This document shows, one piece after another, positions 1-64,000 of a stretch of DNA of 64,000 nucleotides; the first letter of the stretch is position 1, and each line of letters begins with the position of its first letter. The DNA is from Hyphomicrobiales bacterium (GTDB lineage: Bacteria > Pseudomonadota > Alphaproteobacteria > Rhizobiales > JACESI01). Where the stretch lies: positions 62,001 to 126,000 of the forward strand of contig JBDWKL010000016.1 in assembly GCA_039973685.1 (NCBI GenBank), read 5' to 3'. A program made the position numbers and the translations under genes. The notes beneath the pieces were generated by a model. The model made no database searches, was not told the DNA's origin, and was given only the letters and a program-made list of their open reading frames with translations.

Positions 1-863
1 TCAGCTTCGCGGGTCAAATTGATGGTTTTTGCGTAGCAGCCACCTTCAAAGTTGAAAATACCCTCGTCACTCCAACCATGCTCATCATCACCGATAAGGG
101 TGCGGTTTGGATCAGCCGATAGAGTGGTTTTGCCTGTACCAGATAGGCCAAAGAACACGGCTGTTTCGCCATCGTCGTTTGTATTTGCTGAACAGTGCAT
201 CGGCATGATGCCTTTTTTTGGCAAGAGATAGTTCAGCGCACCAAATACAGATTTCTTCATTTCGCCGCCGTAAGACGTGCCAGCAATCAAAACAACTTTG
301 CGTGTCAAATCGACAGCAATCACTGTTTCACTTTCGCAACCATGACGCTCAGGGTCAGCGGTAAAACTTGGAAGGTCGATGATTGTCATTTCTGGCACGA
401 AATCTTCAAGCTCAGAACGCTCTGGACGTACCAACATGTTACGAATGAAGAGTGAGTGCCATGCAAATTCTGTGAAAACGCGAACAGACAAACGGTTTTC
501 TGGGTCGTTCCCGCCGTTCAAATCTTGTGCGTAAAGCTCCATGCCTTTGGCGTAGGCGAGCATATCTTGCCACAAAACAGAGAACTTGCTCGGTTCCATC
601 GCTTTATTATTATCCCACCAAACTTGGCCTTCGGTGTTTGCATCACGAACAATGAATTTATCTTGTGCCGAGCGGCCTGTATGTTGGCCAGTATCAACAG
701 CCAGCGCACCGCCAGCGGCCAATTCGCCTTCACGCTTTCTAAGCGACTGCTCATAAAGTTCAGCTGTCGCATAATTCCAATGAATTGTGCCGACACACTC
801 CAACCCAAATTTATCCGCTGCAAAATCTTTGTTCCAAATGCCGTGCTGAACACCAATATTCAT
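1..863 (-). CDS. pckA: Phosphoenolpyruvate carboxykinase (ATP), N-terminal part, cut by window edge
   Basis: The reverse strand reads from an ATG at 863 to the window edge without a stop, giving about 287 residues of ATP-dependent PEP carboxykinase, the enzyme that converts oxaloacetate to PEP in gluconeogenesis. The start reads [14 protein letters not shown]. Family hallmarks seen are the substrate-loop region with [11 protein letters not shown], the stretch around [14 protein letters not shown], and the kinase-1a P-loop [11 protein letters not shown] near the edge, followed by IGDDEHGW. The C-terminal half lies outside the window. It is divergent from chvI, the usual arrangement in Rhizobiales, where ChvI is known to influence pckA expression in some species. 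Identity is very secure. Confidence 0.95.
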
Positions 864-1598
864 GTTTCTGCTCCATGATCTAATCTAATTGCGCATCGTT
901 GCTAAGCGTCCGACGCCTCGCTTTAATGAAGGTTAGAATGTTTGATGCAGCTTTAAGCAAGCAGGCCAATTGCCGTATCAGCCAATAAAGCCCACTGTTA
1001 AGATTAATAAATTCAAAATTTGAGGGTGAAATAATACGGCTGAATATAATTTTTGACTAAAAATAATATCATTAAACCAACCCAATACTTAATTTGGCTT
1101 TCGATAAAATAAACCTGATTTATAATGGCAAAAGTGAATGCTCATAATGGATTATGGCTAGTTGTATGAAGAACTTAGACAAGAAAAGCGCCCAGAAATT
1201 TCTCACAGGACATTCAAATCATATTCTTGCACGAAGAGCTTCAGGCCTTAGAAATTGAAGGTCAAACCAGCACAAGCAAGAACTTTGCTCAAAGTGTCTT
1301 CAAAGCCACCCGATGGTGGCTGAATTTGAAATTAAAATAGCAACGCTCTATTTAATTGGCGGTCTATTTTTTGCCAAACTTAATTTACTTTCAATCACTT
1401 AGCTCCAATAGAAACATAATTTTTGACACCACTAATATCCAGTTTCCAGCCGCCCATAAAATGATCTGCCATACTTTTCCCATAATTCGACTGACATACC
1501 CTATATAGAAGTAGAACTTGCATTCTAGGTTTTGCTAACCTCGGCCAAAAGCGGATTAAACATTTTGAATTCGCTCTCATAAATACAGGGAACTATCT
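864..1598. other. Long pckA-chvI intergenic region, no intact gene seen
   Basis: These 735 bp separate the divergent pckA and chvI starts and must hold both promoters. I see no RNA gene and no convincing intact coding frame. Between about 1128 and 1401 three forward frames give short peptide-like stretches in succession (for example LYEELRQEKRPEIS, then FLHEELQALEIEG, then YLIGGLFFAKLNLLSIT before a stop at about 1399). This could be a decayed gene with frameshifts, but I recognise no family and the signal may be chance. A 61-codon reverse frame at 1395-1580 is also unconvincing. Confidence 0.4.
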
Positions 1599-2303
1599 AT
1601 GCCCACGATTGCCTTAGTTGACGATGATCGGAACATATTAACTTCCGTTTCCATGGCGCTAGAAGCTGAAGGATATACTGTTCAAACATATACAGACGGC
1701 AATGCAGCGCTTTCTGGGTTCGAGCAAGCATCACCTGATCTCGCTGTCTTTGATATAAAAATGCCCCGCATGGACGGCATGGAATTGTTGCGCCGCGTTC
1801 GCCAACACAGCGAAATGCCTGTCATCTTCCTCACATCCAAAGATGATGAGATCGACGAACTATTCGGTTTGAAAATGGGTGCTGATGATTTCATCACCAA
1901 GCCATTCTCCCAACGCCTACTTGTGGAACGGGTAAAAACTATTTTGCGTCGCTCCCAACCAAGAGACCCCTCAGCGCCTCAAAAAGCAGAAGAAGCCGAC
2001 ACCGTGTTGGATCGCGACGGTTTGGTCATGGATACAGAACGCCATACTTGTTCGTGGAATGGGCAAAACATCGTTTTGACTGTGACCGAATTTTTAATTC
2101 TGCACGCGCTAGCACAAAGACCAGGCGTCGTGAAAAGCCGAAATGCCTTGATGGACGCAGCTTATGATGACCAAGTTTATGTTGATGACCGTACAATTGA
2201 CAGCCATATCAAGCGCCTGAGAAAGAAATTCAAAGTAACAGACGATGACTTTGAGATGATAGAAACACTCTACGGTGTCGGCTATCGTTTCAAGGAAGGA
2301 TAG
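1599..2303 (+). CDS. chvI: Response regulator ChvI (OmpR family)
   Basis: A 234-residue OmpR/PhoB-type response regulator. The receiver domain (about 1-118) shows the acidic pocket DDD at 8-10, the phosphoacceptor D52 in [11 protein letters not shown]79 and K101 in the TKPFS motif. The winged-helix DNA-binding domain (about 135-230) ends with YGVGYRF. It is followed by a sensor kinase with the ChvG layout and then hprK, the conserved chvI-chvG-hprK order of Rhizobiales. There ChvI controls envelope, acid-response and carbon-metabolism genes. A ribosome site AGGGAA precedes the ATG. Assignment rests on sequence plus synteny. Confidence 0.92.
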
Positions 2304-2379
2304 AATCGCGGCGCTATTCAGTGTATCTTGTTTTCAACAGCACTATTGAAACACCACCTATAAGGACGATGGACCGTTT

Positions 2380-4248
2380 ATGGTCGCCGAGCTGGATCAA
2401 ACAGATGTGGACGCTAAGTCCGGAAAGCCCACCCGCTTTTCGGGCTTATCTCGTTTCTTAACCGCGTCACAACCAGCGGATATTGTCACCGAAGATTCCC
2501 CACAAGTAGAGCCTAAAGCGATCTCAAAAAAGAAACGCAAAGGGATCGTGGGTTCCATTATTCAATGGATCACTGCCACCGCCTTTTCCAGCTTATTGCG
2601 GCAAATCATTGTTTTAAACCTTGTTGCCCTTATTGTTCTCGTGTCGGGCATTCAGCTTTCCAATAAATTCCGCAAAGGCTTGATTGAGGCAAGGGTGGAA
2701 AGCTTGCTTACTCAAGGTAGAATTATCGCAGGCGCGCTATCTGCTTCGGCAAATGTTGAGCGCGATGCCATTACCATTGACCCAGAAAAACTGCTGGCCC
2801 TTAAGGTTGGCGGACCAGACGGCACTATATTGCCTGAAATTGAAAGCCTAGACTTTCCAATTGATCCGCAAAAGGTCGTCCCTGTTTTGCGCCAACTCAT
2901 CGAACCGACAAAACTGCGGGCGCGTATTTATGATCGTAGTGGGGAGTTAATCGTTGATTCAAAATTCCTCTATCGCGGTGGCGATATTCTGCGGTTTGAC
3001 CTACCAAGTATAAACCCAGAGCCAGAGCCCTTTTGGGACCGTATCGGGAGCTTTGTTCACAACAGCCTTCAACGCACCAGCTTTCCCACCTATCAAGATC
3101 ATGGCGGTAAGAACGGGCGCAATTACCCTGAAGTAGAACTTGCTCTGAAAGGCAGTGATTCAAGCGTCGTTCGTGTGCGCGAAGAGGGTGAACTCATTGT
3201 TTCCGTCGCCGTTCCCGTCCAACGGTATCGGGCCGTGTTAGGTTCACTTTTGCTTTCAACTGAAGGGGATGACATCGACGATACGGTTCGTTCTGAAAGC
3301 ATGGCAATTTTCCGCGTGTTCCTTGTTGCAGCGGCAGTTACAATTATTTTGTCGATTGTGCTTTGGGCAATGATTGCAAGCCCTCTCAGACGTCTTGCCA
3401 ATGCCGCTGATACAGTGCGCACAACGGGCTCCAAAGCACGACGGACAAAAATCCCTCATTTTGGTGCCCGCTCAGATGAAATTGGCGAATTGTCGAAGTC
3501 CATTCGTGATATGACCGATGCACTTTATGGACGAATAGATGCGATTGGCAATTTTGCAGCTGACGTTTCTCACGAACTCAAAAACCCTCTCACCTCGCTT
3601 CGTAGCGCCGTTGAAACAATGCCGCTTGCAAAGTCTGAGGAGAACCGCGAGAAATTGCTCAAAATTATCCATCACGACGTGCTGCGGTTGGATCGACTGA
3701 TTACAGACATCTCAGATGCTTCCAGATTGGATGCTGAGCTGGCGCGTGAACAGGCCGACCCTGTTTCTATTAGAAAACTTCTCACCTCTCTCATCTCATT
3801 CACCAATGAAGTACATGGCGAGCAAGTGATGGTGGAGCTGGTTTTACCGCCGCAAAAGGCCGGCTCTTTGCAAATTGAAGGTCATGACGGGCGCATTGGG
3901 CAGGTGATCAACAATTTGATTGATAACGCTCGCTCATTCGTTCCAAAAGAAGATGGCAAAATTGTCGTTTCTGGAGTCAAAGAAGACCGAGATATCGTGA
4001 TCAAGGTCGAAGATAATGGACCTGGCATTGATCCGGCAGCCATTGAACGTATTTTTCGGCGGTTTTATACAGACCGCCCCGAACATGAATCCTTCGGCGA
4101 CAATTCAGGGCTTGGGCTATCCATCACTCAACAAATTGTTGAGGCACACAATGGCACCATCTATGCTGAAAACATCATGGCAAAAGACATTAATGGGATT
4201 GATGTTCGCGCCGGTGCTCGTTTCGTTGTACGCTTACCTGCAAGCTAG
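2380..4248 (+). CDS. chvG: Sensor histidine kinase ChvG
   Basis: A 622-residue membrane sensor kinase, partner of ChvI. It has a basic cytoplasmic N-terminus, TM1 around 72-94, a periplasmic stimulus-sensing region of about 210 residues, and TM2 around 308-333 running into a HAMP segment. The HisKA dimerisation helix carries H398 in DVSHELKNPL, and the HATPase domain has NNLIDNARS, DNGPGID and SGLGLSI. In related bacteria ChvG (ExoS, BvrS) is held off by periplasmic ExoR, which is not in this window. It lies 76 bp after chvI and 17 bp before hprK, so one operon is likely. The N-terminal extension before TM1 is slightly long for the family. Confidence 0.92.
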   Translation: MVAELDQTDVDAKSGKPTRFSGLSRFLTASQPADIVTEDSPQVEPKAISKKKRKGIVGSIIQWITATAFSSLLRQIIVLNLVALIVLVSGIQLSNKFRKGLIEARVESLLTQGRIIAGALSASANVERDAITIDPEKLLALKVGGPDGTILPEIESLDFPIDPQKVVPVLRQLIEPTKLRARIYDRSGELIVDSKFLYRGGDILRFDLPSINPEPEPFWDRIGSFVHNSLQRTSFPTYQDHGGKNGRNYPEVELALKGSDSSVVRVREEGELIVSVAVPVQRYRAVLGSLLLSTEGDDIDDTVRSESMAIFRVFLVAAAVTIILSIVLWAMIASPLRRLANAADTVRTTGSKARRTKIPHFGARSDEIGELSKSIRDMTDALYGRIDAIGNFAADVSHELKNPLTSLRSAVETMPLAKSEENREKLLKIIHHDVLRLDRLITDISDASRLDAELAREQADPVSIRKLLTSLISFTNEVHGEQVMVELVLPPQKAGSLQIEGHDGRIGQVINNLIDNARSFVPKEDGKIVVSGVKEDRDIVIKVEDNGPGIDPAAIERIFRRFYTDRPEHESFGDNSGLGLSITQQIVEAHNGTIYAENIMAKDINGIDVRAGARFVVRLPAS

Positions 4249-4265
4249 GTTAGAGTCTCACCACA

Positions 4266-4736
4266 ATGCCAGATACAATTCACGCGACCCTTGTTCAATT
4301 ATCAAGTTTTGGCGTCCTGCTGCGCGGCCCTTCAAACAGTGGCAAATCATCCATCGCTCTGAGAATACTCGATGAAGCAGAACAATCACGCGCGCAATGT
4401 CACCTTATTGCTGATGACCAAGTTATCCTTGCATCAAATGCTGACGGCTTGTTTGGCAAAGCACCCGATAATCTGTTCGGTAAAATCGAAATGCGTGGCG
4501 TTGGCATCATCAATGTTGAGGCCCGTCGCGAATGCAGGGTTGATTTGGTGGTTGACCTTGTACCGCTCCAATCGCTTGAACGTATGCCGGATGAAAAGCT
4601 GGATTATGTTACCATTGCTGGCGTCGATATTCGCAGGATATATATTGCTGAACGTAATCCAGATGCATCGGCAATTATCCGAACACTCTTAAAAGCTTTC
4701 CCCCAAGCCAACAAAAGCCCACTTGATTTCGCTTAA
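4266..4736 (+). CDS. hprK: HPr kinase/phosphorylase, short alphaproteobacterial form
   Basis: This 156-residue protein contains only the C-terminal kinase domain of HprK: a P-loop GPSNSGKSS at 21-29, the acidic ADD at 50-51, and the HprK signature EMRGVGIINVE at 75-85. Firmicute HprK is about twice as long because of an N-terminal domain that is absent here, as is normal in alphaproteobacteria. The target is expected to be the HPr encoded two genes downstream, which retains a serine at position 46. Placement after chvG suggests co-transcription and a link between envelope sensing and the regulatory PTS. Confidence 0.92.
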   Translation: MPDTIHATLVQLSSFGVLLRGPSNSGKSSIALRILDEAEQSRAQCHLIADDQVILASNADGLFGKAPDNLFGKIEMRGVGIINVEARRECRVDLVVDLVPLQSLERMPDEKLDYVTIAGVDIRRIYIAERNPDASAIIRTLLKAFPQANKSPLDFA

Positions 4737-4855
4737 AAGCGAGATTTTTGCATTTTTAGCTTGCTAATTTCAAACTTTGATCCATTTTAACAGACCTGCA
4801 AATTCAAAAGGCGGCTGCCAATGATGAATAGCGATACATCGCGTCGGAGCGCATA

Positions 4856-5257
4856 ATGATCGGATTGGTTCTCGTAACACATGGGAAATTAGCGGAAGAG
4901 TTTCGCTCTGCGCTGGAACATGTCGTTGGACCGCAAGAACACTGTGAAACAGTTTGTATTGAGGCCGATGATAATGTCGAAAAACGGCATGATGACATCT
5001 TAGCAGCGATCAAAAAAGTTGATAACGGGCGCGGCGCCATTCTCCTAACAGACATGTTTGGCGGAACACCCTCCAATCTTGCCATTTCGGCGATGGAACC
5101 AGGACGTATTGAAGTCATCGCAGGTATCAACCTACCTATGTTGGTAAAACTTGCCAGCGTTCGCGTTGAACAACCAATGGCTGATGTGTTGATTGAGGCT
5201 CAAGATTCGGGCCGCAAATATATCCATGTTGCAAGCCACGTCCTCGCAGCGGAATGA
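4856..5257 (+). CDS. manX: PTS EIIA component, mannose (EIIA-Man) family
   Basis: A 133-residue EIIA-Man domain protein. The phosphoacceptor is H9 in VLVTHGKLAE, and the family motif LLTDMFGGTPSN follows. No EIIB or EIIC transporter component is nearby, so it belongs to the regulatory, non-transporting PTS of alphaproteobacteria, receiving phosphate from HPr. It lies 119 bp after hprK and 10 bp before the HPr gene. The symbol manX follows rhizobial usage; no sugar substrate is implied. Confidence 0.9.
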   Translation: MIGLVLVTHGKLAEEFRSALEHVVGPQEHCETVCIEADDNVEKRHDDILAAIKKVDNGRGAILLTDMFGGTPSNLAISAMEPGRIEVIAGINLPMLVKLASVRVEQPMADVLIEAQDSGRKYIHVASHVLAAE

Positions 5258-5267
5258 TCCTTCTTTA

Positions 5268-5537
5268 ATGATCGAAAAAACACTGACAATTTGTAATATT
5301 CGCGGCCTTCATGCCCGCGCGTCTGCCAAGTTTGTGAAATGCGTTGAAAATCACGATGCAAATGTCACCGTCAGTCGCGATGGAAGCTCAGTTGGCGGCA
5401 CATCCATCATGGGATTAATGATGTTAGCAGCAGCACCGGGTTGCACCATCGATGTTACCGCGACGGGTGCTGACGCAGAGAGTGTGATGCAAGCACTCAG
5501 TGATTTGGTGGCTGATAAATTTGGTGAAGGCGAATAA
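5268..5537 (+). CDS. ptsH: HPr phosphocarrier protein
   Basis: An 89-residue HPr-like protein with the start chosen at the ATG giving MIEKTLTICN, which matches family length; an upstream in-frame extension would overlap manX. The phosphohistidine is H15 in RGLHARAS, and S46 in GGTSIMGLMML is the residue expected to be phosphorylated by HprK. It belongs to the PTS-Ntr/HPr relay. In many Rhizobiales ahcY follows this gene; here nudC does. Confidence 0.93.
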   Translation: MIEKTLTICNIRGLHARASAKFVKCVENHDANVTVSRDGSSVGGTSIMGLMMLAAAPGCTIDVTATGADAESVMQALSDLVADKFGEGE

Positions 5538-5562
5538 TCTTCAATTTTATGAAAGACGCGCT

Positions 5563-6501
5563 GTGAGCAAAACAATAGATTTCTTCAATGCTGCCTGCGA
5601 TTTGAGCGACAAGAATGGCTTTACTGGTAACACGCTTGATCGGCTTGGAGAGCAGCGCGATACGCTTGATTTTGATGCTTTGGTAAGCAACGAGAACGCT
5701 GTGTTTTATATCGTCGTTGGCCATGGACAGTTGGTAAAATCAACCAAGCCATTTGTTGCAAAATTCACCGCCCACGATATTCAAAAATTGGGCGAGGATA
5801 TTCACCAAGCCCATCTGCTTGGCCTGACTGAGAATGGTGATCCAGAATTTGCACTTGGTATTGCCCCGCGTGAAGAATTCCCCTCAGGCATGGAAGCAAT
5901 CGATTTGCGTTCGGCGACCAGAGGTGGGGTGTTAAGGGGTCAAGAGATTGGCGCACTTGCTCAAGCGCGCTCCTTGGTTGCTTGGCATCGCAACAGCCAG
6001 TTTTGCCCAAAGTGCGGCACCAAAACCACGACTATACAAGCAGGCTATGCACGGCGATGCGAACCCTGTGGCATAACCCATTTTCCACGCACAGACCCTG
6101 TCTCAATCATGATTGCCGTTGATGGAGATCGTTGCCTTCTCGGTCGCAGCCCGCATTTTCCTGAGAATATGGTTTCAGCGCTTGCTGGCTTTATCGAGGT
6201 TGGTGAAACTGTAGAGGAGGCCGTGCGGCGCGAGATATTGGAAGAAGCAGGCATTAAATGTGAGCGCGTGCGCTATCATTCCAGCCAACCGTGGCCGTTT
6301 CCCTCATCATTGATGATTGGGTGTTTTGCAGAAGCAACGTCAACAGACATCAAGCTTGATGATGAATTAGACCTTTGCCGTTGGTTCACACGCGATGAAA
6401 CCCGTGCAATTTTGGAAAACACCCACCCAGAAGGTTTTTGGGCGCCGCCTGAAACAGCGATCGCCCATCAACTTATGCGTAGTTTTGTAGAAGGTATGTA
6501 A
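5563..6501 (+). CDS. nudC: NADH pyrophosphatase NudC (Nudix hydrolase)
   Basis: I favour the GTG start at 5563 (312 residues), because the upstream ATG at 5500 lies inside ptsH. The protein has the NudC plan: an N-terminal domain, a zinc ribbon with C148, C151, C166 and C169, then a Nudix box starting at G209 with E215 and REILEE at 223-228. NudC hydrolyses NAD(H) to NMN(H) and AMP and also removes NAD caps from RNA in some bacteria. It lies 25 bp after ptsH on the same strand and could be read through from the PTS operon. Confidence 0.9.
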   Translation: MSKTIDFFNAACDLSDKNGFTGNTLDRLGEQRDTLDFDALVSNENAVFYIVVGHGQLVKSTKPFVAKFTAHDIQKLGEDIHQAHLLGLTENGDPEFALGIAPREEFPSGMEAIDLRSATRGGVLRGQEIGALAQARSLVAWHRNSQFCPKCGTKTTTIQAGYARRCEPCGITHFPRTDPVSIMIAVDGDRCLLGRSPHFPENMVSALAGFIEVGETVEEAVRREILEEAGIKCERVRYHSSQPWPFPSSLMIGCFAEATSTDIKLDDELDLCRWFTRDETRAILENTHPEGFWAPPETAIAHQLMRSFVEGM

Positions 6502-6511
6502 GAGAGTTCTC

Positions 6512-6997
6512 TTAGTTACCACCACCAGCAAATGTATTGCGTTGTTCAACTTGGCTTTGTACTTCACCAAATGTAGTTGCGCCATCACCAAGAACAAGCG
6601 AGCGTTCGCAATTTGGTGAGCAGCTGAACGTTTCACGCTCTGTACGACGATAGACCGTTACAGCGTTTACCGCTTCCGCTCTAACCGTTAAAAGCGTATC
6701 AGCGATAGGCTGACCATCTTCACCCAGAATGATCATGTTGGTCACGCCGTAGCTTTTACCAGTAATGATCAATGTGTTGGAATCTTGCACTGTTGCATCT
6801 GCAATGCCTGGATTGCCGATGATAATCGTTGATGCAGGCTTAGACGTACGCATAACTTTTGCGTGGTCTACCGTTATCTCTAGTGAATCTGTTGCTCTCG
6901 CTGTATCTACGACGAGCATTGTTGAAACCATCGCGCCTGCGCCAACAAGAAGTGAGAGCAGGGAAATACGAGTATTACGAGATAAAATTGACAGCAT
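6512..6997 (-). CDS. Secreted protein with T2SS/T3SS pilus-formation N-terminal domain
   Basis: A 161-residue exported protein. Residues 1-35 form a signal peptide ending near ARA. Residues 38-110 match the small beta domain found at the N-terminus of pilus secretins such as CpaC (phrases IIIGNPGIADA and SYGVTNMIILGEDG). There is no secretin domain, so it is a stand-alone version, a type common in Rhizobiales. The C-terminal tail has a cysteine pair (SCSPNC) and a low-complexity end. No other pilus gene is in the window, so the role is unknown. It is convergent with nudC (10 bp gap) and divergent from the nicotianamine-synthase-like operon. Confidence 0.75.
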   Translation of the reverse strand: MLSILSRNTRISLLSLLVGAGAMVSTMLVVDTARATDSLEITVDHAKVMRTSKPASTIIIGNPGIADATVQDSNTLIITGKSYGVTNMIILGEDGQPIADTLLTVRAEAVNAVTVYRRTERETFSCSPNCERSLVLGDGATTFGEVQSQVEQRNTFAGGGN

Positions 6998-7206
6998 TTT
7001 TTACGCTTTCGACATTTGAGTTGCGGTTAAGCTACCTCGTTATGGTAAATGAATGATTGACGCCGAAGACCCAACTGCTCTAAATCCGCAATTTAACTCA
7101 GTTTGTTGTTTAATAACGTGACTTGTTTTGCATTGCACAAACACCCATCTTCACTTACGACACCCTATGGGTTTAATTTGTTAGTTAAGTCACTATGGAA
7201 TTCTAA

Positions 7207-8007
7207 ATGACGAAATATGACGTTCAAAACTCCAACAACGAGATTATTTCGCTCTGCGAGCAAATCGCTGAAACACCAATTAATGACCTTGATCGTTTGG
7301 AAGAACTCTATTCCAAGCTTGATCCCATTTTGGACGTTGCAGACCAAGAAACTGTTGACTTGGTTTTGAGCGATACAACATTTCAAGAAAACCGAGATCA
7401 ACTTCACACCAAACGTGCGCATTATGAATATGATCGCGAGAAGCTTCTGGCTGACGAAATCATCGCTGAACATAATGCCGATGTGGCCGCAAAATTTCGG
7501 AGCCATGATTGGTATGACAAGGCATTGGATTTTGAAACAACAGCCCTAGCGCCCTATAAGCTGCAAAACATCTTGTTCGTTGGCTCAGGTCCGTTTCCAA
7601 CATCCCCAATGGCCTTTTTACGCAATAATCCAAGCGCCAAAGTTTCCTGTATGGAGCGCTATGAAGCCGCTTGTGAAAAGGCGCGAGAAGTCGCCAATAT
7701 TTTTGGCATGGACGCGCTCAACATTATCAACAATGAGAGCACGGACGTTACCGACTTTTCTGACTATGATTGCGTCATCGTCGGCTTGGTGGTCGGTGCT
7801 GTCCAAGAGCAAAAAGCAAAAATCGTCAAACACTTTCTTGATCACGTGCCTGAAGAAACACTACTGTGTTTTCGCACAGCGGACGGTTCTGGTCAGATTA
7901 TCTATCCAAGTGTAGATTTAGACCATTTGGCGGGTCTCAATTATAAAGTTTTGGAAGGTCCGCCCCATAAGAGCTTTACACTTGTCATTTTGGAGCGTGG
8001 TCAATGA
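7207..8007 (+). CDS. Nicotianamine synthase-like protein A
   Basis: This 266-residue protein resembles nicotianamine synthases and the staphylopine enzyme CntL, which transfer 3-amino-3-carboxypropyl groups from S-adenosylmethionine. A helical N-terminal region (1-118) is followed by a Rossmann-like SAM domain starting with LFVGSGPFPTS at 123-133. Later NAS-like stretches are VIVGLVVGAVQEQKAKIVKH at 190-209 and LLCFRTADGSG at 219-229, then IYPSVD. By eye E78 (in YEYDREK) and Y103 fall where catalytic Glu and Tyr residues lie in archaeal NAS; this placement needs an alignment. It is first in a five-gene operon and its stop overlaps the next start (ATGA). Substrate and product are unknown. Confidence 0.8.
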   Translation: MTKYDVQNSNNEIISLCEQIAETPINDLDRLEELYSKLDPILDVADQETVDLVLSDTTFQENRDQLHTKRAHYEYDREKLLADEIIAEHNADVAAKFRSHDWYDKALDFETTALAPYKLQNILFVGSGPFPTSPMAFLRNNPSAKVSCMERYEAACEKAREVANIFGMDALNIINNESTDVTDFSDYDCVIVGLVVGAVQEQKAKIVKHFLDHVPEETLLCFRTADGSGQIIYPSVDLDHLAGLNYKVLEGPPHKSFTLVILERGQ

Positions 8008-8924
8008 CCAATGAAATTGCTTCACTTGACGAGCAAATAATTGAAATCACAAATGTCATCGCCTTTTACGCAAAACGCCTCACGTTGATGCGGGGGCGAG
8101 ACGTGACAACGGAAGCACGAAGCCGCAGCTATCTTTCAAGTGGCAGTGCCGAAACCGCTTATCAAACTGTTTCGCCTTGGTATCAAATACTCGAACCAAT
8201 TTATGCCGAGCTTGAAGGTTTAATGCAGCAAGCAGACAGTGATGATACAGCCCGTATTTTGGCCGATGATCGCATTAAGGGCGCGCTTGAGCATCTTCAC
8301 CAAATTAGAGCGGCCTATGAATTTGACAAAGAGATTGATGCGGCAAAAACAATTTTAGGCTTAGAAGACCCTGCCCAACATTTAGCTGAGATCATGGATC
8401 ATCAGTCCTACTGGATTTTGACTGAGCCTGTTTTGAAGGCACTCAAGGGTGCCAAGAATGTTGCCGTTATTGGTTCTGGTCCTCTTCCTCTGACAGCGCT
8501 TGGTGTCGCGGAACAAACGGACGCTTTTGTTACGTGTTTCGAGCTTGATAAGGACGCCTTTGATCTCGGCAACAAAATCATTGCCCATAGTCCGCAAAAA
8601 CAAAACATCGCGTGTTTGAACCAATTGGCTAAAGGCGGTGATGTTTTCAAAAAGTTTGATGCGGTCATTTCAGCGGTGCTTTTGGGCGTGGATCTTGATA
8701 GTCCAATTCACATTCCAAAATCTGAAACGCTGAATGCCTTTCTAAGTGCTGTACCAAACAACGCGCCGGTCATCTTGCGTGACCCGTTTCGCTTAGGCAG
8801 TTTATTTTATCCAGCCGCTCAAACTGATCAACTTTCAAATGTCGACGTCAATCGGTTTGATCCTCTAGCAGTAATTGGCGAACCCTATCGTTCCTCTTTC
8901 CTCATTTTGCGGACATCCAGTTAA
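8004..8924 (+). CDS. Nicotianamine synthase-like protein B (diverged tandem paralogue)
   Basis: A 306-residue second member of the same family. The SAM-binding motif VAVIGSGPLPLTALG at 153-167 is very close to the plant NAS signature. The N-terminal helical part (about 1-150) is longer than in the upstream paralogue. E106/E110 (YEFDKE) and Y136 match the E/Y pattern of protein A. The region LRDPFRLGSLFYP at 258-270 corresponds to the NAS 'R..G....YP' segment. Identity to protein A is low by eye, so the duplication is old or the genes were acquired separately. It overlaps the previous gene by 4 bp and ends 1 bp before the next, suggesting coupled translation and perhaps a hetero-oligomer. Confidence 0.78.
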   Translation: MTNEIASLDEQIIEITNVIAFYAKRLTLMRGRDVTTEARSRSYLSSGSAETAYQTVSPWYQILEPIYAELEGLMQQADSDDTARILADDRIKGALEHLHQIRAAYEFDKEIDAAKTILGLEDPAQHLAEIMDHQSYWILTEPVLKALKGAKNVAVIGSGPLPLTALGVAEQTDAFVTCFELDKDAFDLGNKIIAHSPQKQNIACLNQLAKGGDVFKKFDAVISAVLLGVDLDSPIHIPKSETLNAFLSAVPNNAPVILRDPFRLGSLFYPAAQTDQLSNVDVNRFDPLAVIGEPYRSSFLILRTSS

Positions 8925-8925
8925 A

Positions 8926-9603
8926 ATGGCGACACAAGCCCCTCTCACCTATATCGCTAACTATTATGATAGCGTTCAAAAGAAAAATGCTGCTTTTCCT
9001 GAAGTTGCAGAATTTTGGCTTTCTGGATTTCGCCATATCACAGGCAAGAAGGTATTAAACCTTGGCTGCGGTCCGATGCTTTACGATAATATGCTTCGTT
9101 TTGGCGAAGCCCCTGAAGCCTATGTCGGCCTCGATCTTAATGCTGCTTCTTTTGAATTCTTGGAAAAGAGCGACCACCCAGCCTTAGTCGAAGCGCGCGC
9201 CAAAGCGGAAAGCATCTGCCCTGATATACAATTTATTGCCGGTGATGTTTTCGATCATATGGCAGACCTTGAAGGTCAATTTGATGCTGTTTTGGGTATC
9301 GGTTTCTTTGGCACCTTTGAGGGTCAACTGTTTGATGATTTGGTGGCTGCAACCCATCAAATGCTAAAACCAGATGGTCAGCTTTTAAAAATGACATGGC
9401 ACGGGGCACAGCGTAGTGCGCGTGAGACGGAAGACAAATTGAAATATCGCTATGACAATGAGATTGAACCGCCCGCTGAAGAGCTCGTCCGATTGATCGA
9501 AGCGCAGGGTTTTTCTGTCGCTGTAAATGACATTCTTGATTGCCCACCCAACACGGTTGGATGGGATAAGATTCAAATCGCAACATTCAACAAGCAAGCC
9601 TAA
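8926..9603 (+). CDS. Class I SAM-dependent methyltransferase of the NAS-like operon
   Basis: A 225-residue class I methyltransferase. The start ATG at 8926, one base after the previous stop, is preferred over an in-frame ATG inside that gene. Motif I is LNLGCGPMLYD at 44-54 and the acidic ribose-binding residue is D70 in YVGLDLN. The post-I region has FIAGDVFD, then FDAVLGIGFFGTF, and a motif III-like LKPDGQLLKMTWHG. I cannot assign the acceptor. Its place between NAS-like and acetyltransferase genes suggests it modifies the operon's small-molecule product, possibly by N-methylation; that is inference. Confidence 0.8.
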   Translation: MATQAPLTYIANYYDSVQKKNAAFPEVAEFWLSGFRHITGKKVLNLGCGPMLYDNMLRFGEAPEAYVGLDLNAASFEFLEKSDHPALVEARAKAESICPDIQFIAGDVFDHMADLEGQFDAVLGIGFFGTFEGQLFDDLVAATHQMLKPDGQLLKMTWHGAQRSARETEDKLKYRYDNEIEPPAEELVRLIEAQGFSVAVNDILDCPPNTVGWDKIQIATFNKQA

Positions 9604-9608
9604 GCACG

Positions 9609-10481
9609 ATGGAACAATCCAGACCTTCTTTTAATATTCATGATGGCGCCCCTGAGTTTGAAGCCTACCAAGCGCTAAGAACAAAGGTGGTTGGCAACAC
9701 TTATAATGTTTGCGCTGCGAAACAAGGGCTCGCAAACACAGACTTCTCCGTCCACGCGTTAGATGACGATAAGCTCGTGGGCTTTGCTCGTGTTATTAGT
9801 GATCGAGGTCTTTGGTACTATTTGACTGATGAGACCGTGGACACGGACCATCCTCAGCATGATCAAATCCAAGCCGCAATGATTGAAAATCTAGTCAATC
9901 AGTTTTACCAAACTGCCCCTTCAGGCGGTTACATGATGGCAATTACCGATAAGTCTGACCTTTACCAATCTGCTGGCCTGAAACTTCTTGATCCACCCGA
10001 GCGTGGATTTTGGGTGCGTCAAACTGAAGAACCAAATCCATTTCCAAAACCAAGCGACGATCTTGGGCCCGACTACGACGTCATCTATGAGATGGTGGAT
10101 GCAGAAACCTTTTTGAAGTTTCGCGAAATCGGTAACCTTGGCAAAAAAGACCTCGATGCAACCCGTGTCAGCATGGAGAAAACACCCTTTGCCGTGCAGG
10201 TTCTTTACAAGGGAGAATGCATTGCCTTTTGCCGGACAATGAATGATGGCGGGCTTAGCTATCACATGGCAGATGGCGTAGTGTTGCCCGACCATCAGGC
10301 AAGTGGTATTGGGAAGTTCTTTGTAACTCGACAAATTTACGAATTTTACAAAACATCGCCAGTCGGCGCCCATATGTTGGCGTTCACATGGGCAGGCGAG
10401 TTTGCGCTGAAAACTGGATTTGAAGAACTACCGGATAACTATGTTGGTCTTTGGGCTTGGCAACCCTTTGAGGCGACTTAG
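9609..10481 (+). CDS. Double GNAT-domain N-acetyltransferase-like protein
   Basis: A 290-residue protein built of two GNAT-fold halves (about 1-138 and 155-285). The halves echo each other: VGFARVISDRGLWYYL matches IAFCRTMNDGGLSYHM, and VNQFYQTAPSGGYMM matches IYEFYKTSPVGAHML. Only the second half keeps a canonical acetyl-CoA loop (HQASGIGKFF at 229-238). In the first half that position reads HPQHDQIQ, so it is probably inactive or structural. It follows the methyltransferase gene by 5 bp. Possible roles are acetylation of the operon product or self-resistance; the sequence does not decide. Confidence 0.75.
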   Translation: MEQSRPSFNIHDGAPEFEAYQALRTKVVGNTYNVCAAKQGLANTDFSVHALDDDKLVGFARVISDRGLWYYLTDETVDTDHPQHDQIQAAMIENLVNQFYQTAPSGGYMMAITDKSDLYQSAGLKLLDPPERGFWVRQTEEPNPFPKPSDDLGPDYDVIYEMVDAETFLKFREIGNLGKKDLDATRVSMEKTPFAVQVLYKGECIAFCRTMNDGGLSYHMADGVVLPDHQASGIGKFFVTRQIYEFYKTSPVGAHMLAFTWAGEFALKTGFEELPDNYVGLWAWQPFEAT

Positions 10482-10489
10482 GAGATAAT

Positions 10490-11167
10490 ATGCAGATTGA
10501 AGACAGCGCAAACCAAGAAGTAGCAAGCGATACCTTGCCAGAAAACCGGCAAGACCGTGTTGGCTGGGCGTATAAAGTTTCCGAAAAAACCGAGCGTGCT
10601 CGCGAACGTTTTGATGCTTGGGCTGAAGATTATGACCGTGATGTGCACGACCTTTATGGTTGGAATGGTCCTGATGCCACTAGCGATTTTGTTTTAAAGC
10701 ACGTTGCAAAAGACGCATCCATTTTGGATGCTGGTGCGGGCACCGGCCTAATGGGCGTTCTTCTGCGCGAGAACGGGTACCATGATTTAACAGGCACCGA
10801 TATTTCGCAAAAAATGCTCGACGTCGCGCGCACGAAGAATATCTATAAGCAAGATTTTCAAGCCGACCTCACCAAATCACTACCCTTGGATGATAGCTCC
10901 TTTGATTGCGTCGTATGCGTTGGGGTTAGTGGCTATATGGTTGCGCAGACCATCGGCGATTTCGTCCGTATTCTAAAACCATCTGGCCATATTATCTATA
11001 CAATCAGCGATAACCATTATTATGAACATGGCTATAGTGATGTTGTAGAAGCGCTCGCTTTATCAGGCGATATAAAGATTTTAGAAAAAGGCGAAGAATT
11101 TGCGGCCCTTCCAATTTCAGACCCGCACCACAAAGCGCGCGTGCATGTCTATAAAAAAATCGGATAG
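10490..11167 (+). CDS. Class I SAM-dependent methyltransferase, METTL27/WBSCR27-like
   Basis: A 225-residue methyltransferase closing the five-gene operon. It has an N-terminal helix with FDAWAEDYDRDV, motif I LDAGAGTGLMGVLL at 79-92, LTGTDISQKMLDVA, FDCVVCVGVSGYM and LKPSGHIIYTISD. The order resembles the METTL27-type group whose substrates are poorly known. A strong ribosome site AGGAGA lies just before the ATG, and it begins 8 bp after the GNAT gene. A convergent gene begins 39 bp downstream. A second methyltransferase in one small operon suggests two methylation steps or two acceptors. Confidence 0.78.
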   Translation: MQIEDSANQEVASDTLPENRQDRVGWAYKVSEKTERARERFDAWAEDYDRDVHDLYGWNGPDATSDFVLKHVAKDASILDAGAGTGLMGVLLRENGYHDLTGTDISQKMLDVARTKNIYKQDFQADLTKSLPLDDSSFDCVVCVGVSGYMVAQTIGDFVRILKPSGHIIYTISDNHYYEHGYSDVVEALALSGDIKILEKGEEFAALPISDPHHKARVHVYKKIG

Positions 11168-11206
11168 GCTTTCTACTCAATCTTTGAACATCGAGACTTT
11201 GGTAAC

Positions 11207-11992
11207 TTAGTCGCGGCGGAATATCACGCTGGAAAGCCAGCCTGTCAGCATCGCAATGATCACGCAGATAACACCGTAGAGATAACCATAGTTACGAGAG
11301 AAACTATAAGTTGCTTGTTCAAAGCCTGTTTTGCGGATGTTGATAGCGTGGGTTGAGCCGGAAACCAGCTCATTATCAAGCAACAAATAACTGCGAACTT
11401 GATGAATGCCAACAGGCACAAGTGGCGGAATTTGAATACGCGCTCTAAACAGATTATCGCCTAGAAACTCAACGCCGACATTTTGACGATAAAGCTGGTT
11501 TCCCATTTTCAGCCGTATAATGGCTTCACGAAATTCGCTTGTCTCTCCATGGGTCACGACATTGGAAATATCACCCATCTGCATATGGTTGAAGCCAACT
11601 TGCAAAGTCTTTAAAGCATCATCAAAGCCCGGCTTTTCCATATCAGCAGATGTCTGCATTAAATAGGATGATGGGATATCGCCAAACTCAACATTTTCTT
11701 TGTTGATCCAAATTCCAGCGGCCCGTTGCTTCTTGCGAACAACGCCTGGTTCTTTGGGACCTTCCATTACAATCACAACATCATAGCGCTCAAGGGTAAT
11801 TTCTTCGCCCGTATCGCCTGCCGGTTTTTGCATATCATTGATCGTACCAAAAATGACCAGTTCAGTGCCGTTGAAGTCTGATGTGATGAATACCGTCTCA
11901 TTTGTCAGACCGGTCACCAATTGCTGCGCACTGGCAGCCTGCATCCAAAGGCCAACAAACAAAGCAGCTATGATTTTCGCTATGCTGTTCAT
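11207..11992 (-). CDS. TIGR02186-type membrane-anchored periplasmic protein
   Basis: A 261-residue protein with a signal peptide (1-22, ending ASAQ), a long periplasmic beta-rich part, and a single C-terminal transmembrane helix (about 235-257) followed by a short basic tail. It matches the conserved alphaproteobacterial family of unknown function found next to TauE-type permeases; phrases such as VIFGTINDM and DVVIVMEGP fit. Its start overlaps the stop of the upstream TauE gene by one base (TAATG), so the two are translationally coupled. A role in organosulfur or sulfite-related export has been suggested only from this linkage. Confidence 0.75.
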   Translation of the reverse strand: MNSIAKIIAALFVGLWMQAASAQQLVTGLTNETVFITSDFNGTELVIFGTINDMQKPAGDTGEEITLERYDVVIVMEGPKEPGVVRKKQRAAGIWINKENVEFGDIPSSYLMQTSADMEKPGFDDALKTLQVGFNHMQMGDISNVVTHGETSEFREAIIRLKMGNQLYRQNVGVEFLGDNLFRARIQIPPLVPVGIHQVRSYLLLDNELVSGSTHAINIRKTGFEQATYSFSRNYGYLYGVICVIIAMLTGWLSSVIFRRD

Positions 11993-12924
11993 TAGTGCCC
12001 CCCAAACCCGATGGAGAACAATTCGCTCGGCGTCGCAATCAACTCATAGCCAAGCCGCACACAAACACCCAAGACGATCAGGGCAAGTAAAGCACGCAGT
12101 TGTTCACCTTTGAGCTTTTGGCCCGTGCGCGCACCGAATTGGGCACCAATCACACCACCAACCATCAAGATAAAGGCCAACATGACATCAACGGTGAAGT
12201 TTGAACCAGCTTGAATGATCGTCGTGAACATCGTCACGAACATAATTTGGAAGAGCGATGTGCCGATCACAACATTTGTCGGAACACGGAGTAGATAGAT
12301 CATAGCGGGAACCATGATGAAACCACCGCCCACACCCATGATCGCTGCCAAGACACCCACAAGTGCGCCAATCAACAAAACAGGAATTGCGCTAATATAA
12401 AGTTTAGACCGCTTAAACCGCATTTTAAACGGCAAGCCGTGGATCCAATTGTGCTGGCCCGGCATCTTGGCTTTTAACTGCTTACCAGCTTTTGCCGCCT
12501 GCGCAGATCGACGAATAAACCCAACGCTCTCATAAAGCATCAAGCTACCAATGGCGCCAAGAAAGCCGACATAGGCGAGTTTAATGATCAAATCGAGTTG
12601 ACCAATTTGCCTTAAGAAGCCGAAAAGTAAAACACCAAATAGCGAACCAACCAAGCCGCCTACAAGCAATAACCCGCCAAGCTTAAAATCAATACTTTTT
12701 CTGCGAAAGTGGACAAGCGCACCGGAGAAAGATGAGGCAACAATTTGGTTGGCTTCTGTCGCAACCGCCACGGCAGATGGAATGCCGGAAAAAATCAAAA
12801 GGGGCGTCATCAAAAAACCGCCACCAACGCCAAACATGCCCGACAAAAAACCCACAGCCGCACCCATGCCCAAAAAAATGAGCACATTCACCGGAAGCTC
12901 GGCAATCGGTAGATAAAGATACAT
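11992..12924 (-). CDS. TauE/SafE family sulfite/organosulfonate exporter
   Basis: A 310-residue polytopic membrane protein of the TauE/SafE (TSUP) family. Two repeat signatures typical of the family are visible: FLSGMFGVGGGFLMTPLL near the N-terminus and LAAIMGVGGGFIMVPAMIY in the second half, with a charged cytoplasmic linker between them. About eight membrane segments can be drawn. Family members move sulfite, sulfoacetate or related anions. It is upstream of and coupled to the TIGR02186 gene. The substrate cannot be told from sequence. Confidence 0.85.
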   Translation of the reverse strand: MYLYLPIAELPVNVLIFLGMGAAVGFLSGMFGVGGGFLMTPLLIFSGIPSAVAVATEANQIVASSFSGALVHFRRKSIDFKLGGLLLVGGLVGSLFGVLLFGFLRQIGQLDLIIKLAYVGFLGAIGSLMLYESVGFIRRSAQAAKAGKQLKAKMPGQHNWIHGLPFKMRFKRSKLYISAIPVLLIGALVGVLAAIMGVGGGFIMVPAMIYLLRVPTNVVIGTSLFQIMFVTMFTTIIQAGSNFTVDVMLAFILMVGGVIGAQFGARTGQKLKGEQLRALLALIVLGVCVRLGYELIATPSELFSIGFGGH

Positions 12925-13172
12925 GGACGCAGCCTTATAAACAGAGGCAAGTAGAAAACGTCGGGGATAGAGCCGTTAAAGACCCACAGCAAAGGCAAGT
13001 CAATACAGACATTAAAACTTTTAGCTTTCAAAGCCTTGCTATCTCGTTGCAATATCCATTTAACCACTCCAGATTGAAACTGGCTATATGCTTCATTGAC
13101 ATGTGGTGCCATACCGATGTGAATTCAAACGAATGATGAAATCACCGTACTCAACATCACGAAGGACCTGCC

Positions 13173-13367
13173 ATGCCGATTATTCGCGTTGAAATGCTAA
13201 AAGGCAGAACAACTGACCAAAAGCGCAAAATGGCGCAAGAGCTAACCCATGCTTTCATCAATACAGCCGGTGGCAATGCAGCAGCCGTTCAAGTGGTCAT
13301 CACTGATGTTGAAAAAGAAGATTGGTCTGCAGGCGGCGAACTTATGCTGGATAAATATCCAGACTAG
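13173..13367 (+). CDS. 4-oxalocrotonate tautomerase family protein
   Basis: A 64-residue member of the 4-OT tautomerase superfamily. Pro2, which becomes the N-terminal catalytic proline after Met removal, is present ([13 protein letters not shown]), as is the [10 protein letters not shown] helix. A ribosome site GAAGGA precedes the ATG. The terminal 4 bp overlap the convergent enolase-superfamily gene. The natural substrate is unknown; no aromatic degradation genes are nearby. Confidence 0.85.
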
Positions 13368-14467
13368 CTAAAGCTCAATACCGGCTCACCCAAAACATCA
13401 AAAATTGGCTTGATACCCAAACCCGGTTCATTTGGTGCCGTCATACGACCGTTCACCCGTTGTGGCGCGTTTTCCGCAATTGTCACGGTTCCGTAACTAT
13501 TAAAGTCCGTCGCCGCAAAACAGAAGTCACTTGGTGTGGAGCGTGCTAAATGTGCGATAGCTGCCGTTGTGATGTCACCACCCCATGTGTCTTCGATAAT
13601 CATGGGAATACCCGATTCAACAGCCAAATCCCTCATCAGCTTTGCCCGCGTCAGACCGCCAACTTTTGATATTTTAAGATTGATTACATCCATCGCATCT
13701 TCGCTAAGGCCGCGCACCAAATTGCCCGCGTTATCAATTACCTCATCCAAAATAAATGGCCTTGCTGTTCGCCGCCTAATCGAGACGCATTCTTCATAGG
13801 TGAGGCAAGGCTGCTCAATATAAACATCCACATCAGCCACGGCGCTGACAACGCGGGCTGCTTCATGGCGGGTCCAGCCAGTATTGGCATCAGCAACCAG
13901 CGTATCTTGCGCGGACAAAACCTCCCGCGTGGCAAAAATGCGCTCAATATCATCATTGGCATTCCCACCAACCTTCAATTGAAACCGCGTATAGCCTTCA
14001 GACGAATAGGTCTTGATCTTCGCCGCCATCTCATCCGCACTTTGTTGGGAGATCGCGCGATAAAGCACAACGTCATCTTGAGCGGCTCCACCAAGCAAGG
14101 AATAAACGGGTTGGCCCGTCGCTTTGCCAAGCAAATCCCAACACGCAATATCCAAGGGTGCCTTAGCATAAGGATGTCCACGCAGAGCGGCGTCCATTGT
14201 TCGGTTGATTTCACCAAGATTAAGCGGGTCTTTGCCAATTAGATGTGGCGCAAGTTCTTGCAAGCCCGCCCGCACACCAATGGCGTAAGATGGCAAATAG
14301 GCAGAACCGAGCGGACAACATTCAGCGTATCCACTTAACCCTTCATCGGTGGTGATTTCCACAACCGTGCTATCAAACACCTCAACGAAATTACCATTAG
14401 ACCAGCTATAGCGGCCCTCTTTGAGAGGCAGATCAACTTGCCATGCTTTAATTGCGGTAATTTTCAT
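13364..14467 (-). CDS. Mandelate racemase/muconate lactonizing enzyme family protein, possibly hydroxyproline dehydratase-like
   Basis: A 367-residue enolase-superfamily enzyme. I chose the ATG giving [10 protein letters not shown] because a strong GGAGGGG ribosome site lies 3 bp upstream. It has the capping-domain phrase [20 protein letters not shown] and the barrel lysine motif FQLKVGG. Metal ligands are expected in [13 protein letters not shown] and LDEVIDN, followed by KISKVGGLT and EDTWGGDI. The MR-subgroup pattern resembles cis-3-hydroxy-L-proline dehydratases and related betaine epimerases, but superfamily specificity is hard to read by eye. Other possibilities are a dipeptide epimerase or sugar-acid dehydratase. 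Confidence 0.75.
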
Positions 14468-14489
14468 CGACCCCTCCAAAAATTAGATA

Positions 14490-15236
14490 TTAAAAATCAT
14501 ACCCAACCGGTGGCACATCATGGGTCTTTTCCTTCGATTTGCATAGATCAGCGATCACACAATTGTGGCAATCTGGTTTGCGCGCTTTGCAGATGTAACG
14601 TCCGTGCAAAATGAGCCAGTGATGGGCGTGAAATTTGATGTCATCAGGGATGACCCGGTCAAAGGCGAGCTCGACATCTAAAGGCGTATTACCCGGCGCA
14701 ATCTTACAGCGATTACCAATGCGGAAAAGATGGGTATCAACGGCAATGGTGAGCTGGCCAAAGGCCATGTTCAGCACCACATTGGCCGTTTTACGACCAA
14801 CACCTGGTAAGGTCTCCATAATGTCACGGTCTGGCGGCACTTCGCTGTTATGATCATCAATCAACATTTGCGAGAGCTTGATGACGTTTTTTGCCTTCGC
14901 CTTATAAAGCCCAATCGTCTTGATGTGATCGCGAACTTTGTCTTCGCCAAGAGCCACCATCTCTTCAGGCGTTGTCGCGATCTTGAACAGTTCTTTCGTT
15001 GCTTTGTTCACACCAATATCTGTTGCCTGCGCAGAAAGCACCACAGCCACAAGCAAGGTATAAGTATTGACGTGATCAAGCTCGCCCTTTGGCTCTGGGT
15101 TTTGCTTTTCAAGCCGTTTGAAAATCCGACGAATTTCAGCCTCATTATAGGCACGGCGAGGCATGCGCTTTTTTTTCGGTGCAGCCTTGGTGCTTGCAGG
15201 CGTAGATTTTTTCATTTTTGGCTTGGCGTCTGTCAT
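14490..15236 (-). CDS. nth: Endonuclease III
   Basis: A 248-residue base-excision-repair glycosylase/AP lyase acting on oxidised pyrimidines. Visible are the helix-hairpin-helix LPGVGRKTANV with catalytic K149, catalytic D167 in VDTHLFRIGNR, and the 4Fe-4S ligands C216, C223, C226 and C232 (Cx6Cx2Cx5C). A lysine/alanine-rich N-terminal extension of about 25 residues is longer than in E. coli. It is divergent from the DUF2244 gene with 24 bp between starts. Confidence 0.95.
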   Translation of the reverse strand: MTDAKPKMKKSTPASTKAAPKKKRMPRRAYNEAEIRRIFKRLEKQNPEPKGELDHVNTYTLLVAVVLSAQATDIGVNKATKELFKIATTPEEMVALGEDKVRDHIKTIGLYKAKAKNVIKLSQMLIDDHNSEVPPDRDIMETLPGVGRKTANVVLNMAFGQLTIAVDTHLFRIGNRCKIAPGNTPLDVELAFDRVIPDDIKFHAHHWLILHGRYICKARKPDCHNCVIADLCKSKEKTHDVPPVGYDF

Positions 15237-15260
15237 CAGATTTCTATACTAGCAATTATT

Positions 15261-15773
15261 ATGGTTACAGATGTAAAGCCCTTAAGCGAAAACGGAAAGA
15301 GCAGTGAGCCGTTTGTGGAAATTTTCTCCGCAACGCTTAGGCCCTACCGTTCACTTAGCCAAAACGGTTTCATTATTTTGATGCTGCTTTTTGGTGGCAC
15401 GTGTTTTTGTATGGGCTTTTTCTATGTCATGGTTGGTGCATGGCCAGTCTTCGCATTTTTGGGCCTTGATGTACTGCTGCTTTATATCGCTTTTCGAGCC
15501 AATTATCTTTCAGCAAAAGCCTATGAAGAAATCATCGTGCGCCAAGATGCTCTGATTATTCGGCGCGTTTCTACTCGTGGGAAAACTCAGGAAATTATAT
15601 TCAATCCCTACTGGGTTAAACTCCATCTTTCACGCGATGAAGATGATATCGTCACGAAAATCTCCGTCACAGCGCGCGGCGAACGGGCAAGCCTTGGGCA
15701 GTTTCTAAATCCCGACGATAAGACCACCTTCGCTAAAGCCTTTAGCGCTGCATTGTTTGAAGCAAAACGATAA
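15261..15773 (+). CDS. DUF2244 membrane protein
   Basis: A 170-residue protein with two close transmembrane helices (about 37-56 and 60-80) between a cytoplasmic N-terminus and a C-terminal beta-rich domain. The phrases FSATLRPYRSLS and WVKLHL match the DUF2244 family of alphaproteobacteria. The start was set to the ATG giving MVTDVKPLSE; the open frame runs further upstream, but that part is antisense to nth. Function is unknown. Divergence from nth is conserved in many Rhizobiales, so a shared promoter is possible. Confidence 0.8.
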   Translation: MVTDVKPLSENGKSSEPFVEIFSATLRPYRSLSQNGFIILMLLFGGTCFCMGFFYVMVGAWPVFAFLGLDVLLLYIAFRANYLSAKAYEEIIVRQDALIIRRVSTRGKTQEIIFNPYWVKLHLSRDEDDIVTKISVTARGERASLGQFLNPDDKTTFAKAFSAALFEAKR

Positions 15774-15862
15774 GCGGGTGTAAAAGCCAGGATGTACAAG
15801 TTTCGGGTGGTGTTAAATTGTGCGGTTGAGTAGCCTTTCGCCACGTTGGAAAGGAATAGGCT

Positions 15863-16741
15863 ATGTCACAAATCTCAGCAGATATGGATCACTTAGATAA
15901 TTCGCTTGATTATGCTGTGGTAAGAGCCGCAATCGAATATTTGACTGAGAATGCAAAAGCGCAGCCAGACCTTGAAACACTGGCCAAAGCAATCGGTGAA
16001 GATCCGTTTTCCTTACAGAAGTTATTTAAACGTTGGGCCGGTATTTCGCCAAAGTCCTTCTTACAAGCCCTCACTCTGGACCACGCCAAACACATGCTCC
16101 GTGATGCCTCCAGCATTCTGGACACCTCTTATGAGGTTGGCCTTTCAAGTCCGGGCCGTTTGCACGATCTGTTTGTCTCCCACGAGGCCATGAGCCCCGG
16201 TGTTTATAAAGCCAAGGGTGGTGGCGTTTCGATTTATTGGGCGTTTCATCCCTCACCCTTCGGGTTAGCATTGGTGATGGTCACCGACCAAGGGCTCGCC
16301 GGCCTTGCCTTTTGCGACGAGGGTGAAGAAGCTGAAGCGTTTGAAGATATGGCCCGCCGTTGGCCGAATGCTAGCTACAATCAGGATAGTGCCAAAACCG
16401 CACCGTACCTTGCTCGTATATTCAGCCGTGAAGAATGGCAGCCAGACCAACCGCTACGAGTGGTTTTCATTGGTACCGATTTTGAAGTTCGTGTCTGGGA
16501 GACCTTACTCAAAATACCCTTCGGCAAAGCCACGACATATGGCGACATTGCCCTTCACTTGGATAAACCCAAAGGGGCAGCCCGTGCTGTGGGAACAGCC
16601 GTTGGCAAAAACCCAATTTCATTCGTTGTGCCTTGCCACCGCGTACTGGGGACAACGGGGAAACTATGTGGATATCACTGGGGATTAACCCGCAAACAAG
16701 CGATTTTAGGATGGGAAACTGGCGTCTCAACTGATGGCTAG
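15863..16741 (+). CDS. AraC-type HTH fused to O6-methylguanine-DNA methyltransferase
   Basis: A 292-residue fusion. Residues about 15-115 form an AraC-like helix-turn-helix domain. Residues about 125-285 form the Ogt-type suicide methyltransferase, with the acceptor C258 in VVPCHRVLG and a C-terminal GYHWGLTRKQAIL helix. The N-terminal zinc domain of true Ada, whose cysteine accepts methyl groups from phosphotriesters, is absent. It may therefore repair O6-alkylguanine and bind DNA but lacks the classical Ada switch. Its 3' end overlaps the convergent beta-barrel gene by 4 bp. Confidence 0.88.
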   Translation: MSQISADMDHLDNSLDYAVVRAAIEYLTENAKAQPDLETLAKAIGEDPFSLQKLFKRWAGISPKSFLQALTLDHAKHMLRDASSILDTSYEVGLSSPGRLHDLFVSHEAMSPGVYKAKGGGVSIYWAFHPSPFGLALVMVTDQGLAGLAFCDEGEEAEAFEDMARRWPNASYNQDSAKTAPYLARIFSREEWQPDQPLRVVFIGTDFEVRVWETLLKIPFGKATTYGDIALHLDKPKGAARAVGTAVGKNPISFVVPCHRVLGTTGKLCGYHWGLTRKQAILGWETGVSTDG

Positions 16742-17448
16742 AAGTGCTTTCTCAAGCCAAACGTTACATATTGCGCACCGCCTCTTGTATCGCTCACGAC
16801 ACCAAACGCCCCGGATCGGTGGTGCAGGCGGAGAGTTGCTTGGATGTCTCTTCGATCAGGCAAAGCAAATGTAATTTCTGGTGACAGAAAATGCAAAACT
16901 CTATCGCCCCCTGCAGCTCCACCTCTAGCCTCTTCAACCGCAGAAACGTCTGTTGCAATGCTCAAACCCGTATTAATAGCGATGCTTGTGTATAGGTACT
17001 TGTTCCAGAAAAAACCATCATATCGGATATAGGGCGCAATCCAAAACTCTTGCTCATCTTGAACACCAAATCGCTGAGCAGCGCCGATCTCTAATTCTAA
17101 GTGCACATGGTTTGCCAGTGTAAGAAAGCGCTTCGACGCAGTTACGGCAATCAAAAAATCATCATCGAATTCAATATCCGTAATTGACACTCGACCCGTC
17201 AAAGCATCGAACAGACCCGTTTCCAATAAAGCGCCGCCGTATATACCAACCGCACAATTACCATCGCAGGGGGTTAGTAAGCCGTGCCATTCAGGTTTAA
17301 AATACCCCTTAGCCCGCTCACTGAATGATTGTGCAAATGCGGCATGAGACCAACCCATGAATAGCAACACGCAAATACATGCATACAAACGTCGCAAATC
17401 TAGACACTCCAGAACTCCTTTACAGTTAATTTCTGTAACACAGCACAA
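16738..17448 (-). CDS. Outer-membrane beta-barrel, lipid A deacylase (PagL)-like
   Basis: A 236-residue exported protein. A signal peptide runs to AFAQ at about residue 39; the first 17 residues look spurious, and a TTG start near residue 18 preceded by GGAG is plausible. The rest alternates polar and hydrophobic residues as in a small outer-membrane barrel and ends in F (GLRKHF), the usual last aromatic residue. Near the C-terminus LRLHHRSGAFG recalls the His-X-Ser catalytic motif of PagL lipid A 3-O-deacylases. Assignment is moderate; a generic acyloxyacyl-hydrolase-type barrel is the fallback. Confidence 0.6.
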   Translation of the reverse strand: MCCVTEINCKGVLECLDLRRLYACICVLLFMGWSHAAFAQSFSERAKGYFKPEWHGLLTPCDGNCAVGIYGGALLETGLFDALTGRVSITDIEFDDDFLIAVTASKRFLTLANHVHLELEIGAAQRFGVQDEQEFWIAPYIRYDGFFWNKYLYTSIAINTGLSIATDVSAVEEARGGAAGGDRVLHFLSPEITFALPDRRDIQATLRLHHRSGAFGVVSDTRGGAQYVTFGLRKHF

Positions 17449-17631
17449 ATAGGAGAGTCTATGATGGAAATACTATATTATGGGCAATATTTACTTAATT
17501 AATAAATATATTTTCCTAGTAATATTTTCCTTTGGTATATTTCGTACTATATTTATCGACAAAATATCACATCTATTTGAAATTATTGAATTATTCAGTC
17601 GGCCGACGTTCTTCGAACACGCTATTAAGTT
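17449..17631. promoter_or_regulatory. Very AT-rich gap upstream of the PagL-like gene
   Basis: These 183 bp between two reverse-strand genes are strikingly AT-rich (for example around 17500-17560). They presumably hold the promoter of the PagL-like gene. A forward open frame crossing this gap has no ribosome site or family resemblance and runs into the antisense of the M50 gene. I see no specific operator. Confidence 0.35.
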
Positions 17632-18336
17632 TCAAATTACTGGCGGGTTCTTTTTCCTAATTGAAAACAAATTGCTTTCATCACTGAGGCAAAACTTGAT
17701 CGTCACCAATATTACGACAACACTAATCAGCAACCATAAGCCGCCCCAAAAAACCGTTGCACCGCCAATTTCTTCGGCAATGACTCTTGCATCTGATCTG
17801 ACATGTGAACGTTGTATGGTGTCGCTGAAAATATCGTATGGCACATAGATCATGCTTACGAGGCCAAAAATCCTGAGCAATAAATCACTCACCAATGAAT
17901 GCGCGAACCATGCAATCACGATCATCGCAACACCAAACAAGATGCAAAAAAGCAAGGGAAACATCTCTCGTGAATAGATTGCCGCCACTAAAATCATGAC
18001 GGCACCAAGGAAGCCGAGAACATAACGATCGAAATTGGTGCGCACCGCAGCAACGAATAAAACGACACCAAAAAACAGCGACCCTAAATATCCAGCAGAA
18101 GCAATAACAAAGCGGTTGCCACCTCGAAATAAAACGTGGCCACCCTGATTTACATTAAGGGACAGGTTTTCCCATGTTCCACCTGTCAAAATGACCGCAA
18201 CACCGTGGGCGAATTCATGGAGAAAAATAACGAGTATTTTGACGGGAAATACAAACGCAAAATCCCAGCAGGCAATAATGCCTGCTGTTATCAAGATCAT
18301 CTGCCAGTGAAATTTGAAAAAATTGGCCAGCAGCAA
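17632..18336 (-). CDS. M50B-like membrane metalloprotease
   Basis: A 234-residue polytopic protein with the zinc motif HEFAH (H40, E41, H44) at the end of an early membrane helix (KILVIFLHEFAHGVAVILTGG) and about six further hydrophobic segments. A possible third ligand is the Asp in YVPYDIFSD, about 130 residues later. This is the layout of the peptidase M50B-like family. The substrate is unknown; site-2-type proteases usually act on membrane-bound regulators, but no anti-sigma factor is nearby. It starts 17 bp before the end of gpmA on the same strand. Confidence 0.72.
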   Translation of the reverse strand: MLLANFFKFHWQMILITAGIIACWDFAFVFPVKILVIFLHEFAHGVAVILTGGTWENLSLNVNQGGHVLFRGGNRFVIASAGYLGSLFFGVVLFVAAVRTNFDRYVLGFLGAVMILVAAIYSREMFPLLFCILFGVAMIVIAWFAHSLVSDLLLRIFGLVSMIYVPYDIFSDTIQRSHVRSDARVIAEEIGGATVFWGGLWLLISVVVILVTIKFCLSDESNLFSIRKKNPPVI

Positions 18337-18353
18337 CGAACTAATCCTTCAAA

Positions 18354-18971
18354 CTAGTCGAGAATTTCAACGCTTGCCAAGCTAGTGTCATCGTTGAGCG
18401 TATAGATCATTGGAACGCCTGTTGCGATTTCCTTTTTAAGAATTGCTTCTGGCGCTAGGCCTTCCATCGCCATAACCAATGCTCGTAAAGAATTGCCGTG
18501 GGCTGCAACAAGAACAGTCTTGCCACCCATTACTTGCGGCAAAACGTCATGCAAGAAATAAGGCCAAACCCGCGCGCCTGTATCTTTCAAGCTTTCACCA
18601 CCTGGGGGCGGGGTATCATAAGAGCGGCGCCAAATGTGAACTTGCTCGTCACCCCATTTTGCGCGGGCATCATCTTTGTTGAGACCAGCCAGATCGCCAT
18701 AATCTCGTTCGTTGAGCGCTTGATCTCTAATGGTCTCAAGATCCGGCTGACCAATCTCATTGAGGATCAAATCACAGGTCTTTTGCGCACGCTGCAATAC
18801 AGATGTAAATGCGATATCAAAACTGATGCCTTTGGCTTTCAGCTTACGGCCACCTTCGATTGCTTCTTCAACGCCTTTTTCGGTCAAATCAGGGTCGCGC
18901 CATCCAGTGAAGAGGTTTTTCAAATTCCATTCACTTTGTCCGTGACGGACGAGAACGAGTGTTTGTGGCAT
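18354..18971 (-). CDS. gpmA: 2,3-bisphosphoglycerate-dependent phosphoglycerate mutase
   Basis: A 205-residue phosphoglycerate mutase of glycolysis/gluconeogenesis. The start at [16 protein letters not shown] is supported by an AAAGGA ribosome site. Catalytic H10 lies in LVRHGQS, the second histidine in [11 protein letters not shown], and the [14 protein letters not shown] loop is characteristic. It is slightly shorter than E. coli GpmA, as usual in alphaproteobacteria. It follows dapB by 10 bp in the same transcription unit. Confidence 0.95.
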
Positions 18972-18981
18972 ATCTTTTCCT

Positions 18982-19803
18982 TTAAACATCTTTCGGCAGA
19001 CCGAGAACATCTGCCATGTTGTAATAACCCGGTTTCTTACCCATGCCCCATAGTGCAGCTTTGACAGCGCCTCGGGCAAAAATTGCGCGGTCTTCTGCAA
19101 TGTGACTAAGCTCAATCCGCTCCCCTTCACCCGCCAATATGACGGAATGGGAACCAACAACTGAACCACCTCTGAGCGTTGCAAAACCAATAGAGCCTTT
19201 TTCGCGAGCGCCGGTATAACCATCACGCGAGCGCACAGAGTTTTCTTCCAAATCGATGCCCCGTCCTTCAGCTGCTGCTTCGCCAAGAAGAAGAGCGGTG
19301 CCAGATGGCGCATCCACTTTATGCTTATGGTGCATTTCTAAGACATCAAGATCAAAATCAGCATCTAGTGCCTTGGCCGCTTGGCGCACTAAGACGGCCA
19401 GCAAATTTACACCTAAACTCATATTACCTGATTTAATTACCACAGCATGACGGCCAGCTGCTTGCAGCTTTTCCTCATCCTCAGGAGAGCAACCAGTTGT
19501 CCCGATCACATGAACAATGCGCATTTGTGCTGCATATTCTGCGTATTGGTTGGTGGCTGCTGGTGCCGTAAAATCAATCACGCCATCCGCATTCAAGAAA
19601 GCGTTTAGTGCGTCATCAGTAACGGTGATACCCAGCGGTTCAGACAAGCCTGCGAGCACGCCTGCATCTTGGCCAACAGCAGGTGCGCCCTCACGCTCAA
19701 CGGCTGCAACTAAGGTTACGCCTTCAACCTCGTTGATCATTCTAATTAAGGCGAGGCCCATACGACCACTTGCGCCTACAACCACTAATTTCATGTCTGA
19801 CAC
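18982..19803 (-). CDS. dapB: 4-hydroxy-tetrahydrodipicolinate reductase
   Basis: A 273-residue DapB of the lysine/diaminopimelate pathway. The nucleotide-binding motif VVGASGRMG lies near the N-terminus and the catalytic segment [15 protein letters not shown] is intact. Length equals the family norm. It is followed by gpmA and preceded by a DUF1330 gene, an order seen in Rhizobiales. Confidence 0.96.
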
Positions 19804-19831
19804 GTTAAACCTACAGTCCTATTTGTTGCGC

Positions 19832-20125
19832 TTAACCGTCATGGCCTTCAACGATGATTAATTCACCATCTGCCACAGAGTTGCGAATTGCTTTTGCTGC
19901 TTGATATTCCGGTTCATTGTAACAAGCGTGGGCTTGTTCAACGCTTTCAAACTCAATGACCACATTGCGTGTGCGGCTTTTACCTTCAAGCTCACTTACA
20001 TCACCACCACGCACCAAAAACTTAGGCTTATATTTTGCAAAGGCCGTGGCTGCACCCGTGACATAATCTTGATAACGCTCAACATCGTTCACATCCATGC
20101 GAGCAATCCAATATCCTTTAGCCAT
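19832..20125 (-). CDS. DUF1330 family protein
   Basis: A 97-residue protein of the DUF1330 ferredoxin-like (dimeric alpha-beta barrel) family: GYWIARMDVNDVERYQDY at the N-terminus, FLVRGGD, and VVIEFESVEQAHACYNEPEY. Function is unknown. It lies between pyrF and dapB on the same strand. Confidence 0.88.
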   Translation of the reverse strand: MAKGYWIARMDVNDVERYQDYVTGAATAFAKYKPKFLVRGGDVSELEGKSRTRNVVIEFESVEQAHACYNEPEYQAAKAIRNSVADGELIIVEGHDG

Positions 20126-20146
20126 GTCTCTCTCCCAAAAGTAATT

Positions 20147-20863
20147 TTAAAGTGCGTCTTCAATTTCCGCGACGATTGCATCCGCTGCAGCTCGTCGATT
20201 ATCAGCATTCAAGATCGGTCTGCCAACCACTAAATAGTTACTTCCGTTCTCAATCGCTAATTTGGGGGTCATAATGCGACGTTGATCATCTGCACTCGCA
20301 TTTGCTGGACGAATACCAGGGGTCACAAGCAGAAGGTCGGGACCAACTGTTGCGCGGATTGCACTTGCTTCTGCCGCTGAACAAATAACGCCATCCATAC
20401 CGATTTGATTTGCTTGCGATGCCCGCTTAATAACCAACGACCCAGCTTTGTCCTTGTAACCTGCTTCTTGCAAACGCTCATCATCCAAATTGGTCATGAC
20501 AGTTACGCCCAAGAGCTTCAAATCATCATCCCCGCGCGCATCAACTGCCGCCTGCATGGCATGAGGATAAGCGTGGATCGTCAGGAAGGTGCCACCAAGA
20601 CGTTTTAAGCTTTCAACACCGCTTTTCACCGTGTTGTCGATATCCAATAACTTCAGATCGATGAAGATTTGTTTGCCCTGATCTTTAAGCTCAGTAACCA
20701 GGTCAAATCCGCCGCCATACAATATTTGAAACCCCAGCTTATAAAAACTGACACTGTCCCCTAAATCCTTCACAACATTGCGCGCATCATCAACCGTTGG
20801 CACATCAAGCGGCACAATAAGACGGTCGCGCGCAGATGGGTTTCGGATATCAAAATCAGACAT
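20147..20863 (-). CDS. pyrF: Orotidine 5'-phosphate decarboxylase
   Basis: A 238-residue OMP decarboxylase catalysing the last step of UMP synthesis. The catalytic DxKxxD array is present in IFIDLKLLDIDNT, with VTPGIRP near the phosphate-binding end and VGRPIL at the C-terminal loop. Length is typical. Confidence 0.96.
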   Translation of the reverse strand: MSDFDIRNPSARDRLIVPLDVPTVDDARNVVKDLGDSVSFYKLGFQILYGGGFDLVTELKDQGKQIFIDLKLLDIDNTVKSGVESLKRLGGTFLTIHAYPHAMQAAVDARGDDDLKLLGVTVMTNLDDERLQEAGYKDKAGSLVIKRASQANQIGMDGVICSAAEASAIRATVGPDLLLVTPGIRPANASADDQRRIMTPKLAIENGSNYLVVGRPILNADNRRAAADAIVAEIEDAL

Positions 20864-20884
20864 GGAGGCTCACAAATTTAAGGT

Positions 20885-21463
20885 TCAAGAACGTGCAACG
20901 GCTTTAACACGTTTGATGGAAAGAAGAAGGTCCGAAACCGCTTTATCAGCGAATTTTCGCGCCGTTTCATTGATCAAAGCCCCGTCATCATCAAATGCAG
21001 TGCCAGCAAGTCCGACAGATATTTGCGGCGTGATAATCTCTGCACCCACATTCATCAATACGGCCCGTAAATGATAGAGGCCACGACGACCAGCCCCATC
21101 TCCCGGTGAAGCAGACCCAATCATGCAGACTTTATCGGTAAAAGGGCCATAGCCTTGCCCATCGCCAATGCCTGACGTGCTCACCCAATCAATCGCGTTT
21201 TTCAATAAAGGAGAAATTGACGCATTATATTCTGGCGAGACAAAAACTAAGCCATCAACATCCGCAAATTTCTTGGCAAGATCGATTACTTCTTGCGGCG
21301 TTTTTATATCTGCATTGTAAATGGGAAAGGGGTAATCTTTAAGAGACACTTTGATGGCGTTCGCGTCACGATTATTCAAATCCGCAACCAATGCTTCCGC
21401 TAATTTATCGTTTATCGATCCTTTACGGATAGAGCCAGGGATTACCAAAATTTTCGCCGTCAT
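20885..21463 (-). CDS. NADPH-dependent FMN reductase
   Basis: A 192-residue flavodoxin-fold reductase. The ATG giving MTAKILVIPGS is chosen because GGAGG lies upstream of it; an earlier in-frame start exists. The FMN phosphate loop is PGSIRKGSIN, and SPEYNASISPLLKNAIDW is the classic NADPH_red signature. It resembles YieF/chromate-reductase-type enzymes; the physiological substrate is unknown. Confidence 0.88.
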   Translation of the reverse strand: MTAKILVIPGSIRKGSINDKLAEALVADLNNRDANAIKVSLKDYPFPIYNADIKTPQEVIDLAKKFADVDGLVFVSPEYNASISPLLKNAIDWVSTSGIGDGQGYGPFTDKVCMIGSASPGDGAGRRGLYHLRAVLMNVGAEIITPQISVGLAGTAFDDDGALINETARKFADKAVSDLLLSIKRVKAVARS

Positions 21464-21526
21464 AGTATCCTCCAAAATAGTCCACACCTAGTCTGAGATA
21501 TATAACAAAACAGCGTAAGGCGGAAA

Positions 21527-22180
21527 TTAGGTCTTTTGACTTTGCCCGCGATAGACAAAAACCCGTGCAGGCGGAATATTACGGGCGATCCAAGATGTCT
21601 TTTCAAGACTCACATCGCGCGGCGTGGCAACTGGTGCACGCAAACCATATGAAAATTGAATGAAAGGATTACCGTCGAGCAATTCGAGGATTTCGGCTAA
21701 CAATGCTTGCCGCTTGTCCTTTGGGCTGTTGAGAAGTGGTAAGCTGGACACTACGGCTGCAAAGCGCGGTTGAGTTTCAAAATGCTTGGAAAGTGTTTCC
21801 TGAACATTGAAGCCGTCGCCATTGATCACATCAATATCTGGAAATTTATCCCGTATAAGCGTGCAAAAATCAGCGCTATATTCAATCGCCACTAGCTTTT
21901 CCGGCTTCACACCATGATCAAGCAACGCTTGAGTAACAACGCCAGTACCAGGTCCAATTTCTAAAACGGGTAAATCTGTACCCAAAGGCACAAAGGATGC
22001 CATTGCGTTCGCAAGCTCTACGCTTGATGGGACAATTGCGCCCGTTTTCAATGGGTTTCCCAACCAATTTTTGATAAAGCGCGTATCTTGACGAACCCGC
22101 CTAACAACAGAAGCTGGCTTTAATTTTAGTTTTCTAAAAGCTTTAACCGAGCTTTTAACTGGCAGGATGTCATCAATCAT
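21527..22180 (-). CDS. pmtA: Phospholipid N-methyltransferase PmtA-like
   Basis: A 217-residue class I SAM methyltransferase with motif I LEIGPGTGVVTQALL and the preceding TGAIVPSS region typical of rhizobial PmtA, which methylates phosphatidylethanolamine towards phosphatidylcholine. INGDGF and VVSSLPLLN follow. Location beside dnaJ fits rhizobial synteny. A related rRNA adenine dimethylase-type or generic phospholipid methyltransferase is the alternative. Confidence 0.7.
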   Translation of the reverse strand: MIDDILPVKSSVKAFRKLKLKPASVVRRVRQDTRFIKNWLGNPLKTGAIVPSSVELANAMASFVPLGTDLPVLEIGPGTGVVTQALLDHGVKPEKLVAIEYSADFCTLIRDKFPDIDVINGDGFNVQETLSKHFETQPRFAAVVSSLPLLNSPKDKRQALLAEILELLDGNPFIQFSYGLRAPVATPRDVSLEKTSWIARNIPPARVFVYRGQSQKT

Positions 22181-22263
22181 AATAGTTCAAACGCCATATC
22201 TAATACTTAAGTGGATATAAGCGGCCTTAACTCACCTTGCAACCTATGCGAGATAAAAAAGAG

Positions 22264-23400
22264 CTACTCTCCATCGGCACCCGTGAAAAAGTCTTTCATG
22301 CGAGTAAAGAATCCTGCTGATTCAGGGCTGTTATTGGCGGAAGATTCGCTTTCGAATTCTTCCAACAATTCACGCTGACGGCGGCTAAGATTTTGCGGCG
22401 TTTCGATCATAACTTGGATATACATGTCGCCCATTTGTGACGAACGCAATACAGGCATGCCTTTGCTCTTAAGCCGGAATTGCTTACCAGCTTGTGTGCC
22501 TTCAGGAATTTTAACCCGTGTCTTTGCACCCGTAACACTTGCCACTTCAAACTGGCCACCAAGGGCGGCTGTTGTCATTGAAAGAGGTACACGGCAGAAC
22601 AAATCTGCCCCTTCACGCTGGAAGAACTCATGGGGTATAATCGAGATGAAAATATAAAGATCGCCAGATACATTACCGCGCGTTCCAGCTTCACCTTCGC
22701 CGGCTAAGCGAATACGCGTTCCATCTTCAATACCGGCTGGGATATTGACCGACAATGTACGGTCTTGAGAGACTTTACCCGCGCCGTGACATAAATCACA
22801 AGGATCAGTAATCACCTCACCGCGCCCCTGACACGTTGCACAGGTACGCTCAACAGAGAAAAAGCCCTGACTTGCGCGCACGCGACCTGCGCCGCCACAG
22901 GTTGGGCAAGTTTTCGGGCTGGTGCCCGCTTTAGCACCAGAACCTGTACATCCGTCACAGGTGACCGATGTTGGAACGGATATTTCGGCGTTTTTACCCT
23001 CATAGGCTTCTTCAAGGGTTACTTCCATATTGAAGCGCAAATCAGAACCACGTCCGGCATTACCGCCGCCACGACGGCCACCCATAACATCGCCGAAGAA
23101 TTCTTCGAAAATATCTGACATAGAGCCACCGAAATCGCCGCCGCCAAATCCACCGCCTTGCCCGCCACCACCTTGGGTGAAGGCTTCATGACCAAATCGG
23201 TCATAGGCAGCGCGCTTTTGCGGGTCTTTCAGCGTTTCATAGGCTTCATTCAATTCCTTGAACTTAGCCTCAGCGGCATCATCACCCGGATTGCGATCTG
23301 GGTGGTATTTCATAGCCTGCTTTCGAAAAGCACTCTTGAGTGTCTTTTCATCAGCATCGCTAGAAACGCCTAGTGTTTCATAAAAATCGGCTTGTGCCAT
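22264..23400 (-). CDS. dnaJ: Chaperone DnaJ
   Basis: A 378-residue type I DnaJ. It has the J-domain with HPD at 33-35, a Gly/Phe-rich linker (about 75-105), four CxxCxGxG-type zinc repeats ([36 protein letters not shown]) and a C-terminal substrate domain. It stimulates DnaK ATPase. Unusually, it is not directly downstream of dnaK: two glycosyltransferase genes intervene, so dnaJ must have its own promoter in the 147 bp upstream or depend on long read-through. Confidence 0.97.
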
Positions 23401-23547
23401 TTAAAGATAAACTTCCCAAATTGTCCTGATATCATGGACCTACTTGTTAGGACCATCCAAAGTAATGTTGATATAGTTCACGACATCACGTTTTGCAAAG
23501 GATTTGCGGGTTTATAGGGCAGGAGAGATTAAGACCTCGATCCATAC

Positions 23548-24315
23548 TTAAACCAGAGCACGTTTCACAACGCGTTGAACAATCCTAATAAACCGATATT
23601 TCGCATATATATAAGAAATTTTTGCACCGTAGAGCCCACCCGTGAAATGCCGACGTAGAATATAGCATTTGAAAAAAGCCAGCGGGAACTCAAACACCAT
23701 TCTTAGAATATTGAAAAAGTGGGATTTAGGTTTTTCATTTTGAAAATAAAACCTAGTCCGACCGCGTGCCTTATCATTCAATGTTTTGAGATCAGGAAAA
23801 GAACGATGGAGTATAATATTCTTGAGTTGATGAATGCATTTCTCACTCGTCACCACAATTGCATCTTTGGTCGGATGATCGGGGTAACTTAGAAGTTGGC
23901 GGTTATAAAGCCTAATATAATTATGATAATCAGCGAAAAAACGCGGTTTTTCATGGTGAGGATAAATCCCAACCGTCTTCACCCGCGCTCCATTATAACG
24001 CTGGGGCATATCACTGGAGAGAAAATGGGTGATTTCGGCGATGACTTCTGGTGTCAAAAATTCATCCGCATCGAGATTAAGTACCCAGTCGTTTTTACAA
24101 AGGGATTCAGCAGCACGTTTTTGTTGACCAAATCCATCAAACTGACGGAATGAAAACTTGGCTCCAAATTGTTCCGCAATTTCTTGAGTTTTATCTGTAC
24201 TGCCAGAATCTAAAACCACAATTTCATCAACAAGTGGCTTTGCCAGTTCAAGACATCGGCCTAAATTAGCTTGTTCATTCTTAGTGATTACGAATAAAGA
24301 TAAATTACGCATCAT
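23548..24315 (-). CDS. Glycosyltransferase family 2, WaaE/KdtX-like
   Basis: A 255-residue GT-A enzyme. It has SLFVITKNEQANLGRCLE, VVLDSGSTDKTQEIA, and the metal-binding LNLDADEFL. The overall pattern is that of LgtF/WaaE-type enzymes that add a sugar to the LPS inner core. The C-terminal end is basic and may be membrane associated. It sits between dnaJ and another glycosyltransferase gene, likely as one transcriptional unit, suggesting an envelope polysaccharide role. Confidence 0.8.
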   Translation of the reverse strand: MMRNLSLFVITKNEQANLGRCLELAKPLVDEIVVLDSGSTDKTQEIAEQFGAKFSFRQFDGFGQQKRAAESLCKNDWVLNLDADEFLTPEVIAEITHFLSSDMPQRYNGARVKTVGIYPHHEKPRFFADYHNYIRLYNRQLLSYPDHPTKDAIVVTSEKCIHQLKNIILHRSFPDLKTLNDKARGRTRFYFQNEKPKSHFFNILRMVFEFPLAFFKCYILRRHFTGGLYGAKISYIYAKYRFIRIVQRVVKRALV

Positions 24316-24439
24316 GGTCTCTTATAGCGAATATATTTTGAACGAAAGAATGAAACATCACCCCACACCGTCTCTTTAGTCTTAACCAATTGTAGCCAGT
24401 TTGAGTTGCTTCTTCCAACGATCAAGAGCTTTGTGCGCT

Positions 24440-25552
24440 TTAATAGTTATCCTTTGGCTCCAGCCCTGCCGCTCTCAAGACGTCGACAATTCTGTTTTCC
24501 CAAAGGTGCGTTTGTCCATGTTCACGCGCTTCTTTGCGCATGGCGTTATGTTTTGATTTATCGTTGAGAATTGCCAGTACCGCTTGTCCAACATGAGCTG
24601 ATGTTGAGGCATCAACCACCAATCCCGTTTTCCCATCAATAATCGCTTCTGGTGCCCCACCGGCGTTTCCCGAGATCGAGGGCAAACCATGAAGGGCGGC
24701 TTCAATATAGCTAATGCCATATCCTTCACGTTCTTCAGCAATCTGACGACCTGGTTGTAAAAAAAGATCAGCCTCATCTAAGAGAGCTGTTTTAAACCCT
24801 CCCTCTATCCAGCCAATAAAAGAAACAGAAGGTTCAATTTTTAGATCTTTTACGAGATTTTCTAATCGTCCTTGATCCTCTCCAATACCAGCAATGATGA
24901 GTTTTGCTTTAGGATATTGTTTCAGGATTTCCGGCATCGCTTCAATTGCACGATCAATACCTTTCAACTCAACCAAGCGGGCTAAACTGATCAGCTTTGG
25001 ATAGCTATCCTGCCATACTGCTGCAGCTTTTTGAGTGTCTTGCGTAGATGCTGGAGAAGATTTGTGGATTGGAGGATGCACGATACTATGGGATGTTTTC
25101 TCAGATAAAAATGCCGCCGCACGGCTTTTCGTTTCTAAAGAGATAAACATAATATGGTCTGCTTTTAACAAAGCATTGGATATTCTTTTGTGCTTTTTGG
25201 AGGTCTGGGAAAACTCATTCCCATGTGCCCAAACGACAATTGGGCAATTATAAGAGCTCAATAATTCCAAGCTTTTCCAACTGTCAGCGAAAATAGCCTC
25301 AACGGGTCGTTCGCTCACTATTTGGTTTAGGCGTTTTAGTTTGCGACGACGCCTTAAAAATTTGATGCCGCCAAAACGTTCTACGTCATAGGGGGTCTTC
25401 GTTTCGCGATCCCAATGCTGTGCTGATTGGTCACCATCAGCAAGTACTGTCACATCATGGCCGGCTTCTGCAATATATTCAGCCGTTCCTGCCAGCAAGT
25501 TTTGTATGCCCCCTGGACGCGGGGGAAAAGCCTGCGCAAGAACCACAATCAT
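24440..25552 (-). CDS. Glycosyltransferase family 4 (GT-B)
   Basis: A 370-residue GT-B enzyme. The N-terminal domain has AQAFPPRPGGIQNLLAG. The C-terminal donor domain has LISLARLVELKGIDRAIEA, LIIAGIGEDQGRLENL and EREGYGISYIEAALHGLPSI, the family-4 E-x7-E region. It transfers a nucleotide-sugar residue to an unknown acceptor, plausibly LPS or capsule. It starts 75 bp after the dnaK stop, beyond a terminator-like hairpin. Confidence 0.85.
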   Translation of the reverse strand: MIVVLAQAFPPRPGGIQNLLAGTAEYIAEAGHDVTVLADGDQSAQHWDRETKTPYDVERFGGIKFLRRRRKLKRLNQIVSERPVEAIFADSWKSLELLSSYNCPIVVWAHGNEFSQTSKKHKRISNALLKADHIMFISLETKSRAAAFLSEKTSHSIVHPPIHKSSPASTQDTQKAAAVWQDSYPKLISLARLVELKGIDRAIEAMPEILKQYPKAKLIIAGIGEDQGRLENLVKDLKIEPSVSFIGWIEGGFKTALLDEADLFLQPGRQIAEEREGYGISYIEAALHGLPSISGNAGGAPEAIIDGKTGLVVDASTSAHVGQAVLAILNDKSKHNAMRKEAREHGQTHLWENRIVDVLRAAGLEPKDNY

Positions 25553-25573
25553 TGATTTATCCTACTAAACAAC

Positions 25574-25606
25574 AAATCCGGGCACTTCTGAGAGGTGCCA
25601 GGATTT
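25574..25606 (-). terminator. Probable dnaK transcription terminator
   Basis: Read on the reverse strand just after the dnaK stop, AAATCC and GGATTT bracket an inner GGCAC/GTGCC stem with one internal mismatch and a short loop, then GTTGTTTAG follows. It would separate dnaK from the two glycosyltransferase genes, although the T-rich tail is weak. Confidence 0.6.
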
Positions 25607-25627
25607 CTAGTAAAATCAATCAAAAAA

Positions 25628-27556
25628 CTACGCTGAGCGCTTGTCTTCATCATCGTCTGAAACGTCTTCAAAATCAGCGTCCATAACGTCGTCATCATGG
25701 TCATCGCCTGCTGCATCTGCTGCTGCATCTGCTTCAGCTGCAGCTTGCTCAGACTGATACATCGCCTCACCAAGCTTCATGCTTGCTTGTGCCAATGTTT
25801 CTGATTTTGCTTGAACATCATCATTATCGATGTCGTCGCCTTCAATCGCAGTTTTCAAAGCTGTAATTGCGTCTTCAATCGCCTGACGATCGCTCTCGCC
25901 TACCTGATCACCAAACTCTGCCAAAGATTTCTCAGCAGAATGGATCATCGTTTCAGCGTTGTTTATCGTATCAACAGATTCGCGTTTCTTCTTATCCGCA
26001 TCAGCATTTGCTTCAGCGTCTTGGATCATTTGTTCGATATCATCATCGGACAAACCGCCAGATGCTTGAATACGAATTTGTTGTTCCTTGCCTGTGCCTT
26101 TGTCTTTCGCAGACACATTCACAATACCATTCGCATCAATATCGAAGGTTACTTCGATTTGCGGAACACCGCGTGGTGCTGGCGGAATACCAACAAGGTC
26201 AAATTGACCAAGATTTTTGTTATCCGCTGCCATTTCACGTTCACCTTGGGCAACGCGAATTGTCACAGCATTTTGGTTATCATCAGCGGTTGAGAAAGTT
26301 TGACCCTTCTTCGTCGGGATTGTTGTGTTGCGGTCGATCAAGCGTGTGAACACGCCACCGAGCGTTTCAATGCCGAGAGACAATGGTGTGACGTCGAGAA
26401 GAAGAACGTCTTTAACGTCGCCTTGCAAAACACCCGCTTGAATAGCGGCACCCATGGCAACCACTTCATCCGGGTTCACACCCTTATTAGGCTCTTTGCC
26501 GAAGAACTGTTTTACAGCTTCTTGGATTTTAGGCATGCGTGTCATACCGCCAACAAGAACGACTTCGTCGATCTCAGCAGCTTTCAAACCAGCATCTTTA
26601 AGAGCTGACTTACACGGACCAATTGTACGCTGAACAAAATCATCAACCAGTGTTTCAAATTTCGCACGTGTTAGCTTCAAGGTCAGGTGCTTAGGACCAG
26701 ACGCATCAGCTGTAATGAACGGTAAGTTGATTTCAGTTTGTGCCGCAGCTGAAAGCTCGATTTTTGCTTTTTCTGCTGCTTCTTTCAAACGCTGTAGCGC
26801 TAGTTTGTCGCCACGTAGGTCAATGCCTTGTTCTTTTTTGAACTCATCAGCCAAATAGTTGACCAAACGCATATCGAAATCTTCACCACCAAGGAAAGTA
26901 TCGCCATTGGTCGACTTAACTTCAAAAACGCCATCGCCGATTTCAAGAACTGAAACATCGAATGTACCGCCACCAAGGTCATAAACAGCAATTGTTTTGC
27001 CTTCGTTTTTATCAAGACCATAAGCCAGCGCCGCCGCTGTTGGTTCGTTGATAATGCGAAGCACTTCAAGGCCAGCAATTTTACCAGCATCTTTTGTTGC
27101 CTGTCGCTGCGCATCGTTAAAGTAAGCAGGAACCGTGATCACGGCTTGCTCTACTGTTTCGCCCAAGAAGCTTTCAGCTGTTTCCTTCATTTTCTGAAGG
27201 ATCATTGCTGATACTTGTGATGGAGAATATTTATCACCGCTTGCTTCAACCCATGCATCACCATTGTCACCTTTGACAATTTTGAATGGGACGAGATCTT
27301 TGTCTTTACCAACGGTTGGGTCTTCGAAACGACGACCAATCAAACGCTTCACTGCAAAAAGTGTATTTTCAGGGTTGGTAACAGCTTGCCGTTTTGCTGG
27401 CTGACCAACAAGGCGCTCTCCGTCTTCTGAAAATGCCACCATAGATGGCGTTGTACGCGCACCTTCTGCGTTCTCGATTACCTTAGGTTCCTTGCCGTCC
27501 ATTACTGAAACGCAAGAATTAGTGGTTCCAAGGTCAATACCAATGACTTTAGCCAT
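25628..27556 (-). CDS. dnaK: Chaperone DnaK (Hsp70)
   Basis: A 642-residue DnaK. The start at [15 protein letters not shown] follows an AAGGAGA ribosome site. ATPase signatures [21 protein letters not shown] and [13 protein letters not shown] are present, followed by the substrate domain and an acidic C-terminal tail (DDDEDKRSA) in place of the usual EEVKKD ending. It works with DnaJ and GrpE, both in this window but in separate transcription units. Confidence 0.98.
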
Positions 27557-27666
27557 ATTCGTCTCCTTAAAAAGCAAGCCGTTGTGTGAACCTTTTTTAA
27601 GCGTTCTACAACCCCTAAAGGCCTGGTCTTTCAACCAGCAGGCTTCTAATGCAATATTTGTAGCGG

Positions 27667-27696
27667 AATTGGGTCTAGTTCGTTGTTAATTTCAAC
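27667..27696 (-). promoter_or_regulatory. Candidate RpoH (sigma-32) promoter of dnaK
   Basis: About 110-140 bp upstream of dnaK the reverse strand reads GTTGAAA, a 15-base spacer, then ACCCAATT. This resembles the heat-shock consensus CTTGAAA / CCCCATnT. It is a by-eye match with several deviations, and no CIRCE repeat was seen. Confidence 0.3.
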
Positions 27697-27804
27697 CAAT
27701 AAACAACAAGCCCCACCCGCTTACGCGGTTCGGAAGGTATATAAGAATACCTGTAGCGGACTGCAAGCACCAGATCGCGGAAAATTACTCAGATAGGCAG
27801 GAAA

Positions 27805-28422
27805 ATGTTAATTTTACCAAATGGTGTTCGTCACATACCCGGATATCTTACCCGCAAGGAGCAAGAAGAGCTGCGAGATGAGATTCGCGAACTACTCAAA
27901 TCCGCCCCCCTTTTTCGGCCAACAATGCCAACAACAGCCAAGAAAATGTCAGTTCGCATGTCTAATTGCGGGCCGCTTGGATGGGTCACAGACACAGAAA
28001 GAGGTTATCGCTATCAGCCGACACACCCTGTAACCGGCGCTCCGTGGCCTGATATGCCGCAAAAGGTGCAACAAGTATGGGAAGAATTTTCGGACTACCC
28101 CTATCCACCAGAAGCCTGCCTCATCAACTTTTATGATCGCGAGGCCAAAATGGGGTTGCATCAAGATCGCACTGAAGAAGATTTTTCTGCACCCGTGATA
28201 TCAATTTCTCTCGGCGAAACTTGTCGCTTTCGGGCAGGTGAAGACGTGCGGGGTGGACCAACCGCCTCTTTAAAGGTGGAGAGCGGCGATATTATTATAA
28301 TGGGTGGAAAAAGCCGGCTTTGTTTTCACGGCGTCGATCGTATCTACCCCGATACTTCAACACTGTTAAAAAATGGCGGGCGGATTAATTTAACGCTTAG
28401 ACGTGTGACAGAACCTGAGTAA
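27805..28422 (+). CDS. alkB: Alpha-ketoglutarate-dependent DNA repair dioxygenase AlkB
   Basis: A 205-residue Fe(II)/2-oxoglutarate dioxygenase that reverses N-alkyl damage in DNA and RNA. The iron triad is H119 and D121 in MGLHQDRTE with H175 in LCFHGVDRI; arginines in INLTLRRV should bind 2-oxoglutarate. NCGPLGWVTD near residues 54-63 is typical of the nucleotide-recognition region. It is divergent from dnaK and ends 5 bp from the convergent TetR gene. Confidence 0.93.
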   Translation: MLILPNGVRHIPGYLTRKEQEELRDEIRELLKSAPLFRPTMPTTAKKMSVRMSNCGPLGWVTDTERGYRYQPTHPVTGAPWPDMPQKVQQVWEEFSDYPYPPEACLINFYDREAKMGLHQDRTEEDFSAPVISISLGETCRFRAGEDVRGGPTASLKVESGDIIIMGGKSRLCFHGVDRIYPDTSTLLKNGGRINLTLRRVTEPE

Positions 28423-28427
28423 GTTGA

Positions 28428-29048
28428 TTAGGTTTTAGCCTTTGCGCGTATTTCCAAGCTTTTAACAACGGGATGAATAATTAAATTACATTGAGCAAGG
28501 ATTTTTTCTCTAGGCAGGGCGCCTCTTGGATTTGTCACAGCCAGCATGGTTATACCATGAACTGAAGCCCAAAGGGCGCGACCAATATCTGCTAATTCCT
28601 TCTCATCAACGCCAGCGCTAATGTCGGCAAGAACATCTGTAATGAGGCGCAAAAGTTGCCGTTGTTCTGTTGCATAGATTTGATGAAAATCGCTATCTTC
28701 TTTATATCGAACTTCAAAAATTGCTTGCCAGCGCAAACGATGAAGAGAAGAGAAATCCACATAAGAAGCACCTAATGCCTCTAACAATTGAAGGTTTGTT
28801 GCGCCGTTTTTTCGCTGCTCCTGAAATTGATCTGTCACAAATACCTGATATTCTTCAAGAGTCCGCTCGCATACCAGAAGGATGAGATTATCAAGGTCGC
28901 CGACAAGATTATAAATTGTTCCAACCGCACAGCCGACCTCACTCGCCAAATCGCGCGCATGTACACCGCTTGTCCCTGATATCTCAATTCTATTGATTGT
29001 CGCTAGGATGAGTTTTTCTCTCATTTCATCCCGGTAGTTTTGTTCCAT
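28428..29048 (-). CDS. TetR/AcrR family transcriptional regulator
   Basis: A 206-residue regulator. The N-terminal helix-turn-helix lies at about 25-60 (SGVHARDLASEVGCAVGTIY). The C-terminal part carries a WHG-type ligand domain recognisable by LWASVHGITMLAV. The target is unknown; autoregulation and control of the divergent orphan gene at 29267 are natural guesses. Confidence 0.85.
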   Translation of the reverse strand: MEQNYRDEMREKLILATINRIEISGTSGVHARDLASEVGCAVGTIYNLVGDLDNLILLVCERTLEEYQVFVTDQFQEQRKNGATNLQLLEALGASYVDFSSLHRLRWQAIFEVRYKEDSDFHQIYATEQRQLLRLITDVLADISAGVDEKELADIGRALWASVHGITMLAVTNPRGALPREKILAQCNLIIHPVVKSLEIRAKAKT

Positions 29049-29174
29049 TTAATTCTCTTCATTAGAGCGAAAAAACTCAATAGCCGTTAATAATCAGCAA
29101 TATACAGTTAGTCAAAGAGATATTGAATACCATTCAAAGACAACTAAAAATTGGAATGTGGGCCCATATTACTA

Positions 29175-29187
29175 TTGAACATTGTTC
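29175..29187. promoter_or_regulatory. Candidate TetR operator palindrome
   Basis: TGAACA-T-TGTTCA is a perfect 13-bp inverted repeat in the divergent region between the TetR gene and the orphan gene at 29267. It resembles TetR-family half-sites but lies about 127 bp from the tetR start and 80 bp from the orphan start. Confidence 0.3.
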
Positions 29188-29266
29188 ACAAGAATGTTAC
29201 CCAGTGAAATGAACCCCGTTCAAGTCGATTATACTTATATAGTCGAGTATATTACAGAGGCTAAAT

Positions 29267-29707
29267 ATGTGGGACTTTTCAAGTCGATTAACGCAGGGAC
29301 ACGATGGGCATGCACAAGATTGCGTGTCCCAGACGATTACCTCTTTAAAAACATATGAAAATGATGCCTTGATGATTGCCCGCAGGATCGACAAGCAAAT
29401 AAAAAGTGCGGTCAAAAAACAGCACATGCTGCTAACGGCTACCAATGAAATTAGTGCTGAAAAAATGCGTCGCCGTTTATGCGCATTACAACAGCGTAAA
29501 AAACAAGCCAAAAATTATATAAAGCGTATTCAGCGCCTCCAAAGTACGGAAGCACTAGTCAATGAATGCAAACGGAGCAATATCGATCCAAGTCTCCGGA
29601 TCGTATTTGGCGGTGGAACATTAAAACACGCTGCTGATGAATTAGCGCGCTTTCTTGATGAGCCAACTTTGTTCCAAGAATTCGATCGCGATTACGATCT
29701 TAACTAA
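29267..29707 (+). CDS. Hypothetical coiled-coil protein, family not recognised
   Basis: A 146-residue protein preceded by an AGAGG ribosome site. The middle (about 25-105) is highly charged and helical, with many Lys, Arg and Gln residues (EKMRRRLCALQQRKKQAKNY), consistent with a coiled coil or nucleic-acid-binding helix. The end is acidic (FDRDYDLN). There is no signal peptide or membrane helix. I recognise no family. It is divergent from the TetR gene and convergent with grpE. Confidence 0.6.
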   Translation: MWDFSSRLTQGHDGHAQDCVSQTITSLKTYENDALMIARRIDKQIKSAVKKQHMLLTATNEISAEKMRRRLCALQQRKKQAKNYIKRIQRLQSTEALVNECKRSNIDPSLRIVFGGGTLKHAADELARFLDEPTLFQEFDRDYDLN

Positions 29708-29746
29708 AAACACCTCTAAGCAATACAGAGCCAGCCAAATAACAAT

Positions 29747-29767
29747 GTCTAGCGCAAAGCGCTAGAC
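29747..29767. terminator. Bidirectional hairpin between the orphan gene and grpE
   Basis: GTCTAGCGC-AAA-GCGCTAGAC is a perfect 9-bp stem that contains the grpE stop codon. On the reverse strand it is followed by ATTGTTATTT. It can terminate both convergent genes. Confidence 0.55.
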
Positions 29768-30463
29768 TGATTTATCGACCGATGGGTTTGCTTCTGGCGC
29801 TTCTTCCGCTACTGGCGCAGCCGCTACTTTCGGGCCACCTTTAGAAATACCGACCATTGCAGGACGAAGCACTCGTTCGCCAATTTGGTAACCAGCCTGC
29901 ACCACTTGCACAACAGTACCATTTGGAATTTCAGTATTTGGCACTTCAAACATTGCTTGGTGGAAATTCGGATCGAATTTTTCACCTTCAGGAGAGAGTT
30001 GAATAACACCGTTTTTAGACAATTGGTTTTGCAAATCACGGTCTGTCATCTCAACGCCTTCAAGCAAGGTTTTGAGCGTTTCGTCTGCGCCTTCACGCGC
30101 ATCATCTGGCAAGGCTTGCAAAGCACGGCTCATATTGTCGCTGACGCTGAGTATATCACGCGCAAAGTTTGCTACCGCGTATTGGCGAGCATCTTTAACT
30201 TCACGCTCTGTACGGCGGCGCAAATTTTCCATATCAGCAAGCAAGGACATAGCTTTGTTTTTAAGCTCTGTATTTTCTTCGTTGAGGGCCACGATCACAT
30301 CTGCGGGATCACGCGGCTTTGGAGCGGCAGCGGCTTCTTGCTCTTCTTTTTCAATTGCCGCGTCGAATTCCTCTTCGCTCATCTCATCTTCTGGATTGTC
30401 AAAGAGCGATTCAACATTTGAGTTTTCGTCTTCGTCTGGATATTGAGTGTTTTCGTCAGACAT
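29762..30463 (-). CDS. grpE: Nucleotide exchange factor GrpE
   Basis: A 233-residue GrpE. An acidic, low-complexity N-terminus (about 1-45) is followed by the long coiled-coil helix ([20 protein letters not shown]) and the beta domain with [21 protein letters not shown], the GrpE signature. An Ala/Pro/Glu-rich tail extends the C-terminus. It releases ADP from DnaK. hrcA, a frequent neighbour in other alphaproteobacteria, is not here. Confidence 0.95.
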
Positions 30464-30569
30464 GGCTGTCCCAATTTTTAATGGATCAATTTAAGCTGGA
30501 TATCAGTCTTTTGGACGGAAAAATCAACCCGCCAAAACAGTAATTTTATTAGTTCTTCGATAATCGACG

Positions 30570-31529
30570 CTAAAGCCTGCGTAGACTCACTGATTCGATC
30601 ATATGGTTTTCGTCTTTACGCAGGATTAAACTGGCGCGTGGTCGGGTCGGTTGAATATTATCGACAAGATTGACGCGATTGATCGTATTCCACAAATGCT
30701 CGCCCATTTCTCTCGCTTCTTTATGGGACATGGCCGCGACATGATGAAAATATGATTCTGGATTATGGAAAGCGCTGTCCTTCAATTTCATGAAGCGTTC
30801 TAGATACCACTGCGAGATGTTTTTCTCATCTGCATCAATATAGACCGAAAAATCAAAACAATCAGAAACAAACGGAACAGCTTCCCCATCCTTGGGCAAG
30901 GCGCGAGTTTGCAAAACGTTGAGGCCTTCGAGGATTAAAATATCTGGCTGTTCCACATAGATTTTTTCGTCTGGCACAATATCATAAGAAAAATGCGAAT
31001 AAACCGGCGCTTCTACCCGCGCTTTGCCTGCTTTGATATCTGACAAAAAACGCAACAATGCGGGTAAGTCATAACTCTCAGGAAAACCCTTCCGGCTCAT
31101 CAAATTTTGTTCTTCCAACACTTTGTTTGGATGAAGAAACCCGTCTGTCGTCACCAGATCAACCTTTGGCGAGCTTGGCCACCGCGACAGAAGAGCTTGA
31201 AGAATGCGCGCCGTTGTTGATTTTCCAACCGCGACAGAACCCGCAATACCAATCACAAACGCTGTCTTTGGCGTATGTTCTAAATTCAAAAATTCAAGCC
31301 GCTGCCGATGAAGTTTTTTAGCAGCCTCCACATGCATAGAAAGCAGTCTCGAAAGCGGCATGTAGATTTCTTGCACTTCTTCCAATGAGATGGGGTCATT
31401 GAGGGAACGCAGCTTGGCAAGGTCATTTAATGACAAAGGCAAGGTTTGATCTGCGCGTAAAGCCGCCCATGTTTCTTTTTCAAAAACACGGTGGGGCGTT
31501 AGCTTATCGTCTACCGCTTTATCCAACAC
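30570..31529 (-). CDS. coaA: Pantothenate kinase, type I
   Basis: A 319-residue CoaA phosphorylating pantothenate, the controlled first step of CoA synthesis. It has the P-loop [16 protein letters not shown], then [20 protein letters not shown] and [10 protein letters not shown]. Length matches the bacterial type I family. It follows hisE by 26 bp in the conserved his-coaA cluster. Confidence 0.95.
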
Positions 31530-31555
31530 TTGCCCGCAATCTTTTCTAATTGGCT

Positions 31556-31876
31556 CTATTCACCACGTGACGCTTTTTCAGCAAGGCCACTTTGCGCGGT
31601 GCGCTGTTCAAGTTCTTTCAATACATCATCAAGTTCAATATCGGAAACTTTGAGTAGGACTAAAAGGTGATAAAGCACATCGGCGGATTCTTTCGTAAGT
31701 TCCGCCCGATCGTTTGTAACAGCCGCAATAACCGCTTCTGTTGCTTCTTCGCCCAGTTTTTCCGCACATTTTTTGACGCCTTTATGAATAAGGCTCGCCG
31801 TATAAGACGATCCATCGCCGGCCTTCGCCCGCTCATCAATAATGGCGTCCAATTGTTCTAAGGTGAATTTGGTCAT
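31556..31876 (-). CDS. hisE: Phosphoribosyl-ATP pyrophosphatase
   Basis: A 106-residue MazG-like PRA-PH domain for histidine biosynthesis step 2. The start is set at [13 protein letters not shown]; upstream in-frame codons are not supported. The [19 protein letters not shown] helix with its acidic metal ligands and [13 protein letters not shown] are diagnostic. HisI, fused to HisE in some bacteria, is absent here. Confidence 0.95.
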
Positions 31877-31886
31877 AAAAATTGCC

Positions 31887-32657
31887 TCAAGCAAGACCGT
31901 CAAGTCGCATGTCTATACCAGCTTTTGCCATATGATGCTTCACTTGGCCAATAGTGAAAGTACCAAAGTGAAAAACCGATGCAGCAAGCACAGCGCTCGC
32001 ACCGCCCTCTTTCACACCATCGACAAAATGATCAAGCTCACCGACACCGCCTGAGGCGATCACTGGAATGGAAATGCTGTCCGCAATTGCGCGTGTGACT
32101 TTGTTGTCAAAACCCGACTTCGTGCCATCGCGGTCCATGCTGGTGAGCAAAATTTCGCCCGCCCCACGTGCGGCCATGTCTTTGGCAAATTCAATTGCGT
32201 TGATACCCGTTGGTTCACGGCCACCATGGGTGAAAATTTCCCAAGTATCACCCACGGCTTTCGCGTCGATTGCGACGACAATGCATTGATTGCCAAACTT
32301 GTTGGCAGCTTCATTGACGAAATCACGGTTTTTCACGGCTGCCGTATTGATCGAAACTTTATCAGCACCTGCCAAAAGCAATTTGCGAATATCTTCCACC
32401 TTGCGCACGCCACCACCAACAGTGAGCGGCATGAAACAATGTTCCGCCGTTTCGCGCACCACATCGAAGATTGTATCGCGGTTATCAGATGAGGCAGTGA
32501 TGTCGAGAAAAGTCAGCTCATCAGCGCCCGCCGCATCATAAGCCTTTGCCGCTTCAACCGGATCGCCAGCATCCATAAGATCAACGAAGTTCACACCCTT
32601 AACGACGCGACCGTCTTTTACATCTAGGCAGGGGATGACACGAGATTTGAGAGTCAT
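31887..32657 (-). CDS. hisF: Imidazole glycerol phosphate synthase, cyclase subunit
   Basis: A 256-residue TIM barrel that with HisH makes IGP and AICAR. The catalytic aspartate lies in [13 protein letters not shown] and the second in [13 protein letters not shown]. The ATG is overlapped by the stop of an upstream micro-ORF (ATGA) that repeats the first 14 HisF residues. A GGAGG ribosome site for hisF lies inside that micro-ORF. Confidence 0.96.
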
Positions 32658-32776
32658 ACGGATAATCCTCCATCGCGTCGATTCTTACGTTTGCCCGTGC
32701 TCACTACTACGTAGTTGCGCGCGAGGCGGGCGCCTTTCACATCAAGACACGGAATTACGCGGGATTTGAGAGTCAT
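32654..32776 (-). pseudogene. Coupled 40-codon micro-ORF duplicating the HisF N-terminus
   Basis: Between hisA and hisF an ATG, overlapping the hisA stop as ATGA, opens a 40-codon frame whose TGA overlaps the hisF ATG as ATGA. Its first 14 residues, [14 protein letters not shown], are identical to those of HisF, yet 8 of the 14 codons differ, all at the third position. The remaining 26 residues (GARLARNYVVVSTGK..., basic, GC-rich) do not resemble HisF. It may be a partial duplication left by recombination with a diverged hisF, carrying an inserted repeat, or a retained leader peptide. Coupling at both ends means it is probably translated. Confidence 0.6.
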
Positions 32777-33507
32777 GATGCTGTCCCTTTAATCACCGCC
32801 ATCGCTTCCGCTGGATCAAGGCGGCCATCATATAGGGCGCGACCAGAAATGGCGCCTTCGAGTTTCGCACAATCAGGTTCCATCAAGCGCTTTACGTCAT
32901 CAATGGACGCCAAACCGCCTGAGGCAATAACCGGAATAGAAACCGCATCACCGAGCGCAATGGTGGATGGGAAATTGAGGCCTTTTAAAATACCATCGCG
33001 GTCAATATCCGTGAAGATAATCGCCGAGACACCCGCATCTTCAAATTTCTTCGCTAGATCAATTGTGGTGAGTTCAGATGTTTCATCCCACCCTTCAACC
33101 GCCACATAACCGCCCTTTGCATCAATGCCGACAGCCACTTGATCGGGGAACAAACGACAGGCCTCTTTAACAAGCTCAGGATCACGCACCGCGACTGTGC
33201 CAAGGATGACGCGTTTGATGCCTTTATCAAGCCACGTCTCGATTTGCTTAAGATCACGAATACCGCCGCCGAGCTGCACGGGATTGGTTGTGCTTTTCAA
33301 AATCGCATCAACTGCATCGCCATTCACGGGCTTGCCTGCAAAAGCACCGTTGAGGTCAACCACATGCAGCCATTCAAAACCTTGATCTTGAAACGCCTTA
33401 GCCTGCGCGCCTGGATTATCATTGAAAACCGTTGCTTGATCCATATCACCAAGCTTCAAGCGCACACATTCACCGTCTTTAAGATCGATGGCGGGGAAGA
33501 GGATCAT
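32773..33507 (-). CDS. hisA: Phosphoribosylformimino-AICAR phosphate isomerase
   Basis: A 244-residue TIM-barrel isomerase of histidine synthesis. Catalytic D8 is in [14 protein letters not shown] and the second aspartate in [24 protein letters not shown] is the phosphate-binding strand. One base separates it from hisH, and its stop overlaps the micro-ORF start. Confidence 0.96.
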
Positions 33508-33508
33508 C

Positions 33509-34159
33509 TTAAATTTTCCATTTCAAGAAATTAGCAATGAGAGCCAGACCCAGTGTCTGGCTTTTTTCTGGGTGGAATTGAGTACCGATGCGGTTTTCAT
33601 GGGCGACCATCGCGGTGATGTCGCCACCATAGTTTGAGGTAGCAAGAACCACATCGCCGTCCGTCGGCATCATATGGTAGGAGTGCACGAAATAGGCATG
33701 CAGACCCTTTTCACCCGTTTCAATGCCGTCAAAGATTGGGTGATCAAATTTCACATCAAGCGTGTTCCAACCCATATGTGGAATTTTTAATGTTGGGTCA
33801 CTTGGTTTGATTTCAACAACATCGCTCTTAATCCAATCAAGGCCGTTTGTTGTTTCCTTCTCCAACCCACGGCTCGCCATAAGCTGGTGGCCAACGCAAA
33901 TGCCTAAGAATGGACGTGCTTTTTGAATGATTGCTTCATTAAGGGATGCCAGCATTCCGTCGACACTATCAAGTCCCTTGCGGCAATCAGCAAATGCACC
34001 AACACCTGGCAAAACAATGCGGTCTGCATTGGCGACGTAATCAGGATCTGAGGTGATCGAAATCTCAGCGTTCAAGCCTGCTTCTCTTGCGGCACGCTCA
34101 AAGGCTTTGCCAGCTGAGGCCAAATTGCCTGAGCCGTAGTCAATTATGGCAATTTTCAT
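33509..34159 (-). CDS. hisH: Imidazole glycerol phosphate synthase, glutaminase subunit
   Basis: A 216-residue class I glutamine amidotransferase. The nucleophile is C88 in [12 protein letters not shown] and the His-Glu pair is in [10 protein letters not shown]. It supplies ammonia to HisF. It overlaps the DUF2628 gene by 4 bp. Confidence 0.96.
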
Positions 34160-34668
34160 GAACGCGACCTTGTTGAAGGGGATGGGAAAGACCCAATCAC
34201 TGATTTTGTTTTTGATGGCGGCCTTTTCAGGGCCTGCGAAATACGTTTTGAAAGAATTTGTTCTTGATGCTCTGGCACTTCGTGCACGACACTATCATCA
34301 CGATTAGCAAAGGCGCGCATTTCTGCTTCCTCATAGTTGCTCGCCAAAACAACGTCCACTTCCTGCCAGCCATTTCGAAGATATTTCTTCGCCCGCCAAT
34401 TTGTGCCTTCAAAGGCAAGATACAGGCCCAGCAAGCTATTCAAAAAGAAACCAATCAGCGGATTGATCAATTCACTGGCTAAAACAAAGATCAGAAGAAA
34501 AACGACGTAAATCGCAAAGCCGAGCCATACACGATTCCACAAAAGCCAAAGGACAGGAAACAAGAGCACGAGGACCGAAAAGCCGTCGCGTATCAGCTCG
34601 ACGTTTCTGCCGTCCTGCACCTGCTCGGGCATAGCATTTGGAAATTCAAAAACACGATAAGCGGCCAT
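34156..34668 (-). CDS. DUF2628 membrane protein
   Basis: A 170-residue inner-membrane protein with about three hydrophobic segments between residues 30 and 90 ([19 protein letters not shown] onwards) and a soluble C-terminus ([12 protein letters not shown], then [12 protein letters not shown]). This matches the DUF2628 family, which in Rhizobiales regularly sits between hisB and hisH. Function is unknown. The 4-bp overlap with hisH implies coupling. Confidence 0.8.
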
Positions 34669-34770
34669 GCGCTCACTACTCTTCCAATTCAGACAAAGCG
34701 ATTAATATCTATTTGGCGAATTTTAGCTGAAAGTGCAAGGAAATGACGATGAAACTCTAAGGTCTAGACC

Positions 34771-35364
34771 CTAATCACCCAATTTGCCCTTAGTGGTTGG
34801 CAAGCTATCTGCTGCGCGTGGGTCAATCGTTGCTGCCATACGCAACACACGGGCAACCGCTTTAAAGCAGGTTTCTGCAATATGGTGATTGTTCTCGCCG
34901 TAAATGTTTTGAACATGCAGCGTGATGCCAGCGTTTTGTGCAAAAGCGATAAAGAACTCGCGGAAAAGCTCCGTGTCATAATCACCAATCTTGTCGCGGG
35001 TGAAATCCACATACCAAACGAGATAAGGGCGACCAGATACATCAACGGCCGCACGGGTTAGCGTTTCGTCCATTGGAAGATCGAGCGAAGCATAACGGGT
35101 GATGCCTTTCATGTCGCCAAGCGCTTGTTTGAACGCTTGACCAATGGCAATGCCCACATCTTCAGATGTGTGGTGAGCATCAATGTGCAGATCGCCTTTG
35201 GCGCGCACTTTAAGGTCCATCAGTGAATGGCGAGAAAGTTGTTCCAGCATATGATCAAAGAAGCCAACGCCCGTCTCAACATCATAGGCGCCAGTGCCAT
35301 CAATGTTCAGCTCAACGCTAATATCAGTTTCATTCGTGGTTCTTTTAATCGATCCAGTACGCAT
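34771..35364 (-). CDS. hisB: Imidazoleglycerol-phosphate dehydratase
   Basis: A 197-residue monofunctional HisB. Metal-binding HHxxE-type motifs are seen in [23 protein letters not shown], and [15 protein letters not shown]. It lacks the phosphatase domain of enterobacterial HisB. It heads the hisB-DUF2628-hisH-hisA-hisF-hisE-coaA run on the reverse strand. Confidence 0.96.
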
Positions 35365-35495
35365 GGGTCATCTTCTCTGCAAATTATCTAATGACAGAAA
35401 CTAGCCATTTTTGATGAAAAGGGACTTAACATTGCTTTCAATGAAGAGCAACTTTCGCCCCCGTCACCACAGAAGCATCAATTTACAGCCTGATT

Positions 35496-36449
35496 TCACG
35501 TCGCGGGCTTAATTTCATAGCCTTCTTCTTCTGGCTCATCATCCATCAATTCTGCCGGAAAGCCGTCAGCACGAATTTCAAGGCCCGTTGCTTCTTCAAA
35601 CCGTTCAATCATTCGGTCTGATTGCGCCCGTGCCCCAAAACGGTTTTGGCCATCTTTCATGAGATCAATAATCAAAGGCGAGATTTCAAGATCAATGCCT
35701 GCCCGTTCTGCAATTATTTGGAAAAGGCCAATATCCTTGAGCACCAAATCCATGGTGAAGTCGACGCATCGGCTGCCGTTCAAAATCACTTGGCTCTCAG
35801 TCTCATGTACGAACGACGTGCCAGACGAAATTTTGATCGCTTCATAGGTGGTCGCCATATCAAGCCCCGCGCCTTTCATCGTGGTGAGCGCTTCGCAAAC
35901 AGTGAGAAGGTTCGCCGTTGCCAGATAATTGGTCATGACTTTCAAAATCGACGCTGATCCGAGCGGCCCCGTATGCAAAACACGGCGTCCAAGGCGAGTG
36001 AGCAGAGGCAAGGCCCGATCAAAACTTTCACGCGGGCCACCAGCAAAGATTGAGATATTGCCCGTTGCTGCCCGATGGCACCCACCAGAAACAGGGCAAT
36101 CCATCGCCATCACACCCAATGGTTCCAACTTAGCGCCGAGACGTTTTACTTCCGCCTCATCCGTCGTGCTCATCTCAAGCCAAATATCGCCTTTGGAAAA
36201 TCCTTCAATCAGTCCGTTTTCACCTTCGACAACAGCCGCACAGGCCGCTGGGCTTGGTAAGCAGGTGATAACCACCTCACAGATTTCCGCCATCTCCTTC
36301 GGTGAATTGGCCCATGCAGCGCCAGCGGTGACAAGCGGTTCAGCCGCTTCTTTTGATAAATCATGCACCACCGTATCAAAACCATTGCGAACCAAACTGC
36401 CCGCAAGTTTCGCACCTACATTACCAAGACCAATAAATCCGACTTTCAT
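35496..36449 (-). CDS. NAD(P)-dependent beta-hydroxyacid dehydrogenase (3-hydroxyisobutyrate dehydrogenase family)
   Basis: A 317-residue dehydrogenase. The ATG giving MKVGFIGLGNVG has a GGAGG ribosome site. It shows the Rossmann GLGNVG, the substrate motif MDCPVSGG, and the catalytic lysine region LKVMTNYLATANLL. The family includes 3-hydroxyisobutyrate, tartronate semialdehyde and 2-hydroxymethylglutarate dehydrogenases, and the substrate cannot be told here. It is divergent from hslV. Confidence 0.85.
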   Translation of the reverse strand: MKVGFIGLGNVGAKLAGSLVRNGFDTVVHDLSKEAAEPLVTAGAAWANSPKEMAEICEVVITCLPSPAACAAVVEGENGLIEGFSKGDIWLEMSTTDEAEVKRLGAKLEPLGVMAMDCPVSGGCHRAATGNISIFAGGPRESFDRALPLLTRLGRRVLHTGPLGSASILKVMTNYLATANLLTVCEALTTMKGAGLDMATTYEAIKISSGTSFVHETESQVILNGSRCVDFTMDLVLKDIGLFQIIAERAGIDLEISPLIIDLMKDGQNRFGARAQSDRMIERFEEATGLEIRADGFPAELMDDEPEEEGYEIKPAT

Positions 36450-36560
36450 ATTATCCTCCAAATTTTTGGCGATCCTAACAGGCATATCCCACTCGGCTGT
36501 TTGCAAATCACGCCGAGGTGATTACATAAAGCGACAGAAATTGACCAACGGCTCAAAAAA

Positions 36561-36580
36561 TCAGACTAAAATCAGTCTGA
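36561..36580. promoter_or_regulatory. Small inverted repeat upstream of hslV
   Basis: TCAGACT-AAAATC-AGTCTGA forms a perfect 7-bp stem with a 6-base loop, 25 bp upstream of the hslV start. It may be a 5'-UTR hairpin or an operator. No heat-shock promoter was recognised here. Confidence 0.3.
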
Positions 36581-36605
36581 CGCTCTGGTGGCCGCAGGAG
36601 GAAAC

Positions 36606-37181
36606 ATGAACTTTTCAGGCGATAACAACCACGCATCAGCCTTTGGCAAGGTCCACGCAACAACCATTGTTATGATCCGTAAGGGTGGCAAAGTAGTGAT
36701 TGCGGGCGATGGGCAGGCCTCCATGGGTCAAACCGTTGTAAAATCCAATTCCAGAAAAGTCCGCCGTATCGGCAATGGCGATGTGATTGCAGGTTTTGCC
36801 GGATCAACCGCTGATGCCTTCACGCTTTTAGAACGGTTAGAAACCAAACTTGAGCAATATCCAGACAATCTTATGCGGGCAGCCGTGGAGCTGGCCAAAG
36901 ACTGGCGCACCGACAAATATCTGCGCAATCTTGAAGCGCTTTTATTAGTTGCCAACAAGGAAGTCAGCCTAATGATCTCCGGCGCGGGCGATGTATTTGA
37001 ACCTGAAGGCGGGATTGCGGCCATCGGCTCAGGTGGTAACTTTGCCCTCGCCGCAGCACGCGCCCTCAGCGATATGGATTTGAGCGCCGAAGAAATTGCC
37101 CGTAAATCAATGAAAATCGCCTCCGAGATTTGCGTCTATACCAATGACAATCTCGTCGTGGAGACAATGGATGCTGAATAA
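36606..37181 (+). CDS. hslV: HslV peptidase subunit of the HslUV protease
   Basis: A 191-residue HslV. The ATG at 36606 has an AGGAGG site a few bases upstream. The catalytic threonine aligned with T1 of the mature enzyme is T19 in [12 protein letters not shown], so an 18-residue N-terminal extension must be removed. [14 protein letters not shown] and [20 protein letters not shown] are family hallmarks. Its last 11 bp overlap the next gene's likely start. Confidence 0.95.
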
Positions 37182-38316
37182 AACCGACCTTGCGAATGCA
37201 GTCAGCGAAGGCATCATTACTGGTGAACAGGCTGAACAGCTTAATGCCTTTTCAAAACGGGTTCATGCAAACGACGACAGCCCGCGCTTCCAAGAACTTG
37301 AGACGCGGGACGAGCCGTTTCGATTGCTCCGTGGTTTTCGTGACATCTTCATCGCACTCGGCATAATGTTTTTGAGTGTTGGTGCTACGGTTTTGAATTT
37401 TGCAATCACCGGCAATGCACTCTCGTTTAGTAAAGGTGTAAATTCTGCACGCAGCTTAATTGAATTTATGTCAGGGGCTGTGGGTGCTGCCATTCTTTTG
37501 ATTGTTGGCATTGTCATCGCTGAAATTGTAACGCGGAAACTTCGGCTTCCCCTATCAAGCCTGTTTTTAAGTTTAGCGATTGCTTTATGGGCTGGTTTGT
37601 TCGGCATGCAAATCATGGCACCTGCTGCGAGCCTCTTTGTTCAATCAAGTGTTCAATTGAATGCGGTAAGTATCGCTTTATTCTTCTTGAGCGCCTTTAT
37701 CGGCATTTCCCTCTTTTACGCCAGATATCGCCTACCATTTGTAATGTTAGTGGTTGCTGCCACACTGGTTGGGCTAGGCGTTTCAATCATAAATAGCATC
37801 ACGCCTAATCTTACGGCACATGACCTGCGTTTCGTCATTGGTGGACTTGGCTTTATCGTCTTCCTCTTCGCAATGAGGTTCGACCTCAAAGACCGAATTC
37901 GTGTCACCCGTTTATCAGAAAATGCATTTTGGCTGCATCTATTGGCCGCACCCCTAATGATCCATTCCATTTTGGCGACGGGATCATGGGATCAAATTAG
38001 CATTCCTCTCATCTTGGTAATGTTTACAATCCTCACTTTGATCGCCCTCATCATAGACCGACGCGCATTTCTTGTATCCAGCTTGCTCTATATGGCTGGG
38101 GCTTTCACTCAAATCGTCAAAGCACTCGGTTTAGACAGTTCCTTACAATTTGCAGTTCCCGTCTTATTTATCGGTGTCTTGGTGGTGGTCCTTGGCATTG
38201 GATGGTCACCGCTTCGACGCCTCATTATGACCATGGTTCCAAGCGCAATTGCCAACCGTGTGCCGCCGATCGCTCTTGCACAAATTTCTGATCTCAAAGA
38301 AGAACAACCAGCATGA
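37171..38316 (+). CDS. Polytopic membrane protein between hslV and hslU (DUF2157-like)
   Basis: A 381-residue protein starting inside the end of hslV and ending in an ATGA overlap with hslU. A soluble N-terminus of about 65 residues (including [14 protein letters not shown]) is followed by roughly ten transmembrane helices up to residue 350 and a short cytoplasmic tail. The N-terminal plan recalls DUF2157-type membrane proteins, but I cannot name the family firmly. Most HslUV operons have hslU directly after hslV, so this embedded gene is unusual and translationally coupled on both sides. Confidence 0.65.
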
Positions 38317-39620
38317 CAAATTTTTCTCCTCGCGAAATCGTATCCGAACTTGATCGTTACATTATTGGCCAAAAAGACGCCAAACGTGCTGTGGCCATTG
38401 CGCTGCGCAACCGTTGGCGGCGGCAGCAGTTGGAAGGATCAATGCGTGAAGAGGTGATGCCAAAAAACATCCTCATGATCGGCCCAACCGGTGTTGGTAA
38501 AACTGAGATTTCGCGCCGTCTTGCAAAACTAGCTGGTGCGCCGTTCTTAAAAGTCGAAGCCACTAAATTCACAGAAGTTGGCTATGTCGGCCGCGACGTG
38601 GAACAAATGATCCGCGATCTTGTGGAAGTAGGCATCGGCCTCATCCGCGAGAAAAAGCGCAAAGACGTGGAAGCCAAAGCCCATCAAATGGCGGAAGACC
38701 GTGTCCTTGATGCACTCGTCGGCGATACAGCCAGCCCCGCAACCCGCGACAGTTTTCGCAAAAAATTGCGCGAAGGCCAGCTGGATGAAAAAGAAATTGA
38801 AATCGAAGTCGCTGACAATGGCGGCGGGATGCCCAATATGGATATCCCTGGTATGCCTGGCGGATCGATTGGTGTGATGAACCTCAATGATATGTTCGGC
38901 AAAGCTTTCGGCGGTCGCACGAAAACCCGCAAACTGATGGTGCGCGATTCATACGAAGTTTTATTAGCTGAGGAATCCGATAAATTATTGGATGATGACC
39001 AAGTGGTCACTGAAGCGATGGAATCAGTTGAAAATAACGGCATCGTCTTCTTAGACGAGATTGATAAAATCGCCGTGCGAGACGGTGCTCGTGGTGGCGA
39101 CGTTTCCCGCGAAGGTGTTCAGCGCGACCTCTTGCCACTGGTTGAAGGAACAACCGTTTCAACAAAATATGGTCCCGTTAAAACCGATCATATTCTCTTC
39201 ATTGCATCAGGCGCTTTTCACGTTTCAAAACCATCCGATCTTTTGCCAGAGCTTCAAGGTCGTTTGCCAATTCGTGTGGAACTGCAAGCACTCACCAAAG
39301 GCGATTTTGTGAGCATCTTAAGCGATACCGAGGCAAGCTTAATCAAACAATCTGTCGCTCTTTTAGGCACTGAGGAGGTAACTCTCTCATTCACAGAAGA
39401 TGCTATTGATACGATCGCAGACTTGTCGGTTTCAATTAACGCAAGTGTTGAGAATATCGGTGCGCGCCGTTTGCAAACCGTGATCGAACGCATTCTCGAC
39501 GACATCAGCTTCACCGCAACAGATCGCGCGGGCGAAACCGTGGAAATTGACGCTGAATTCGTAAATCGAGAAATTGGTGATCTTGCCAAAAATGCCGATT
39601 TAAGCCGCTATATTTTATAG
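38313..39620 (+). CDS. hslU: HslU ATPase subunit of the HslUV protease
   Basis: A 435-residue AAA+ unfoldase. It has an N-terminal [17 protein letters not shown], Walker [11 protein letters not shown], an I domain between, Walker [10 protein letters not shown], sensor regions, and the C-terminal DLSRYIL tail that docks into HslV. It overlaps the preceding membrane-protein gene by 4 bp. Confidence 0.97.
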
Positions 39621-39630
39621 CGGCTTAAAT
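39598..39630. terminator. Hairpin spanning the hslU stop codon
   Basis: A perfect 15-bp inverted repeat (arms 39598-39612 and 39616-39630) with a 3-base TTT loop contains the hslU TAG. It lies between convergent hslU and the XRE gene. There is no clear T-tract on either side, so it may act bidirectionally or protect mRNA 3' ends. Confidence 0.6.
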
Positions 39631-39636
39631 CTGGTA

Positions 39637-40008
39637 TTAGCTGGGGCTGTTCACAGCGCCCTTTGCGAGCATTAAGATCAGATCTTCCAATACTGTCACT
39701 TCAATCCGCCCAATATCCGTTGATAGGCGATTGGCTAGTTCTGTGGCTTTTGGATCGAGGCCAGCTGTATCAACAACAATACGAGGATTAGAAATTTCGG
39801 CTAACCGCTGAAGTTCTTCTGCCTCATCCCAAATAATGTTGAAATAAGCAATAATCCGCTGGACCATCGCCCAAGTCGGTGTGCCACGTTTACCGTGCTC
39901 TAGTGCTGACAGATAGGCGCTGGATACACCTACTCCTTCAGCCATTTCTTTTAAACTGACATTTTTTGTCCGGCGTATCTGCCGGATTTTTTGTCCAAAT
40001 GGGGTCAT
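39637..40008 (-). CDS. XRE-family helix-turn-helix protein
   Basis: A 123-residue small regulator. Residues about 5-65 form a Cro/C1-type HTH (KIRQIRRTKNVSLKEMAEGV, then SSAYLSALEHGKRG). The C-terminal half is helical without a recognised ligand domain. Such one-domain XRE proteins next to hslU occur in Rhizobiales. The target is unknown. Confidence 0.82.
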   Translation of the reverse strand: MTPFGQKIRQIRRTKNVSLKEMAEGVGVSSAYLSALEHGKRGTPTWAMVQRIIAYFNIIWDEAEELQRLAEISNPRIVVDTAGLDPKATELANRLSTDIGRIEVTVLEDLILMLAKGAVNSPS

Positions 40009-40087
40009 CGTCTAATCCACATAGCTATAAAAAATGTTCATAGGTTCTTGAGGAGACAACCTTCCTAACCGTCATTAGAAAGGGCTG

Positions 40088-40711
40088 TTATTTTTTCCTT
40101 AGTCTTACAAAAAGCGCACCAGTCCCCCCATGAGATGTGCTTGCAGTTTCATATCCAAGAACCATGTTTCTTAAAGAAGGTTCACTTAACCACAAAGGTA
40201 CTTTTCGCCGGAGAACACCTGGCGATTCTTGCCCGAATTCTCCATATGATTTTAAACTGTGGTTATAATGTGTTGTTCCTTTACCAGTGATAACAAGCAC
40301 ATTTTTCCACCCACTGGCAACAGCCCGACCAACGAATATGTGCAAAGCTTTATGAGCTTGATCTTGGGTAAGTCCATGTAAATCGATCTTGCCATCTATA
40401 GTTGTGTGGCCGCGTGATAGCCGCGATTTCTCACGCTTATTGTATCCTAGCAAAGGTGGCATTGTTGAGGACGGTGATTTCTGCCGACTAACTGGCGGCG
40501 AATAAGAGGGCATTGCAACTTTAGAGAGCGGTGATTTTTTTATGTAAATATGTGCATTATTTGCTGATTTATTGGTATTTTGCATAGCCGCCAAAAACTC
40601 GTCATCAACATTTATTGAGTTAATGTTCCTAGGCGTTACCGTATCTGTGACCTTTTTCCACAAACGGCGATCTTCTGAACTTAGATTTTTTCCTGATCTT
40701 TTCGCCATCAA
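40088..40711 (-). CDS. Smr/MutS2-type domain protein
   Basis: A 207-residue protein with an unstructured basic N-terminus (about 1-100) and a C-terminal Smr domain (about 115-205): KIDLHGLTQDQAHKALHIF, VLVITGKGTTHYN and LRRKVPLWLSEPSLRNMV, ending FVRLRKK. Smr domains are usually nicking or RNA endonucleases. The usual GxGxHS-type loop is altered here to GKGTTHYN, still within family variation. It is in line after mltA with 12 bp between. Confidence 0.85.
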   Translation of the reverse strand: MMAKRSGKNLSSEDRRLWKKVTDTVTPRNINSINVDDEFLAAMQNTNKSANNAHIYIKKSPLSKVAMPSYSPPVSRQKSPSSTMPPLLGYNKREKSRLSRGHTTIDGKIDLHGLTQDQAHKALHIFVGRAVASGWKNVLVITGKGTTHYNHSLKSYGEFGQESPGVLRRKVPLWLSEPSLRNMVLGYETASTSHGGTGALFVRLRKK

Positions 40712-40723
40712 CTTTAGCCTGAA

Positions 40724-41830
40724 TTACAAGGGCTGATTTTTAGGCCAAAGGAGATAAAAATCTGCCGCATGTTGAACTGCGCCTGCAATTTTTTCCGCTT
40801 CAAGGCCGCTACCGAAATAAATATCTCCGCGCGCAGGGCCAACAATAGCAGACCCTGTATCCTGACCAATCATCAAATGCTGAAACCCGCCTTGCAAATT
40901 TGCATTGAGAAAAATTGGCGAACCAAATGTATGAAGCAAACGATCGACCGCCATTGAGCGCATTGATGACAGAGGAACGTTGGCGGCACCTATTGGGCCA
41001 TCTTCGGGGTCAAGGTTCTCAATCTCATCAAAGAAAATGTACGATTGGTTTTGCCACATTACTTCGTCTTGCTGATCAGGGTTATCACCCAACCACGAGC
41101 GAATGGCCTCCATCGACATTTTCTCGCGCGCAATTTCGCCGCGTTTGATCAACTCACGGCCAATCGCTGTATATGCATGACCAGTTTTCGCCGCATAACT
41201 CACCCGCATAATACCGCCCTCATCTAAGCGGATACGAGCTGACCCTTGAATATGGATAAAAAAAGCGTCAACCGGGTCTTCCAGATAAACAATCTCAAGC
41301 TCTTGATCAGCAACAGCCCCTGATGAAATTGCTTGGCGGTTATGATACGGCCCAATGCCATCTGCTAGCTGGCGAGCAAAACGAATTTCAGGATCCCAAC
41401 CTTTAGGAACATCTTCCTCTGCCAAATCAGCAATACGAACCAGATCATGAGGCCGACGTAAAAGGGGCGCACTAAAGCGCTCTGACTTTATCCGCGAACC
41501 CAAAACCTCAGGTTCATAATAGCCCGTCACAAATCCACGATCATCGCTTTTGGCCTTCTCTGAAGGCTGGATTAGCCGCGGGACAAAATGATCTTCGAAA
41601 AACAAACGGGCTTCGTTGCCTAAAACACCTTCATCAAGTGACATCAGCCAACCGCCAATTTCTGACAAAGCTTCGCCATTCAAACCAAGCGCCCGCGTTT
41701 TAGGGGGCTTTTCTTGCATTTTCTGGGCACTCTTTAAGAACGCATCGAGGGCAGCGGCGTGATCATCCTCTGCCCAACCAGGCAAATCATCAAAAGTGAG
41801 TGCATCGCTTAAAAGGGAAGACGTCACCAT
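40724..41830 (-). CDS. mltA: Membrane-bound lytic murein transglycosylase A
   Basis: A 368-residue MltA/3D-domain protein that cleaves peptidoglycan glycan strands. It has FVTGYYEPEVLGS (substrate groove), YLEDPVDAFFIHIQGSARIR and GQDTGSAIVGPARGDIYFG, the 3D-domain aspartate region. No clear signal peptide or lipobox is visible at this start, which is odd for an envelope enzyme but occurs in annotated rhizobial MltA. It lies between a Tim44-like gene and Smr, a conserved alphaproteobacterial order. Confidence 0.9.
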   Translation of the reverse strand: MVTSSLLSDALTFDDLPGWAEDDHAAALDAFLKSAQKMQEKPPKTRALGLNGEALSEIGGWLMSLDEGVLGNEARLFFEDHFVPRLIQPSEKAKSDDRGFVTGYYEPEVLGSRIKSERFSAPLLRRPHDLVRIADLAEEDVPKGWDPEIRFARQLADGIGPYHNRQAISSGAVADQELEIVYLEDPVDAFFIHIQGSARIRLDEGGIMRVSYAAKTGHAYTAIGRELIKRGEIAREKMSMEAIRSWLGDNPDQQDEVMWQNQSYIFFDEIENLDPEDGPIGAANVPLSSMRSMAVDRLLHTFGSPIFLNANLQGGFQHLMIGQDTGSAIVGPARGDIYFGSGLEAEKIAGAVQHAADFYLLWPKNQPL

Positions 41831-41838
41831 CTTAAGCC

Positions 41839-42564
41839 TCAGTCTGGTGTTTCAGTCGCTACCAATTTCCAGTTTGGATCACCTGAAGTGGTATCGCGCT
41901 CAAATGTCCAAAGGTCTTTAACTTCATCCACGGCATTTGGATCACCATCAACGACGCGGCCTTCTTCATCCATTGTGGCCTGAATGATTTCACTTTTGAA
42001 ATCCACCTCAACGCGGGCAATGCCTTTGATAAGGTCAGCTGACACAAGATTAGCCTTGTTGATACCAACGAATGAAAAGTCGATTGTTTCTTCGCGTTCT
42101 TCGCGATCTTTAATCGCCGCGCTAAAGCCATCAAAAACATCCGCAGAAAGAAGGTTCTTGAGCGTTTTGCGATCACCAGCGGCAAAAGCTGTAACGATGT
42201 ACTCATAAGCTGATTTTGCCCCTCCAAGAAATTCTTCCGGGTCGAACATTTCATCGACTTCAACAATTTTCTTGAGGCCATCATTCAACGCCGTACCCGT
42301 TTCAGAAAGACGATCAATCACTGCAGTTACACTGTGGTCTTCTTCTAATTGTGGGTTCAATACAGGTTCAGGCGCTCCTTTACGACGGGGCAGCTCAACC
42401 ACATTGTCGTTGCCGTTTTTATCAGCCTTGCTTTCAGACTTTGATGAATAGGGATCAAACGGCGGGCGTTCATTGCCGTTGCGCTTTCCCAGCACATTGC
42501 GGATTTGGAAAATTACAACAACCGTAATAACGATAGCGAGAATAGTGTAAAAATCGAACTGCAT
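41839..42564 (-). CDS. Tim44-like domain protein
   Basis: A 241-residue membrane-anchored protein. The start is placed at MQFDFYTILAIVITVVVIFQ, which gives one N-terminal helix; a longer frame upstream lacks support. After a Pro/Lys-rich linker comes the Tim44 domain (about 95-240): FDPEEFLGGAKSAYEYIVTA, then AFAAGDRKTLKNLL and KDLWTFERDT. Bacterial TimA proteins are related to mitochondrial Tim44; their role is probably at the inner membrane. Confidence 0.88.
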   Translation of the reverse strand: MQFDFYTILAIVITVVVIFQIRNVLGKRNGNERPPFDPYSSKSESKADKNGNDNVVELPRRKGAPEPVLNPQLEEDHSVTAVIDRLSETGTALNDGLKKIVEVDEMFDPEEFLGGAKSAYEYIVTAFAAGDRKTLKNLLSADVFDGFSAAIKDREEREETIDFSFVGINKANLVSADLIKGIARVEVDFKSEIIQATMDEEGRVVDGDPNAVDEVKDLWTFERDTTSGDPNWKLVATETPD

Positions 42565-42804
42565 TGGCCTGTACTCTTGTTTGCGTTCATAAAAGCTATG
42601 TAAATAGCGCCTCGGCACAATCGCCAAGCATCTTATTTCAAAACTTACCGGCATTTCTATCACGTGTTGAGCAATAGATGAGATAATGTTGTCTACATTA
42701 TATGTGCTGGTATTTTGTTCATTCAACGCCTACATCGCATATAACCACCGTACTCGCCAACTAATGAAGCCTCATATTTCTGTAAAATTGTTCTAGAAAG
42801 CATC

Positions 42805-43320
42805 ATGCGCCTCAGTTTTTTACCTTTTTTACTCCTTGCCATCCCTATTTTGGAGATTTCCGTCTTCATTATGGTTGGCGATATAATTGGCCTGTGGCCT
42901 ACATTGGGCATGATTCTCGTCACAGCCTTTCTTGGAACGCTTTTATTGCGCCACCAAGGTTTTCAATTATTGCGGGAAGCACAAGAACAAACAAAAGCGA
43001 ACCAAATGCCCGGACGGGCACTTGTTCACGGTGTGATGCTGGTTGTTGCTGGCATTTTTCTCCTAACACCTGGTTTTGTCACCGATAGCTGCGGATTTTT
43101 GTTGTTTATCCCGCCAATACGCGATGGCATATGGGCTTTCTTAAAATCAAGAATATCATTTCAAACGATCACACCGAATGGACAAACCGAACAAGGTGGC
43201 AATCCCTTTGGAGCAAATAACGATGCTGGGGGAGCAAACAGTCCAAAACAAGGACCGGTGATTGATTTAGAAGAAACAGAGTTTGGCCCGACAGATCCCA
43301 AATCTCCTTGGAACAAGTAA
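42805..43320 (+). CDS. fxsA: FxsA family inner-membrane protein
   Basis: A 171-residue membrane protein with hydrophobic segments at about 1-45 and 65-100 and a hydrophilic Asn/Gly-rich tail. MRLSFLPFLLLAIPILEIS and GTLLLRHQGFQLLREAQ are FxsA hallmarks. E. coli FxsA relieves phage F exclusion when overexpressed; the native role is unknown. It is divergent from the Tim44-like gene (240 bp gap) and upstream of secB. Confidence 0.9.
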   Translation: MRLSFLPFLLLAIPILEISVFIMVGDIIGLWPTLGMILVTAFLGTLLLRHQGFQLLREAQEQTKANQMPGRALVHGVMLVVAGIFLLTPGFVTDSCGFLLFIPPIRDGIWAFLKSRISFQTITPNGQTEQGGNPFGANNDAGGANSPKQGPVIDLEETEFGPTDPKSPWNK

Positions 43321-43400
43321 TTACTGCCAATTTCCTCGAATAGCTTGTTTCATTGTCTTGTGCGTGTTAGCACCTCGGCGAACATTTTATGAGGACGATA

Positions 43401-43907
43401 ATGGCTAAGAAACCTGCTAAAAAGACCGAAGCTGAAGCAAATGGTGCTGGTGCACCTGATCCAAACGCACAGGTTCAACTCAATACTCTTGCGCAATATG
43501 TAAAAGATTATTCCTTCGAAAACCCACGGGCACCGATGTCTTTGCAGGGTCAGCAGGAACAACCAGAAATCAGCATTGCAGTGAATGTAAATGCTCAAGC
43601 TTTGGGTGAGACTGAATATGAGGTCTCAATCAAACTGGAAGCCGAAGCGAAAACAAAAGACGATGTGCTTTTCAATGTTGAATTGCTTTACGCTGGTGTT
43701 TTCAGAATTACAGGCGTGCCAGCAGAGCATATACACCCAGTTGTTTTGATCGAATGCCCAAGATTGCTCTTCCCATTTGCACGTCAAATCGTTGCTGAAG
43801 GTACTCGCGACGGTGGCTTCCCGCCACTCATGATCGACCCAGTTGATTTCGCAGCACTTTACCGCCAACGCCTTGAGCAAGAAGGTACAAACGATAAAAC
43901 GAACTAA
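43401..43907 (+). CDS. secB: Protein-export chaperone SecB
   Basis: A 168-residue SecB with the start at MAKKPAKK after a GAGG ribosome site. [13 protein letters not shown], the [17 protein letters not shown] strand and [20 protein letters not shown] are diagnostic. It keeps preproteins unfolded for SecA. Its mRNA ends at a clear intrinsic terminator. Confidence 0.97.
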
Positions 43908-43942
43908 ATCGTTTGTTTCTTGAATTTACGAATATGAATTTG

Positions 43943-43970
43943 ATAGGCGGCTTCGGTCGCCTATTTTTTA
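43943..43970 (+). terminator. Intrinsic terminator of secB
   Basis: ATAGGCG-GCTTCGGT-CGCCTAT is followed directly by TTTTTT. The right arm overlaps the dnaQ stop codon on the other strand. This is one of the strongest rho-independent terminators in the window. Confidence 0.8.
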
Positions 43971-44665
43971 TCCCAGACCTTGTGCCATAGCGTCTCGGAA
44001 CCAAGCTCTTCCACAAAAGCGCGATGCGCCGCACTGGCTTCTTGCGTTAAACGGCTTGGCAATGGGTTTGGCCGTTGAAGTGCCTCACGCTTGTTGGTTG
44101 TTTGGGTGGTGGTCGCTACTTTTTCATCTGTTGCAAAATCTAGCCCGCGCTGTTTGCCACCCATAAGCTCGATATAAACATCAGCCAACAACTCCGCATC
44201 CAGCAAAGCGCCGTGTTTTTCGCGTCTTGAATTATCAACATTGTACCGCGAACAAAGCGCATCAAGGGTATTCGGCCCCATTGGATGTTTGCGTCTTGCA
44301 ATTTCCAGCGTATCGATAACGCGGTCATTGCTATAGGCAGGATACGATAGTTTTTTCAGTTCAAAATTCATGAACTTCATATCGAAGCTCGCATTATGCG
44401 CGATTAATACGCCATCATCACCGACAAACTCGATGAACCCATCAGCAATTTCAGCAAATTTTGGTTTGTCTGAGAGAAACTCTTCAGAAAGCCCATGAAC
44501 CTTGAACGCGCCCTCAGGCATGTCTCGCTCTGGGTTGATATAAACATGATAGGTATTGCCGGTTGGCACCTGATTGATTAATTCCACACAGCCAATCTCA
44601 ACAACACGGTCACCCGCTGTTGGATCAAAGCCTGTTGTTTCCGTATCAAAGACAATTTCGCGCAT
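43961..44665 (-). CDS. dnaQ: DNA polymerase III epsilon subunit
   Basis: A 234-residue DEDDh proofreading exonuclease. ExoI FDTETTGFDP, ExoII AHNASFDMKFMN and ExoIII HGALLDAELLADVY are intact, so activity is expected. It binds the polymerase alpha subunit. It is convergent with secB and follows coaE in the maf-aroE-coaE-dnaQ run. Confidence 0.95.
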   Translation of the reverse strand: MREIVFDTETTGFDPTAGDRVVEIGCVELINQVPTGNTYHVYINPERDMPEGAFKVHGLSEEFLSDKPKFAEIADGFIEFVGDDGVLIAHNASFDMKFMNFELKKLSYPAYSNDRVIDTLEIARRKHPMGPNTLDALCSRYNVDNSRREKHGALLDAELLADVYIELMGGKQRGLDFATDEKVATTTQTTNKREALQRPNPLPSRLTQEASAAHRAFVEELGSETLWHKVWDKK

Positions 44666-44737
44666 AACTTACCTCACCTCCAATGAGTATAGTCTGCTTG
44701 ATTCAATCATTGGCTGAAATATGCAGGCAATCGATTT

Positions 44738-45322
44738 TTATTCAGAAGATAATTGCGCGATGATTTTTGAAACCGTTTCTTTCGCTGCATCCATACCAAG
44801 TGACGTATCTAAGATAAAATCACCACGCTCTCGCTTTTCGCTGTCTGGTGTTTGACGGGATAAAATATGTTCAAATTTCTCTGCCGTCATATCAGCGCGA
44901 GCCAATACCCGCTCGCGCTGGATATTTTCAGGGGCGGTGACGACCAGAATTTTATCAACACGGTCACTTCTACCCATTTCAAACAGTAAAGGGTTGTCCA
45001 AAACGACAATCGGTGCGCCGTCTTGTTGTGCTTTTGATAGAAAATCTTTCTCGCGTTGCTGCACGGCAGGATGAACAAGTGCTTCGAGTTTTTTCATCGC
45101 CGCTTCATTGCCAACCACATATTTTGATAAAGCGGCACGATCAACCGTGCCATTTTTTGCAACACCTGGAAATTCCGCTTCCAATGGCGCGACAAGTTCA
45201 CCTTCATAAAGATCATGCACGGTTGCATCAGCATCATGCACAGGAACGCCCATTTCACGAAACATGGTCGCCGTGGTGGATTTTCCCATTCCAATTGAAC
45301 CTGTGAGCCCAAGGATGATCAT
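44738..45322 (-). CDS. coaE: Dephospho-CoA kinase
   Basis: A 194-residue kinase for the final step of CoA synthesis. The ATG giving MIILGLTGSIGMGKST places the P-loop (G8-S15) at the N-terminus as usual; the frame extends a little upstream. VVLDNPLLFEMG and QRERVLARADM are family motifs. One base separates it from aroE. Confidence 0.95.
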   Translation of the reverse strand: MIILGLTGSIGMGKSTTATMFREMGVPVHDADATVHDLYEGELVAPLEAEFPGVAKNGTVDRAALSKYVVGNEAAMKKLEALVHPAVQQREKDFLSKAQQDGAPIVVLDNPLLFEMGRSDRVDKILVVTAPENIQRERVLARADMTAEKFEHILSRQTPDSEKRERGDFILDTSLGMDAAKETVSKIIAQLSSE

Positions 45323-45323
45323 A

Positions 45324-46163
45324 TTAAAGCCCCATATCTTCCAAAACAATCGAGCGCAATTCGTCGGTCACCACTGGTTCGCCACCAAACCAAAGCTTAG
45401 AACCCATTTTTGCCTGATGGAGCAACATACCAAGACCATCGACGGTTTGATTACCTTTAGATTTCGCCAATTTTATCAAAGGCGTTTCAAGTGGCGTGTA
45501 AACAATATCTGTTACGAGACAATCTAGCCTTATCCCTTCCAAGGTCAGGGGTAGAGGCGGATTTTTATCCATGCCAAGGCTTGTTGTATTTATGATTAGT
45601 GTGGAACTTTCAATGACTTGCTCGGCTTGATGAAGCTCTATTGCACGAACAGTTGAGCCAAAATGATCAGCTAATTCTTCAGCACGGCTCAAGGTTCGAT
45701 TCGCAACCGTTATATTTTTAAAGCCACGTTTTATAAGTGCAAAGATAACACCACGCGCCGCGCCGCCCGCGCCCAAGATCAAAGCGTGCTCTTTACGCTG
45801 ATCCCAGCCACTCGCTAAATGATCAAGATTATCGGAAAACCCAATCCAGTCTGAATTGCTGCCACACATTTTCCCCTCTTCAAGCCAAACCGTGTTGACG
45901 GCACCAATCGCTGTCGCCGCTTCATCGATGTGATCAAGGTGAGGAATAACCGCCTCTTTGTGAGGAAGCGTAATATTAAAACCGGCAAGCCCAGATGTTT
46001 TGAACCCTTTGAAAAAAGCATCTGCTTCTTCTGGGGAAACGGCGATTGTTTCATAGCTTCCGTTGATTGATTGCGCTTTCAACCAATAGTTATGGATGAT
46101 TGGCGAGCGTGAATGATGGATGGGCCAACCGATAACACCGGCTTTAATTGGATCATTTGTCAT
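45324..46163 (-). CDS. aroE: Shikimate dehydrogenase
   Basis: A 279-residue AroE reducing 3-dehydroshikimate. It has the shikimate site HSRSPIIHNYWLK, the catalytic lysine in NITLPHKEAV, and the nucleotide motif LGAGGAARGV with VANRTLSRAEELA. It overlaps maf by one base. Confidence 0.96.
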   Translation of the reverse strand: MTNDPIKAGVIGWPIHHSRSPIIHNYWLKAQSINGSYETIAVSPEEADAFFKGFKTSGLAGFNITLPHKEAVIPHLDHIDEAATAIGAVNTVWLEEGKMCGSNSDWIGFSDNLDHLASGWDQRKEHALILGAGGAARGVIFALIKRGFKNITVANRTLSRAEELADHFGSTVRAIELHQAEQVIESSTLIINTTSLGMDKNPPLPLTLEGIRLDCLVTDIVYTPLETPLIKLAKSKGNQTVDGLGMLLHQAKMGSKLWFGGEPVVTDELRSIVLEDMGL

Positions 46164-46765
46164 TATTCAACTTCTCCGACAGTTCTTAAAAACTCTAACA
46201 GAGGCAAAAGAGGAAGCCCAAGAATTGTGAAATAACTGCCTTCGATATTCTCAAACAATTGAATTCCGGGCCCTTCCAACTGATAACAACCAACACTTTG
46301 TAAAGCGGCATCGCCAACCAGTGAAAGATATCGGCCAACAAATTCCGGCGTTACATCTCGCATGGTCATATGGGCGTCGTCGCTATAACGAAAAACAGTG
46401 GTCCCATCTTTAACGACACAAAGGGACGAATGAAGATTATGAGTGCGCCCACGCAACGCCAAAAGCTGTTGGCGAGCGGCTTTCACGTCTACCGGCTTAT
46501 TATAACGATGAAGCTCGCCTTGATCTTTAAAGCTCATGGTTTGATCGGCGCCTATTACATAAGCACTGGGATTACGGCTACTGACATCCAGCGCTTTTGC
46601 TTCCGCAAGCACCTCCGCAATATCAGCGGGACCGAAATCTGAATTTAGAAGAGGCAGCTCAATCGCGCGTTCATCTATATCCGCCGCCTCCGTTTCAAAT
46701 TGAAGCCCAGCATTATTCAATAATGCGCTACGGGCAGATGATTTTGAGGCTAAAATCAGGGACAT
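46163..46765 (-). CDS. Maf-like nucleoside triphosphate pyrophosphatase
   Basis: A 200-residue Maf/YceF protein. LILASKSSARSALLNNAGL, YVIGADQTMSF and VGCYQLEGPGIQLFENIEGS carry the conserved residues. Members hydrolyse dTTP/UTP or m7GTP, and I cannot choose between them. It is the first gene left of the probable origin and is transcribed away from it. Confidence 0.93.
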   Translation of the reverse strand: MSLILASKSSARSALLNNAGLQFETEAADIDERAIELPLLNSDFGPADIAEVLAEAKALDVSSRNPSAYVIGADQTMSFKDQGELHRYNKPVDVKAARQQLLALRGRTHNLHSSLCVVKDGTTVFRYSDDAHMTMRDVTPEFVGRYLSLVGDAALQSVGCYQLEGPGIQLFENIEGSYFTILGLPLLPLLEFLRTVGEVE

Positions 46766-47300
46766 AAGATAGGGCTTTCCGCAATGTTCTTATGCAGACA
46801 TATCGATGAAAGCGTTGGATTTCAACGTGCAAGCGATTCTGCGTTTTATTAACGGCTTTAGATGAAGCCTGTGTAAGAGTTGTGAAAAACCTTTGATGGG
46901 ATACGTGGGCAAAAATTTTATCCAAAATTATTCGAAAAATTGCCCCCAGCAAAAATTGCTATTGATTAGTCATTCACAAATTGTGGGAATCGTGGAAAAT
47001 TAGTTCTTTCAAACTTATTCGATAATTATTACCTATGAGTTCAAACTCGATTAGAACATAACTCATTGAAATATATATAATAATTATGTTTTCATCGATT
47101 CTATTATTCTCTGATCTAAAAGTTTCCACATTTTTGGATGGCTGTGGATTAAAAACGAAGATGTGAACGAAATCTAATTCCCAAAGTTCCCCTGTATAAT
47201 AATAGTAGTCATATAAAATAAGATTCTATTTATGTTGCTTGAAGGCTGGAAATCATGAGAGAACAGCCATCTTCGAAGCAGTCGGAGAATCTACAAATGT
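46766..47300. other. oriC: Probable chromosomal origin of replication (oriC)
   Basis: A gene-free, AT-rich 535 bp between maf and hemE, the position of the origin in Caulobacter and Rhizobiales. By eye, DnaA-box-like 9-mers (consensus TTATCCACA) occur at 46918-46926 (TTATCCAAA, + strand) and 47143-47151 (TAATCCACA, - strand), with weaker ones at 46881-46889, 46970-46978, 46991-46999 and 47122-47130. An AT run at about 47070-47090 (ATATATATAATAATTATG) could be the unwinding element. GANTC methylation sites lie at 46835, 46987, 47097, 47222 and 47287. Flanking genes point outward. The hemE promoter must also be here. Confidence 0.8.
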
Positions 47301-48335
47301 ATGGAAATAAAGATGAAGCTTCTTGATAGCCTTGATGGAAAAACTTTTGAGACCCCACCTCTTTGGATGATGCGCCAAGCTGGTCGTTATCTTCCTGAAT
47401 ATCGTGAGTTGAGAAAACAAGCGGGTAGCTTCCTAAATCTTTGCTACACACCAGAACACGCTATCGAAGTTACCATGCAACCAATTCGTCGTTTTGGTTT
47501 TGATGCAGCGATATTGTTTTCAGATATTCTGGTTATCCCTGATGCACTCGGCCAAGATGTTCGTTTTGAAGAAGGACGTGGTCCTGTTTTAGAACCGATC
47601 ACAAAGGACGATATTGATCAGCTAAGCGTTGAGCGTGTTGTTGAACATCTTCAGCCCGTTTTTCAGACTGTTTCTGGTTTACGCTCGGAGCTTCCAACAG
47701 AAACAGCTCTTATCGGGTTCTGTGGTGCGCCTTGGACGGTCGCAACCTATATGATTGCGGGTCATGGAACACCAGATCAAGCGCCTGCGCGTATTTTCGC
47801 CATGAAGGAACCAGAAGCGTTTCAAAAACTGATAGACATCCTCATAGAGGCTTCTAGCCGTTATTTGATCGAACAAGTGAATGCTGGCGCTAATTGCTTA
47901 CAAGTTTTTGATACTTGGGCTGGCGTCTTGGGTGAAAAAGATTTTGAGCAATTTAGCATTCGCCCGCTTCAAAAGATCATTGAGAATGTGAGACGAGAGA
48001 AGCCTGGGACGAGATTTATTGGATTTCCAAAAGGCGCTGGCGTGAAATTACCCAAGTTCATTGATGAAACGGATATCAATGGCATTGGTGTGGATTGGAC
48101 TGTGCCCTTGTCTTATGTGCGCGAAGAAATTCAGACGAAGACTTGCGTTCAAGGAAATCTAGATCCTTTGCTCCTTATTGGTGGTGGTTCTAAGCTGAAA
48201 GATCAAACGCAAATGATTTGCGAAGAGCTTAAATCGGGTCCACATATTTTCAATTTGGGTCATGGCATCACCCCGCCGACACCAATTGCAAATGTAGAAT
48301 TGATGATTGAAACGGTTCGTTCGTTCAAGGCATAA
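47301..48335 (+). CDS. hemE: Uroporphyrinogen decarboxylase
   Basis: A 344-residue HemE converting uroporphyrinogen III to coproporphyrinogen III. WMMRQAGRYLPEYRELR is the N-terminal signature and ILFSDILVIPDALG carries the catalytic aspartate. A start 12 bp downstream (MKLLDSL) is equally possible. It is the first gene right of the origin and is transcribed away from it. Confidence 0.96.
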   Translation: MEIKMKLLDSLDGKTFETPPLWMMRQAGRYLPEYRELRKQAGSFLNLCYTPEHAIEVTMQPIRRFGFDAAILFSDILVIPDALGQDVRFEEGRGPVLEPITKDDIDQLSVERVVEHLQPVFQTVSGLRSELPTETALIGFCGAPWTVATYMIAGHGTPDQAPARIFAMKEPEAFQKLIDILIEASSRYLIEQVNAGANCLQVFDTWAGVLGEKDFEQFSIRPLQKIIENVRREKPGTRFIGFPKGAGVKLPKFIDETDINGIGVDWTVPLSYVREEIQTKTCVQGNLDPLLLIGGGSKLKDQTQMICEELKSGPHIFNLGHGITPPTPIANVELMIETVRSFKA

Positions 48336-48347
48336 GGAAGTTCACGA

Positions 48348-48770
48348 ATGTATCAATGGGTTCTTGTTGGTCACATCATTTCAGTAATTTGTTGGATGGC
48401 TGCGATCTTTTATTTGCCGCGTTTGTTTGTTTATCACGTGGATGCTGAGGTTGGATCAATTCAATCAGAGACTTTCAAAGTAATGGAACGACGACTTTTG
48501 AAAGCGATCATGACACCGGCGATGATTGCGACTTGGGGTTTTGGGATCTGGTTGATGATTTTGGGTAGTCATCATGAACAAGGTTGGATCCATGCAAAGA
48601 TCTTCCTCGTTATCTTAATGTCAGCTTTTCATATGTTTTGTGCAAAATGGATGAAAGATTTCGCTAGCGATCAAAACAATAGACCAGCGAAGTTCTTTCG
48701 ATTTGCGAATGAGATGCCAACTATTTTGATGATTGTGATTGTCATTTTAGTGGTTGTGAAACCGTTTTAA
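48348..48770 (+). CDS. hemJ: HemJ protoporphyrinogen IX oxidase
   Basis: A 140-residue four-helix membrane protein of the HemJ family, which replaces HemG/HemY in most alphaproteobacteria. Conserved features seen are the His in WVLVGHIISVICWMA, the FYLPRLFVYH motif, and the Lys in IHAKIFLVILMSAFH. It lies 12 bp after hemE, so the two haem steps are co-transcribed. Confidence 0.9.
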   Translation: MYQWVLVGHIISVICWMAAIFYLPRLFVYHVDAEVGSIQSETFKVMERRLLKAIMTPAMIATWGFGIWLMILGSHHEQGWIHAKIFLVILMSAFHMFCAKWMKDFASDQNNRPAKFFRFANEMPTILMIVIVILVVVKPF

Positions 48771-48878
48771 GTGCGACTGATGAAATTCAAGACTTTAGTT
48801 TTTCCTTGAAATTCTCACAATCATGATGTAGCCGATAGACCTCTCCTTTCGAAGATGAGCGAAAATTCGCCGTCTTTC

Positions 48879-48895
48879 TTGCTCGTTTTGAGCAA
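48879..48895 (+). promoter_or_regulatory. Hairpin in the rho leader
   Basis: The 152-bp hemJ-rho gap contains TTGCTC-GTTTT-GAGCAA shortly before the rho start. It might be a weak attenuator; rho genes are often autoregulated in their leader. The evidence is only the inverted repeat. Confidence 0.25.
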
Positions 48896-48922
48896 TCTCA
48901 ATTTAAAAAATAGGTGTCCGCC

Positions 48923-50188
48923 ATGCGCGAGATGAAGCTTCAAGAGCTTAAAGAAAAGTCGCCAACAGAACTTTTGTCATTTGCTGAAGAGCATAATGTT
49001 GAAGGTGCCAGCACAATGCGTAAGCAGGAGCTGATGTTTGCAATATTAAAACAGCTTGCTGAAGAAGACATCGATATTATCGGTCAAGGCGTTGTTGAAG
49101 TGCTTCAAGACGGCTTTGCTTTCTTGAGATCACCAGATGCTAATTATCTACCGGGCCCTGATGATATCTACGTATCTCCGACGCAAATTCGCAAATTCTC
49201 TTTGAGAACAGGTGATACGGTAGAAGGTGAAATTAGAAGCCCAAAAGAGGGTGAACGCTATTTTGCTTTGTTGAAAGTAAATACGCTTAATTTCGAAGAC
49301 CCTGAAAAAACCCGCCACAAAGTTCATTTCGATAATTTGACGCCGCTTTATCCTGAAGAGCGTTTGAAGATGGAAGTGATCGATCCAACAGGAAAAGATC
49401 TTTCTGCTCGTGTTATCGATATTGCGGCTCCTCTTGGTAAAGGCCAGCGTGGTTTGATCACGGCGCCGCCGAGAACAGGTAAAACAGTTTTCTTGCAGAA
49501 TGTTGCAAAGTCGATCACGGCTAATCATCCAGAATGCTATCTGATCGTTCTTCTGATCGATGAACGGCCGGAAGAAGTAACGGATATGCAGCGCACGGTG
49601 AAAGGCGAGGTTGTCTCTTCGACCTTTGACGAACCAGCACAACGCCATGTGCAAGTTGCTGAAATGGTGATTGAGAAAGCGAAACGCTTGGTGGAACATG
49701 GTCGCGATGTGGTGATCTTGCTCGATTCAATTACGCGCCTTGGTCGTGCTTACAACACAGTGGTTCCGTCATCTGGTAAAGTTCTAACGGGTGGTGTTGA
49801 CGCGAATGCTTTGCAACGTCCTAAGCGTTTCTTTGGTGCAGCTCGGAATATTGAAGAAGGTGGTTCACTTACCATTATCGCGACAGCTCTTATTGAGACT
49901 GGTAGCCGGATGGATGAAGTGATCTTTGAAGAGTTCAAAGGGACTGGTAACTCAGAGATCATCCTCGATCGTAAAGCTTCTGATAAACGGATTTTCCCAG
50001 CAATTGATATTCAACGCTCTGGTACTCGTAAAGAGGAACTGTTGGTTGATAAAGATCAGCTGAAGAAAATGTATGTGTTGCGCCGTATCTTGAATCCTAT
50101 GGGGTCTGTCGATGCTATCGAATTCTTGATTGATAAGCTGCGTCAGACAAAAGACAATGACGAATTCTTTGAATCAATGAACACGTAA
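48923..50188 (+). CDS. rho: Transcription termination factor Rho
   Basis: A 421-residue Rho. It has an N-terminal RNA-binding domain with [13 protein letters not shown] and DGFAFLRSP (RNP-like), Walker [32 protein letters not shown], and the secondary RNA-binding Q/R loops. I prefer ATG at 48923; a GTG three codons upstream and an ATG three codons downstream are alternatives. Length equals E. coli Rho. Confidence 0.96.
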
Positions 50189-50249
50189 TCATCGGAACGT
50201 AAATTCGATTCGTATCCGGAATATCTAAAACTAACCGAGTTTCCATATT

Positions 50250-51608
50250 ATGTATGACCTTGGTTCATCAGATACCATATATGCTTTATCTAGTGGGTTA
50301 CCTCCCGCTGGAGTTGCTGTAATTCGCCTTTCTGGCCCACATTGTCGATTCGCTCTCGAAACAATGAAAGTATCCATACCGGATCCGCGCAAAGCTGTTG
50401 TCCGTAAACTCTTCAGTGCACGCAATGGATCGCTTTTAGATGAAGCACTGGTCTTGTATTTCAAGGCGCCTGCCAGTTTTACTGGTGAGGATGTTATAGA
50501 ATTGCATTGTCATGGAGGTCGGGCGGTTGTTGAAGTTATTCTTCGAGAGCTATCTTTAATAGATGGGTTGCGGTTGGCGGAGCCTGGTGAATTTACCAAG
50601 CGTGCCTTTTACGAAGACCGCATCAATCTTGTAGCTGTAGAGGGCCTATCGGATCTGATTAATGCAGAGACGGAGAGCCAAAGACAGCTTGCTTTATATC
50701 AAACTGCTGGGGGTTTGGCTGATACTTATGATAGTTGGCGCGCTGAATTGATTCGCCTCCGTTCTTATCTAGAAGCTGAATTCGATTTTCCAGATGAAGA
50801 TGATGTACCTGGTTCGGTATCTGAGCAAGTCTGGTCGCGTGTTCAAGCATTGGCTGAAGAAATGGAGCGCGCAATTGGTCGTTCCCAATTCGGGGAACGA
50901 ATAAGAGATGGTGTCAATATCGTCTTGGCCGGAAAACCGAACGCTGGAAAATCTAGCTTACTGAATGTTTTATCTAGACGGGATGTTGCCATTGTTAGCG
51001 CTCAATCCGGAACAACCCGCGATATTCTAGACGTTAATCTTGATCTTTCTGGTGTTGCTGTGAGGCTATCTGATACTGCTGGATTGAGAGAGACGGATGA
51101 CGAGGTTGAAAAGATTGGTGTACAACGGGCGCGGACTCGATTGAGTGAGGCTGATCTGATTTTGTATTTGGTTGATTGTCGGCAGCCAACTGATCTTGAT
51201 GGTGAAGAATTTATGGAACTTAAGGCCGCTCAGTCAGATATGTTGACTATCGGCACCAAGATAGATCAGGTGCCCGCTGGCGAGCTCAATTCGATTCGTA
51301 GCCGATTTGATATGATGATCTCGAGCACAACACATGAGGGCATTGATAATTTACTGCTCGTTTTGCAGGGAAAAGCCAAAGCCCTTACTGGGAATGGAGA
51401 ATCATTGATTGCTATCCGAGAACGTCATCGCATCGCTTTACAGGGATGTGTTGATTGTTTGAAGAACGCTTTGATCGAAAGGCCAGAGTTGGAATTACGT
51501 GCTGAGGAATTGCGTAAAGCGGCTGATGTATTGGCGAAAGTGACCGGCCGGGTTGATGTTGATGATCTTTTGGATGTGATTTTCAGAGAATTTTGTATTG
51601 GCAAGTAA
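50250..51608 (+). CDS. mnmE: tRNA modification GTPase MnmE
   Basis: A 452-residue MnmE that with MnmG makes cmnm5U34 in tRNA anticodons. It has an N-terminal folate-binding domain (SSGLPPAGVAVIRLSGP), a G domain with GKPNAGKSSLLN, DTAGLRETDDEVEKIGV and GTKID, and the catalytic C-terminal CIGK. Its partner mnmG follows after a 95-bp gap containing a parS site. Confidence 0.97.
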   Translation: MYDLGSSDTIYALSSGLPPAGVAVIRLSGPHCRFALETMKVSIPDPRKAVVRKLFSARNGSLLDEALVLYFKAPASFTGEDVIELHCHGGRAVVEVILRELSLIDGLRLAEPGEFTKRAFYEDRINLVAVEGLSDLINAETESQRQLALYQTAGGLADTYDSWRAELIRLRSYLEAEFDFPDEDDVPGSVSEQVWSRVQALAEEMERAIGRSQFGERIRDGVNIVLAGKPNAGKSSLLNVLSRRDVAIVSAQSGTTRDILDVNLDLSGVAVRLSDTAGLRETDDEVEKIGVQRARTRLSEADLILYLVDCRQPTDLDGEEFMELKAAQSDMLTIGTKIDQVPAGELNSIRSRFDMMISSTTHEGIDNLLLVLQGKAKALTGNGESLIAIRERHRIALQGCVDCLKNALIERPELELRAEELRKAADVLAKVTGRVDVDDLLDVIFREFCIGK

Positions 51609-51615
51609 CCATGAT

Positions 51616-51631
51616 TGTTTCACGTGAAACA
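51616..51631. other. parS: parS centromere site 1
   Basis: TGTTTCACGTGAAACA is a perfect 16-bp palindrome identical to the universal ParB-binding parS consensus. It lies between mnmE and mnmG, about 4.3 kb from the probable origin and 2.6 kb before parA. Confidence 0.95.
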
Positions 51632-51703
51632 TGTCGCATAATGAATCATTGATGCAATCTCTAATATGAACTAAACCAACAATATCATTTTATTGGATAT
51701 GTT

Positions 51704-53563
51704 ATGGCGCAAAAAAACTACGATGTAATTGTCATTGGTGGTGGGCATGCTGGTTGTGAGGCCGCCGCTGCCTCAGCGCGATTTGGCGCGCGTACGGCAT
51801 TAGTTTCCCATAAATTATCCCAGATTGGTGTCATGTCTTGCAATCCCGCAATTGGCGGTTTGGGCAAAGGGCATCTTGTTCGCGAAATTGATGCGCTCGA
51901 TGGTTTGATGGGAAGGGTCATTGATAAGTCCGGTATTCAATTTCGTATGTTGAACCGACGGAAAGGGCCAGCGGTACGGGGACCTCGTTCACAAGCTGAC
52001 CGAAAATTGTATCGGGAAGCGATGCAGGCTGAACTCGCAGATATTGATAATCTAGAATTGGTTGAAGGCGGTGTTGAAGACCTTGTTATTGAAGAGGGTG
52101 AAGTAACTGCTGTTGTTCTTGGGGACGGTAAGATTCTAACCGCGGGCGCTGTTGTTTTAACAACAGGGACATTTCTCAACGGCTTAATCCATATCGGTGA
52201 TAAGAAAATTGCTGCGGGTCGGATGGGCGAGAAGCCAAGTATTGGTCTGGCGAAAACACTATACGATACGGGTTTTGCAGTTGGACGCCTAAAAACTGGA
52301 ACGCCTGCGAGACTGGATAGCCGAACAATTAATTATTCAAGCCTCGAAGCTCAGCAAGCAGATAATCCTCCGACACCATTTTCGTTCATGAATAAGCAAA
52401 TTGATGTGCTGCAGATTGATTGCCACATTACCTATACAAATGAAAAGACCCATCAAATTATTGCCGACAATATTGGCAAATCTGCGATGTATTCAGGCCA
52501 GATAGACGGTGTAGGGCCGCGTTATTGTCCGTCTGTTGAAGATAAGATTGTGCGTTTTAAAGACCGAGACCGCCATCAAATCTTCCTCGAGCCAGAAGGA
52601 TTGGATGATCCAACAGTTTATCCGAATGGAATTTCTACCTCACTTCCCGAGGATGTGCAGGCCAAATTTATTGCGACTATCCCAGGTTTAGAGAATGTTA
52701 CTATTTTACAACCTGGTTACGCGATTGAATATGATTACATTGATCCTCGGGAGCTAAAGTCGTCTTTGGAAACGAAGCGGGTGTCTCATCTCTATTTCGC
52801 TGGGCAAATCAACGGAACGACGGGGTATGAGGAGGCTGGTGCGCAAGGATTGATGGCCGGATTAAACGCCGCCCGTAGCTGTAGTTCAATGGATGCCTTG
52901 GTTCTCGATCGATCTGATGCATATATTGGCGTATTAATCGATGATCTGGTTACTAAAGGTGTTAGTGAGCCGTATCGTATGTTCACATCGCGTGCCGAAT
53001 ATCGGTTATCTATTCGCGCTGATAACGCTGATCAAAGGTTGACGGAAATTGGAAATCGATTCGGTTGCGTATCGTCTGAGCGCTCTGAGTTGTATTTGAA
53101 TAAGAAGTTTGGACTTGGGTCGATTATAGACCGAGCGAAAGAAATAACCTTGACGCCGAATGAAGCCTTGGCAAAAGGCTTTAAGATCAATCAAGACGGT
53201 GTGCGTCGACGCTTATATGACATACTGTCGTTTCCAGATGTTACGATTGATACGATTAAGCAGCATTGGCCAGAGTTTAGCGATTATGACAGTGAACTCC
53301 AGGAACAATTGGAAATTGATGCTAAGTACGCGGTTTATATAGAACGCCAAAAAGCAGATGTTGTTGCTTTGAAACGCGACGAAGCGATGAAACTGCCGAG
53401 TGGCGTGGCGTTTGATGAAATTTCGGGGCTTTCTAATGAGGTCGTGCAGAAACTTAAAGCCGTACAACCAGGGACTATCGCGCAAGCGGCCCGTATTGAT
53501 GGTGTTACACCAGCGGCGGTATCTTTGTTGTTAGCGTTTATTAAGAGACGGACTGCGGCTTAG
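51704..53563 (+). CDS. mnmG: tRNA uridine 5-carboxymethylaminomethyl modification enzyme MnmG
   Basis: A 619-residue FAD enzyme, partner of MnmE. The dinucleotide motif [12 protein letters not shown] is at the N-terminus, followed by [20 protein letters not shown] with the conserved cysteine, the GTPARLD loop, and [20 protein letters not shown]. Length is typical. It is followed 2 bp later by rsmG. Confidence 0.97.
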
Positions 53564-53565
53564 CC

Positions 53566-54237
53566 ATGAATAATGATGTTACTACAGGCCATCGGTTTTT
53601 AATCGATCAATTTCGAGTCGATAACGAAACGATTGATAGGCTCAATCATTATCATTCGTTGGTAATAAAATGGCAGCCAGCGCAAAACCTTGTTTCACGT
53701 GAAACACTCGCGCATTTTTGGGTCCGACATATCTGCGATAGCTCGGGACTAATCAAAATCGCTGGACCTAAGGGTGTATGGTTGGATTATGGCAGTGGCG
53801 CTGGATTTCCGGGACTTGTTACTGCTATTTTGCAAAAACAATTGAGCGCAGATGATGCCTCTTCAGTGGTTCACTTGGTTGAAAGCAATAAGCGTAAGGT
53901 GGCATTTCTTCGAACTGTTATTCGAGAAACAGGTGTGAATGCCGTTGTGCATCCATTGCGAATTGAAGATTTTATTGAAAAGTCTGACCTCAACCCGGAC
54001 TTTATATCTGCCAGAGCGGTTACTGCCCTGCAAAATCTTTTGGCCTACAGCGAAAATTACGTGTCAAAGGGTTCTGTGTGTTTTTTCCATAAAGGTCGGG
54101 ATATCAATGGGGAGATCGCAGAAGCAGCTAACACATTTGATTTTGATTTGGTAAAACATACTCAGGCCCTTCCTAATCACCACCAAAATGACGGTGTGAT
54201 TGCGGAGATTAGGGCCATAAGGCGCAAGACCTCTTAA
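53566..54237 (+). CDS. rsmG: 16S rRNA (guanine527-N7)-methyltransferase
   Basis: A 223-residue RsmG (GidB). The SAM motif is WLDYGSGAGFPGLV. LVSRETLAHFWVRHICDS is the conserved N-terminal segment, and part of it (codons for VSRET) is written by an embedded parS site, so the palindrome is both coding and centromeric. Mutations in rsmG confer low-level streptomycin resistance in many bacteria. Confidence 0.95.
   Translation: MNNDVTTGHRFLIDQFRVDNETIDRLNHYHSLVIKWQPAQNLVSRETLAHFWVRHICDSSGLIKIAGPKGVWLDYGSGAGFPGLVTAILQKQLSADDASSVVHLVESNKRKVAFLRTVIRETGVNAVVHPLRIEDFIEKSDLNPDFISARAVTALQNLLAYSENYVSKGSVCFFHKGRDINGEIAEAANTFDFDLVKHTQALPNHHQNDGVIAEIRAIRRKTS
53691..53706. other. parS: parS centromere site 2, inside rsmG
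   Basis: A second perfect TGTTTCACGTGAAACA palindrome, lying within the rsmG coding frame about 6.4 kb from the probable origin and 0.55 kb before parA. The exact match to the 16-bp consensus makes chance unlikely. Confidence 0.95.
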
Positions 54238-54261
54238 GTGTGAGTTGTAAAGGATCGATGC

Positions 54262-55077
54262 ATGTCTTCCACCCATAATAAAAAGCCACGGGTTATTACC
54301 GTTGCTAATCAAAAAGGCGGTGTTGGTAAGACGACAACTGCAATAAATTTAGGTACTGCTCTTGCTGCGATCGGTGAGCGTGTTCTGATTGTTGACATGG
54401 ATCCGCAGGGAAATGCTAGTACCGGCGTGGGTTTGGATCGCTCAAAACGTGATCGCTCCACTTACGATGTCTTGGTTGGAAACCATAGTCTTTCTGAAGT
54501 GGTTGTTGAGACGGATGTTCCGCGTTTATCTGTTGCGCCCTCAACGCTTGATCTATTGGGTGTTGAGATGGAAATAGCGAGTGCCGAGGATCGCGCATTC
54601 CGTATTCGTCAAAGTGTAGAAAGTGGTGTTATTGATAAGGAAGGCGTCCCTTTTGACTACCTTCTCATCGATTGCCCTCCATCGTTGAATTTGTTGACAA
54701 TCAACGCCCTTGCCGCCTCGCAATCAATTTTGGTACCGCTGCAATGTGAGTTTTTCGCACTCGAAGGTTTGAGCCAATTGTTGCAAACCGTAGAGCAGGT
54801 GAAGCAGACGGTAAATCCGGATCTCACTATCCATGGTATCGTTCTCACAATGTATGACGCTCGTAATAATCTTTCAGGGCAAGTTATGGCGGATGTTCGT
54901 AATTATATGGGCGATACAGTCTATAAAACAGTGATCCCTCGCAATGTTCGAGTTTCTGAGGCGCCGTCCTATGGCAAGCCGGCATTGTTGTATGATTTTA
55001 AATGTTCTGGCAGTCAGGCATATCTAAAATTAGCATCTGAAGTTATTCAGCGTGAGAGAAAATTGCGTGCGGCGTAA
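54262..55077 (+). CDS. parA: Chromosome partitioning ATPase ParA
   Basis: A 271-residue Walker-type ParA (Soj). The deviant Walker A motif ANQKGGVGKTTTAINL lies near the N-terminus, with VDMDPQGNASTG and LLIDCPPSLNLLT following. It moves ParB-parS complexes to segregate the origin. parB follows after 44 bp. Confidence 0.97.
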   Translation: MSSTHNKKPRVITVANQKGGVGKTTTAINLGTALAAIGERVLIVDMDPQGNASTGVGLDRSKRDRSTYDVLVGNHSLSEVVVETDVPRLSVAPSTLDLLGVEMEIASAEDRAFRIRQSVESGVIDKEGVPFDYLLIDCPPSLNLLTINALAASQSILVPLQCEFFALEGLSQLLQTVEQVKQTVNPDLTIHGIVLTMYDARNNLSGQVMADVRNYMGDTVYKTVIPRNVRVSEAPSYGKPALLYDFKCSGSQAYLKLASEVIQRERKLRAA

Positions 55078-55121
55078 GCGTTTAAAAGCGTTAACTAATT
55101 GATTTATAAGAAAGAAATGAG

Positions 55122-56015
55122 ATGGCGGATTCATCACAGAAAAAAGATTCGGGTCAGAAACGATTAGGTCGTGGATTGGCAGCCCTTATTGGTGAAATGG
55201 GTGGCGAGGAAAATGCAACAATAGAGGCCGCGCGCAATCAACGGCGAGTCCCTATTGAATTTCTAGCGCCTAGCAAAAACAATCCGCGCAAAATGTTTGC
55301 TCCTGAAGAGCTGAAAGATCTTGCGACCTCTATAAGAGAGCGTGGAATTTTTCAGCCTGTTATTGTTCGTCCAGATCCTGTGGGTGATGAAGATCGGTTT
55401 GAAATCATTGCTGGTGAGCGTCGTTGGCGTGCGGCGCAGATGGCAGGTCTTCATGAAATCCCCGTACTTATCCACAAAGTTTCAGACAAAGAAGCACTAG
55501 AGATCGCGATCATTGAGAATGTTCAGCGCGCAGACCTTAATGCCATTGAAGAAGCGTTGGGTTATGACCAGTTGGCGAGAGACTATGACTATAGTCAGAC
55601 GGAACTTGCTGATGTCATCGGCAAAAGTCGTTCTCACGTGGCGAATATGACTCGTTTGTTGAAGCTCCCTGAAAGTGTGAAAACATATATCGCTGAAGGA
55701 AAGCTCACCGCTGGCCATGCGCGGACATTAATTACGGCCGACAATCCAGAACTTTTGGCCAAGCAGATTGTTGAAGATGGTTTGACTGTGCGAAATGCTG
55801 AGGCTTTAACCGCAAAATCCTCAGGCCGCACGCCATCAAACAGCGCTAAACAACCAAAAAATCCAGATACATTGGCCCTTGAGAAAGCTTTGACAGATCA
55901 TCTTGGTCTTATTGTCTCAGTCGATATGAAGGGTGATGGCGAAAAGGGGGATATGCGTATCCGCTTTAAGACGCTTGAACAGCTCGACGGTTTGATTGCT
56001 CTATTAAAAAACTAA
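55122..56015 (+). CDS. parB: Chromosome partitioning protein ParB
   Basis: A 297-residue ParB CTPase. The N-terminal GRGLAALIGEMGG segment interacts with ParA. The CTP-binding region has NNPRKMF, ERGIFQPVIVRP and GERRWRAAQMAGL, followed by ENVQRADLNAIEEA, an HTH (LADVIGKSRSHVANMTRLL) that reads parS, and a C-terminal dimer domain. Two matching parS sites lie upstream. Confidence 0.97.
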   Translation: MADSSQKKDSGQKRLGRGLAALIGEMGGEENATIEAARNQRRVPIEFLAPSKNNPRKMFAPEELKDLATSIRERGIFQPVIVRPDPVGDEDRFEIIAGERRWRAAQMAGLHEIPVLIHKVSDKEALEIAIIENVQRADLNAIEEALGYDQLARDYDYSQTELADVIGKSRSHVANMTRLLKLPESVKTYIAEGKLTAGHARTLITADNPELLAKQIVEDGLTVRNAEALTAKSSGRTPSNSAKQPKNPDTLALEKALTDHLGLIVSVDMKGDGEKGDMRIRFKTLEQLDGLIALLKN

Positions 56016-56026
56016 TCAATAATGTG

Positions 56027-56053
56027 ACGGGCTAGCGATTAGCCCGTTTTTTT
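56027..56053 (+). terminator. Intrinsic terminator of parA-parB
   Basis: ACGGGCTA-GCGAT-TAGCCCGT is a perfect 8-bp stem followed by seven T residues. The left arm contains the holA stop codon on the opposite strand. Confidence 0.85.
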
Positions 56054-57066
56054 GCGGCGTCACCCAGCTTTAAAAGCAGGGCGCGGAAGATTGTATCTGA
56101 TAGAGCTGATTTCTTCCGACTTTCTGCAATCGCGTCTTGCACATAACCCAGCGCTTTTTTCACCATTTCCCCCCGCCAAATCGTTACTTGTTTAGAGACT
56201 GCCTGCTTCCGTTTGAAATGAATAGGCGGGCGGGCGCGGTCAACCACATCACGGACCGATGCGCCATTTGCGATGTCGGCGCTGAAAAGCTGTAATCTTG
56301 TGAGATGTCGCTGAAGGACGATGATTGTTTGGAAAGAATTGTGCCCCATGACGAGGCTATTCTCAAAATTTTTCAATCCGAGCTGAAGCTGACCCAATAA
56401 AACCCAGTCAATCGTGTCATCGACCAGTGAAGCAGACGCGTCACCAATCAACAGTTCAACGTCATCGACAGTAATCTCACCTTTATCGTGGGCATAGAGG
56501 CAGAGTTTCTGGATTTCGTTGCGGCTGGTTTGTCGGTTTTGGCCAATCAGAGATAGGAGTAACGCTTGAGCGTCTTGTGAAATGCGCACATTATTTGTTT
56601 GCAGCTCTTCTTGAAGGAGCATATTGAGGCTGCGGCTGTCATCTGCGTAGCAGGGGATGGCGATCGCGGTCTTTGATTTTTCGATCAGTGAGCGTACCGG
56701 ATTTGATTTCTTGAGATCACCGCCTTCAATCAAAACCAGTGACTGCCCACTTCCTTCTTCTAATACAGCTGTAATGGATTTGGTGATCTGTCGCGTGCCA
56801 TTTAAGCGAACTCTAATGACTTTATCGCCGCCGAATAAAGCAACAGCATTTGCTTCGTCAATCAAACGCCCAGGATCATTAGCAATATCATCAGATTCTA
56901 AGGTCAGTTTTGAAAGGGGATCATCATTGCCCTCAAGTGCCAAGCGACTAATCGCATCAGTTCGCTCAGAGACCAACCCCTGGTCAGGCCCATATATCAA
57001 AATGACTGGGTGAAAACCCGCTTTGTTTTTGATGTATCGTTCAACTTCGTTGGCTTTAAGCTGCAC
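56032..57066 (-). CDS. holA: DNA polymerase III delta subunit
   Basis: A 344-residue HolA clamp-loader subunit. It has an N-terminal mononucleotide-like domain (ILIYGPDQGLVSERTDAI), a middle segment VLLQEELQ-type helix followed by GQNRQTSRNEIQKLCLYA, and a C-terminal helical collar domain. It is 14 bp after lptE, as is usual in Rhizobiales (leuS-lptE-holA). Confidence 0.93.
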   Translation of the reverse strand: MQLKANEVERYIKNKAGFHPVILIYGPDQGLVSERTDAISRLALEGNDDPLSKLTLESDDIANDPGRLIDEANAVALFGGDKVIRVRLNGTRQITKSITAVLEEGSGQSLVLIEGGDLKKSNPVRSLIEKSKTAIAIPCYADDSRSLNMLLQEELQTNNVRISQDAQALLLSLIGQNRQTSRNEIQKLCLYAHDKGEITVDDVELLIGDASASLVDDTIDWVLLGQLQLGLKNFENSLVMGHNSFQTIIVLQRHLTRLQLFSADIANGASVRDVVDRARPPIHFKRKQAVSKQVTIWRGEMVKKALGYVQDAIAESRKKSALSDTIFRALLLKLGDAAKKRANR

Positions 57067-57080
57067 GGGTCAAAACCATC

Positions 57081-57605
57081 TTATCGGGCTTTTTTAAGAG
57101 CAATTGCAAGTGCCTGACGCAGTCTCAATGCCGCGGCTTTTGCAGCCCGGATCTCAGCATCACGTTCAGATCGGACATTGGCAAATTCTTGGTCTGCACG
57201 ATCATAAGAAGCTGTTGCCTCTTCGGTTCCTTGTGCAATTGGCGCTGCTTTGCGTCGATCAATCAAAATATATTTCGCTGAAATATCGACAAAGAAAGCT
57301 CTTGGACCAAAATCGACATCACTAATGCCGACTGAGCGAACTTCCTTATTTGTATTCAATTTCAATTCGTACGGTAAGTTACCCGTTGAACTCGTTCCGC
57401 CGCTTAAAGAGAATTGCAACTCATTGCGTACCAGTTGATCCAATCTTGAATTTGGGTCAGCAATTTCAATTGATGCCAATGCCTCACTTATTGAGGAACC
57501 ATCAGACAGGGCAGCCGTAGAGTGTAGTGGTTGAACTTGGCAACTAGCCAACCACAATGCACATATAGCAAAGCCAGATATTCTTAAAATCTTCTTATTA
57601 ATCAA
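57081..57605 (-). CDS. lptE: LPS-assembly lipoprotein LptE
   Basis: A 174-residue lipoprotein. The N-terminus has a signal with the lipobox LASC (cysteine near residue 22). The mature part shows the LptE pattern RLDQLVRNELQFSL and a long C-terminal helix. It plugs the LptD barrel for LPS export. It lies between leuS and holA. Confidence 0.88.
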   Translation of the reverse strand: MINKKILRISGFAICALWLASCQVQPLHSTAALSDGSSISEALASIEIADPNSRLDQLVRNELQFSLSGGTSSTGNLPYELKLNTNKEVRSVGISDVDFGPRAFFVDISAKYILIDRRKAAPIAQGTEEATASYDRADQEFANVRSERDAEIRAAKAAALRLRQALAIALKKAR

Positions 57606-57628
57606 AGACTTGACCTCTAGTTCCTTAG

Positions 57629-60244
57629 CTACACAACAACATTGATAATGCGTTTTGGTACAATAATCAATTTCTTAGGTGTTCCACCATTCAAAGCATT
57701 TTGTACAGCTTCAAGTTTCATTAACGCCTCTTCGATTGTTTTTTGATCCGCGTCAGCAGCAATCGTCAATTCCGCTCGTTTTTTACCGTTGATTTGTACC
57801 GGCATAAGAATTTCATTCTCAACCAAGAGCGCGGGATCGAAAACAGGCCAGTCAGTGTCGGAAAGGCTGGTTTCGTTGCCAAGCATTATCCAACACTCTT
57901 CGGCCAAATGTGGGATCATCGGATTAATCAAAATCGCGAGGTAAGCTAAAGCTTCAGCGAAAACAGCTTTGACGCTGTCATCGGTTTTATCGTTGAGTTT
58001 GACCTTGGCCATGAAATTTACAAGTTCATAAACGCGAGCAACCGCACGGTTGAACCCGAGTTTCTCGATGTCTTGTTCGATCAAGGAAACTGTCTTGTGG
58101 GTTAGCTTCCGTAATTCGAGTGCCTGTCCTTCGATCGTTGAAGGTATATCTGCGTTTGCATCGAAGCCTAGAGATTTGAATTCCGCAAACAGGCGGTAAA
58201 TACGCTGCACAAACCGGAATGCCCCATCGGCGCCCGCTGCAGTCCATTCGAGATCCCGTTCTGGTGGCGTGTCAGACAACATGAACCAACGGGCGGTATC
58301 GGCGCCGTATGTCTCTAAAATGTCAGTCGGGTCGACAGTGTTGCGCTTTGATTTTGACATTTTCTCAATGCCGCCAATTTTAACCTCACTACCACCGTCC
58401 AAAAGGAAGGCTTTGCGCGAACCCCCATCTTCTTCAAATCGAAGTTCTGCAGGGCTTATCCATTTACCGTCGCTAGATTTATACGTTTCGTGAGTCACCA
58501 TGCCTTGGGTGAACAAACCTTTGAACGGTTCATTCGCATTCAAGTGACCGGCAACACCCATGGCGCGGGCAAAGAATCGTGAATAGAGCAAATGCAAAAT
58601 CGCGTGCTCAATGCCACCAATATATTGATCAACTGGAAGCCAATCACTTGCCACTTTTGGCGTGGTTGGTGTGTCTGCCTTCGGATCTGTGAAGCGGGCG
58701 AAATACCATGACGAATCGACAAATGTATCCATCGTGTCAGTTTCGCGTTTTGCAGGTTTACCGCATGATGGGCAGGCTACATCGCGCCATGTTGGGTGGC
58801 GGTCTAGTGGGTTGCCAGGTTTGTCGAAGTTGATGTCTTCTGGAAGTTCAATCGGAAGGTCAGCTGCTTTTACAGGCACGACACCACAATCATCACAATG
58901 AACCACCGGAATTGGGCAACCCCAATAGCGCTGACGAGAAATGCCCCAGTCACGCAATCGGAAATTGACCTGACGCAAGCCCTGCTCGACATCGCCTATT
59001 TTGATGTTTTCTAATTTTTCAGCAACTGTGTCTTTAGCTTCTTCTATACCCAAGCCATCTAGGAATTCAGAATTAAACAAGACGCCATCATCGGTGTTGG
59101 CGACTTTATCAATTTCGAATGAAGCAGCGTCTTCACCTTTTGGCAAAACAACTGGCTTAACGGGCAAGCCATAGGTGCGGGCAAAATCTAAATCTCGTTG
59201 ATCGTGGGCAGGACATCCAAAGATTGCACCAGTGCCGTAATCCATCAAGATGAAATTCGCGACATAAATCGGTAGCTCTTCGCCTTCAACGAGGGGGTGC
59301 TTGACCTTAAAGCCTGTCGCGATCCCTTTTTTCTCAGCCGTCTCTAACGCTGCAACACTTGTTCCTAATTTACGGCATTCATCGATGAATGCCGCTAGTT
59401 CTGGATTGGTTTCAGCTGCTTTAAGTGCAAGCGGATGTTCGGCAGCAACAGCCATAAAGCTTGCGCCGAACAATGTATCAGGGCGCGTCGTGAATACTTC
59501 TAGCGTTTTGTCTTCACTTGGTGCTGCACCTGCAAATTCAAAATGAATGCGTAACCCTTCAGAACGGCCAATCCAGTTTCGTTGCATAAGGCGAACTTTT
59601 TCAGGCCAACCATCAAGATTGTCCAGTTCATCGAGCAGGTCTTGGCTGAAGTCTGTAATCTTGAAGAACCACTGCGTAAGATTGCGTTGTTCAACAGGTG
59701 CGCCTGAGCGCCAGCCGCAACCGTCGATAACTTGCTCGTTTGCTAGAACGGTTTGATCTACTGGATCCCAATTGACTTTGCTCTCCTTGCGATAGACGAG
59801 GTCTTTATCAAGGAAATCGAGGAACAGCATTTGCTGGCGGTGATAATAGTCTACATCGCATGTGGCAAATTCGCGGGACCAATCAAGCGATAGACCCATG
59901 CTTTTGAGCTGGTCGCGCATGGTCGCGATGTTTTCATAGGTCCACGCTTTTGGATGCGTGTTGTTTTGCATCGCTGCATTTTCTGCGGGCATGCCAAAGG
60001 CGTCCCAGCCCATTGGGTGCAAAACATTGAACCCTTTTGCGCGCTTAAACCGAGCAACCACATCACCCATCGTATAATTGCGCACATGACCCATATGGAT
60101 GCGGCCTGATGGATAGGGAAACATTTCCAGCACATAATATTTTTCACGCGGATCTTCGTTGTCGGTCTCGAAAATTTTGTTCTCAGACCAATATGATTGC
60201 CAACGTGGTTCAGTTTCGCGGGGATTGTATCGTTCAGTTGCCAT
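57629..60244 (-). CDS. leuS: Leucyl-tRNA synthetase
   Basis: An 871-residue class I synthetase. The start at [16 protein letters not shown] is the family-like N-terminus. It has HIGH-type [15 protein letters not shown], an editing domain in the CP1 insertion ([12 protein letters not shown]), a zinc-like ribbon with [11 protein letters not shown], and the KMSKS loop [13 protein letters not shown]. It leads the leuS-lptE-holA transcript and is divergent from yggS. Confidence 0.97.
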
Positions 60245-60393
60245 TTTAATACGACGTGCTCTTGAAAAAGGTGATTTATTTGTTGATGTGACAAACACCA
60301 GAATTAACCGCTTTGGTCAACCTTGAAGGGCTTGTTAAGCCTCAGTCTGGTTGGTTTATGATGTTGAAATTGAAGGCCAAAGGAATAGGTGAG

Positions 60394-61044
60394 ATGGAAA
60401 GCATCGCGACAAGATTGAAAACGATTAAGGATGTGGTTGCAAACGCAGGATCAAGTTCGGATGGTTCCGTGTTAATCGCCGTCTCAAAAACTTTTGATGC
60501 GGAGCATATTCTTCCAGTCCTTGAGGCGGGCCATCGGGTGTTTGGTGAAAACCGTGTTCAAGAAAGTCAGGGGAAGTGGCCGACTTTAAAAGAAACCTAT
60601 CCAGACACAGAACTCCATCTTATTGGTCCACTACAATCCAATAAGGCTGCAGATGCTGTAGCGTTGTTTGATGTTATTCATACGATCGACCGTGAAAAAA
60701 TCGCGAAGGCGCTGGCTGCTGAAATGAAAAAACAAGCGCGCCGTTTGCCGGTCTTCATTCAGGTGAATACGGGTTCAGAGCCGCAAAAGGCGGGGGTGTT
60801 ACCAGCAGACGCTGATAGTTTCATTGCAAACTGTGTTCAAGAAATAGGCTTGGACGTGATTGGCCTTATGTGTATTCCGCCTTTCAATGAGGATCCGGTG
60901 CCCCATTTTACTCAGTTGCGGAAGTTGGCGGAAAGACATTCGCTCCCTCACCTATCTATGGGCATGTCTTCTGATTTTGAGGTGGCTTTAACGCACGGTG
61001 CGACCCATGTTCGGGTCGGAAGTGCTATATTTGGCGCGCGATGA
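60394..61044 (+). CDS. yggS: YggS family PLP-binding homeostasis protein
   Basis: A 216-residue PLP-binding protein (PLPBP/YggS). The start is at MESIATRLKTI; upstream codons are not supported. The PLP lysine is in LIAVSKTFDAEHI, followed by FGENRVQESQGKW, LIGPLQSNKA and the C-terminal LSMGMSSDFEVALTHG. It controls vitamin B6 homeostasis and has no known catalytic activity. Confidence 0.94.
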   Translation: MESIATRLKTIKDVVANAGSSSDGSVLIAVSKTFDAEHILPVLEAGHRVFGENRVQESQGKWPTLKETYPDTELHLIGPLQSNKAADAVALFDVIHTIDREKIAKALAAEMKKQARRLPVFIQVNTGSEPQKAGVLPADADSFIANCVQEIGLDVIGLMCIPPFNEDPVPHFTQLRKLAERHSLPHLSMGMSSDFEVALTHGATHVRVGSAIFGAR

Positions 61045-61065
61045 TAGGCAAATCGTGTCTCTTTT

Positions 61066-61596
61066 TTACTGCTGGATGACGAACTTCGTCTCTGTATTTG
61101 CCCTTTTTAAGAACTGCTCCATCACAGATTTTTCAACAGCAACACATCCTTCCGTCGGTCTGAAATCTGGATGGGCTAAATGAAAAAAGATAGCACTCCC
61201 GCCGCCGCGTTTGCGGGTGGAAATATTATAGTCCAACACCACCATATAATCGTAAAGATGATCATTTCGGGTCAGAATTTCATGCGATGTTGGATAGGGT
61301 AATTTGACTAACTGATTGTAATTTCTATCAGTTTTACCATCACTCCACCCCATATCAGGTGAAATTGCATGAATGGGAAGCGCTGTGATCGGTCGCGCTA
61401 CACGGTCTGGTCGATAGTACACATTGAGCACACCGAAACGACCGATAGGCGTTCCACCATCACCTTCCATTTTGCGGCTTGTCATACCAGAACGTCCAAG
61501 AGCACAAGGCGCAATGATTTGACTATTTCCACCCCCCATCACGAAATTGCCACGGGAAAGTGATTTCCAGTTTCTCCGAACAAACACAATGTTCAT
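61066..61596 (-). CDS. L,D-transpeptidase (YkuD family)
   Basis: A 176-residue YkuD-fold protein. The active site shows H139 and the nucleophile C151 in FHLAHPDFRPTEGCVAVEK, a variant of the canonical HxG...SHGChR arrangement. PIGRF at 50-54 is the usual strand. No signal peptide is visible at this start, which is odd for a cell-wall enzyme. It may crosslink peptidoglycan or attach proteins to it. Confidence 0.82.
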   Translation of the reverse strand: MNIVFVRRNWKSLSRGNFVMGGGNSQIIAPCALGRSGMTSRKMEGDGGTPIGRFGVLNVYYRPDRVARPITALPIHAISPDMGWSDGKTDRNYNQLVKLPYPTSHEILTRNDHLYDYMVVLDYNISTRKRGGGSAIFFHLAHPDFRPTEGCVAVEKSVMEQFLKRANTETKFVIQQ

Positions 61597-61724
61597 ATCA
61601 GAACCTCATATATCTGTGATGGACCTAGTTTACTGAATGCTCAAAATAGCCATACTAACGCTATCTTGCTGGATTCGAAATTGAAACTGAAAACCGAAAT
61701 GCTTGGCAAAAAAAGGGTACTTTT

Positions 61725-62408
61725 ATGACTGCGCGGAAAATTATAATTGTCGACGATGATGCGGATCTTTGTGAAGCCTTAGTTGAACAGCTAAGTCTGT
61801 ATGAAGAGTTTGATATAGAGCATCAAGAAAATGCTACCAAAGGCATAAAAGCAGCCCGTGATGGCCACTGTGATTTGCTTATTATGGATGTTGGCTTACC
61901 AGACATGGATGGCCGTGAAGCTGTTAAAATTCTCCGCAAGGGTGGTTTTAAAGCACCGATTATCATGTTGACGGGTCACGATACAGATTCAGACACGATT
62001 TTAGGCCTTGAAGCTGGCGCCAATGATTATGTCACCAAGCCATTCCGATTTGCTGTTCTTCTCGCACGTATCCGTGCGCAACTTCGTCAGCATGAGCAAA
62101 GTGAAGATGCAACCTTCACAATTGGGCCCTATGTCTTCCGTCCAAGTGCGAAAGTTCTTTCTGATGAAACGGGTGCGAAAGTTCGTTTGACGGAAAAAGA
62201 GACTTCAATTTTGAAATATCTCTATCGTGTCGGTGATAAGCCGGTTACGCGTGATATCTTGTTGGAAGAGGTTTGGGGTTACAACTCAGGTGTTACGACA
62301 CACACGTTGGAGACACACATTTATCGCTTACGGCAAAAAATCGAGCGTGATCCGTCCAATGCGGAATTGCTTGTGACCGAGAGTGGTGGTTATAAACTAA
62401 ACCCATAG
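61725..62408 (+). CDS. cenR: OmpR-family response regulator, CenR/OtpR-like
   Basis: A 227-residue response regulator. The receiver domain has DDD at 10-12, D55 in IMDVGLPDMDG, T83 and K105 in VTKPF. The C-terminal winged helix ends with VTESGGYKLNP and contains EVWGYNSGVTTHTLETHIYR. This closely matches the CenR/OtpR group, an envelope regulator essential in Caulobacter. In Brucella the gene is followed by a cNMP-binding protein, exactly as here. No partner kinase is adjacent. Confidence 0.8.
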   Translation: MTARKIIIVDDDADLCEALVEQLSLYEEFDIEHQENATKGIKAARDGHCDLLIMDVGLPDMDGREAVKILRKGGFKAPIIMLTGHDTDSDTILGLEAGANDYVTKPFRFAVLLARIRAQLRQHEQSEDATFTIGPYVFRPSAKVLSDETGAKVRLTEKETSILKYLYRVGDKPVTRDILLEEVWGYNSGVTTHTLETHIYRLRQKIERDPSNAELLVTESGGYKLNP

Positions 62409-62415
62409 AATCATT

Positions 62416-62451
62416 TTATGATGGCTGACTAAATGAGGTTAGCCATCATAA
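62416..62451 (+). terminator. Strong hairpin between cenR and the cNMP-binding gene
   Basis: TTATGATGGCTGAC and GTTAGCCATCATAA form a 14-bp stem with one G-T wobble around an 8-base loop, followed by GTTTT. It is 8-43 bp after the cenR stop and 17 bp before the next start, so it could terminate or attenuate. Confidence 0.6.
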
Positions 62452-62467
62452 GTTTTGGGGCGGGGCA

Positions 62468-62926
62468 ATGTTGGACGAAAAAATCGAACGATTAAAATCT
62501 GTGCCGCTTTTTGCGGTCTTGGATGATATTGCGCTTCATCATATCGTTTTCAATAGCCATAATTTGACGGCGTCAGATGGGACAAGCCTTTTTGTAGAGG
62601 GCGATGCGGCCAGTGGCGCTATTTTTTTGGAAAGTGGCGAGTTGAGCCTTTTGGCTCGTTCAAAAGGTGAAATGGTTGAACGGGTGAAGTTGCAGGCTGG
62701 TGCCGTGGTTGATCCCTATGCTTTGGTTACCAGTGGCAAGCGCCCCGTTACTGCTAAAGCGGTGGGGGATGTTAAATATCAATTATTGGACCGTTCGGTT
62801 TTTCGAAAAGTATTAGAAAACTACCCAGGCCATGCAGAGCGCTTGCAAGACTATCTACGTGAAGAAATCAATCGCACCGTGAGCACACTTAATGGTGTGG
62901 CTGCACGGTTGGATTTCATTCAGTAA
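62468..62926 (+). CDS. Cyclic nucleotide-binding (CRP-like) protein without DNA-binding domain
   Basis: A 152-residue protein consisting of one cNMP-binding beta-roll (about 10-120; LFVEGDAASGAIFLESGEL is the phosphate-cassette side) and a C-terminal helix. The CRP helix-turn-helix is missing. The usual RxA ligand contact is not obvious, so cyclic nucleotide binding is not certain. A similar gene follows otpR in Brucella, suggesting a regulatory partnership. Confidence 0.8.
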   Translation: MLDEKIERLKSVPLFAVLDDIALHHIVFNSHNLTASDGTSLFVEGDAASGAIFLESGELSLLARSKGEMVERVKLQAGAVVDPYALVTSGKRPVTAKAVGDVKYQLLDRSVFRKVLENYPGHAERLQDYLREEINRTVSTLNGVAARLDFIQ

Positions 62927-62950
62927 AAACCCACTAAAAACTCTGGCTTT

Positions 62951-63754
62951 TTAGAATTTGAACTCTGTCACAATTGGTGCGTGGTCAGATGGACGTTCCC
63001 AACCGCGGGCATGTTTTATCACTTTAGTTGAAGCAATCGTTCCATCGAGGGCTTGTGTTGCCCAGATGTGATCGAGCCTACGGCCTTTGTTGGCGTTTTC
63101 CCAATCTTTCGAGCGGTAACTCCACCACGTGAATAATTCTTCCGGTTCCGGAACTAAAAGCCGTTGTGTATCTATCCAATTGCCTTTTTGACGAATAGCT
63201 TCAAGGGCTTCTGTCTCCACAGGCGTGTGGCTTACAACTTTCAAAAGCTTCTTGTGATCCCAAACATCGCTTTCGTAGGGCGCGATATTGAGGTCGCCAA
63301 CCAAAATGGCAGGGCGTTCAGATTCTTCGCCACCAATCCACTGATTCATTTCCGAAACGAATTTCATTTTGTGGTCGAATTTTGGATTTTTCTCAATGTC
63401 TGCTTCATCCCCACCGGCAGGAACATAGAAGTTATGAACCCGAATGCCAGGGCCAATTTTATAATCGGTTGCTATGTGGCGCGCGTCACCCATTTCGCAA
63501 AAATCACGGGAGAAGCTTTCTGTGAATGGGATGCGAGAAACGGTTGCCACGCCGTGATACCCTTTTTGACCGTGTTTCGCGATATAGGGATATCCCATTT
63601 TCTTAAATGCAGTCTCTGGAAATTGGTTGTTGTGGCATTTGGTTTCTTGCAAGCACAACACATCTGGATTTTCGGCCTCTAGCAGTTTCTCCACGAGGTT
63701 GATGCGAAGGCGAACAGAATTGATATTCCAGCTGATAATTTTGAAGACTGACAT
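62951..63754 (-). CDS. xthA: Exodeoxyribonuclease III (AP endonuclease)
   Basis: A 267-residue XthA. The start at MSVFKIISWNINSVRLR matches the family. It has LCLQETKCHNNQFP with the metal glutamate, VGDLNIAPYESDVWD, and the terminal catalytic SDHAPIVTEF. It nicks abasic sites and has 3' phosphatase activity. Confidence 0.96.
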   Translation of the reverse strand: MSVFKIISWNINSVRLRINLVEKLLEAENPDVLCLQETKCHNNQFPETAFKKMGYPYIAKHGQKGYHGVATVSRIPFTESFSRDFCEMGDARHIATDYKIGPGIRVHNFYVPAGGDEADIEKNPKFDHKMKFVSEMNQWIGGEESERPAILVGDLNIAPYESDVWDHKKLLKVVSHTPVETEALEAIRQKGNWIDTQRLLVPEPEELFTWWSYRSKDWENANKGRRLDHIWATQALDGTIASTKVIKHARGWERPSDHAPIVTEFKF

Positions 63755-63835
63755 AGAGGTTTGGTTCCGATCATAGTTTGATCGAGCATAGCGCAATGAT
63801 TGGCCAAAGACGATGTGCTGTACCGTGTATCCCAA

Positions 63836-63865
63836 ACAAAAAAGCCGATGCGAGGCACCGGCTTT
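63836..63865 (-). terminator. Intrinsic terminator of lolA
   Basis: On the reverse strand AAAGCCG ... CGGCTTT forms a 7-bp stem around an 11-base loop, then a T-rich run (TTTTGTTT) follows. It lies 22 bp beyond the lolA stop. Confidence 0.75.
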
Positions 63866-63887
63866 AATACATCAATTAGAAGAGGCT

Positions 63888-64000
63888 TTATTCGCCTGGG
63901 TATTTGATTTTAAAGAGGCTGGATTTCAGCTTCGTCCCTTTTTTGGTGTCAAAAATTTGCACCGAGGTATCGAGGCCTTGGGCATCTGTGACGATCCATT
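63888..64000 (-). CDS. lolA: LolA-like outer-membrane lipoprotein carrier, C-terminus only
   Basis: Only the last 37 codons are in the window, read on the reverse strand: WIVTDAQGLDTSVQIFD, then LFKIKYPGE and a stop. This matches the C-terminal strands of rhizobial LolA, which ferries lipoproteins across the periplasm, and lolA next to xthA is a common order. The rest lies outside the window. Confidence 0.75.
   Translation of the reverse strand, partial: WIVTDAQGLDTSVQIFDTKKGTKLKSSLFKIKYPGE

Follow-up and report, generated by a model that had tools for sequence, protein, structure and literature searches.

A conserved, apparently mobile gene cassette with paired nicotianamine synthase-family genes in a Hyphomicrobiales genome and a few distant bacteria

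The DNA analysed, referred to here as the window, is a stretch of 64,000 nucleotides from a Hyphomicrobiales bacterium (GenBank contig JBDWKL010000016.1, positions 62,001 to 126,000). Five ORFs at positions 7207-11167, all on the + strand and with gaps of -4, 1, 5 and 8 bp, form an operon. The first two genes, NAS1 (7207..8007; 266 aa) and NAS2 (8004..8924; 306 aa), overlap by 4 bp and predict nicotianamine synthase (NAS) family proteins, NAS1 being a candidate aminocarboxypropyl transferase. They are followed by MT1 (8926..9603; 225 aa), which predicts a class I methyltransferase and for which the ATG start at 8926 agrees with the relatives (the ORF list begins at a TTG at 8875), by a gene for a two-domain GNAT protein (9609..10481; 290 aa), and by MT2 (10490..11167; 225 aa), which predicts a METTL27-like class I methyltransferase. 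The ORF check reproduced the five-gene operon, strand and gaps of the initial annotation, and its assignments of a tandem NAS-like pair, a class I methyltransferase, a double GNAT and a METTL27-like methyltransferase agree with profile searches and with an internal duplication in the GNAT protein. As other genomes carry these genes in an identical order, the operon is more than a chance grouping. A sigma-70 promoter scan gave no excess (6 promoter-like sites, 7.4 in shuffled sequence), and a terminator scan gave 7 terminator-like sites versus 4.4 in shuffles (sd 2.1).

The initial annotation had stated that profile searches placing both proteins outside the NAS family would count against it; both score above the cut-off of 27.1 bits for the Pfam NAS family PF03059 (NAS1 73.1 bits, NAS2 46.7 bits). 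AF2 models were obtained with a pLDDT of 83.1 for NAS1 and 78.9 for NAS2, in which residues 31-56 are of low confidence. The best fold match of both is MtNAS, the archaeal thermonicotianamine synthase. For NAS1, the match to MtNAS has Z scores of 24.9-25.1 over 254-255 residues, spanning NAS1 residues 5-266, and the best score of 25.1 is followed by CntL at 21.5 and the next row at 15.7. For NAS2, the values are 21.6-22.3 for MtNAS (NAS2 residues 7-306), 17.7-19.6 for CntL and 13.8 for the next row. The structural alignment to MtNAS and CntL proposed earlier as a check thus matches both proteins, and the NAS fold, an N-terminal helical part plus a Rossmann domain, is kept across nearly the whole chain in both predicted models.

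Family membership is further borne out by the catalytic Glu. The position of MtNAS E81 is occupied by E78 in NAS1 and E110 in NAS2, and is Glu in all 16 rows aligned with MAFFT, including the four NAS1 and four NAS2 rows. At the position of MtNAS Y107, the 16-row MAFFT alignment has Tyr in all four NAS1 rows (Y103 in the window protein), while the hmmsearch alignment instead has A106, so that this Tyr is kept in NAS1 by one of two alignments. The NAS2 counterpart is Y136 in the window protein (MAFFT), and since this position reads Y, F, H and Y over the four NAS2 rows, NAS2 may work differently. A GSGPLPxTAL motif is present in five of five NAS2 rows. In AtNAS1 of plants, E77 and Y106, which match the Glu and Tyr of MtNAS, are reported as essential (PMC10248798).

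NAS1 and NAS2 of the window are 24% identical. In a tree of 16 rows, in which MtNAS is represented by residues 47-242 only, they fall into separate supported clades, each containing a row from all four cassettes, and the pair is split from eight other NAS rows (100/99). This tree leaves out G234 and G225 (CheR-like, by eye), G178, G279 (which reads GSGALPLT) and the NAS2 fragment of G107. From these sequences, NAS1 and NAS2 are judged to be old sister clades, and their separation with all four cassettes in each indicates that the duplication is older than the divergence of the cassettes. A recent tandem duplication of a NAS gene is ruled out by the low identity and by the separate clades.

MT1 looks like a methyltransferase family private to the cassette. 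With an MT1 profile run on 372 genomes of the class (at most seven candidates scored per genome), four genomes score 144-438 bits, in all of them beside NAS genes of the cassette type, and the others score at most 32.1. Three of the four MT1 family members match PF01234 (NNMT/PNMT/TEMT; best E 2.7e-6), the window MT1 not being among the matches listed, and MT1 may be an N-methyltransferase, to judge from this weak match of its relatives. The GNAT protein arose by internal duplication, its halves being 28% identical over 123 aa. The QxxGxG motif, in the form QASGIG and presumably the acetyl-CoA motif, is kept solely in the C-terminal half (about 10020-10478, + strand) and is lost from the N-terminal half (about 9609-10019, + strand). 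Against PDB, a profile built from two MT2 sequences matches METTL27 best (85.8 bits).

One of the relatives found, G283, is an alphaproteobacterial MAG that carries all five genes in conserved order at 32-49% identity; its GNAT protein is single-domain, and the gene at the position of MT2 predicts a protein 46% identical to MT2 over 221 aa. NAS1-NAS2-MT1 is also found in a second alphaproteobacterial MAG, G164, where MT1 is cut by the contig end, and in a gammaproteobacterial MAG, L033; all three loci are on MAG contigs. The search for this gene neighbourhood suggested in the initial annotation therefore recovered the full set once and the first three genes twice more. The NAS paralogues lie side by side in all four loci that cover both positions, and the five-gene form is confined to two loci (the window and G283). 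In G107, a cut NAS2 gene is followed by MT1 on a 3.1 kb contig; this MT1 shares 82% identity with the L033 protein, the genome has 7% contamination, and the contig is possibly a contaminant or an assembly artefact.

The cassette type is rare. PF03059 was matched in 14 of 385 genomes of the class at E<=0.001, 11 of them above the cut-off, and in 5 of 398 genomes of the phylum, where solely the window's own match is above it. When the five proteins were used in tblastn (neighbourhoods L021-L034), MT1 was found just in L021, L022, L028, L032, L033 and L034, and GNAT and MT2 just in L021 and L034, which are one and the same contig. A scan of genome contigs gave three loci, two of which are G164 and G283 again. 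Carriage on a plasmid or virus was considered and rejected, as NAS1 had no tblastn match among 72,556 plasmid records and no relative was detected in a scan of viral contigs. No paper naming such a cassette was found among the titles and abstract openings of the open-licence PMC papers listed.

The cassette occupies the interval 6998..11206, flanked by a gene for a pilus-formation N-terminal domain and an Alph_Pro_TM gene, both on the - strand. The same interval is 129 bp in the same-genus genome G001, and the site is empty in three of three same-genus genomes. By its G+C content at third codon positions, the cassette does not stand out as foreign DNA. An assembly artefact or contaminant can be ruled out for the window operon, as the contig is 175 kb and the flanking genes are neighbours in the sister genomes. 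What is new here is a conserved NAS-pair cassette, apparently mobile and horizontally moved, that is common, whole or in part, to a few distant bacteria.

In the window, no adjacent transporter was found that belongs to the cassette (five neighbours by Pfam, others by eye); a TauE-type transporter gene is on the opposite strand and also lies beside the empty site in three of three sister genomes. Three relatives have DNA upstream of the cassette, and in each of them a transporter is encoded directly upstream on the same strand, namely an EamA gene in G164, SBP5-DppB-DppC-DppDF (an Opp-type ABC transporter) in L033 and, in G283, a sodium:dicarboxylate symporter with a fused solute-binding domain. 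EamA and Opp-type ABC transporters are described as transporter classes of opine zincophore clusters (PMC7438024). This placement in three relatives favours a transported product; the earlier suggestion that the product is possibly kept inside the cell fits the window, which has no adjacent transporter, and is weakened by the relatives. Import together with efflux genes within six ORFs, a criterion for opine zincophore loci, is absent in the window, and the relatives have one transporter system each.

No opine dehydrogenase was recognised beside a cassette (Pfam on ten window proteins and ten more; elsewhere by eye), in line with the initial annotation, so that by the definition given in PMC7438024 this is not a staphylopine-type locus. 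The arrangement of a NAS gene directly upstream of CntM is also not found; the gene after NAS1 is NAS2 and the gene after NAS2 is MT1, likewise in G283, G164 and L033. PF10100 (opine dehydrogenase) had no match in the four cassette genomes, which is no proof of absence because the controls and 200 phylum genomes are equally without a match.

Among known systems, the opine zincophore loci (staphylopine, pseudopaline, bacillopaline, yersinopine) share the NAS-family transferase with the cassette, and EamA or Opp-type ABC genes adjoin it in two relatives. As outlined in PMC7438024, in each of the four characterised bacterial zincophore pathways an opine dehydrogenase comes after a NAS-type transferase; additional methyltransferase or acetyltransferase genes are present in some loci, and an additional cntL homologue in one Paenibacillus locus. 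Unlike these, the cassette has paired NAS paralogues, its own methyltransferase family in third position and no opine dehydrogenase recognised adjacent, and its NAS proteins are far from CntL in sequence. MtNAS, described as a single enzyme whose transfer reaction uses first glutamate and then the intermediate as acceptor (PMC10491745), likewise differs from the cassette, where two paralogues share an operon with genes for methyltransferases and a GNAT protein. Plant and fungal nicotianamine synthases belong to the same Pfam family, AtNAS1 having E77/Y106 at the matching positions, and are described as using three SAM to form nicotianamine, which has an azetidine ring (PMC10491745).

The parallel drawn previously with BtaA/BtaB betaine-lipid synthesis, where BtaB carries out the N-methylation, holds for the chemical logic only, i.e. 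aminocarboxypropyl transfer and then N-methylation. It does not extend to descent, BtaA not appearing homologous to NAS/CntL in the account given in PMC10491745.

The reading preferred here, with a probability of roughly 0.55, is that a horizontally moved cassette combines paired aminocarboxypropyl transferases with methylation and acylation to form a nicotianamine-like compound without an opine step. For the reactions, their order, the product and its use, we infer the following scheme. NAS1 and NAS2 would be two specialised paralogues of the nicotianamine synthase family, each most likely moving 3-amino-3-carboxypropyl from SAM to an amine with release of methylthioadenosine. Probably, NAS1 acts first, on an amino-acid acceptor, and NAS2 then extends the NAS1 product; alternatively, the two may act as a heterodimer. 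The third core enzyme, MT1, is probably responsible for methylating an amino group of the product. Accessory steps would be an acylation by the GNAT protein, where any activity would lie in the C-terminal half, and a further methylation by MT2. The cassette thus probably makes an undescribed small molecule in which SAM-derived amino-acid pieces are joined, then methylated and acylated, and which would be nicotianamine-like and formed with no opine-dehydrogenase step. As the cassette is paired with different transporters in the relatives, the product is probably exported and/or re-imported, and is plausibly a metallophore. More tentatively, at somewhat under even odds, it may represent an undescribed natural-product class, made by two co-dependent NAS paralogues and a dedicated N-methyltransferase with no opine step, and a second way in which bacteria make nicotianamine-like metallophores, spreading as a 3-5-gene cassette that uses whatever transporter the host has. 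If true, a conserved NAS-paralogue pair with its own methyltransferase and without an opine dehydrogenase beside it would add to the chemistry of metal chelators, or related compounds, derived from SAM, and the cassette, being small and self-contained, lends itself to heterologous expression and to the search for new metabolites.

Nicotianamine in plants is a metal buffer inside the cell, and the product could similarly be a methylated aminocarboxypropyl compound retained by the cell to buffer metals or to serve as a betaine-like solute, the transporters of the relatives being unrelated neighbours. No transporter arrived with the cassette in the window genome and the transporter type is different in all three relatives, as this would predict; with the same-strand transporter directly upstream in every one of them, two being of the zincophore-locus classes (PMC7438024), it is rather unlikely. 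A classical opine metallophore pathway, with a CntM-type dehydrogenase encoded elsewhere in the genome, would account for NAS genes together with EamA/Opp-type transporters, a combination described for opine zincophore loci, some of which have methyltransferase and acetyltransferase genes (PMC7438024). It is highly improbable given that no opine dehydrogenase was recognised beside a cassette and that the CntL model NF033601 (NCBIfam; cut-off 350 bits) gives 30.2 bits for NAS2, NAS1 not being among the matches listed.

Two further alternatives to the paired-transferase reading concern the NAS proteins themselves. Both might have been repurposed for plain methyl transfer or for intramolecular cyclisation of SAM of the azetidine-2-carboxylate (AZE) type, as they have the class I methyltransferase fold in common with such enzymes and bacterial AZE synthases are described as cyclising SAM (PMC11794875, PMC10491745). 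No AZE synthase is among the 50 structure matches listed, which excludes nothing; repurposing is quite improbable all the same, as both proteins retain the helical N-terminal part and catalytic Glu of NAS and their models match MtNAS and CntL clearly ahead of other structures. NAS2 might instead be a non-catalytic or regulatory partner, with NAS1 alone transferring aminocarboxypropyl groups. The 4 bp overlap of the two genes fits coupled translation of such partners, and the variable Tyr position of NAS2 differs from the Tyr seen in four of four NAS1 rows (MAFFT); this is nevertheless unlikely, as every NAS2 row examined keeps the catalytic Glu (4/4) and the GSGPLPxTAL motif (5/5).

The five genes of the cassette, NAS1 (7207-8007), NAS2 (8004-8924), MT1 (8926-9603), GNAT (9609-10481) and MT2 (10490-11167), all lie on the forward strand, and the ORF listing and sequence bear out the operon described in the initial annotation, with gaps of -4, 1, 5 and 8 bp. 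NAS1 and NAS2 belong to the nicotianamine synthase (NAS) family, as had been proposed, scoring 73.1 and 46.7 bits, respectively, against a Pfam cut-off of 27.1. Only NAS2 matches the NCBIfam model for CntL, the NAS-type enzyme of the staphylopine pathway, and this match is weak (30.2 bits against a cut-off of 350). The double nature of the GNAT protein was also confirmed, as it contains an internal duplication with halves that are 28% identical over 123 residues; QASGIG, presumably the acetyl-CoA motif, is kept in the C-terminal half and lost from the N-terminal half. METTL27 (7qcb) was the top PDB match (85.8 bits) for a profile of MT2 and its counterpart in G283, an alphaproteobacterial MAG, in agreement with the earlier assignment of MT2 as METTL27-like.

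AlphaFold2 models of NAS1 and NAS2, built from four-sequence alignments (mean pLDDT 83.1 and 78.9, respectively), were compared with MtNAS, the archaeal thermonicotianamine synthase, and CntL, a check suggested with the initial annotation. Both proteins match both structures along nearly their full length, with MtNAS ranked first and CntL second. NAS1 gave Z scores of 25.1 (254 residues, 3.0 Å) and 21.5, with the next row at 15.7, and NAS2 gave 22.3 (257 residues, 3.2 Å) and 19.6, with the next at 13.8. When 16 NAS-family rows were aligned, all of them had Glu at the position of MtNAS E81, and hmmsearch alignments concur for NAS1 and NAS2. The position of MtNAS Y107 is Tyr in all four NAS1 and Tyr, Phe, His and Tyr across the four NAS2 in the 16-row alignment, though the NAS1 assignment is unsure because hmmsearch sets A106, not Y103, opposite Y107. 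The counterparts in AtNAS1, E77 and Y106, are described as essential in PMC10248798. On the basis of family membership, modelled fold and the conserved Glu, NAS1 and NAS2 are both putative aminocarboxypropyl transferases.

Among 101 genomes searched as relatives, NAS1 was present only in the window's own, and it was not found in the three other genomes of the same genus searched. PF03059 matches were detected in 14 of 385 genomes of the class, 11 of them above the cut-off. The neighbourhood search proposed earlier recovered NAS1-NAS2-MT1-GNAT-MT2 in identical order in G283, where GNAT has a single domain and identities to the window are 40% (NAS1), 44% (NAS2), 49% (MT1), 32% (GNAT, C-terminal half) and 46% (MT2). 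A single contig scan gave three loci, in G283, in a further alphaproteobacterial MAG (G164) and in a gammaproteobacterial MAG contig (L033). G164 carries EamA-NAS1-NAS2-MT1, with MT1 cut at the contig end and 57.9% identical over 95 residues. The L033 order is FAD oxidoreductase-PrpF-SBP5-DppB-DppC-DppDF-NAS1-NAS2-MT1 (DppB and DppC read from translations), the FAD oxidoreductase and PrpF-family genes heading an Opp-type ABC operon before NAS1-NAS2-MT1 (3-7897). In G107, NAS2 (cut) and MT1 lie on a 3.1 kb contig. G283 and G164, the sole genomes searched from their family and order, both contain the NAS pair. In L033 (10418-11041, reverse strand) and in another NAS neighbourhood, L028 (2487-3107, reverse strand), the cassette is followed by a convergent gene in which a motif like that of class I methyltransferases was seen by eye; at E≤0.001 the L033 gene matches no Pfam family.

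A four-protein MT1 profile matched 54 of 372 class genomes at E≤0.001, with scoring limited to seven candidates in each genome. The top scores were 438 (G107), 426 (G283), 414 (the window's genome) and 144 bits (G164, from the copy cut by the contig end), and all remaining genomes, scored within the same limit of seven, gave 32.1 bits or less, with nothing between 32.1 and 144. Three of these genomes score highly by construction, because their sequences sit in the profile, and the result that counts is the gap between the two score groups. As all four high-scoring genes adjoin NAS genes of the cassette type, and given this gap, NAS1, NAS2 and MT1 constitute the core. At E≤1e-12, MT1 was found in 398 phylum genomes only in the window's own. 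Of the four loci in which the sequence continues 3′ of a complete MT1, GNAT and MT2 are present in two (the window and G283) and absent from L033 and G107. All four MT1 family members match TPMT, CMAS and generic methyltransferase models; three, the window's own being the exception, also match the NNMT/PNMT/TEMT model (best E 2.7e-6). This mixed set of matches hints that MT1 may be an N-methyltransferase.

In a maximum-likelihood tree of 16 NAS rows, midpoint-rooted for drawing, NAS1 and NAS2 (four rows each) form separate supported groups (97/97 and 100/97). Together these groups are separated from the remaining eight rows (100/99), of which seven are bacterial and one is the stretch of MtNAS. 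The two genes derive from an old duplication and have stayed together. The flanking NUDIX, pilus N-terminal-domain, Alph_Pro_TM and TauE genes are contiguous without the cassette in three other genomes of the genus (the Alph_Pro_TM position in one, G002, was taken from a separate search), and the cassette-bearing interval is 4209 bp in the window versus 129 bp in G001. Gain of a compact cassette in the window's lineage is the simplest reading; loss from the others is less likely because NAS1 occurs in none of the 100 other relatives. Third-position G+C is 0.42-0.46 in the cassette genes, within the 0.37-0.53 of the measured neighbours, and composition therefore argues neither for nor against transfer. 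On the G283 contig, a TauE-type gene (L021 2-598, reverse strand) about 6 kb from the cassette shares 63% identity over 206 aa with the window's cassette-side TauE, possibly by coincidence.

Judging from sequence and models, the product would be formed with two aminocarboxypropyl transfers, one per NAS protein, and a methylation step by MT1, to which GNAT and MT2 would add an acylation and a further methylation in the window and G283. None of the genes next to the cassettes was recognisable as an opine dehydrogenase (Pfam for 20 proteins, the rest by eye), consistent with the absence noted in the window at the outset; genome-wide, none was found in the four cassette genomes or in 200 phylum genomes, a search hence lacking a positive control. 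Transporter genes lie immediately upstream of the cassette in G164, L033 and G283, making export or import of the product plausible, and two of the three transporter types also belong to opine zincophore loci (PMC7438024). However, each of these loci has a transporter of a different type and the window cassette has no adjacent one, so that a metallophore role is no more than the leading guess. The cassette enzymes are members of a known family, and PMC7438024 records opine zincophore loci that contain additional methyltransferase or acetyltransferase genes and, in one case, a further cntL homologue. A paired-NAS cassette without an opine step was not named in titles or abstract starts among the literature matches listed, and there is a fair chance that the cassette product defines a new class.

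G316 carries a tandem pair of NAS proteins, of 339 and 372 aa, that differs from the cassette's and has a methyltransferase in front (L023 7661-10590). The first of these proteins has a cysteine-rich tail at its end, and two EamA-like genes, identified by eye, lie ∼1.4 kb upstream of the pair with an opposite-strand gene between.

In the window, 46766-47300 is likely the chromosome replication origin. Translations read by eye place a maf-like gene to its left and hemE, rho, mnmE, mnmG, rsmG, parA and parB to its right, and the cumulative GC-skew minimum falls at 44-46 kb. The candidate origin is about 36-40 kb from the cassette.
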